Positions 1 to 32,786 are shown, counted from the first letter of the stretch. The stretch is DNA of 32,786 nt from an uncultured Anaerolineae bacterium (GCA_938049385.1 CALIBQ010000023.1:1-32786); one strand, 5' to 3'. Notes: generated by a model not told the origin, from the letters alone. Translations and numbers: made by a program.

Positions 1-338
1 TCCGGGTCAATGGGCTTGTGGATCCACTCGTCCACGGGGATAAACTCATCCGAGGGCAGTGAGACCTGCGCCCGTGCCCCGGTCAGCGATGTAACCATGA
101 TGACCGGAATATCCTTCAACTGCGGGTCCTGGGCCATCTCCCGGCTCACATCCAGCCCGTCCAGGATGTAGGCCATCATGATGTCCAGGAGCACCAGGTC
201 CGGTTTGTCCTTGCGCATCATTTCCAGGGCCTGCCGGCCGCTGGAGGCGACCGCAGTCTCATACCCCTTGGAACGCAAAATGCGCTGGCACAGCTTCACA
301 AAATCGGGATCATCATCTACGATCAGAACCTTGGCCAT
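1..338 (-). CDS. Response regulator receiver-domain protein (C-terminus cut by window edge)
   Basis: The visible 112 codons form a CheY-like receiver domain. There is an acidic pocket of three Asp at residues 8-10, a phosphoacceptor Asp52 in the context LVLLDIMM, a Thr84-Ser85 switch pair and the conserved Lys109-Pro110. The protein runs off the left edge, so an output domain cannot be excluded, although the receiver domain is almost finished at the edge. The start is supported by an AAGGGGGAG ribosome site just upstream (341-350). It lies 45 bp behind the cytochrome subunit of formate dehydrogenase on the same strand and is probably the last visible gene of that operon, which suggests two-component signalling linked to formate or redox metabolism. 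No kinase is seen in the window. Confidence 0.9.
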   Translation of the reverse strand, partial: MAKVLIVDDDPDFVKLCQRILRSKGYETAVASSGRQALEMMRKDKPDLVLLDIMMAYILDGLDVSREMAQDPQLKDIPVIMVTSLTGARAQVSLPSDEFIPVDEWIHKPIDP

Positions 339-383
339 ATCTCCCCCCTTCCTTTGCAGTCTGCTCACCAGCCCGCTCGAAGC

Positions 384-1109
384 CTAATGCCCACTACGAG
401 CCGCTTCGCGCTTCCTGGCCTCATAAATCTCCATCGCACGCTTGGGACCATAGTACCACTTGGCGTGGTGCTCCGCCGCATACTCCGCCGAGGTCACCCC
501 AAAGCGCATGCTCACCAAGGCCGCCCACATGAGCGGGTGGGCAACGGCCAGATACAGGTGCACCAGGAACATACAGACCGACGCGATCATCGCCAGGTCA
601 TGCAGCAGAACGGCCCAGCGGAATAGCTCCGGCGAGGCAATCCCCTTGCCAAACCACATCAGCAAACCAGTGATGCCAAAGATCACCCAAGCGATGATCA
701 TGACCAGGCCGTTCAGCTTCTCGCCGGCATTGAAGCGACCCTGGGGAGGCATGGCCTCGTGCCGGCCAAACAGGTAATACGCCGGCGCACCCCTCAGCCA
801 GCCGATGTCCTCCTTGCTGGGGAGAAACTCGCGAATGTTCATGATGAACCGGCGGGGCTGGAAAATGAAGTAGATGACGGGCAGGACACCAAAGATCACC
901 GCCGCAGCGCGATGCACCAGCCGGAAAAACTCGCCAGCCGCCCCCTGGGCAAGCGGCTGTAAGAACGGGAAGTACAGCACCATGCCGGTGATGGCCAGGG
1001 GCACAAAGCTGGCGGTATGCAGCCAGTGGCCTACCCGTTCCAGCAAAGTGTACTTGGGTATCCACTGAATGGTAATGGCTTCTGCTCTGCCTCTCAATTG
1101 GACGGTCAT
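384..1109 (-). CDS. fdnI: Formate dehydrogenase-N type gamma subunit, cytochrome b556
   Basis: A 241-residue integral membrane protein with four hydrophobic segments at about residues 33-50, 68-84, 133-153 and 168-190. His28, His66, His170 and His184 sit where the FdnI family holds its two b hemes. The motif HDLAMIASVCMFLVHLYLAV is typical of the family. Its known role is to accept electrons from the iron-sulfur subunit and reduce membrane quinone. The start codon overlaps the stop of the iron-sulfur subunit (ATGA) and is preceded by GGAGGAGGT, so the two are translationally coupled. The length is usual for the family (about 215-240). The subunit order matches formate dehydrogenase-N/O operons, which makes the assignment firm. 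Confidence 0.95.
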   Translation of the reverse strand: MTVQLRGRAEAITIQWIPKYTLLERVGHWLHTASFVPLAITGMVLYFPFLQPLAQGAAGEFFRLVHRAAAVIFGVLPVIYFIFQPRRFIMNIREFLPSKEDIGWLRGAPAYYLFGRHEAMPPQGRFNAGEKLNGLVMIIAWVIFGITGLLMWFGKGIASPELFRWAVLLHDLAMIASVCMFLVHLYLAVAHPLMWAALVSMRFGVTSAEYAAEHHAKWYYGPKRAMEIYEARKREAARSGH

Positions 1110-1906
1110 CGTACCTCCTCCATGCGGATGTTTCGACGGGTGATCAGGAAGGCTCCTAGGATGCCCACGATGGTAGCGCCGAAGGCCACACTGCCCAGCG
1201 GCTGGACGATCTTCTGCCAGAAGCTGGCCAGCGCCGGATACTGCGGATTGGCCGGCAGGCCGTAGGCCTCGGGCGGGGCCACCAGGACATAGAGCCGGCC
1301 CAGGCCGCCCACCTCATTTAAGCCATATAGATTGGCTTGCGTGAAACCCCGCGCTTTCAGCGCCTCCACCCGTGCCAGGCCTTTGGCGACCATTTCCTCG
1401 CGATCCCCAAAATCCAACGCCTTGGCAGGACAGGTTTTCACGCATGCCGGCAGGAGGCCGTTGGTCACCCGGTCCTGGCAGAAGGTACATTTGGACGATT
1501 TCCCTTGCCCCGTGAGGACATCGGTTTCCAGCCTGGGGATGTGGAAGGGGCAGAACTGAGTGCAGTACCCACAGCCGTTGCACAGCTCCGGCTCAAGAGT
1601 TACCAAGCCGTTGGACTGCTGTTTCAGGGCACCGGTCGGGCAAACCGCCACACAGGCCGGGTTCCCGCAGTGCATACAGCCTTCTTTCAGGAACAGCCAG
1701 TGGAAGCCGTCCGGTCCCTCATACTCGGTAAACTTGATGCGCGTCCATGTCTGCGGCGAGAGATCGGGGGGGTTTTCATAGGAGCCCCAGTTGCGGGTCC
1801 GAGAATACAGCCATCCCTCCCGGTCGTTCCACTGTTTGCAGGCCACCTGGCACCCGCGGCATGCGGTGCACTGTGATTCGTCAATGAGCATCGCTAGTCT
1901 GGCCAT
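1106..1906 (-). CDS. fdnH: Formate dehydrogenase-N type beta subunit, four [4Fe-4S] clusters
   Basis: A 266-residue ferredoxin-like electron-transfer subunit. Four cysteine groups are visible: C13-x2-C16-x2-C19-x3-C23 near the N-terminus, EGCMHCGNPACVAVCP, CNGCGYCTQFCPFH, and the split group CTFC...CVKTCP. Together they provide ligands for four [4Fe-4S] clusters, as in FdnH/FdxH. A single hydrophobic segment near residues 236-257 (GATIVGILGAFLI) would anchor the C-terminus in the membrane, again as in FdnH. The start follows a GGGGGTGAG ribosome site. The gene lies 10 bp behind the catalytic subunit and overlaps the cytochrome gene by 4 bp. Its role is to pass electrons from the molybdenum or tungsten subunit to the cytochrome b subunit. 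Confidence 0.95.
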   Translation of the reverse strand: MARLAMLIDESQCTACRGCQVACKQWNDREGWLYSRTRNWGSYENPPDLSPQTWTRIKFTEYEGPDGFHWLFLKEGCMHCGNPACVAVCPTGALKQQSNGLVTLEPELCNGCGYCTQFCPFHIPRLETDVLTGQGKSSKCTFCQDRVTNGLLPACVKTCPAKALDFGDREEMVAKGLARVEALKARGFTQANLYGLNEVGGLGRLYVLVAPPEAYGLPANPQYPALASFWQKIVQPLGSVAFGATIVGILGAFLITRRNIRMEEVR

Positions 1907-1916
1907 GTCTCACCCC

Positions 1917-4900
1917 CTATGCCTTCACCACATCCACCAGGAAGGCCTTGTACTCGGGTATCTCCGTATTCGCATCACCCACATGTGGGGTCAGGAAGTT
2001 CGCCGTCCCCTGCACAAGGTCCGTCGCGCCCACATCGTATGGCAGGCCTTTCCAGCCCCAATGCCACGGCATGCCCACCACGTGGAGGGTCTTGCCGTTG
2101 ACCTGGAGCGGTTTGATGCGGGCGGTGACAATGGCAATCGCCTCGATTTCGCCGCGGGCGGAACGCACCTTGACCTTGTCGCCGTTCTTGATGCCCTTCT
2201 CCGCCGCCAGCTCCTGGCTCATCTCGATGAACATCTCCGGCTGGGTTTCCACCAGCCAGTCGAGCCAGCGGGACATGCCGCCGGCCTGCCAGTGCTCCAC
2301 CACGCGATAGGTCGTGGCAATGAGCGGGAACTGCTCCGGCGTGCCCCAGTTGTCGCCGATATCCTTCCCTTCGTCCGTCTTCCAAACCTTGACGACCGGG
2401 TTGATCTGCTGGCTGGAGAAGACGTTCTTGACCGGGGATTCCACCGGCTCATAATGCTCGGGCAGAGGTCCTTCGTTCATCGCGGCGAACAGTCCGCCCT
2501 TGCCATCGGTGCGCATGATGAAGGGGTCCTTGCCGCCGGGGTCGGTAGGAGCTTTGGTAACGACAAAATCCGGCACGTCGTAGCCCACCCACTTCTTCTG
2601 GGCCTCGTCCCACCAGATGAGCTTCTTGTCCTCCGACCAAGGCTTGCCGTCGGGGTCGGCGGAACAGCGGTTGTAAATGATGCGGCGGTTGAGCGGCCAG
2701 GCCCATCCCCAATAGGGATACTGGCCGTAGCCGCCGGGGTCGTAGACGGAGTTGCGCCGCTTGGCCGCCGGCAGCATGTTGCCGAAGCCATCCGGCTGGA
2801 GGGAGAAGTAGCCGGCGTAAATCCAGGCGCCGCTGGCAGTAGTGCCGTCCGCCTGCAGGACGCCAAAGGTGGAAAGCGTGGTCCCCTTGGCGACCAGTAC
2901 TTTGCCCTCTGCATCCTTGACGTCGTCCACGGCGAAGCCGTTGATCTCTCGCGCCACCTTCTCGATATCCAGTTCATCCCCGTAATCCCAGGCCAGGTGC
3001 AGGATGGGATCGGGGAAGGGACCGGGGTCAGCGGCGTACAGCTCTTTCAGCTTGCGGACAATGAGGTTAATGATCTGGTGGTCCGGCTTCGCCTCGCCGG
3101 GCGCCTGCGCCACCTTGTCGCGCCACTGGATGAGGCGGCCGCTGGTGACGATACTGCCGGCCTTCTCCATGGCGTCGGCGGCCGGGAGGACAAAGACCTC
3201 GGTCTGGATACCGGCGGGGTTCTCGCCCGGGGCACGCCAGAAGGAGGTGGTCTCCGTGTCGAAGATTTCCTGCACCACCATCCAATCCAGCTTCTTCAGG
3301 GCCTCGCGTTCGAAGCGGGCATTGGGGCCGCCGACAGCCGGATTCTGGCCCATGATCCAAAGGCCCTTGATTGTGCCGGCGTACATGGCCTCGAAGAGCG
3401 AGATCCAGTAGTGATTGGCCGGATTGTCCGGCTTGGGGATATAGTCATAGGCGAAGTCGTTCTCTTTGGTGGCGTGTTCACCCCACCACGCCTTGAGCAG
3501 GCTGATAAGGAATTTCGGTCCGTTGGTCCAGTAGCCGCCCGACCAGGGGCCGCCCGGCTTGGTTTTGTTCTCGATGTAGGTCTGGAGGTTTTTATCCGCC
3601 GGCGTGGGAATCGGCAGGTACCCGGGCAACAGGTGGGCCAGCACGCCCATATCCGTGGAGCCCTGGACGTTGGACTCGCCGCGCAGGGCGTTGACGCCGC
3701 CGCCGGGCCGGCCGATATTGCCCAGCAGAAGCTGGACGATGGCCAGCGCCCGCACGTTCTGCGAGCCGACCGTGTGCTGGGTCTGTCCCATGGCGTACAG
3801 GATAGTGCCAGTCTTGTCCGGCTTGCCCGATTCCGCGTACGTCTTGTAGACCTTCTCCAGCAAATCCTTGGGGATACCGGTCACCTGCGAGACAGTGTCC
3901 AGATCATAGCGGGCATAATGCCGCTTCATAATCTGGAAGACGCACCGGGGGTCCTGGAGCGTCTCATCCCGCAGTGGCTTTCCATCCGCGTCGGTCTGGT
4001 AGGTCCAGGTGGAGCGATCGTAGCTCCGCTTCTCCGGGTTATACCCTGAGAAGAGACCATCCAGCTCGTCCGGGCCTTTATAGTCGGGATGGATCAGGGT
4101 AGCGGCGTTGGTGTAGTGGACAACATACTCCTTATGGTAGAGTTCATTGTCGAGGATGTACTTGATCATCCCGCCGAAAAAGGCGATGTCTGTGCCCGGG
4201 CGGATAGGCGCATAGATATCGGCCTGGGAGGCGGTGCGTGTGAAGCGGGGGTCGACCACGATGAGTTTGGCGCCCCGCTTGTTCTGCGCCTCGTGGATCC
4301 AGGTCATAGAGGCAGGATGGTTCTCCGCGCAGTTGGAGCCGATGACCAGGATGTAATCGGAGTTCTTGATGTCCACCCAGTGATTGGTCATCGCTCCGCG
4401 ACCATACGTGGGGCCGAGACCGGCCACCGTTGAGGAGTGTCATATACGGGCCTGGTGTTCAAGGTAGATAATGCCGAGGGAGCGCGCTGCTTTGGCCGCG
4501 AGGTAGCATTCCTCGCTGTTATTGGCCGCGCCGCCCAGGAAGGCGATGGCCGGCGTGCGGTTCACCGGGATGCCGTCAGCATTGGTGCGCTCAAAGTGCG
4601 CATCGCGCGTCGCTTTGATGCGCTTGGCGACTTCCGTGATAGCCCAATCCCACTCGACCTCCTCAAAGCGGTCAGAGCCAGGTGCACGGTACAAGGGCTT
4701 CTTCAGGCGCAGTGGACTTTGAGAAAGCTGGCGCACAGCGACGGACTTGGGGTCCAGGGCGCCGCGGTTGGTGATGTTGTCTGGGTCGCCCTCCGAGTTG
4801 ATGATGTGCCCATCCGGTCCCGTTGCGATAATCAGTCCGCATCCACAGGAGCAGTAGGGGCAGATGGTGACCGCCTCCTTGACCTTCTTGTGGAGCGGGA

Positions 4901-5003
4901 AGACAGGGCCCTCCACAGTGGCCCACGCCTGACCGGCTGGTAGCAAAAGGCTCCCGCCGGCACAAGCTGTTACCTTGAAAAATTGTCTGCGGCTTAGTGG
5001 CAT
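1917..5003 (-). CDS. fdnG: Formate dehydrogenase-N type alpha subunit, selenoprotein (in-frame UGA read as Sec188)
   Basis: The catalytic bis-molybdopterin guanine dinucleotide subunit, 1028 residues if UGA at 4440-4442 is read as selenocysteine; E. coli FdnG has 1015. The N-terminus carries a Tat signal (SRRQFFK), predicting export. A cluster motif follows (C48, C51, C53, C55), then QARI-Sec-HSSTV, which aligns with QARV-Sec-HGPTV of E. coli FdnG, then PTYGRGAMTNHWVDIKN. The C-terminal dinucleotide-binding domain ends GDANTEIPEYKAFLVDVVKA, again like FdnG. Reading frame and homology continue across the UGA with no indel, so this is one gene and not two. The start has an AGGAGG site. An oddity is Asp84 (NRGALDPKS) where E. 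coli FdnG has the fourth cluster cysteine (NRGALCPKG). Confidence 0.96.
4410..4442 (-). promoter_or_regulatory. Selenocysteine UGA codon with bacterial SECIS-like hairpin
   Basis: The UGA is at 4440-4442 on the minus strand. Beginning 12 nt after it, the transcript can fold as GGUGGCC, then a GGUCUC loop region, then GGCCCC. The apical GGUCU (4417-4421) is the same motif that SelB recognises in the E. coli fdhF and fdnG SECIS elements, and the spacing from UGA is similar. The hairpin lies inside the coding sequence, as usual in bacteria. I judged the fold by eye, not by energy calculation. Confidence 0.85.
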
Positions 5004-5103
5004 CGTCTCTTCCTCCTGTTGCCAAGATTCTTTGCTGTACCAAAGTCAACCGCTGTCCAACCTCCGAATCTCGTGCGCGCGTTCCTCCCTCCTTTTCGCG
5101 AAA

Positions 5104-5928
5104 TCACATCCCAGTGTACCCTGCCTCATGGGCGGCGATGTCCATCGCCAGGGTCAGCACGCGTTCGACCGGCAGTAAACGCTCGCCCAGGACTTCGCGC
5201 ATATCCAGGGTCTTCAAATAGCGATGACAGTGATCACAGAGGTAGAGACGATAGACGTTATCTTCTGAAGGGGCATATTGATATTGTTCAGGGTCTTCAC
5301 AGCCGCAAAATGGACAAGAGGTTCGACGATACGGCCATTCGAAATCACATCGAGAGCACAACAGCCAGCGCGCCCCATGCGGTTTGCGTAATACAGCGAA
5401 ATCTGGCTCTCCCCCACACACAGGACAGTAAGGCTGATACCAGCGCTCCAGGTCAATCCAAGGAGCAACAGCCTGCGCAAGCCGGCGCAGGAACGGCCGG
5501 CAGGTCTGATTCATGAGAAACTGGAACAGAGAGGGGTCCAAGCCGGCCGGCTGGCTCAGCAGTTCTAATTCGCCCCGCAGATAATACAGCGCCGCCTGTG
5601 CTAAACGCCCATCATCGTCCGCCGCCCAGCGGTTGATGGATTCCACGGCAGTATGGAGTTCCGCGTGGTACTGCGCAGTGATGGAACAAACTCTCTGCCA
5701 TGATTGCTGGAGAAGCGGCGGGTCAAGATGGACAGCTTCCGGGGGTACAGCCGGCACACGGCGGGATAGTCGTTCTTGCACACTTTCTTTCGACGGCGGG
5801 AAGATGATAACGGCAGGCTCCAGCGCGACCTGAGCAGAGAGCAGTTCTGCATAAAAGGCGTTCCACACTCCTATTCCCGCCTGTTCCGCGGCCCGCCGGC
5901 GGAGTTCCCCCACAAGTTCCTGACCCAT
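5104..5928 (-). CDS. fdhE: Formate dehydrogenase accessory protein FdhE
   Basis: A 274-residue cytoplasmic protein with the C-terminal zinc/iron-binding region typical of FdhE. Four CxxC pairs are visible: CPVCGGEP, CSRCDFEW, CPFCGCED and CDHCHRYL. FdhE is known to act in maturation of exported formate dehydrogenases before Tat export. The reading frame is open to 6000, but the promoter's predicted start of transcription is near 5998 and the codon at 5928 (MGQELVGEL) has a GAGGTAATC ribosome site, so 5928 is chosen. It is the first gene of the operon, 100 bp ahead of the catalytic subunit; in E. coli fdhE follows the structural genes. Confidence 0.93.
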   Translation of the reverse strand: MGQELVGELRRRAAEQAGIGVWNAFYAELLSAQVALEPAVIIFPPSKESVQERLSRRVPAVPPEAVHLDPPLLQQSWQRVCSITAQYHAELHTAVESINRWAADDDGRLAQAALYYLRGELELLSQPAGLDPSLFQFLMNQTCRPFLRRLAQAVAPWIDLERWYQPYCPVCGGEPDFAVLRKPHGARWLLCSRCDFEWPYRRTSCPFCGCEDPEQYQYAPSEDNVYRLYLCDHCHRYLKTLDMREVLGERLLPVERVLTLAMDIAAHEAGYTGM

Positions 5929-6004
5929 GATTACCTCGAGGACAAGAATGACATAAAGGGATGCTGTTTGGTTGAAATTAAGATCCTTTTCTCTGCGCAC
6001 TCAT

Positions 6005-6033
6005 ATTATACCATACAGGCATGTCCCTGTCAA
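6005..6033 (-). promoter_or_regulatory. Consensus sigma-70 type promoter of the formate dehydrogenase operon
   Basis: On the minus strand a perfect TTGACA (6028-6033) and a perfect TATAAT (6005-6010) are separated by exactly 17 bp. Transcription would start near 5998 and give a leader of about 70 nt before fdhE. An inverted repeat ACAGG-N6-CCTGT (6015-6030) lies in the spacer and touches the -35 box, so it could be a repressor operator. That last point is inference. Confidence 0.85.
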
Positions 6034-6171
6034 ATGATTGCTAACATTAGTGTTTTTTCACACAAATTTAAATGGATATGTATCGGTTTTTTACCGCTCC
6101 CCAACCCTGCATAGAAGGGTTGTCTGACGCTGAAGTCCTCTCACGGGTCAAAAGAACCGGCCGTCCGAGCG

Positions 6172-6322
6172 CGGCCTGGCGGCTGAAGCCGCGGTAACAA
6201 CGGCCGAGCCTGCCTACGCAGGCTTGGCGAAGTCGGTGCAGGCCGACTTCGCCAAGCCCAGCCGCAGTTTCAACTGCCAGGCGATGAGCCAATACCCGCA
6301 AATGACCTTTTCAGTACCCTCT
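6172..6322. repeat. Dispersed palindrome-rich repeat, copy 1
   Basis: About 150 bp similar (by eye near 80 percent) to the repeat at 23251-23394 and in the same orientation. A 36-bp block is identical in both (6259-6294 and 23339-23374). It contains two adjacent hairpins, one with arms GCCTG/CAGGC and one with arms GAAGTCGG/CCGACTTC with mismatches. The right end (TTTTCAGTACCCTC) matches the terminal inverted repeat of copy 2, but a left terminal repeat is not evident, so this copy may be decayed or truncated. The rest of the gap, 6034-6171 and 6323-6496, holds no gene that I can support. Confidence 0.75.
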
Positions 6323-6496
6323 GTAAGAGCTGCAGGAGGCCGGGCAATGGTCATCTTGCCACTCCAAGACCTCTGTACATTGCGCTTAGAGGAACAATAG
6401 ACTTACGCCTTGGGAAATTTATTCGCTGAAATTGTTCATTGAGTAAAATACTCGGTCATTTTTAGCCCCCCTTTCTCACTCAGCACGTGCGGAAGT

Positions 6497-6700
6497 TCAC
6501 CAGACCACCAGCAACAGCGGCGCGTTTCCGCCGGCTTCATCCAACCACACCGCAGTCCGCCGGCCCACCACCAGCTCCGCCGGTGGTATCCCTCGGCTGA
6601 TGACCACATCCCGCAAATACGCCGGCCGGCTGTCCGCCAGCGCCACGCTGGCCGTGTAGGCGCTCAGGTTCACTGCCGCCAGTATCCCCCACACCATCAT
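6497..6700 (-). CDS. Small hypothetical protein, last gene of the phage-like cluster
   Basis: A 67-residue protein starting MMVWGILAAVNLSAYTASVALA and ending PLLLVVW. The N-terminus is mildly hydrophobic and could be a membrane segment; the rest contains a short VVGRRTAVWLDEAGG stretch. I do not recognise the family. The start is well supported: the ATG at 6700 overlaps the stop of the upstream 687-residue gene (ATGA) and has a GGGAGGT ribosome site. It is therefore coupled to that tail-like gene and probably belongs to the same structural set. Reading further upstream in this frame would only overlap the tail-like gene. Confidence 0.7.
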   Translation of the reverse strand: MMVWGILAAVNLSAYTASVALADSRPAYLRDVVISRGIPPAELVVGRRTAVWLDEAGGNAPLLLVVW

Positions 6701-8760
6701 GCCCCACCTCCCGTACCGCTTTCCGGCAGTGCTACCACCGTCAGCCGCTGTTCGTACAATCCCTGCCGGCGCGCATCGTAGCGCTCCCGCACCCCCATCA
6801 CCCGCACATCGCACCGACTGCCATCCCAGCGCGTCCAGCGCAGAATATCCCACAGCTCCACGCCCCACAGCGGCCGCAGGCACAGCCATCCCGTCGGCCC
6901 TTCCAGGCCGGCGTGTCGGAGCATACCTTCCGCCGCTTTTTCCGCTTGTTGGAAGGAAAGAAGCGCCGCATCGGGCCAGATTCGCCGGCGCGTCCCCACA
7001 TCCCGGATGGCATCCAGGTCCAGCGCCCGCCCGTATACCCCCTCGCTGCAGGCCTCATAAAGGTTGGCCGGCGCCGCACCCCGCACCAACACGCCCTCCA
7101 GCACCGGCGGCTCGCCTTGCCCGCCGATAGGAAAAGGCGTCTGCAGTACCCCAGGATCGCGGAACAACACCGTGCCGTAACCGTCGAAGCGCAGGAGGTC
7201 CGGCAGATTCGCCATCAGCCGGCGCAGGGCGGTCGCCCCATCCTGGCCGGCCGGCACGACGAAGCGCGGCTTGCACGTGTTCATCAGGTCGGAGCCGACG
7301 CCGTCCGCCGCAAAGTCCAGCCCCACCAGCGCCAGCAGGTCCGCCCCGATGCTGGCCGTGGTGCGCGTGCCGTCCCAAGAGAAGAGCCGGCCGGCGCGCC
7401 ATCCCCGCAAGACCTCCCACCAACCCTCTGCCCGCACGACCAGCCGGCTCGTGCCCTGGTACTCGCGCCATTCCAACGCCGTGACGACGCCGGCCGGCAG
7501 GTCCGCGTACTGCGGCCCGCCGGCTGTCCACGCGCCGCGTGCCAGCCGCAGTTCCGCCCCCGGCCGCAGGAAGGCATACGGGGAACCGTACTGACCTGCG
7601 CGCGACAATGCCCCATCCCGGTTGTCCAGCACCACGACCAACCCACCGCCGGCCGGCAGTTCGCGATACTCATACGCCACCACCCGCTCGCCCAGCTCCA
7701 GCGGTTCTGTCTGGAGCGCCGCGCACCAGGCCCGATCATGTCCGATGAGATACAGCCGGCCCACCGAGGCATCCCAGCACAGGCGCAGGGCCACATCCGC
7801 CGCCGGCGCATAATCCGCTGGCTCCGCCTCTGTCCAACGCGCTGACCCCAGGGAAGCCGCCGGCAGAAGCGTCCGCAGGCAGGCCCGGCGGTAGGCATTG
7901 GTCCCGTCCCAGCGCTCCAGGTAGCTCAGCCGCACGGCGTCGCCGGCGCACCAGGCCGGCGCGGTGAACTGAAACTGAGTCGTGTCGGAAATTTCCAGCT
8001 CCGTCAGCGCGGCCCAAATGCCGGCGGGATATTCCCAACCGTCCCCGTACGCCAGCATCCACAGCCGCGGCAGGTAGGGCGAACTGCCGTCGCGGCCGGC
8101 GGCGACCAGCCAGAAATCGCCCTGCCAGAGCGCATCCAGGCCGCTAAAGGAATAGCGCGGCGTGCAGCTCCAGACGGACGGCGCGCCCCAGTAACCGTTG
8201 GCGTACCGCACCACCTTCAGTACATCGTCAGCGCCGGCGCCGCCGGCATCCAGCGCGTAGAACAGATACAGCTCGTACGGGGATTGGCCGCGAAAGACGC
8301 CGGCCAGCGCGGTGATACTGCTCCCCGTCGGCTCCGAAAGGATTTGCGCCGGCGTGCTCCAGGTCATCCCGCCGTCGGTCGAGCGTGCCCAGCGGATGTT
8401 GCGGTGAATGGTGCCGACCCATAGGATATGCACTTCATCACTTGTCGGATGGGCAATGACCGCCGGCGCCACATCATCGGCCGTCGCCAGCACCTGCCAG
8501 GGGCACCATTCGTCCGGGTCGTCCGGGTGGGGTATGTGGGCGACCTGCAGATAACCGTTCTCGTCCACTCGCGCCCGCACCAGTGCGCCGTCCGCGCACA
8601 AGCCGGCGTCATGCCCGTGTGCCGATTCACTGCCGGCGTACAGTTGCCGCCAGGCCGGCCGCCAAATGCCGAACCGCCGGCCCCAGACCTCTACCCGCAC
8701 CGCCGGCCGCAATTGCGGCCTTCCCTGCACCGCCAGCAGGGCTTCGGGAATCGTGCGCAT
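6697..8760 (-). CDS. Large phage tail/adhesin-like protein: Asp-box propeller-like half plus tail-hub-like half
   Basis: A 687-residue protein. The N-terminal half looks like a beta-propeller of sialidase/BNR type: a canonical Asp box, RSTDGGMTW (S-x-D-x-G-x-T-W, residues 126-134), sits among repeated tryptophan- and glycine-rich strands. The C-terminal half resembles phage tail or baseplate hub proteins: VVVLDNRDGALSRAG followed by FLRPGAELRLARG is a pattern seen in such minor tail proteins. The start follows a GGGAGGT site that overlaps the end of the connector gene, 3 bp away. It would be the only surface appendage or receptor-binding candidate in the cluster. Function is inferred from fold-like motifs; no catalytic residues of a sialidase are evident. 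Confidence 0.65.
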   Translation of the reverse strand: MRTIPEALLAVQGRPQLRPAVRVEVWGRRFGIWRPAWRQLYAGSESAHGHDAGLCADGALVRARVDENGYLQVAHIPHPDDPDEWCPWQVLATADDVAPAVIAHPTSDEVHILWVGTIHRNIRWARSTDGGMTWSTPAQILSEPTGSSITALAGVFRGQSPYELYLFYALDAGGAGADDVLKVVRYANGYWGAPSVWSCTPRYSFSGLDALWQGDFWLVAAGRDGSSPYLPRLWMLAYGDGWEYPAGIWAALTELEISDTTQFQFTAPAWCAGDAVRLSYLERWDGTNAYRRACLRTLLPAASLGSARWTEAEPADYAPAADVALRLCWDASVGRLYLIGHDRAWCAALQTEPLELGERVVAYEYRELPAGGGLVVVLDNRDGALSRAGQYGSPYAFLRPGAELRLARGAWTAGGPQYADLPAGVVTALEWREYQGTSRLVVRAEGWWEVLRGWRAGRLFSWDGTRTTASIGADLLALVGLDFAADGVGSDLMNTCKPRFVVPAGQDGATALRRLMANLPDLLRFDGYGTVLFRDPGVLQTPFPIGGQGEPPVLEGVLVRGAAPANLYEACSEGVYGRALDLDAIRDVGTRRRIWPDAALLSFQQAEKAAEGMLRHAGLEGPTGWLCLRPLWGVELWDILRWTRWDGSRCDVRVMGVRERYDARRQGLYEQRLTVVALPESGTGGGA

Positions 8761-8763
8761 GCG

Positions 8764-9387
8764 TCAACCTCCCGTGCGGAAAGGCGCCGGGCCGGCAAAC
8801 CCTGTTCCCCTCTGCACTGCCAGCTCCCTCAGCCGGCGCTGAAACTCCTCCAGCCGGCTCTTCGCCCATTCTGCCCAGTGCACCGGCGTATAGCCCGACA
8901 CATTAATAGTCCCCACCGCGCTGCGAGAGCGTTCCAGGGCGGCACAGCCGGCCGCCCCCAACAGCAGTAGCTCCAGGTCCTCCGCCGGCATGCTCGTCGT
9001 TTTGGCCCCGGACAGCCCGGCGATGCCGTGTGCCGCCCAGTACGTCAGGCGAAGCTGTTGGCCGGCCTGCGGTGCCGCCTGCGTCAGGATGGTCAGGGCC
9101 GGCCCGATGCACTCAAACGGGCACCACTGCGCCGGCCAGGCGTCCTCTTCATAAGGGAACCAGACCCGCTCCACGCCCAGCAGTCCCTCCAGCGCGCAGA
9201 GGTCCACCTGCCGGCCGTCTTCCTCCAGCGTCAGCACAACCTCCTGCCGCATGGGGAGCCAGAGATTGTACTCCCTCAGCGCCTTCTCCAAGGCCCGGTC
9301 CAGCTCATCCTCCGTCCAGGTGCTTCCTTCGACATCGCCTAGGTCCAGCGCTAGGAGCGCACGCAGTGTGCTGATATCTACGCTCAT
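8764..9387 (-). CDS. Probable phage head-tail connector (neck) protein
   Basis: A 207-residue protein beginning MSVDISTLRALLALDLGD, followed by WTEDELDRALEKALREYN. This pattern of a short N-terminal helix, acidic loop and W-[ST]-x-D/E-x-L helix is common in phage gp6-like connector or adaptor proteins encoded just after the capsid gene. The C-terminal part has a helix ending WAKSRLEEFQRRLRELAVQRG. The start overlaps the stop of the preceding small gene (ATGA). Its position between the capsid gene and a tail-like gene supports a neck role, closing the portal. The family match is by pattern and position only. Confidence 0.6.
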   Translation of the reverse strand: MSVDISTLRALLALDLGDVEGSTWTEDELDRALEKALREYNLWLPMRQEVVLTLEEDGRQVDLCALEGLLGVERVWFPYEEDAWPAQWCPFECIGPALTILTQAAPQAGQQLRLTYWAAHGIAGLSGAKTTSMPAEDLELLLLGAAGCAALERSRSAVGTINVSGYTPVHWAEWAKSRLEEFQRRLRELAVQRGTGFAGPAPFRTGG

Positions 9388-9563
9388 CGCCGGCGCTCCT
9401 TTCGCTCCGGCGGGCGCTGGGACGCGGCCGCCGGCGGGGATGCCGGCTCCTCCAGCCGCTCCTCCAGCGCCGTCACCCGCTCCACCAGTGCCCAGACCGT
9501 ATGCTCCAGTATCTGCACCCGCGCCCGCAGGGCAATCACCTCGCTGGTTCCTTTCCCCACCAC
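9384..9563 (-). CDS. Small coiled-coil protein of the phage-like cluster
   Basis: A 59-residue protein with a GTG start. The start is chosen because GGAGGT lies six bases upstream of the GTG at 9563, whereas the longer open frame to 9638 has no such site. Residues about 9-40 (EVIALRARVQILEHTVWALVERVTALEERLEE, described here in two parts: EVIALRARVQILEHTV and WALVERVTALEERLEE) show heptad-spaced Leu, Val and Ile typical of a short coiled coil. The tail is Pro/Ala- and Arg/Lys-rich. It sits between the capsid and connector genes and overlaps the latter by 4 bp. It could be a trimeric head-decoration or scaffold-like peptide, but I do not recognise it. Confidence 0.6.
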   Translation of the reverse strand: MVGKGTSEVIALRARVQILEHTVWALVERVTALEERLEEPASPPAAASQRPPERKERRR

Positions 9564-9641
9564 TGCCGCACCTCCTTCAAAGGTTTGCTGGGCGCCCGGG
9601 CCAAATGCGCCTTCCAGGCGCCCAGCGTCCCGGCACACTCA

Positions 9642-11093
9642 TCAAGCAACGTTGTTCTTGTGCAGGCCGCGATAGTCCGCCACCCCGACGCACAGGAACC
9701 AGCGCACCTTGATGCGCATCTCGTCGTTGGTGAACATAGACCCCATTACCTCGCTGTCAGCCACAAAGATTTCCGGCTCCTGCCCAAGGAGGTCCCGCAC
9801 GTCTTTATCGTTGTAAAACTCGTGCACCTCGCTGTCAGCCACAAAGATTTCCGGCTCCTGCCGGCCGAACAGCCAGCCCATCACGATGCCCTCCACCTGT
9901 GCCGGGGAGGCCACCGCCGCCCAGTTATTGGTATCGTTCCAGGGCGGCACGACGATGACCTCGAAGCCCTGGTACCAGGGGTTGATATCGTTATCGCCGG
10001 AACCGGGGATGTGCGTGCTGTTGCGGATGGTGATGGCGGTGGAGCGCAGGCTGGTCGGCACCAGGAGGAACGCCGGCGGCGCCGCCAGCTTGCGCCCGGA
10101 GCCAGGCTCCGTCTGGTTCATCATCGCCAGCGCCGCGTTGTCGAACTCTTCCAGCGACAGCGCGGCAGTGCGCAGGTTGCCGTGATGGGCGGCGTCAAAG
10201 AGATTGTACCCATCGGCCATGAGCGGCCCCAGGCCGGCGTTGGCGGTGAACACCTCGCTCACCATATCCGAGACCGTATTGTACGCCGCCGACCCCAGAA
10301 GCGTCGGGATGGCCCGCACCGCGTCCATGTCATCCGCCATGATCATCTCCAGCGTGATGCCGATGTAGTTGCCCTTTTTGGCGATGCCGGCGGTCTCCTT
10401 CACGTCATCCCAGCTCACCTCGGTATAGGCCGCGCCCTCATTCACCGTGCTCAGGGACGAGAAGCCGTGCACGCGGATCATCTTCATGTCCTGGAAGCGG
10501 TCCAGGTCGCGGTTCACCACGATGGACTGCCACCACTTCTCGCGGCGGTTGTAGGCCTGGAGCATCACCTTGTTCAGGCCGTCAGCCACCAGACCAGTCA
10601 TGGTGGCGGTCGTGGCGTTGGCCAGCAGGGATCGCTCGGGGAAAAGCCGGCCGCGAAACTCATGGTCGCCGGTCAGGGTGATGTACAGCTCGCGGATACC
10701 GCTCAGCCGAGGGATATCCCAGTAGCGCTCCGGGATGGGCAGGCCCAGCGCCCGCTCCCACGCCAGGCGCACCCGGTCCAGCTCATCCAGCATGCCGCTG
10801 ACGCCGGCGCGAGCCGCCGGCCGCGTCTCCCCCAGCCCCTTCACCACGCCGGCCTCCAGCAGTTCGGCCCAGGTAACGCGCTGGGCGGCAATGGCCTGCC
10901 CCAGCTCCTGCGGGTGAAACAGCCGGCCGGCGAAGCGCTGGCGCACGGCGCGCTCCATCGCCTCCGGCAGGCCGGCATCCCGCAGGGCCGCGTTCAGCGC
11001 ATGCTCACATTGAAGCAGGGCAAGCGCATAGGTCGGTGCCGGCTCCGGCGCGCCGGCGGCACCATTCGATAACATCTGTTCGTTCGTGGTCAT
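9642..11093 (-). CDS. Alternative internal start: stand-alone major capsid protein
   Basis: Within the protease-capsid frame the ATG at 11093 (protein start MTTNEQMLSNGAAGA) is preceded by AGAGGAGGA at 11101-11109, as good a ribosome site as any in the cluster. Translation from here gives a 483-residue product without the protease domain. Overlapping in-frame starts of this kind are known in phage head genes (lambda C/Nu3 produces a nested scaffold). Here the nested product would be the capsid protein itself, which would solve the stoichiometry problem of few proteases and many capsid subunits. This is a proposal from the sequence, not a separate gene in another frame. Confidence 0.5.
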   Translation of the reverse strand: MTTNEQMLSNGAAGAPEPAPTYALALLQCEHALNAALRDAGLPEAMERAVRQRFAGRLFHPQELGQAIAAQRVTWAELLEAGVVKGLGETRPAARAGVSGMLDELDRVRLAWERALGLPIPERYWDIPRLSGIRELYITLTGDHEFRGRLFPERSLLANATTATMTGLVADGLNKVMLQAYNRREKWWQSIVVNRDLDRFQDMKMIRVHGFSSLSTVNEGAAYTEVSWDDVKETAGIAKKGNYIGITLEMIMADDMDAVRAIPTLLGSAAYNTVSDMVSEVFTANAGLGPLMADGYNLFDAAHHGNLRTAALSLEEFDNAALAMMNQTEPGSGRKLAAPPAFLLVPTSLRSTAITIRNSTHIPGSGDNDINPWYQGFEVIVVPPWNDTNNWAAVASPAQVEGIVMGWLFGRQEPEIFVADSEVHEFYNDKDVRDLLGQEPEIFVADSEVMGSMFTNDEMRIKVRWFLCVGVADYRGLHKNNVA

Positions 11094-11684
11094 CCGACTT
11101 TCCTCCTCTGTCATTGATTGAAAAACGGCTGTTCCGCCCGAAGCATTGAGCACCCGCAGGAAGGTCCCGCCGGCGGCGGGGTCAAACATCACGTCCAGGG
11201 AATGCACCTGCTGGATGCGCCGCACCAGCCCGCCGGCGTCCCGCAGTACCAGCAGGTCCGCGCTCAGCCCGATGCGCGGCACCGCCCGGCCGGCCTCCCG
11301 GTCTGCCAGCCACTGGCGCGCTAGCTCCGCCACCAGCGGCCCCTTCGGGCCGGCCAGACGCAGGCGCGCCCGCACCCCATCCTCATACCATGCCTCCTCG
11401 ACCACGCCGGCCAGGTCGCTCAGGGTTCGGCCGCCGGCACGCGTGGCGTCCAGCGCGTCGGGATGGTCCAGGAACACCGCCGCGCCACGCCACAGGCCGG
11501 CCCCCACGCTGGCTTCCAGCACCTCCGCCGGATAACGCAGGCCGTTGGCCTCGCCGGCGCGCATAGCCAGCACCTCCAGCCGTGCCATATCCTTGGCGGC
11601 ATCCGCCCCGCCGGCCGGCATCCATTCCCCCAGCCGCGCCCGGGCCAGCTCCAGCCGGCCGGCTTCCGTTTGCTCCACTTCCAT
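9642..11684 (-). CDS. Prohead protease-major capsid protein fusion
   Basis: A single 680-residue frame. Residues 1-185 look like a phage prohead protease of the assemblin-like serine type: AVFLDHPD supplies His74 and RIGLSADL supplies Ser141, with conserved LAGVVEEAWYEDG in between. From about residue 200 the protein looks like a Mu-type major head subunit: WWQSIVVNRDLDRFQDMKMI, GITLEMIMADDMDAV and the end RIKVRWFLCVGVADYRGLHK. The start chosen at 11684 has GGAGGG eight bases upstream; a GTG at 11705 is less likely. An internal ATG at 11093 also has a strong ribosome site, so capsid protein may also be made alone. The C-terminus contains an exact 37-bp duplication. Confidence 0.8.
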   Translation of the reverse strand: MEVEQTEAGRLELARARLGEWMPAGGADAAKDMARLEVLAMRAGEANGLRYPAEVLEASVGAGLWRGAAVFLDHPDALDATRAGGRTLSDLAGVVEEAWYEDGVRARLRLAGPKGPLVAELARQWLADREAGRAVPRIGLSADLLVLRDAGGLVRRIQQVHSLDVMFDPAAGGTFLRVLNASGGTAVFQSMTEEESRMTTNEQMLSNGAAGAPEPAPTYALALLQCEHALNAALRDAGLPEAMERAVRQRFAGRLFHPQELGQAIAAQRVTWAELLEAGVVKGLGETRPAARAGVSGMLDELDRVRLAWERALGLPIPERYWDIPRLSGIRELYITLTGDHEFRGRLFPERSLLANATTATMTGLVADGLNKVMLQAYNRREKWWQSIVVNRDLDRFQDMKMIRVHGFSSLSTVNEGAAYTEVSWDDVKETAGIAKKGNYIGITLEMIMADDMDAVRAIPTLLGSAAYNTVSDMVSEVFTANAGLGPLMADGYNLFDAAHHGNLRTAALSLEEFDNAALAMMNQTEPGSGRKLAAPPAFLLVPTSLRSTAITIRNSTHIPGSGDNDINPWYQGFEVIVVPPWNDTNNWAAVASPAQVEGIVMGWLFGRQEPEIFVADSEVHEFYNDKDVRDLLGQEPEIFVADSEVMGSMFTNDEMRIKVRWFLCVGVADYRGLHKNNVA
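9748..9862. repeat. Exact 37-bp direct repeat inside the capsid gene
   Basis: The same 37 bases occur at 9748-9784 and 9826-9862, 78 bp apart start to start, so the frame is kept. The protein reads QEPEIFVADSEV twice, with VHEFYNDKDVRDLLG between. Absence of any base difference suggests a recent duplication or slippage, or an assembly artefact. Confidence 0.9.
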
Positions 11685-11734
11685 GCCTTCACCCTCCTTT
11701 CCCACACCGAAATTGTTCCCGTCCGCACGAAAAC

Positions 11735-11763
11735 TTGCCAGCCATCCCTGGATGTGATATAAT
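11735..11763 (+). promoter_or_regulatory. Plus-strand promoter ahead of the small zinc-ligand gene
   Basis: TTGCCA (11735-11740) and a perfect TATAAT (11758-11763) are 17 bp apart on the plus strand. Transcription would begin near 11770, about 100 nt ahead of the ATG at 11870. The promoter lies just upstream of, and divergent from, the protease-capsid start, so its transcript runs antisense to any read-through between portal and capsid genes. Confidence 0.75.
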
Positions 11764-11869
11764 CACACTGGAAATGAATCCCCTTGCGCAGGATATGGTC
11801 TCCTGCCGGCGCTCAATGGCGAGCCTCTCTGTACACGCGTGAAAGCCCATATCTCCCTGGAGGTGGACC

Positions 11870-12097
11870 ATGGCGCAACAACTGCATCTGGGGACCCTGC
11901 TCGCCGCATCAACTACCCAGCCCTCCGAGCGACCGACGTTTCTGCTCCATCGCGTCAAGTGTCCGAAATGCGGGCAGTCGGTCTGGTTCACCCTGCGCTC
12001 CGACTGTTCGCCGGAGGAAGTGGATGCGGCCCGACGATGGGAGGCCCAACGATTGCTACGCGAGCCGTGTGAGCGGCATGCCAGCCGCAGTCGGTAG
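11870..12097 (+). CDS. Small cysteine-rich (zinc-ribbon-like) protein, only plus-strand gene
   Basis: A 75-residue protein with KCPKCGQSVWF (Cys31, Cys34), Cys46, and EPCERH (Cys67, His70), enough ligands for one zinc site. A helical DAARRWEAQRLL segment lies between. The start has GGAGGT five bases upstream and a strong promoter at 11735-11763, so it is a real transcription unit although it lies on the strand opposite to every other gene here. It occupies the gap between the portal and protease-capsid genes. I do not recognise the family. A Com-like regulatory zinc finger (known from phage Mu, where Com controls translation of mom) is one possibility; a DNA- or RNA-binding regulator of the head genes is inference. 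Confidence 0.65.
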   Translation: MAQQLHLGTLLAASTTQPSERPTFLLHRVKCPKCGQSVWFTLRSDCSPEEVDAARRWEAQRLLREPCERHASRSR

Positions 12098-12135
12098 ACC
12101 TTCCTGACAGGCTATCCCCTTCCTTTCCCCAAGTG

Positions 12136-13458
12136 TTACGCGTCCGTACGAACGGCATCACCGGAAGCAGTTTGTAAGAGCGAGTCAATATCTTCCTCAC
12201 TGATGAGTTCGCCGGCGGCCTTAAAGGCCAGTCGTATGGCACGGCGCGCGTCCACCCAGCCCAGCTCCCGCATACGGGCCAGCGCTTCCACCATCTGCCG
12301 CGCCGCCCGGCTCAGCGACTCGTTATCATCGCGCACGATCTCCGGCGCGGATACCTTCAGTTCCAACCGCTCGTAAAACCGCGCCCTGCCAATCGCCGCC
12401 GCCCGCTGATAGGCGACCTCGACGAGGCGCTCCACCATGCGGCATACTTCCATCTGCCGCCGGCGGTAATGGCGGAAGGTCGGGTCCCCCATCTCCGCCG
12501 CCGTGGCACGGGTCGCCGATTCCCCCTCGCTGAGGAAGTGCAGGGGCACGCCGGCGCCGGCCGCCACCAGCAGGCGCATCGCCTTGCCGTCCGCCTGCGC
12601 GTCCTGCGCACCAATATGCGGCTGAACCGCCTCCCAGCGCTCCCCCTCGTTGCTGATAATGACCGAGCCAGGAGTCGGCGGCCGGCTGTACTCGGCGCGC
12701 TTCTGCGCGATGGCCGCCGGCGTCGCCCCGCGCAGGGTTACCTGCCAGACGAACGAGGACTTCAGCCGGTTTACCCGCACGCGGTCCTCCAGCCAGGCTG
12801 TATAATGCTCCAGCCATGGCAGGATGGGCGTCAAATCCCCCTCGCCGCGCAAGGCCCCGGGCGGCCGGTTGATGGTTACATGCAGCATGACCTGCGGAGC
12901 CTGCGGGTCCGCTGTCTCCGCCGCCGGCCACCAGCGTCCCCCGTCCAGAAGATGGGCGCTGGTCATCTCGTGATAGCGCAGTTCCCGCTCCAGGTCGTCG
13001 GGGTCGGTCTCGATCCCGTCAATCCGGCAGGCCGGCACCAGCCGGACATAGGACATGCCGTCGGCCGGATTGCGGCTCAGCACGATGAACAGCTCGCCGG
13101 CGCGCGTCAGTTCGTCCACCCAGCCGTACAGCCGGCTGTCCATACGGTTCTGCGGGTGCGTCCAGAAGCGCCTCGCCCACTCGTCCACCTCCGGGATGCC
13201 GGAGGAAATGCTCAGGCCGTCCCCCAGCACATAATCTGTGGTCAGGCCCACGATGCGCCGCGCCAGGGGATGGTCCCGCCAAGCCTTCAGCGCCGCCTCC
13301 AAACCGTCCTGCCGCTGGTGCCAGGCCGGCTCGATCGGCGCCGCCGGCGCGTTCACCACCCGCCACCAGGCATCATCCACCACCTTCACCGCCTCCTGTA
13401 CCCGCGCCTCGATCAGCCCGCCGAACAGCCGCTCCGCCATCCTCGCCTTCCAGTTCAT
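12136..13458 (-). CDS. Phage portal protein
   Basis: A 440-residue protein that fits the phage portal type: an N-terminal region with VDDAWWRVVNAP, then HPLARRIVGLTTDYVLGDGLSI, a GELFIVLSRNPADG strand, and a region DRVRVNRLKSSFVWQVTLRG followed by SVIISNEGERWEAVQP and GVPLHFLSEGESATRATAAEMGDP, typical of portals from siphovirus and myovirus heads. Portals form the dodecameric ring through which the terminase pumps DNA. The start at 13458 is fixed by a near-perfect AGGAGGAG five to six bases upstream; the frame is open to 13560 but that would overlap the terminase. It lies 20 bp behind the terminase gene. The C-terminus (EEDIDSLLQT) is acidic. Confidence 0.85.
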   Translation of the reverse strand: MNWKARMAERLFGGLIEARVQEAVKVVDDAWWRVVNAPAAPIEPAWHQRQDGLEAALKAWRDHPLARRIVGLTTDYVLGDGLSISSGIPEVDEWARRFWTHPQNRMDSRLYGWVDELTRAGELFIVLSRNPADGMSYVRLVPACRIDGIETDPDDLERELRYHEMTSAHLLDGGRWWPAAETADPQAPQVMLHVTINRPPGALRGEGDLTPILPWLEHYTAWLEDRVRVNRLKSSFVWQVTLRGATPAAIAQKRAEYSRPPTPGSVIISNEGERWEAVQPHIGAQDAQADGKAMRLLVAAGAGVPLHFLSEGESATRATAAEMGDPTFRHYRRRQMEVCRMVERLVEVAYQRAAAIGRARFYERLELKVSAPEIVRDDNESLSRAARQMVEALARMRELGWVDARRAIRLAFKAAGELISEEDIDSLLQTASGDAVRTDA

Positions 13459-13478
13459 ATTCTCCTCCTGATGCGTTA

Positions 13479-14930
13479 CTACCCTTGACCCAATATATCG
13501 GGCGCTTCGATGAGCGTCGAAGCCGGCGCCGGCCCGGCCAGGCAGGCCGCACGCACGCACAGGGCCAGCGACATCACATAGTCGTCATGCCCCTCCTCCG
13601 CCGGCACGAAAAAGCGCATCTGCTGTCCCGGCAGGGCCTCGCGCCGGCAGGCCCGGCACTGCGCCCAAAACTCCCGGTATTCTGGTGAGCCATCGTCGGC
13701 ATACATCTGCACGCGGCCGGCGCCCACCGCCGCCAGCAGTCCATAACCCAGCCGGCTCTTCGCCCCCTGCGAGAAGACGAACGGCTCCACCCGCTCTGCC
13801 CCCAGCGCGGCGCTGAGGAACGATGCTGCGCCGGCGCCGATGCCCGTCGCATCCACGACCAAACGCTGTACCTGCCGCTCCCGCGCAAGCTCCGCTGTCT
13901 GCACGCCCAGCGCGGTCAAATCCTCCCCCCGCCAAACAACATGCTCGATAATGAACAGCCGCGGCAGGGAAACGCCGGCCATTTCATAGGGTACCACCAC
14001 CGCCACCGTCAGCACGCTGGCATCATGTTCGCCGGCCCCACTCCCACCCACGTCCAGGCCCGCTACCACACTAGTGCCCTCCGCCGGCGGCTGGCGGCGG
14101 GGATGCGTGCCGGTCATCCGCTCCAGCAGGGCCGGGGAGAAGAGCCGGCCGGCGCCGGTCAGCGGCCGCAGGGCATACTGCGTCATGAACAGGGGATGCT
14201 CCTCACCCAGCCGCTGGCGCTCCCCTTCTACGAAGCGCCGGTACGACTCGTCCATACCAGCCAGGACACGCCAGCCGCTCTCAAAATGCCGGCGCAGGCT
14301 GTCCCGGCGCTCCGCCTCTAGGTTGTGCAGTTTCTGCCGCCAGAGCATGTCATCCTCGCTCCACGCCGTCCCGTACAGCACCGTAGTGGCGTTGGTGGTG
14401 GAAGCCATAGGTCGGAAATCGCGCTGATACTTCTCAAAATCGAAATCCTGGGCCTCGTCCACTTCCAGCAGGAGGCTGGCTGTCGCGCCCACTACATTGG
14501 CGCCGGCATCGCCGCTGAGAAACACGGCGCGCGCCTTCCCCAAGCGAATCATGTACCCCCGCTCCCCCTTCCAGCGGCCGGCGTTCAGCGGGTTATCCAG
14601 CAGGGACTCCAACCGCGTCTTGCTCACCAGAAGCTGAGGCTGAAAGGTCGGCGCGGTCTTGACGATCGTCCCGCCGGCCCGCTGAAACAGGTTCAGCAGG
14701 TACGCCTCCAGGTGGGCAGACAATTCGTTCTTGCCCATCTGCCGGGCGAACATCACCGTGAAGGTGAGCCCCTGACGCTGGAGCACGGAGCGGACGATGG
14801 CCTGAAGCGGCTCAACTTGATAGGGGCGCAGGGGCCGGCGCAGGATATGCCGGCTGAACGCCGCCGGGTCCCGCAGTACCTGTGCCAGGATATCGCTGGC
14901 ATTTCGTTTGCTCCGCCCGCCTGCCATCAT
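13479..14930 (-). CDS. Phage terminase large subunit (packaging ATPase and nuclease)
   Basis: A 483-residue motor protein. The N-terminal ATPase has a terminase-type Walker A (FARQMGKNE, residues 61-69), a Walker B with catalytic carboxylate (LLLEVDEAQD, residues 153-162) and a coupling motif (TTVLYGTAWSEDD). The C-terminal RNase H-like nuclease shows GLDVGGSG...DASVLTVA, LVVDATGIGAG and GHDDYVMSLALC, which supply its metal-binding acidic residues. All key motifs look intact, so the enzyme is probably functional. ATG at 14930 is taken as start; an in-frame TTG at 14945 is possible. It is the first gene of the cluster, behind a promoter with a LexA-like dyad. No small terminase subunit is recognisable nearby. 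Confidence 0.9.
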   Translation of the reverse strand: MMAGGRSKRNASDILAQVLRDPAAFSRHILRRPLRPYQVEPLQAIVRSVLQRQGLTFTVMFARQMGKNELSAHLEAYLLNLFQRAGGTIVKTAPTFQPQLLVSKTRLESLLDNPLNAGRWKGERGYMIRLGKARAVFLSGDAGANVVGATASLLLEVDEAQDFDFEKYQRDFRPMASTTNATTVLYGTAWSEDDMLWRQKLHNLEAERRDSLRRHFESGWRVLAGMDESYRRFVEGERQRLGEEHPLFMTQYALRPLTGAGRLFSPALLERMTGTHPRRQPPAEGTSVVAGLDVGGSGAGEHDASVLTVAVVVPYEMAGVSLPRLFIIEHVVWRGEDLTALGVQTAELARERQVQRLVVDATGIGAGAASFLSAALGAERVEPFVFSQGAKSRLGYGLLAAVGAGRVQMYADDGSPEYREFWAQCRACRREALPGQQMRFFVPAEEGHDDYVMSLALCVRAACLAGPAPASTLIEAPDILGQG

Positions 14931-15012
14931 GCCCGCCCCCAACAAAAAACCGCGCCGGTGCCAGGCCTCCTGCGGCCTGCGCCCGCGCGGAATTCGCTCA
15001 GGGCATCTGATT

Positions 15013-15026
15013 AGAACATCAGTTCT
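15013..15026. promoter_or_regulatory. LexA-like operator dyad at the terminase promoter
   Basis: The palindrome AGAAC-ATCA-GTTCT contains GAAC-N4-GTTC, the core of the Gram-positive type SOS box. It lies just downstream of the predicted -10 box (15038-15043) on the minus strand, covering about +5 to +18, where bound repressor would block transcription. A second overlapping dyad (CTGAT-N6-ATCAG) is present. Whether LexA of this lineage uses this motif is not known to me. Confidence 0.5.
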
Positions 15027-15037
15027 ATTCTGGGGAA

Positions 15038-15066
15038 AGGATAACGGAAAGATGGGGAGCTGTCAA
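15038..15066 (-). promoter_or_regulatory. Promoter of the phage-like cluster
   Basis: On the minus strand a perfect TTGACA (15061-15066) and TATCCT (15038-15043) are 17 bp apart. Transcription would start near 15031, about 100 nt ahead of the terminase ATG. It lies in the short gap after the terminator of the acetyltransferase operon, so the cluster appears to be an independent transcription unit. Confidence 0.7.
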
Positions 15067-15083
15067 TTCCCAAAACGTCCTAC

Positions 15084-15117
15084 AAAAAACGCCTCCCACG
15101 GGATTTCCGTGGGAGGC
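15084..15117 (-). terminator. Intrinsic terminator after the acetyltransferase gene
   Basis: On the minus strand a perfect 11-bp stem (GCCTCCCACGG with CCGTGGGAGGC, loop of five) is followed at once by a run of six T after a single G. It begins 13 bp after the acetyltransferase stop and closes the methyltransferase-acetyltransferase unit. Confidence 0.92.
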
Positions 15118-15129
15118 ACCGGGCGGAAG

Positions 15130-16365
15130 CTACAGGTCCCAATCCACATGTGGCGCCGGCAGGCGCACGACCGCGTCCAACTGCTCCAACAGCTCCGCCG
15201 GCCCAAGCAGATGGTCGGTGAACGCCAACGAGGTGGCCGGCAGGACCCCCAGCCACAGCCGGGTGAAGGAGCCGACAGTCGCCTCCAGCGTAGGAAGTGC
15301 CGGGTCATGTCCCTTCTCCGCGCCCGACTGCGGGCCAAGGGTAACCACATATTCGCCGGCGACGCCGCGCCAGGGCGCGCCCTCTTCCAGATAGCGCTCG
15401 ATGGGATCGCTCAAGCGCAGGTTGAAGCGCACCGGGCCAGCCGGCAGGGATGTGTGCTCCAGGCAGGTAAACAGGTTGCAGATGCGCGCCTGCCAGAAGC
15501 CGGCGGCGTAGATGCCGTACCTCAACCCTTCCTCGAGCTGGAGCCGAAACATGCGGAAGGGGCGCGCCAGCACGTCCTGCATCTGGATGCCGGCTGGCTC
15601 CACCATGCGCACCACCCGCACCTGATCGCTCAACTGGTGCAGGAGCGCCATCAGTTCCAGGAAGTGCGCCGGCGTGCGGTAGCTCATCCACAGCACATGA
15701 TACGGGCCGCGCGGTGCCTCCGCCGTCATCCAAATATGGTGCGTCAGCTCCCCGTTCGGGCCGTCGAAATAGCCCAGCCCGAAGCTGGTCGCCAGCCGCA
15801 CCATGCCAGAGCGCGTGAACAGCGGCGAGAAAATGTTGACGGAGCCGTGATACCGCCGGCGCGCCAGCCGGCTGGCATGCACTGCCTCCCAATGCTCTGG
15901 CCCGATGCGCTGGGGCGGGCGAGCGCTGACCGGCACGTGGATGTGCGCCGGGTCAAAGACCAACCAGTGCACGTAAGAACCCGTGCCGAACCCTAATTGG
16001 TTGTAAAACCCCTGGTCGAAGACCCCCAAGGTGCTGACCGCCGTGCCCTCTGCCGCGCTGATGGCGATGGCGCGGGCGGTCAGCCGGCGCGCCAGCCCCA
16101 TGCGCCGCGCCACCCGGCCCGTGATCACGGCCGCCACGTTGCACAGCGGGAGCTCATGCGCCTGATGCTGGATAGTACCGGGATTAGTAAGCACAAAGCA
16201 TTCGGCGGAGCCGTTCATTTCCGCCACATGAGCGCGGCCGGCCGCCGTAAAATACTCGAATGCCTCCTCCTGGCGCGGTTGGTCCGGCTGGAGCCAGCCG
16301 GCTTCCAGCCAGATGCGCTTTACCGCTTCCCTATCTCGTCCGGGTTCGTACTCGCGAAGAAACAT
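15130..16365 (-). CDS. Eis-like GNAT N-acetyltransferase with C-terminal SCP2-like domain
   Basis: A 411-residue protein with the size and layout of the Eis family: an N-terminal GNAT domain with acetyl-CoA loop RRMGLARRL and preceding strand AAVITGRVA, the GVFDQGFYNQLGFGTGSY segment typical of Eis-like enzymes, a second degenerate GNAT domain, and a C-terminal sterol-carrier-like domain. Known members acetylate amines on aminoglycosides, peptides or protein lysines; the substrate here is unknown. It lies 30 bp behind the MttB-like gene and ahead of a terminator, so the two form one unit. The ribosome site is AAAGGGG. Confidence 0.85.
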   Translation of the reverse strand: MFLREYEPGRDREAVKRIWLEAGWLQPDQPRQEEAFEYFTAAGRAHVAEMNGSAECFVLTNPGTIQHQAHELPLCNVAAVITGRVARRMGLARRLTARAIAISAAEGTAVSTLGVFDQGFYNQLGFGTGSYVHWLVFDPAHIHVPVSARPPQRIGPEHWEAVHASRLARRRYHGSVNIFSPLFTRSGMVRLATSFGLGYFDGPNGELTHHIWMTAEAPRGPYHVLWMSYRTPAHFLELMALLHQLSDQVRVVRMVEPAGIQMQDVLARPFRMFRLQLEEGLRYGIYAAGFWQARICNLFTCLEHTSLPAGPVRFNLRLSDPIERYLEEGAPWRGVAGEYVVTLGPQSGAEKGHDPALPTLEATVGSFTRLWLGVLPATSLAFTDHLLGPAELLEQLDAVVRLPAPHVDWDL

Positions 16366-16395
16366 GGATAGAACCCCTTTCGCAGGATGATATGC

Positions 16396-17847
16396 TTACA
16401 GCTTCGCCTCCGCCTCTTCCACCACGGCATGTACCTGCCGGCGGAGGTCCGCCGGCAGTAGCGGTGGTTGGTGCGTTTCCAGCACGCGCTGGACATACTC
16501 AGCGGCCCGTTGCGGCGCCAGCTTGGCGCCGGCCTGCTGCCAGCCGAAATAGTCGGCGCGCTCGAACACCTCCGGATACCAGAAATGGCGGAAATGCTGG
16601 AGCGTGTGCGGCGTATCCAGAAACTGCCCATCCGGCCCCACCTGGTCAATCAGGTCCAGCGCCAGGGTCTCATCGTTCACCGGCGTGGGGGACAGGAACT
16701 TAGCGATCCAGCCGGCGATCTCGTGGCAGATGACCAACTGCGCCAGCGAAGTGGTCAGGCCCGATTCCAAATATCCCAGGTCGTGGATCAACTGCGCGCC
16801 CCCCAACGTCTCGGCCATCATGGTCAGGGCCGCCTCAGCCGCCGCTTGGGAATCCACATCCTTCGACTCACTGCACCCGCCGATGCCGAACATGGGCAGA
16901 TTGTAGTACTGCGCCAGGGCATGGGCCATGCCGCGCGAATCCGGCCAGCAGTACGGGCTGATCGTGGTGCGCATATCCAGGCCGGCCCCACCCCAGCCGG
17001 GCACAATGAAGGGCGCGCCCTCCCGCTTCAACTGGGACAGCACTAAGCCGGCCAGGACGCCGGCGTTCACCACCGCCATGCCGGCCGGCTCGCTCATCGG
17101 TGCCGTCAGCCCTCCGATGACCACCGGGATGTACAGCGCCGGGATGCCCCTCTCCGCCAGGAACAAAAGTTTCTGCAGTGCTTCCTCATTATGGCGCAGG
17201 CCGGTCGTGACGTTGATGTAGCAGGCGACAAAGGGGCGATCGCGCAGAGCCTCTTCTCCGCCGGCGACGATCTCCGCCATCCGGACCGCATCGACACAAC
17301 CCGAAAATTCATTCGTCACAAAGACGATGGGCTTGGTGGTGTAGTTCAGCATCACCTCCATCTGATAGCGGTCGGAGACAAGCGGTTTCACGTCGCTGGG
17401 CAGAAACATGGACATGACGAAGCCGATGCGCGGCAGGGCATCGCACAGCGTGATGCCATCCACGACGTCCTGAAGCACCGCGTCCCGTCGCTGGCCCGTG
17501 CGGTGGTCAATGATATGCAGGCAGTCGGAGCCAGGCCCGTAATAACAGCGCCCAGGCTCGAGGAAGAGCGCCGGCCTTCCCTCCCGATCGTACAGGGTGA
17601 TGCGCTTGGGCACCGTAGAGAGTGCCTTCTCCACCAGGCCGGCGGGGATGCGCACCCGGTTGCCGTCGGTAACGGAACAGCCAGCCTTGCGCAACAGCTC
17701 GATCGCCTCTTCCAGGTACAGACGCACCCCCGTGCGCGCGAGAATCTCCAGGCTGGCGTTGTGCAGTGCCTCACACTGCGCACGCGAGAGATATTGAAAG
17801 CGGGGATGCTCCATCCCTTCCCGGTTCACACGTGCGTGGAATGCCAT
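16396..17847 (-). CDS. MttB-superfamily methylamine/betaine:corrinoid methyltransferase (non-pyrrolysine)
   Basis: A 483-residue TIM-barrel methyltransferase of the trimethylamine methyltransferase (MttB, COG5598) superfamily. Family segments include an N-terminal FQYLSRAQCEALHNASLEIL followed by an ARTGVRL turn, PGSDCLHIID, and GWGGAGLDMRT. There is no in-frame UAG, so pyrrolysine is absent and the protein belongs with relatives such as MtgB (glycine betaine), MtpB (proline betaine) and MtcB (carnitine), which move one methyl group from a quaternary amine to a corrinoid protein. No corrinoid protein or MtrH-like partner is in the window. The catabolic genes nearby for D-amino or imino acid oxidation make proline or hydroxyproline betaine an attractive substrate, by inference. 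The start has AAGGAGAGG upstream. Confidence 0.85.
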   Translation of the reverse strand: MAFHARVNREGMEHPRFQYLSRAQCEALHNASLEILARTGVRLYLEEAIELLRKAGCSVTDGNRVRIPAGLVEKALSTVPKRITLYDREGRPALFLEPGRCYYGPGSDCLHIIDHRTGQRRDAVLQDVVDGITLCDALPRIGFVMSMFLPSDVKPLVSDRYQMEVMLNYTTKPIVFVTNEFSGCVDAVRMAEIVAGGEEALRDRPFVACYINVTTGLRHNEEALQKLLFLAERGIPALYIPVVIGGLTAPMSEPAGMAVVNAGVLAGLVLSQLKREGAPFIVPGWGGAGLDMRTTISPYCWPDSRGMAHALAQYYNLPMFGIGGCSESKDVDSQAAAEAALTMMAETLGGAQLIHDLGYLESGLTTSLAQLVICHEIAGWIAKFLSPTPVNDETLALDLIDQVGPDGQFLDTPHTLQHFRHFWYPEVFERADYFGWQQAGAKLAPQRAAEYVQRVLETHQPPLLPADLRRQVHAVVEEAEAKL

Positions 17848-17886
17848 GCCGTCCTCTCCTTATCGTCTGTGCGTAAGTGTACTGCC

Positions 17887-17924
17887 AAAAAACAGGGGAT
17901 GGGCCGGCGGCTCCCATCCCCTGT
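17887..17924 (-). terminator. Intrinsic terminator after the transporter ATPase gene
   Basis: On the minus strand a 12-bp stem (ACAGGGGATGGG with CCCATCCCCTGT, nine-base loop) is followed by TTTTTT. It lies 28 bp after the ATPase stop and 40 bp before the MttB-like start, separating the two units, although some read-through could feed the methyltransferase gene. No convincing promoter is seen in the remaining gap. Confidence 0.92.
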
Positions 17925-17952
17925 GCATCGGACGTTTACTTGGGCGGAGGTT

Positions 17953-20040
<2,088 letters not shown>

Positions 20041-20057
20041 GCGCTGTTTCCCCTTGA

Positions 20058-20978
20058 TTACCGATACCTCTGCGTCTCTTCGCGCAAGCCGTCCGCCAGC
20101 AGGTTCAGTCCCACCACCAGTGACGCGATGGCGACCGCCGGCCAGAGCGCCGCCCAGGGACTGCCGGCCAGGATAAAGCGCCGGCCTTTGGCCACCATGC
20201 TCCCCCAGTCCGGCGAGGGCGGCGGCAGACCAAGCCCCAGGAAGCCCAACGTACCCATGGCGAAAATCGCATAGCCCAGACGAAGCATGGCGTCAATCAG
20301 AATAGGTCCACTGGCGTTCGGCAGTATCTCCACAAATAAGATGTACCACAACTTCTCGCCGCGCACCTCCGCGGCGCGGATATACTCCCGGGTGCGGATG
20401 TCCAGCGTCAGACTGCGCACCAGCCGCGCAATGCCCGGCGTCCCCACGATCGCAATGGCCAGCACCACGTTGATAGCCGAAGGACCCACCGCGGCGATGA
20501 TGATCATGTACAGCAGGATGACCGGGAAGGCCATCATGGCATCCAGGAGACGCATGATGACCTCGTCTATCCATCCGCCCAGGTATCCTCCGACCAACCC
20601 CAGTGTCGAACCGACGACGAGGCCCAGCAGGACACCCCAAACAGCTGTCCCGATAGGTAGGGAAAACTTGTCGGTAACCGGTGTCCGGATAAGGATCACT
20701 TGGGCGCCGTAGACCAGGCGCGACCAGATATCGCGGCCGGCGTCATCGGTCCCCAACCAGTGCTTTGCGGATGGCCCCTGATTCTGCGCCTGCCAGTCCT
20801 GTTCGGTAGGGGAATACTTCGTCACCACAGGTGCCAGCAGTGCCACCACCACCCAGAACATGACGATGGTCAGCCCCACCATGGCCGTTTTGGAACGCCA
20901 CAGGATCAGCAAGCTGTCTCGCAGGCGCTCACCGAAAGAGGGTTTGGCGCTTGGGAAGGCTTCTTCTCTGACCGTCAT
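20058..20978 (-). CDS. ABC transporter permease, DppC type
   Basis: A 306-residue inner-membrane permease of normal length. It starts with a cytoplasmic N-terminus and first membrane segment (MVGLTIVMFWVVVALLAPVV), followed by HWLGTDDAGRDIWSRLVYGA, which is the hallmark of DppC/OppC proteins. The EAA loop, the contact to the ATPase, is present as EYIRAAEVRGEKLWYILFVE with downstream LPNASGPIL. It ends LGLGLPPPSPDWGSMVAKGR and WPAVAIASLVVGLNLLADGLR, both usual for the family. It lies between the DppB-like permease gene and the fused ATPase gene. Confidence 0.93.
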   Translation of the reverse strand: MTVREEAFPSAKPSFGERLRDSLLILWRSKTAMVGLTIVMFWVVVALLAPVVTKYSPTEQDWQAQNQGPSAKHWLGTDDAGRDIWSRLVYGAQVILIRTPVTDKFSLPIGTAVWGVLLGLVVGSTLGLVGGYLGGWIDEVIMRLLDAMMAFPVILLYMIIIAAVGPSAINVVLAIAIVGTPGIARLVRSLTLDIRTREYIRAAEVRGEKLWYILFVEILPNASGPILIDAMLRLGYAIFAMGTLGFLGLGLPPPSPDWGSMVAKGRRFILAGSPWAALWPAVAIASLVVGLNLLADGLREETQRYR

Positions 20979-21013
20979 CCTTTCGGTTTCCCTCCTCTAC
21001 AGGCCCCAGGTCG

Positions 21014-23107
21014 TCACTGGTAGCGGATGCGCGGGTTCAGGAACGTATAGGCGATGTCCGCCAGGAGCTGGGTGCCCACGGCCAGGGTCACCAGCACCAT
21101 GGCGCCGGCCTCAATGGCGTTGAAATCCTTGAACAGCGCCGCTTCCAGCAGATACTTGCCCAGGCCCGGATAGCCGAAAATCGCCTCCACAATCACAATG
21201 CCGCCCACCAGCCAGTTCACGTGCAGCATGATGACGGTAATAGGCGCGATGAGCGCATTGCGCACGGCATGTTTGAGAACGATACGCCAGTACGGCAGGC
21301 CCTTCAGAAACGCCGTCCGGATATACGGCGCCCGCATCACATCGGACATGCTGGCGCGCGTCATGCGCAGGACATATCCCAGCTCCACCAAGGTGAGCGT
21401 CGCCACCGGTAAGATGAGCATGTCCGGCCGCTCCCAAGGTGCTTTCTCGCCGAAGACCGTCGCTCCCGGCACCAGCTTCAACCAGTAAGCAAAGATGAGG
21501 ATGAGGAAGATACCGGAGACGAACTCCGGGGTGACGGTGGTCACCAGGCCGAATATCGAGAGGATGCGGTCAATGGGTTTGCCTTCATTGAGGCCGGCGA
21601 TCAGACCCAGCACCAGCGCCAGCGGCATCACCACCACGAAGGCGATCGCCGCCAGCACCAGGGAGTTGCGCAGGCGGAGCATCAGCGTTTCCCCCACGGG
21701 TCGGTAAGTTCGCACCGATACGCCAGGGTCGCCGCGCAGAAGCCCTCTCTGCAGGGGGAGATACTCCACCGCGCCGCCGCGAATGCGCCGCATGCCCATC
21801 TCAATCATCTGCCAGGAGACTCGCGTCCCGCCCCGCTCCCAGAGCACCGCCCGGTTGTTGGTGTCCACGCCCCAGAAGGTGCGCTGGACCTTCGCCAGCC
21901 GCGCCAGCTCCGTCATCCGTAGGCCGCGCGCCACCTGCGCCATGTGGTCCGCGGCCTCCTGGAGCTTGGCACGGGCGGTTTCAATCTCTCCCTTGGTCAA
22001 GGCTGTGGAAGCATCGCTCAGGGCCTTGAAGCCGGGGGAAATCTTGCGCAGGACACCGCCGGCCTTGCCGAGCTGACGCCCCAGCAGGGCAGCGTGCGCG
22101 CTGTCCAGCGGCGTCTTCTCCGGATCGGCCATCTCGCGCAGGGCCTTTTCTGCCGCGAAGAAGTCCGCGCCCTGCAGAGCATCCACAAAATGGATGTAGC
22201 TGGCGGACTGCGCTTCCAGCGCCGGCATAATCGGGGTTAAGGTCTCCATCGCCACATCCACGTTGCCGACCTGGAAGGCATTCTGGGCATCGGTCAACTG
22301 CTTGGCCAGCTCCTCGTCAATCTTGGCAACCACCGTGGCGGCGCGGTTCATCTTGTTCGCCATCTGCTGGGGTGGGATACTCATCGTCGCGCCGACCGAC
22401 AGGTTGCGATATATCACGAGTGCCTCATAAATCTCATCCCGGGCAAGCTCCGGTGCCGCGCCCAACAGCCCCTCTTCCAGGCGGGTAGCGTTGGGGTCAA
22501 TGAAGGCATCCAGCTCCTTCTCCGGGCCGGCCAGCGCGCTCAGCATCTCCTGCTCACTGGTAACGCTCTCCAGAACCCCGATGATGACATCCAGCCGGCT
22601 CAACAGCGCGGCACGATCCTCTTCCAGCAAACGGGTATCTCCCTCGATTTCGCCCCGCAGTCCCCGCAGTCGAGCCAGCTCTTCATTCGGCGCGCGCACG
22701 CGCCAGCGGCCGTTATCCTCCTGCTGTTCCAGCCGGCCGTCCGCATACTTGCGGATGGCGATGAGGTTGTCCCCCTCCAGCTTCCAGCGGATCAGGGTTC
22801 CGTCCGGCTCCACCGCCCACCATTCCAGAAAGCCCTTCTCCGTGCGAATCTGCTTGAGCGGCATCCCAATCCTGCGGCGCGCCAGCCAGTCATTGCCCAC
22901 CAGCCAGAAGAAATAGCGCTGATAAATAGGCCGATCCAGGCCCATCTGGGCCAGGAAGGATTTCTCCTGTTCGGGGGTGATGTAGGCGCCCAGCACGTTG
23001 CGCGCAATGTTGCCCGGTGCCGCCTCTGTGACCCCAAAGACGATGACGGACACCAGGAACATGGTGAGAAGGAGCAGTCCGATCCGGCGGAGAATAAACT
23101 TCAGCAT
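21014..23107 (-). CDS. ABC transporter permease, DppB type, with ~380-residue inserted domain
   Basis: A 697-residue protein; DppB-type permeases are about 310-340. The N-terminal part is normal: FILRRIGLLLLTMFLVSVIV, then MGLDRPIYQRYFFWLVG to about residue 72. The permease resumes near residue 457 with LLRGDPGVSV and RPVGETLMLRLRNSLVLA, and continues with an EAA loop (YIRTAFLKGLPYWRIVLKHA) and a normal C-terminus (LNPRIRYQ). The roughly 380 residues between lie in the extracytoplasmic loop. They contain tryptophan-rich strands (EWWAVEPDGTLIRWK and TFWGVDTNNRAVLWE at the two ends) around a long helical, probably coiled-coil region rich in Glu, Ala and Leu. There is no frame break, so it is a genuine insertion. 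Confidence 0.9.
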   Translation of the reverse strand: MLKFILRRIGLLLLTMFLVSVIVFGVTEAAPGNIARNVLGAYITPEQEKSFLAQMGLDRPIYQRYFFWLVGNDWLARRRIGMPLKQIRTEKGFLEWWAVEPDGTLIRWKLEGDNLIAIRKYADGRLEQQEDNGRWRVRAPNEELARLRGLRGEIEGDTRLLEEDRAALLSRLDVIIGVLESVTSEQEMLSALAGPEKELDAFIDPNATRLEEGLLGAAPELARDEIYEALVIYRNLSVGATMSIPPQQMANKMNRAATVVAKIDEELAKQLTDAQNAFQVGNVDVAMETLTPIMPALEAQSASYIHFVDALQGADFFAAEKALREMADPEKTPLDSAHAALLGRQLGKAGGVLRKISPGFKALSDASTALTKGEIETARAKLQEAADHMAQVARGLRMTELARLAKVQRTFWGVDTNNRAVLWERGGTRVSWQMIEMGMRRIRGGAVEYLPLQRGLLRGDPGVSVRTYRPVGETLMLRLRNSLVLAAIAFVVVMPLALVLGLIAGLNEGKPIDRILSIFGLVTTVTPEFVSGIFLILIFAYWLKLVPGATVFGEKAPWERPDMLILPVATLTLVELGYVLRMTRASMSDVMRAPYIRTAFLKGLPYWRIVLKHAVRNALIAPITVIMLHVNWLVGGIVIVEAIFGYPGLGKYLLEAALFKDFNAIEAGAMVLVTLAVGTQLLADIAYTFLNPRIRYQ

Positions 23108-23171
23108 GGAACGCGGCCTCCCTTAAGCGATAGGGTTAACGGCCTCAGCTTTAGCACGCTCGGCAGCGCGT

Positions 23172-23180
23172 ATTATAGCA
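23172..23180 (-). promoter_or_regulatory. Extended -10 promoter of the transporter operon
   Basis: On the minus strand TGC-TATAAT (23172-23180) is a full extended -10 box, about 65 bp ahead of the DppB-like start. No clear -35 box is seen; the position where one would lie is only about 10 bp from the end of the MITE-like element at 23211. The start codon has a GGGAGG ribosome site. Confidence 0.5.
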
Positions 23181-23210
23181 TAAATACGCGAATCGCGCAT
23201 CTTTAAAAAT

Positions 23211-23394
23211 GAGAGTGTTGGAAAAGGTCCAAACATACAATCTGTGGAAGCGGCCTAGCGGCTGAAGCCACGGCAACAACTGCGAAGCCTGCCTGTACAG
23301 GCTTCGCGAAGTCGGCGTAGGCCGACTTCGCAGGCACACAGCCGCAGTTTCAACTGCCAGGCGATGAGCCAATATCTGCTTTTTCAACACCCTC
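23211..23394. mobile_element. MITE-like element with terminal inverted repeats (repeat copy 2)
   Basis: A 184-bp element bounded by 16-bp imperfect terminal inverted repeats (GAGAGTGTTGGAAAAG at 23211-23226, and the complement of GAGGGTGTTGAAAAAG at 23379-23394; 14 of 16 match). An AAAT flanks each end and may be a target-site duplication. Inside are two strong hairpins: GCGAAGCCTG with CAGGCTTCGC (loop six) and CGAAGTCGGC with GCCGACTTCG (loop four). No coding capacity for a transposase. The interior is shared with 6172-6322. It fills most of the gap between the aldehyde oxidoreductase gene and the permease gene. Confidence 0.75.
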
Positions 23395-23427
23395 AAATAT
23401 AATGCCAATAACCATTACTCAGTTCAT

Positions 23428-25110
23428 TCATGCCGGCCAGATATCCCGCAGTGCCTCCGGAGGAATGTCGAAGGTCTCTCCATGCGGCGGAAGCGGCTCT
23501 TGCTCGAAAAACGCCGGCAGTCGGTCGGCCGCCGGCGTGATGCCGGCGCGCAGGTTGAACGCCCGCTCCATCTCGATCACCTGCCGGCCCAGCTCCTCCA
23601 ACCACCCCGGCCCCAGCTCCACCCCATAGCCGGCGCGCAGGATGTTCAGCAGTAGCTCCGGCCGGCCGGCGGTGGAACCCATCAGAAAGGCGCACAACCC
23701 CAACGCATCGAACGCAGCGCGGTCAATCTGCGCCTGGCGCGACAACTCCACCTGGCCCTCCGCCGCGTGATGGTCCACCCGCGCAAACACCGTCAGGCCA
23801 GCAGTGTGATCCGCCCCCATCGGCGACGTGGCGAACGTCACACCGGTGCCCTTGATGGCGCGTGGGTCGTACGCCGGCACGCCCTGTCCCTTGACGGCCG
23901 GCACCCGCTCGACCCCCAGTACCCGTCCCAGCACCGCACAGCCTTGGCCCAACAGCCGGCCCAAGGGGGTCCGGCGAGCGATTTCCTCCAACAGCTCCAG
24001 CGCGCGCTCGCCATCGCCGAACTCCATCAGGCCGGCCTCAGCCGCCACACCCAAGGTCGTCCCCATCTCAATCGTGTCGAGTCCCAGCTCGTTACAGCGT
24101 TGGTTGATGCGGGCAATGGTATCCGGCTCGCCGATGCCCAGGTTCGAACCGCACATGGCCAGCGTCTCGTACTCGAGCTTCCCGACCAGCCGGCGGCCCT
24201 CCGCATCCGGGAAAATATTGGAGCACTGGATCATGCAGACACGCATACAGGCCTCTGTCGGAGTGCCTTCCCCGCCGCGCGTGGTGATCAGCCGGTACAC
24301 GGCCTCGCCGGAAATCTGCTCCGCCTGCTCAAACGTCCCCTGACGGAAGTTGCGGGTCGGCAGACCGCCCCACGATTGGGTCAGCATGACCGTGGAGGCC
24401 GTGCCGTATTTGCGCAGTGTCTCGACGCGCGGGTTTTGCTCAATGGCCTTATGGAGCTCCCGCACCGCCGGCAGAAAGGCTGGGTTCGCCGGCAGGGCGC
24501 GCTTTTGCCTGCGCACCAGGACGGCCTTCAGCCGCTTACTGCCCATGACCGCGGCAAGCCCGCCGCGCGCCGCGAAGCGGAAGGGCTGTCCGCGAGCATC
24601 GCTCACGCAGATGGCGGCCGCCGGCAGGCGCATCTCGCCCGCCGGCCCAATCACCGCCATCGCATAATCGGAACCAAAGTCCGCCCGCAGGCGCGCCGCA
24701 CAGGCCTCGGTATCCAGGCCCCAGTACTCGCCCGCCGGCAGGATGCGGACATCGTCCACCGCGTTCACCACCAGGATGCCGGGTTCGGCCAGTGCGCCGT
24801 ACAAGATGACGGCGCGGCAGTCCAGCCCGGCCAGGGCGTTGGCCAGCTCGCCGCCGGCATTGCTCTCCTTGATGCCGCCGGTCAGCGGGCTTTTGCCGCC
24901 CACAGACAGGCGGCCGGCCGACGAAACCGGCCAGCCGGCGAAGGGACCACAGGTAAAGATGAGCGGGTTATCGGGGCTTAACGGGTCAATGCCGGGGTCG
25001 CATTCGTCGTTCAGCGTGCGGGCGATAAAATGCCGGCCGGCGCTCAGCACATCCTCCAGTTCATCGCGAACGATGCGATTGGCACGCAGGTCAATCCTCA
25101 GTACGAACAT
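23428..25110 (-). CDS. Aldehyde:ferredoxin oxidoreductase family protein (tungsten/molybdenum pterin enzyme)
   Basis: A 560-residue protein of the AOR family, slightly shorter than the usual 600-620. Pterin-binding segments are present: RFAARGGLAAVMGSKRLKAV (residues 178-197) and YDPRAIKGTGVTFATSPMGA near 414-433. Cluster cysteines are C288-x3-C292-x3-C296 (ACMRVCMIQCSN) and C473 (DALGLCAFLMGS), and LEYETLAMCGSNLGI is a family signature. The known reaction is oxidation of aldehydes to acids with ferredoxin as electron acceptor. The start at 25110 is preferred because GAGGAGG lies six bases upstream. It overlaps the FAD/NAD subunit gene by 20 bp, so it is tightly coupled to the amine dehydrogenase operon and may oxidise an aldehyde formed there. 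The substrate is unproven. Confidence 0.88.
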   Translation of the reverse strand: MFVLRIDLRANRIVRDELEDVLSAGRHFIARTLNDECDPGIDPLSPDNPLIFTCGPFAGWPVSSAGRLSVGGKSPLTGGIKESNAGGELANALAGLDCRAVILYGALAEPGILVVNAVDDVRILPAGEYWGLDTEACAARLRADFGSDYAMAVIGPAGEMRLPAAAICVSDARGQPFRFAARGGLAAVMGSKRLKAVLVRRQKRALPANPAFLPAVRELHKAIEQNPRVETLRKYGTASTVMLTQSWGGLPTRNFRQGTFEQAEQISGEAVYRLITTRGGEGTPTEACMRVCMIQCSNIFPDAEGRRLVGKLEYETLAMCGSNLGIGEPDTIARINQRCNELGLDTIEMGTTLGVAAEAGLMEFGDGERALELLEEIARRTPLGRLLGQGCAVLGRVLGVERVPAVKGQGVPAYDPRAIKGTGVTFATSPMGADHTAGLTVFARVDHHAAEGQVELSRQAQIDRAAFDALGLCAFLMGSTAGRPELLLNILRAGYGVELGPGWLEELGRQVIEMERAFNLRAGITPAADRLPAFFEQEPLPPHGETFDIPPEALRDIWPA

Positions 25111-26494
25111 ATGCATCCTCCTCTTCGATTATGCCGTACAGCGGGATGGGGAACAGCGGAGGACTTACTCTGGGGCCGGCGATATCGGCGACAGGCGTCC
25201 CCGTCTCCTGTGCTAGGATATGACACACCAGGTCGGCACAGGTGCGCCCCTGACACAGCCCCATGCCGGCGCGCGTCAGCATGCGCACCATGCGCAGGGT
25301 GCTCACCCCCTCGCGCACCACCGCGCGCACATCCCGCACCCGCACCTCCTCACACCGGCACAGGATTGTATCATCTTCCACGGGATAGGGGATGCGGTCA
25401 AAGGGATATGGGAACAGGAAGTACAGGAACCGCGCCATAGCCGCCTGCCGGCGCAGGTCCGCCCGCAGAGCGCTCACCTGGTCGTGCGGCACATCCGCGC
25501 CCAGGCGGCGTGCGGCGCCCCATCCTGCCAGCTTCCCCTCGAGCAGGGCCACATCCTTGCCCTGAATGCCGGCGGCATCGCCGGCCACGAAGACGCCCGC
25601 TATCGTCGTCTCGCACCACTCATCCCGCCGGGGAACCCATCCCCCCAATGCGGCGGCATAGTGGTGCTCGCACCCGATCATACGGGCCAGATGGTTGAAA
25701 GGCTGAAACCCATAGCCCAGACAGACTGTATCCACCGCAAAGGACTGTGTGGATGTCCCATCCGGTCGCCCGATCACGGCCCGTTCCACCCCTGCGGAGC
25801 CCTCGGCACGCAGGATAATCTTGCCCCAGTGGACGGGGACGCCGGCCCGCAGGATGGCCGCCCACGCCCCCAGCCCTTCCCGCAGACGCTCCCCCTGGCC
25901 GGCCAGCACCGTCATATGGCGTATGGCCCTCCACGGGAAGGGAGCCGCATCCACCATCCCGACGACCTGCGCGCCTCCTTCCAGCAGATGGCGCGCCAAC
26001 ACCCACTGCAGGGGGCCGGTACCGCACAGGAGCACCCGCCGGCCGGGTAGTACCCCCTGATGTTTGATCATGGTCAGCGCGCCGCCGGCCATCATCACAC
26101 CGGGCAGGTCCCAGCCCGGGAAAGGCACCGGCCGGTCGTACGCGCCCGTGGCAATAATGAGCGCCTGCGACCACAGCCGGCGCTCCCCGTCGTGCCGGCG
26201 GAATACCGCCACTTCAAAGCCGTCGCGCTCCGGGGTAATCCCCCAGACCTGGGTATCCATCAGCCGGCGCACGCCTGCACGCGCGAACTCTGTAAGGAGC
26301 GTCCGTCCCTCTGCGGACTGGACCACCTCCGGCCGTAGAAGGGATTGCTTGAAATACTGCCCTCCTGGCAGGGGGGCGGAATCAACGACCAGGGCCGACA
26401 GGCCAAGCCTGTCAAGCTCCAGCGCGGCGGACATGCCGGCCGGCCCCGCTCCAATGACAATGACATCCCAGCGCGTCGGTTCGTCCGGCATCAT
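25091..26494 (-). CDS. FAD/NAD(P)-binding subunit of an Lhp/Hcn-type amino acid dehydrogenase
   Basis: A 467-residue flavoprotein. It begins with an FAD dinucleotide fold (VIVIGAGPAGMSAALEL, GxGxxG at 15-20), has a second nucleotide fold (RRVLLCGTGPLQ) and the family segment VFVAGDAAGIQG. The C-terminus has a BFD-like [2Fe-2S] site with C379, C381, C414 and C419 (ILCRCEEV and GLCQGRTC). This arrangement matches HcnB, OoxA and LhpE, the electron-transfer subunits of hydrogen cyanide synthase, opine oxidase and D-hydroxyproline dehydrogenase. The start overlaps the stop of the small [2Fe-2S] gene by 4 bp and has GGGGGAGG upstream. It would pass electrons from the FAD dehydrogenase subunit to a downstream acceptor. 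Confidence 0.88.
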   Translation of the reverse strand: MMPDEPTRWDVIVIGAGPAGMSAALELDRLGLSALVVDSAPLPGGQYFKQSLLRPEVVQSAEGRTLLTEFARAGVRRLMDTQVWGITPERDGFEVAVFRRHDGERRLWSQALIIATGAYDRPVPFPGWDLPGVMMAGGALTMIKHQGVLPGRRVLLCGTGPLQWVLARHLLEGGAQVVGMVDAAPFPWRAIRHMTVLAGQGERLREGLGAWAAILRAGVPVHWGKIILRAEGSAGVERAVIGRPDGTSTQSFAVDTVCLGYGFQPFNHLARMIGCEHHYAAALGGWVPRRDEWCETTIAGVFVAGDAAGIQGKDVALLEGKLAGWGAARRLGADVPHDQVSALRADLRRQAAMARFLYFLFPYPFDRIPYPVEDDTILCRCEEVRVRDVRAVVREGVSTLRMVRMLTRAGMGLCQGRTCADLVCHILAQETGTPVADIAGPRVSPPLFPIPLYGIIEEEDAYVRTED

Positions 26495-26775
26495 GCCCCC
26501 TCCCCCTGGTCCGTGCGGATGACCATGCCCGGCTCAAGAGGCGTGACACAGGCGCGCACCTTCTCGCCGTCACCGAGGGTAACCTCGCATTCGAAACAAA
26601 CCCCCTGCCCGCAGAACAGCCCGCGCCGGCTTCCTGAAACCTTGGAGCGATTGAAAGAGCGGTAGCCCAGCGAAACGAGCAGCGCGGCGATGGTCTGGCC
26701 GGCCAGCGCTTCCACCTCGCGGCCGTCCACCACCACCCGCACGGTTTCCCCTATCCGATGATTTGCCGCCATCAT
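26491..26775 (-). CDS. Small [2Fe-2S] subunit of an Lhp/Hcn-type amino acid dehydrogenase
   Basis: A 94-residue plant-type ferredoxin-like protein with C55-x4-C60-x2-C63 and C76 (LFCGQGVCFECEV and VRACVTP), the ligand pattern of HcnA, OoxC-like and LhpF subunits. It follows the FAD dehydrogenase gene by 9 bp and overlaps the FAD/NAD subunit gene by 4 bp. Such a three-gene set of DAO-type flavoprotein, small [2Fe-2S] protein and large FAD/[2Fe-2S] protein is characteristic of these heterotrimeric dehydrogenases. Two ATG codons in tandem occur at the start behind GGGGGAGG; the second (26772) has better spacing. Confidence 0.9.
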   Translation of the reverse strand: MMAANHRIGETVRVVVDGREVEALAGQTIAALLVSLGYRSFNRSKVSGSRRGLFCGQGVCFECEVTLGDGEKVRACVTPLEPGMVIRTDQGEGA

Positions 26776-26784
26776 TCCTCCCCC

Positions 26785-27930
26785 TCACCGTGCCTGGGCG
26801 AAGCGCGCTGGAGAGTACAGCGCGAGGTCCATGGGCGGCGCCTCATCCAGAATCATGCCGGCCATCCAATCGCTCAGCACAGGGATCGTCGAGATGGTCT
26901 CCAGACATGCACCATATACAAACAAATTATCCCATCCTGCCATCCTGCCCACCACTGGCTCGTCATCCGGGGTGAACGCGGTCGGCACGCCCCACCCCCG
27001 CAGGGCGCGCACCCTGCCCAGCGCCGGGTAAAGTGTCAGCAAATGCGCGGCCATGCCGGCCAACCCCCATACCGAACACCCCCGTCGAATGGTGTCCGTG
27101 CGGGTTACCGCCTCAGTCACCACCAGCGCGCCGTCCGGCTCCACGGAGAAGCCGACCGAAACGGCGCGCGGTTTGCCGTGGATTTGTTCGTAGAAATCGG
27201 CCATGCCAATAGTGTTACGCAGGGGCAAATGGGTGCGCTCCGTAACAAACGCCTCCGCATGAGTGAAGTGGATCGGCACCAATTCACCCACCATCGCCAG
27301 CAGTTGCGGCGTCCAGGCGCCGGCCGCCACCACCACGCGGCCGGCCGAGAAACTGCCGGCCGGCGTCTCCACGCTGACCACACGCCCACCCGCGGCTTGC
27401 ATGCCAACCACTGGTGTGCCGGCACGGATGTCCGCACCCAGCCAGCGGGCCGCCTGCGCATAGGCCCAGCAAAAATGGAAGGGGTTGAGAAGCCCTTCCT
27501 GGCCGTAGGCGGCGCCTAACAGGCCGGCGGTGTTCAGGAGCGGCTCTTCCTTCTGCAGTGCTTCCCGGTCCACCATATAGGTAGGGATGCCGTTCTCGCT
27601 GAGGATGCGGGCGCGCTGGGTCCACAACTCCCAGAGGTGCTGAGAGGGGATGAGGCAGAAATACCCCACCAGCCGCCACGAAAAGGGATGCCCCAGCTCC
27701 TCTTCCAGCGTGGCCAGCCGCTCCAGGCCGGCCCTCACCAGATACAGGTTGAGGGGGTCCAAATGTCCCTCGATGGTCTGCGCGCGGCCGGAACATGCGG
27801 CCGATGTCCCACCGCCCAGCTCGCCGGCCTCCAGCAGTAGGGTCCGCACACCCCGACGGGCAAGATGATACGCCGTCGAAAGGCCGATCATCCCCCCGCC
27901 GATAATGATGACATCATACGTTGGACTCAT
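26785..27930 (-). CDS. FAD-dependent D-amino acid/sarcosine-type dehydrogenase, catalytic subunit
   Basis: A 381-residue DAO-family flavoprotein. It starts with the FAD fold (YDVIIIGGGMIGLSTAYHLA, GxGxxG at 11-16), followed by LLEAGELGGGTSAACSG, the ribose-binding and flavin-contact segment. It ends near DEPVVGRMAGWDNLFVYGACLE with C-terminal AGMILDEAPPMDL, as in HcnC, LhpB, glycine oxidase and sarcosine oxidase beta. The next two genes supply the [2Fe-2S] and FAD/NAD subunits, so it is best read as the catalytic subunit of a heterotrimeric dehydrogenase. Substrates of known members include D-hydroxyproline, opines, glycine and N-methyl amino acids; which applies cannot be told from sequence alone. 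The ribosome site is GAGG. Confidence 0.88.
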   Translation of the reverse strand: MSPTYDVIIIGGGMIGLSTAYHLARRGVRTLLLEAGELGGGTSAACSGRAQTIEGHLDPLNLYLVRAGLERLATLEEELGHPFSWRLVGYFCLIPSQHLWELWTQRARILSENGIPTYMVDREALQKEEPLLNTAGLLGAAYGQEGLLNPFHFCWAYAQAARWLGADIRAGTPVVGMQAAGGRVVSVETPAGSFSAGRVVVAAGAWTPQLLAMVGELVPIHFTHAEAFVTERTHLPLRNTIGMADFYEQIHGKPRAVSVGFSVEPDGALVVTEAVTRTDTIRRGCSVWGLAGMAAHLLTLYPALGRVRALRGWGVPTAFTPDDEPVVGRMAGWDNLFVYGACLETISTIPVLSDWMAGMILDEAPPMDLALYSPARFAQAR

Positions 27931-27956
27931 CGGTCAACCTCGGCCTGTAGCGAACG

Positions 27957-29294
27957 CTAATGCACTGCGATCTCATCCGCCAGCACCAGTACCTCATCCA
28001 ATATCGCCAGGCCTTCTTGAAGCTCCGATGGGCCAATGCATAACGGCGGAATAGGGAAAATATAATTCCACTTGGCAAAGCAGTGCATGCCTCTTTTCCG
28101 CATCTCGGACGAGAGCTTGGCCGCCAATAAAGGGTCTCCAGAAGGAGGAAGGCCTGGAAGAGGAGATAACGGCTCCTTGGACTCGCGATCTTTGACCAAC
28201 TCGATGCACGCGAACAGACCGATGCATCGGACATCTCCGATGGAGGGATGCCTTTCTTTCAACTCCTCAAGGCCTTCCTTTAGCATATTGCCCATACTGC
28301 GCGCATTCTCGATAAGGCCATCGGTTTCATAGGCCTCGATTGCCGCCACGCCTGCCGCCACACAAACCGGATGGCTGTTGTTCGTTAATCCCATAGGCAG
28401 GCGCCGATCATTGAAGTAGTCTGCAATGGATTTAGACACGATCACGGCGCCCAGTGGGACATAACCAGACGTAATGCCCTTCCCCACTGTCATGATATCC
28501 GGTGAAACACCCCAATGTTCCACAGCGAACCATTTGCCCGTGCGGCCGAATCCACTCATCACCTCATCATCGATCAGCAAGATGCCGTAGCGGTCGCACA
28601 TTTCCCGAATGCGCGGCCAGTACTCATCAGGGGGGATAATAATGCCATTGCTTCCAGTAACCCCTTCTAGCACGATGGCGGCGATGTGTTCAGGGCCTTC
28701 GAGCTGTATGATCTGTTCCACATGATCAATGCATTCCCGATGACAGGTCTCCCGGGTCCATCCGAACGGACAGCGGTAGCAGTATGGGTCGAGGAAGTGA
28801 ACCACGCCTGGGATTAAGGGTTCCACCGGATGGCGGTAAGGGTCACCCGTGAGGGCAAGGGCGCCGGCCGTTGCCCCGTGGAAAGAACGGTAGCGCGAGA
28901 GAATTTTATGGCGGCCCGTTACCAATCGCGCAAATTTGATGGCATTCTCGTTGGCCTCCCCGCCTCCAGTGGTGAAGAGCGCTTTGCAAAGGTCGCCCGG
29001 CGTGATCTCGGCCAGCAGTTGTCCCAGCCGGCCGCGCGGCTCCGTGGCGAACCCCGGCCATGCGAATGCCAGGCGTTCCGCCTGCTCTTGAATGGCGCGG
29101 ATGATGCGCGCGTTGCCGAACCCTGCATTGAGATTCATCAGTTGGGAGGAAAAATCGAGATAGCGCTTCCCCGTCACATCCCAGAAGTACGCGCCCTGAC
29201 CATGGGATACTGGGAGCGGGCGAACCTGACTCTGTACCGACCAGGTGAAAAACGTGTACGTCCGGTTCAATTCGACAATCTCTTCGGCTTCCAT
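27957..29294 (-). CDS. Class III (PLP-dependent) aminotransferase
   Basis: A 445-residue fold-type I aminotransferase. The PLP-binding lysine is Lys272 (IMTVGKGITSGYVPLGA), the cofactor-nitrogen aspartate is in LLIDDEVMSGFGRTGKW (Asp242-243), and the phosphate and ring contacts are TTGGGEANENAIK and YRSFHGATAGALALTGD. A cysteine-rich insert, YCYRCPFGWTRETCHREC, is seen in relatives often annotated as omega-amino acid or aspartate aminotransferase family. The start at 29294 (MEAEEIVELNRTYTFF) is chosen because AAGGAG lies eight bases upstream and the N-terminus matches the family; the frame is open to 29390. First gene of the catabolic operon. It could interconvert an amino acid with a semialdehyde or keto acid, but the substrate is unknown. 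Confidence 0.9.
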   Translation of the reverse strand: MEAEEIVELNRTYTFFTWSVQSQVRPLPVSHGQGAYFWDVTGKRYLDFSSQLMNLNAGFGNARIIRAIQEQAERLAFAWPGFATEPRGRLGQLLAEITPGDLCKALFTTGGGEANENAIKFARLVTGRHKILSRYRSFHGATAGALALTGDPYRHPVEPLIPGVVHFLDPYCYRCPFGWTRETCHRECIDHVEQIIQLEGPEHIAAIVLEGVTGSNGIIIPPDEYWPRIREMCDRYGILLIDDEVMSGFGRTGKWFAVEHWGVSPDIMTVGKGITSGYVPLGAVIVSKSIADYFNDRRLPMGLTNNSHPVCVAAGVAAIEAYETDGLIENARSMGNMLKEGLEELKERHPSIGDVRCIGLFACIELVKDRESKEPLSPLPGLPPSGDPLLAAKLSSEMRKRGMHCFAKWNYIFPIPPLCIGPSELQEGLAILDEVLVLADEIAVH

Positions 29295-29622
29295 TGCCTC
29301 TGCTCCTTGATGAATAGCGCTGGAAACGAAAGGCCCAGGGAATTCGCACAGAATCGCTGACACTATGGGGTCAATTGGGGGCCGTTTCATGTCCTATCAA
29401 AGACAATATTGAAAGGTCCTTATTGCCGCGTACACGTGATATGCATTGTGGAAGCTGGTGAGTGCTGTAGACGTCGAGAAATTTCCCTTGTGTGTCATCC
29501 TCCGAGAGTGCTCTCGCAGTGCAGCGGTCCCTCCACAGACCCTATAGGTGAAGAAAGGTGGAAGGTTGCGGCTTCGCCTCTATATTCGGTAAAAGCCATC
29601 ACGAGCTTGGAAGGTTATCTTG
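29295..29622 (-). other. Long 5' leader of the catabolic operon, no gene seen
   Basis: About 330 nt lie between the predicted transcription start and the aminotransferase ATG. I see no supported reading frame. Small inverted repeats include CGAGAG-N2-CTCTCG (29503-29516) and GGTC-N8-GACC (29526-29541). The length and the dyads would fit a regulatory leader or operator region, but I could not match it to a known riboswitch class. Confidence 0.35.
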
Positions 29623-29628
29623 TCTACC

Positions 29629-29657
29629 ATCATAACACGAATTTCACAATTTGTCAA
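29629..29657 (-). promoter_or_regulatory. Promoter of the aminotransferase-dehydrogenase-AOR operon
   Basis: On the minus strand a perfect TTGACA (29652-29657) and TATGAT (29629-29634, five of six) are 17 bp apart in an AT-rich stretch just after the amidotransferase stop. Transcription would start near 29622. Confidence 0.75.
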
Positions 29658-29687
29658 TAGACAGAAAACCAACACAGCACGTTATCG

Positions 29688-30455
29688 TTAAGGCGAGAGC
29701 GCCGCGCCGGCGATGCGCAGGAAGTTGCGCAGAAGAACCTGCCCATCCGGCTGAGCCTCGTCATATCCTCCGGGATATACGATCCGCACCAGCGGACTGC
29801 GGTAGCGCTGTCCGGGAAGGATAAATGCCTCGGGGTGGAACTGCACGCCGTACAGCGGTTTCCGCCGATGCCGCACGGCTTGTATCCCGCACTCCGCCGT
29901 GCTCGCCAGCAGTATAAACTCCGCCGGGAGCTGTTTCACCTCCCAGTAGTGCATCTCCAGGAAGACCGGATGCTCCCCCAGCCCCTCGAACAGCGGGTCA
30001 GGCTGGAGGACGTCCACCGGCAGAAAGCCCCATTCCTTGAAATATCCTTCCCCACCCAGGCCGGCCGCATTCTTTGCGCCTGGCGCCAGCGGCCGGATGG
30101 GGCCGGCCGGCGCGCCGTGCGCCATGCAGATAAGCTGATGCCCGCCGCAGATGCCTAGGATGGGGATATCGGCCTCGCGAATGATCTCGAACAGGGCATC
30201 GAAGGCGCCGGCGGGATAGCTCTCCCAATCCGATGCATTGCCGCTGATAATCAGGGCCTGCACCCCCCAATCTTTCAGCCGCGCAAGGGTCACGCGGCGG
30301 TAGTGCTGTACCAGGCAGGGCACCGCCGCCAGCTCCTCCAGCCGCAGTTGGACGTCCATGGCCCACGCCAAATGCGCATCGCGCTCCTCAGGATCGTTCA
30401 GCACATCCTCATGTTCGATGTCCACATAACAGATCACGGCAGTATACTCCGGCAT
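29688..30455 (-). CDS. Class I glutamine amidotransferase-like protein
   Basis: A 255-residue protein with the triad of class I amidotransferases: nucleophile Cys103 in ILGICGGHQLI, and His207 and Glu209 in YGVQFHPEAF. Family members hydrolyse glutamine or gamma-glutamyl amides. This one is free-standing, so it may resemble gamma-glutamyl hydrolases such as PuuD or an amidase partner; the substrate is unknown. ATG at 30455 (MPEYTAVICYVD) is used; an in-frame GTG at 30494 would lie inside a hairpin and is unlikely. No good ribosome site precedes the ATG. It lies 72 bp behind the solute-binding protein gene and ahead of a new promoter, so it is probably expressed with the binding protein. Confidence 0.82.
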   Translation of the reverse strand: MPEYTAVICYVDIEHEDVLNDPEERDAHLAWAMDVQLRLEELAAVPCLVQHYRRVTLARLKDWGVQALIISGNASDWESYPAGAFDALFEIIREADIPILGICGGHQLICMAHGAPAGPIRPLAPGAKNAAGLGGEGYFKEWGFLPVDVLQPDPLFEGLGEHPVFLEMHYWEVKQLPAEFILLASTAECGIQAVRHRRKPLYGVQFHPEAFILPGQRYRSPLVRIVYPGGYDEAQPDGQVLLRNFLRIAGAALSP

Positions 30456-30467
30456 GAAAACATGAAA

Positions 30468-30500
30468 GGGAGAGTGGAAGGGGCAGCCTCCCACTCTCCC
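30468..30500 (-). terminator. Stem-loop between binding-protein and amidotransferase genes
   Basis: A 10-bp perfect stem (GGGAGAGTGG with CCACTCTCCC, loop of 13) starts 28 bp after the stop of the binding-protein gene. The T run after it on the minus strand is weak (TTTCATGTTTTC). It may be a partial terminator or an RNA-stabilising hairpin that keeps the binding-protein message more abundant than downstream genes, as is common in transporter operons. Confidence 0.55.
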
Positions 30501-30527
30501 ACCCCAGTCCGAAGATGGTCCCAGCTC

Positions 30528-32309
30528 TTATGCCTTGTCCAACCACACCTCGTTGAACAGCATGTACGAGGTCGGATGCGGCTGAGCTCCCTTGACGTAT
30601 TTCCTAGATACCATCCAGACGTTCATCCAGAAGGCGATGCCGATGGGCCCACGCTCCTGCTGGATGCGCTCCAGGTCGCACATGATCTTGCGCCGCGCTT
30701 CCACATCCAGGGTGCCGTTGGCCTTGTTCAACAGCTCGACGAACTCCTCGTCCACCCAGCGCGTCTCGTTCCACGGCACAGGATTCCCCTGCGCATCCGC
30801 CGTGTAGCCCAGGTTCAGCACCATGGTGCCCAGCGGGCGGTGTGTCCACGGCGTGATGCCCAGCGGCACCTCCGTCCACAGGTCCCAGTACTGGCTGGTG
30901 GGCATGGAGTTGATTTTCAGCCGAATACCCGCCGGCGCCGCATCTTCCTTCAGCGTCTCGGCATACGTCACCACCTCCGGCCAGTCAGCACCCACGGCGA
31001 TCTCCACGTCAATGCCGTCGGGATAGCCGGCCTCCGCCAAGAGCGCCTTCGCCTTCTCGGGATCGTACTTCGGCGTCTCCACCGGGCAGTACTCCGGATG
31101 CACCGGCGCCACGTGGCAGTCCTGGCCTTCCATACCCTCGCCGAAGTAGGCAAGCTGCAGGATCTTCCTGCGGTCCTGGCACAGCTTCAGCGCCTGCCGC
31201 ACCCGCACGTCGGTCCAGGGATCCATATCCACCCGCATGCGCAGGACGCGGGTAACGGCGGTAGTGACCCCCTGAACGAGAATGTTGGGGTCATCGCGCA
31301 CAGCCAGGTACACCTCTACGCCGCCGCCGTCACCTTGGTCAATAAAATCGATTTCGCCAGATTTCAGAGCGGCAATTTGCGCGGCAAATTCAGCGCCCAT
31401 GTCGATCCAGACCATGCCGTCCAGATACGGCAGGGGCTTCCCATCCGCGCCAGTCTGCCAGTAATCCGGCCGGCGCTTCAGCCGGAAGACCTGCCCCGCC
31501 ACATACTCCTCCAGCAGATACGGCCCCGTCCCCACCGGCGCCTTGATAATGTCCCCCTCAAAGGTCTTGTGATGCAGTACCTGCGCCGGATAGTGGAACA
31601 AATGCTCCGGCACCGCAATCTCCGGCCGGCTCAAGTGCAGGCGCACCGTGTAATCATCCACCTTCTCGATGTTCTCCGGCGTCACGTACGACATCAACCC
31701 CAATATGGACGACCCCACATCCGGGTCCAGCCACTGGTTCATGGTGAAGACCACGTCATCCGCCGTGAACTTGTCCCCGTTGTTCCACGTCACGTTCTTG
31801 CGCAGATGGAGCGTCCAGGTCAGCAGGTCCTCGCTGGCCTCCCACTTCTCCAGCAGGTACGGATGGGTGATGTTGTCCTTATCGGTGTAGGTCAGATACT
31901 CGCAGATCATGCGGGTCTGGTTCGAGGGCACGACCCACGAGTACTGGGCGGGATGGGTGATCTTGTGTACCGGGCCCGAGATGCGGAGAATGCCGCCGCG
32001 CTTGGGGCCAACCGCGGGGGCGGCGGTCGGCGCCGGCGTGGCGGTGGGTGGGACAGGCGTGGCCGTGGGGGGTACCGGCGTGGCTGTCGGCGGCACCGGC
32101 GTGGCCGTCGGCGGAGCCGCCGTGGGTGCCTCGGTTGGCTTCGGGGCGCATGAGGCCAAGAACGCGGAGGCCGCCGCGAAGGACATGCCTAACAGGGTAG
32201 CATTGCGCAGAAACTCCTTGCGTGAGATTCTCCCCTGCCGGTACAGCTCCTTCAGCTCCGGAATGTACGGATGAGCCTCCTTCCGAGGCTGCCGCTTGAT
32301 GATTTCCAT
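30528..32309 (-). CDS. ABC transporter solute-binding lipoprotein, family 5 (peptide/nickel type)
   Basis: A 593-residue exported lipoprotein. The long N-terminus has a Tat-like motif (SRKEFLRNATLLGMS), a hydrophobic stretch and a lipobox FLASC with Cys54 as lipid anchor. A Pro/Thr-rich linker with four PPTATP-type repeats follows, then the binding domain of family 5: YLLEKWEASEDLLTWTLHLR, FTADDVVFTMNQW, PVGTGPYLLEEYVAG and DVRVRQALKLCQDRRKIL. The linker style is common in Chloroflexota. It probably feeds the permeases and ATPase encoded at 17953-23107, which lack a binding protein of their own. It has its own promoter and a GAGAGGAGG ribosome site. Confidence 0.92.
   Translation of the reverse strand: MEIIKRQPRKEAHPYIPELKELYRQGRISRKEFLRNATLLGMSFAAASAFLASCAPKPTEAPTAAPPTATPVPPTATPVPPTATPVPPTATPAPTAAPAVGPKRGGILRISGPVHKITHPAQYSWVVPSNQTRMICEYLTYTDKDNITHPYLLEKWEASEDLLTWTLHLRKNVTWNNGDKFTADDVVFTMNQWLDPDVGSSILGLMSYVTPENIEKVDDYTVRLHLSRPEIAVPEHLFHYPAQVLHHKTFEGDIIKAPVGTGPYLLEEYVAGQVFRLKRRPDYWQTGADGKPLPYLDGMVWIDMGAEFAAQIAALKSGEIDFIDQGDGGGVEVYLAVRDDPNILVQGVTTAVTRVLRMRVDMDPWTDVRVRQALKLCQDRRKILQLAYFGEGMEGQDCHVAPVHPEYCPVETPKYDPEKAKALLAEAGYPDGIDVEIAVGADWPEVVTYAETLKEDAAPAGIRLKINSMPTSQYWDLWTEVPLGITPWTHRPLGTMVLNLGYTADAQGNPVPWNETRWVDEEFVELLNKANGTLDVEARRKIMCDLERIQQERGPIGIAFWMNVWMVSRKYVKGAQPHPTSYMLFNEVWLDKA
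32035..32118. repeat. 21-bp tandem repeat encoding the PPTATPV linker
   Basis: Four consecutive 21-bp units (32035-32055, 32056-32076, 32077-32097, 32098-32118), each with a few substitutions, encode the Pro/Thr-rich spacer that holds the binding domain away from the lipid anchor. Confidence 0.85.
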
Positions 32310-32406
32310 CGCTTCCCTCCTCTCAATTTGGATAGCGGTGCTTCAAACCAATAGGACTTAGCGCGCAAAGATGGGGAATCTGATACAGCCGTGGTTCTCT
32401 AGCCTT

Positions 32407-32444
32407 ATCACCTCCTTTCTATCAGGAAGGATGTAAACTGATAG
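32407..32444 (-). promoter_or_regulatory. Hairpin followed by an orphan, fully complementary Shine-Dalgarno sequence
   Basis: In the binding-protein leader, a 7-bp stem CTATCAG/CTGATAG (32419-32444, loop of 12) is followed by AGAAAGGAGGTGAT (32407-32420), complementary to the usual 3' tail of 16S rRNA. No start codon is suitably placed after it and no frame of note follows. It may be a ribosome standby or regulatory element. Confidence 0.4.
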
Positions 32445-32488
32445 AGAACAAACTGTCATGTTGATGCGTGATGGGAACGTCTATAATA

Positions 32489-32517
32489 AATATACCACAT
32501 TCTTGCTGATTGTGCAA
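32489..32517 (-). promoter_or_regulatory. Promoter of the solute-binding protein gene
   Basis: On the minus strand TTGCAC (32512-32517) and TATATT (32489-32494) are 17 bp apart. Transcription would start near 32482, giving a leader of about 170 nt. Confidence 0.65.
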
Positions 32518-32560
32518 GTGATATTTCAAGCCAGGGATTGATAATATCTGGAGTACACTG

Positions 32561-32786
32561 TCATGTCAGCAGGAAGCCCTCCCCCAGCGGGTCATCCGGG
32601 TCCACGACGAAGGTGTGAAAGCCTGTGATGTAGGCGGAGCCCTTGATGCGGGGGATGACCGCATCAAAGGGCCCCACCTTGGTCTCGCCCACCAGCATGC
32701 CCTCAAAGCGGGTGCCCAGGATGGATTCATGGATGAAGGGCTGTCCCAGGGACAGCCGGCCCATGGCATACAGCTCCGCCATGCGG
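32561..32786 (-). CDS. Proline racemase/hydroxyproline epimerase family protein (C-terminal fragment)
   Basis: Only the last 74 residues or so are in the window. The segment ARMAELYAMGRL-like start, FIHESILGTRFEG, ETKVGPFDAVIPRIKG and SAYITGFHTFVVDPDDPLGEGF is the typical C-terminus of the proline racemase superfamily, which includes proline racemase, 4-hydroxyproline 2-epimerase and trans-3-hydroxyproline dehydratase. The catalytic Cys or Thr normally found a few residues before MAELYA (in a CGTGT motif) lies just outside the edge, so the subtype cannot be decided. An epimerase that yields D-hydroxyproline would directly feed a dehydrogenase like the one at 25091-27930. Confidence 0.88.
   Translation of the reverse strand, partial: RMAELYAMGRLSLGQPFIHESILGTRFEGMLVGETKVGPFDAVIPRIKGSAYITGFHTFVVDPDDPLGEGFLLT

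Follow-up and report, generated by a model that had tools for sequence, protein, structure and literature searches.

A handful of unrelated gene transfer agent (GTA) lineages are known. Among described systems, the nearest to the locus reported here are RcGTA (Rhodobacter/Caulobacter) and BaGTA (Bartonella), which are chromosomally fixed, phage-derived structural clusters that have no integration or replication genes of their own, are inherited largely vertically across a bacterial class, and are under purifying selection. The cluster described below resembles them in these respects, as judged from its genes. It differs from RcGTA and BaGTA in its Chloroflexota host, in being unrelated in our searches to any named system, and in lacking genes for a tail tube, a tape measure or lysis. 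Its uncultured host belongs to the Anaerolineae, a class that abounds in sediments, in digesters and in hot springs. We know of no GTA lineage in Chloroflexota, and when the open-access literature (most subscription journals and bioRxiv being outside its scope) was searched for GTA together with Anaerolineae, Chloroflexi or Chloroflexota, nothing relevant was obtained.

The window, that is, the whole 32.8-kb stretch of DNA that was analysed, is one contig of a 3.37-Mb draft genome (G000); two sister species of the same genus are referred to as G001 and G002. Seven co-directional ORFs lie on the minus strand (6497–14930), as a preliminary description of this DNA had proposed. It had also depicted a one-strand cluster with a single promoter; the promoter was confirmed at 15066–15038, but a plus-strand ORF having its own promoter was found inside the cluster. 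The features are as follows.

15088–15120, minus strand: intrinsic terminator closing the GNAT/MttB/opp operon upstream; 14-bp stem followed by a T-run, conserved in G001
15038–15066, minus strand: cluster promoter, sigma70-type, TTGACA-17-TATCCT; hexamers and spacing conserved in G001
15014–15025, minus strand: LexA (SOS) box ATAGAACTGATGTTCTAA, a short way 3' of the -10 hexamer, between promoter and terminase gene
13479–14930, minus strand: terminase large subunit (TerL), 483 aa; phrog_2 5e-11, Terminase_6C 3e-4; ATPase and nuclease motifs
12136–13458, minus strand: portal protein, 440 aa; phrog_10963 1e-34
11870–12097, plus strand: zinc-ribbon (CPKCG) protein, 75 aa; genus-specific ORF
11735–11763, plus strand: promoter of the zinc-ribbon gene, TTGCCA-17-TATAAT; conserved in G001 (alignment)
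9642–11684, minus strand: fusion of head-maturation protease and major capsid protein, 680 aa; phrog_133 1e-54, phrog_4523 5e-49, Phage_capsid_4 2e-28
9384–9563, minus strand: coiled-coil protein, 59 aa; conserved in G001 and G002
8764–9387, minus strand: head-tail connector/adaptor, 207 aa; SU10_adaptor E 2e-4, which is below that model's own cut-off
6697–8760, minus strand: predicted tail-hub protein with inserted beta-propeller, 687 aa; AlphaFold2 model and Foldseek
6497–6700, minus strand: 67-aa protein, its gene overlapping the hub gene's end; conserved in G002

The identities of TerL, portal, protease-capsid and adaptor were obtained from Pfam and PHROGs searches, which support the earlier reading of these genes as intact-looking. 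TerL has a Walker A-like motif (RQMGKNE), a Walker B motif (LLLEVDEAQD) and the Asp motifs of the nuclease. A small terminase was not found at the locus or in the genome by a profile search run with no positive control. Two features were missing from the preliminary description. One is the LexA box, and the other is an in-frame insert of 26 codons with a 37-bp duplication in the capsid gene of G000 (9748–9862, approximately residues 614–639), absent from both sister species in the alignment.

A Pfam scan of the rest of the contig gave cellular genes only (formate dehydrogenase, GNAT, MttB, opp, AFOR and others), in line with the cellular flanks described earlier. In G000 the cluster lies between the GNAT-MttB-opp operon upstream, from which the terminator at 15088–15120 insulates it, and a formate dehydrogenase operon downstream. 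When all genes of the contig were scanned, no integrase, replication gene, tail tube or tape measure gene was obtained; the contig also carries no tRNA, no holin or endolysin is present in the cluster or elsewhere on the contig, and no att-like repeats flank the cluster. Thus neither of the marks expected of a prophage, an integrase and att sites, is present at this locus, and the obvious att site that would have pointed to the remnant of a full prophage was not seen. The claim that the cluster lacks tail, lysis, replication and integration genes was upheld by these scans except on one point, since the hub is a tail part.

The 687-aa protein, described earlier as a large appendage protein, is indeed large, but its model points to a tail hub with an inserted beta-propeller instead. 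The AlphaFold2 model has low overall confidence (mean pLDDT 55.7). Residues 16–676 matched the hubs of phage Mu (gp44), PVC and the Streptomyces contractile injection system (CIS) (Foldseek E 7e-9, VIA Z approximately 16–17). This hub fold is interrupted at approximately residues 35–346 by a beta-propeller that matched fungal and Photorhabdus lectins and sialidases (Foldseek E 4e-7, VIA Z approximately 16); the PLL/PHL lectins of Photorhabdus have a six-bladed lectin-type propeller like the predicted one. Unlike the Mu and CIS hubs and PLL/PHL, the window protein would combine hub and propeller in one chain, with no gene for a sheath, tube or tape measure. Hence it is predicted from the model to be a tail hub carrying a sugar-binding-type propeller, so that a minimal tail part is encoded, and the hub may dock straight onto the adaptor. 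A predicted tail of this kind, having no tube, would represent delivery in minimal form and would be of structural interest.

Tail genes were also sought elsewhere in the genome, as the preliminary description had suggested. The tape measure profile PF10145 had no match in the genome, and a profile search run with no positive control gave no K8-type tail/hub gene elsewhere in it. Foldseek of K8 as a gp44-type hub gave no clear-cut outcome, hhalign of the 687-aa hub against K8 gave no significant match, and the hub had no match in the phage collection searched. A long-tailed phage with its tail genes elsewhere was rejected as a candidate, the PF10145, K8 hub and small-terminase profiles being empty in the genome (the latter two with no positive control). 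The suggestion of a capsid-based satellite that borrows tails is weakened, because such an element would have no tail-tip gene and a helper tail at hand, whereas this cluster has its own predicted hub-plus-propeller tip and the genome has no tape-measure or K8-type match.

We examined the viral origin of the cluster using IMG/VR. When IMG/VR was scanned with the single capsid protein, no match was obtained; profile scans, on the other hand, found the portal-capsid family on approximately 290 IMG/VR contigs, and the statement that the family is absent from viral collections was dropped. Among these viral contigs, L149/L232 encode a serine recombinase along with a replication initiator, and L172 a tyrosine integrase. 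Their portal, protease-capsid, adaptor, TerL and hub families are the same as those of the window, but the integrase or recombinase and the replication initiator have no counterpart in the window cluster. The replication initiator is confined to viral contigs and one further locus, L127. The nearest named phage is the Microcystis phage Mae-JY22 (41 kb, with an annotated tape-measure protein), whose portal and protease-capsid are homologous to those of the window at 30% and 27% identity, respectively. Because integrating phages of the same family exist, the window operon is taken to be phage-derived.

It follows as well that part of the distribution of the family may be prophage, since its members include temperate short-tailed phages; some of the copies in chromosomes are probably integrated phages. 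In G059, for example, an integrase fragment lies beside tRNA-Glu. These viral relatives and the G059 fragment are what would be expected if the cluster were a still-mobile small phage, or a capsid-encoding satellite, that leaves replication, lysis or tail parts to a helper and is conserved by selection during spread. We regard this as rather improbable for the window, since the locus has no integrase, replication gene or att repeats, its upstream neighbourhood is common to three species, the family tree mostly follows rpoB (see below), and the cluster encodes its own hub.

The preliminary description had proposed that the same locus be looked for in related genomes and dN/dS be measured. The cluster is present and intact in each of the three species, beside the same GNAT-MttB-opp genes on the upstream side. 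Downstream, formate dehydrogenase follows in G000 but a molybdopterin oxidoreductase in G002, so that a shared locus is established for the upstream side only. No internal stop or frameshift was found in the cluster across the three species; the portal gene of G002 is cut by contig ends (C30, C141), which is an assembly break. A single-strain occurrence or an artefact was rejected, as the cluster is common to the three species, and neither frameshifts in the sister species nor a one-strain distribution, either of which would have spoken for decay, was observed.

dN/dS was calculated by YN00 for G000 versus G001 or G002. The values were 0.07 for TerL (versus G001), 0.05 for the portal, 0.06 for the capsid, 0.14–0.20 for the adaptor, 0.09–0.15 for the hub and 0.31 for the 67-aa protein, compared with 0.02–0.08 in flanking genes. 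It is well supported that the cluster is phage-derived and maintained by selection, and domestication by the host is likely within this genus.

These values bear on the reading of the cluster as a defective prophage remnant, in which a temperate short-tailed phage entered the genus ancestor, shed the genes for integrase, replication, small terminase and lysis, and has been decaying slowly with no selected function. The integrase-bearing relatives in IMG/VR agree with such an origin, as do the missing lysis genes and the failure to find a small terminase; the capsid insert private to G000 and the broken TerL of some relatives (split in G061, truncated in G074) could be signs of decay. At the dS of 0.5–0.9 seen in the neighbourhood, however, neutral genes are expected to approach a dN/dS of 1 and to gather frameshifts, whereas the main genes here stay at 0.05–0.2 with no stops. 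The promoter and its LexA box are also conserved, and in a genus of another family (g2) the portal and capsid genes have stayed intact after dispersal. We consider a decaying remnant unlikely; of the earlier suggestion of a reduced prophage, the origin stands but simple ongoing decay does not.

The family was followed across the class. Of 150 relatives, 33 had a capsid homologue; a portal homologue was found in 69 (17%) of the 396 genomes sampled from the class, nearly always as a single copy and in a patchy pattern; the adaptor family (K2) was found in 85 loci. A GTDB scan gave 125 loci, and the 80 kept were almost all from Anaerolineae, with several type strains among them. Cultured Leptolinea, Bellilinea, Longilinea, Levilinea and Ornatilinea carry the family. 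In Anaerolineaceae the clusters are typically about 10 kb and comprise a small terminase-like protein, TerL, portal, protease-capsid, a small membrane protein, adaptor and one or two tail proteins, and many of them have a GH25 endolysin. Across the genera of this family the flanks recur, with Tad-like genes on one side and Ham1 and rpoD on the other.

Portal identity between families of Anaerolineae is approximately 50%. When a portal-plus-capsid tree of 29 taxa was compared with rpoB, leaving out G059, 11 of the 15 strong rpoB splits were recovered, as against at most four in tip permutations, and two were contradicted. Some transfer is seen in the tree, between G035 and G134. Inheritance is thus class-wide and largely vertical.

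In genus g2, intact portal and capsid genes lie apart from each other, at different chromosomal loci among cellular genes, with between-species identities of 91–99% for the portal and 89% for the capsid (aligned codons). A virus would hardly keep its head genes in this manner; a host might. In several families, TerL was not detectable beside portal and capsid. Such lone head genes, together with the unusual tubeless tip and its lectin-type propeller, would suit a domesticated particle with another job, for instance an SOS-released head-plus-lectin particle that kills or binds kin, or one that stores or delivers something other than DNA. For the window we find this quite improbable, since its TerL, a target of purifying selection, retains the motifs of both ATPase and nuclease, which implies DNA packaging.

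The control of the operon was then considered. The window has a single GAAC-N4-GTTC palindrome, the one at the operon promoter, and in G001 both this promoter and the palindrome are retained. The lexA gene of the genome was identified (TIGR00498, 194 bits; LexA DNA-binding and S24 domains), and its promoter in G000 has the same palindrome between -35 and -10. Because the genome's own lexA promoter carries the box, the operon is strongly predicted, on sequence grounds, to be under SOS (LexA) control. A further copy of the box lies 18 nt ahead of an FtsK/SpoIIIE-like gene, which is divergent to a gene of the exonuclease/endonuclease family (exoIII); none was found within 1.5 kb on either side of recA of G000.

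In 19 of 82 distinct related loci a box lay no more than 400 nt ahead of the first core gene, compared with 18 of 971 upstream regions used as controls; the nominal p of 8e-16 for this enrichment overstates independence because related loci share phylogeny. Among 256 palindromic half-sites, GAAC ranked first upstream of related clusters. This direct LexA box differs from the control of the Caulobacter GTA, which is exerted through RogA/GafYZ (PMC9632790).

Taken with the selection data, these results lead us to favour, as somewhat more likely than not, a domesticated, phage-derived, SOS-inducible DNA-packaging particle operon that works like a gene transfer agent. Of the three options offered in the preliminary description, the GTA-like particle fits best. 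Three features expected of a GTA were found: intact phage-like head and packaging genes on the chromosome, in the window and the sister species; no integration or replication genes of its own in the Pfam scan of the contig; and vertical inheritance with purifying selection (three species; 11 of 15 rpoB splits). The GTA function itself is plausible as judged from the genes, and particle assembly, host-DNA cargo, release and delivery would follow from it. LexA would repress the operon promoter until its inactivation by DNA damage allows expression. TerL would then pump DNA via the portal into an HK97-type capsid matured by the protease. The adaptor would seal the head, and a trimeric hub would dock on it with neither tail tube nor tape measure, its propellers binding cell-surface sugars of recipients. 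Lacking a replicon of its own, and with no small terminase found, the particle would carry mostly host DNA.

More tentatively, the family may constitute an undescribed GTA lineage of Anaerolineae (Chloroflexota), directly LexA-controlled and derived from a short-tailed phage, its tail being a single lectin-bearing hub on the adaptor and its head genes dispersed in some lineages; we would put this wider proposal somewhat short of even. If true, such a particle would offer a route by which genes flow and DNA is repaired in bacteria for which almost no system of genetic exchange is known. The family is amenable to direct test, as cultured Anaerolineaceae type strains have relatives of the cluster.

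The zinc-ribbon ORF sits between the portal and capsid genes on the opposite strand, and with its promoter occupies 11735–12097. A structured RNA in this region was rejected (folding z-score -0.37). The gene is single copy at high identity, and its protein is 100% identical in the three species, with a dS of 0.11 as against 0.5–0.9 in the neighbouring genes.

Related copies of the seven-gene cluster were found in other genomes, some prophage-like or damaged. The copy in G059 appears to be a genuine prophage of this family, and an integrase fragment is present at this locus:

L054 12647-12964 and 13593-13668, integrase fragment adjoining tRNA-Glu

In G061, TerL is broken across two frames (L034 14214-15735), and in G074 it lacks the N-terminal part (L036 6446-7516); this damage reflects either decay or assembly error. 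The family was also detected in L127, L139, and L142, loci titled Deltaproteobacteria, Micrarchaeota, and Syntrophobacterales. The flanks of L142 are those of Anaerolineaceae, and a phage replication initiator is among the genes of L127. These three are probably mis-binned contigs.

In genus g2, which belongs to another family, intact portal and capsid genes each stand alone at different loci, surrounded by cellular genes:

L336 8618-9781; L337 8966-10129; L338 8231-9394; L060 5229-7154; L061 8973-10907, lone portal or capsid genes

In L061, ~5 kb separates the capsid gene from a gene homologous to the window's GNAT gene, an arrangement that may mark a shared ancestral locus.

Two features within the cluster were examined:

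window 9748-9862, capsid gene, in-frame insert flanked by a 37-bp direct repeat
window 11735-12097, plus strand, zinc-ribbon ORF (75 aa)

The capsid insert (QEPEIFVADSEVHEFYNDKDVRDLLG, 26 codons) is absent from the sister species G001 and G002; repeat and insert represent either a real duplication or an assembly artefact. The zinc-ribbon protein is identical in three species and its DNA ~97% identical, whereas dS in the neighbouring genes is 0.5-0.9. A structured RNA in this region was rejected by folding score.

Elsewhere in the window, two ORFs (4440-5003 and 1917-4427) make up the formate dehydrogenase alpha subunit (1917-5003). The break between them probably falls on an in-frame TGA that encodes selenocysteine. 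At L345 3038-3292, this genome has a further strong LexA box, 57 nt upstream of a gene for a 61-aa ribbon-helix-helix protein.
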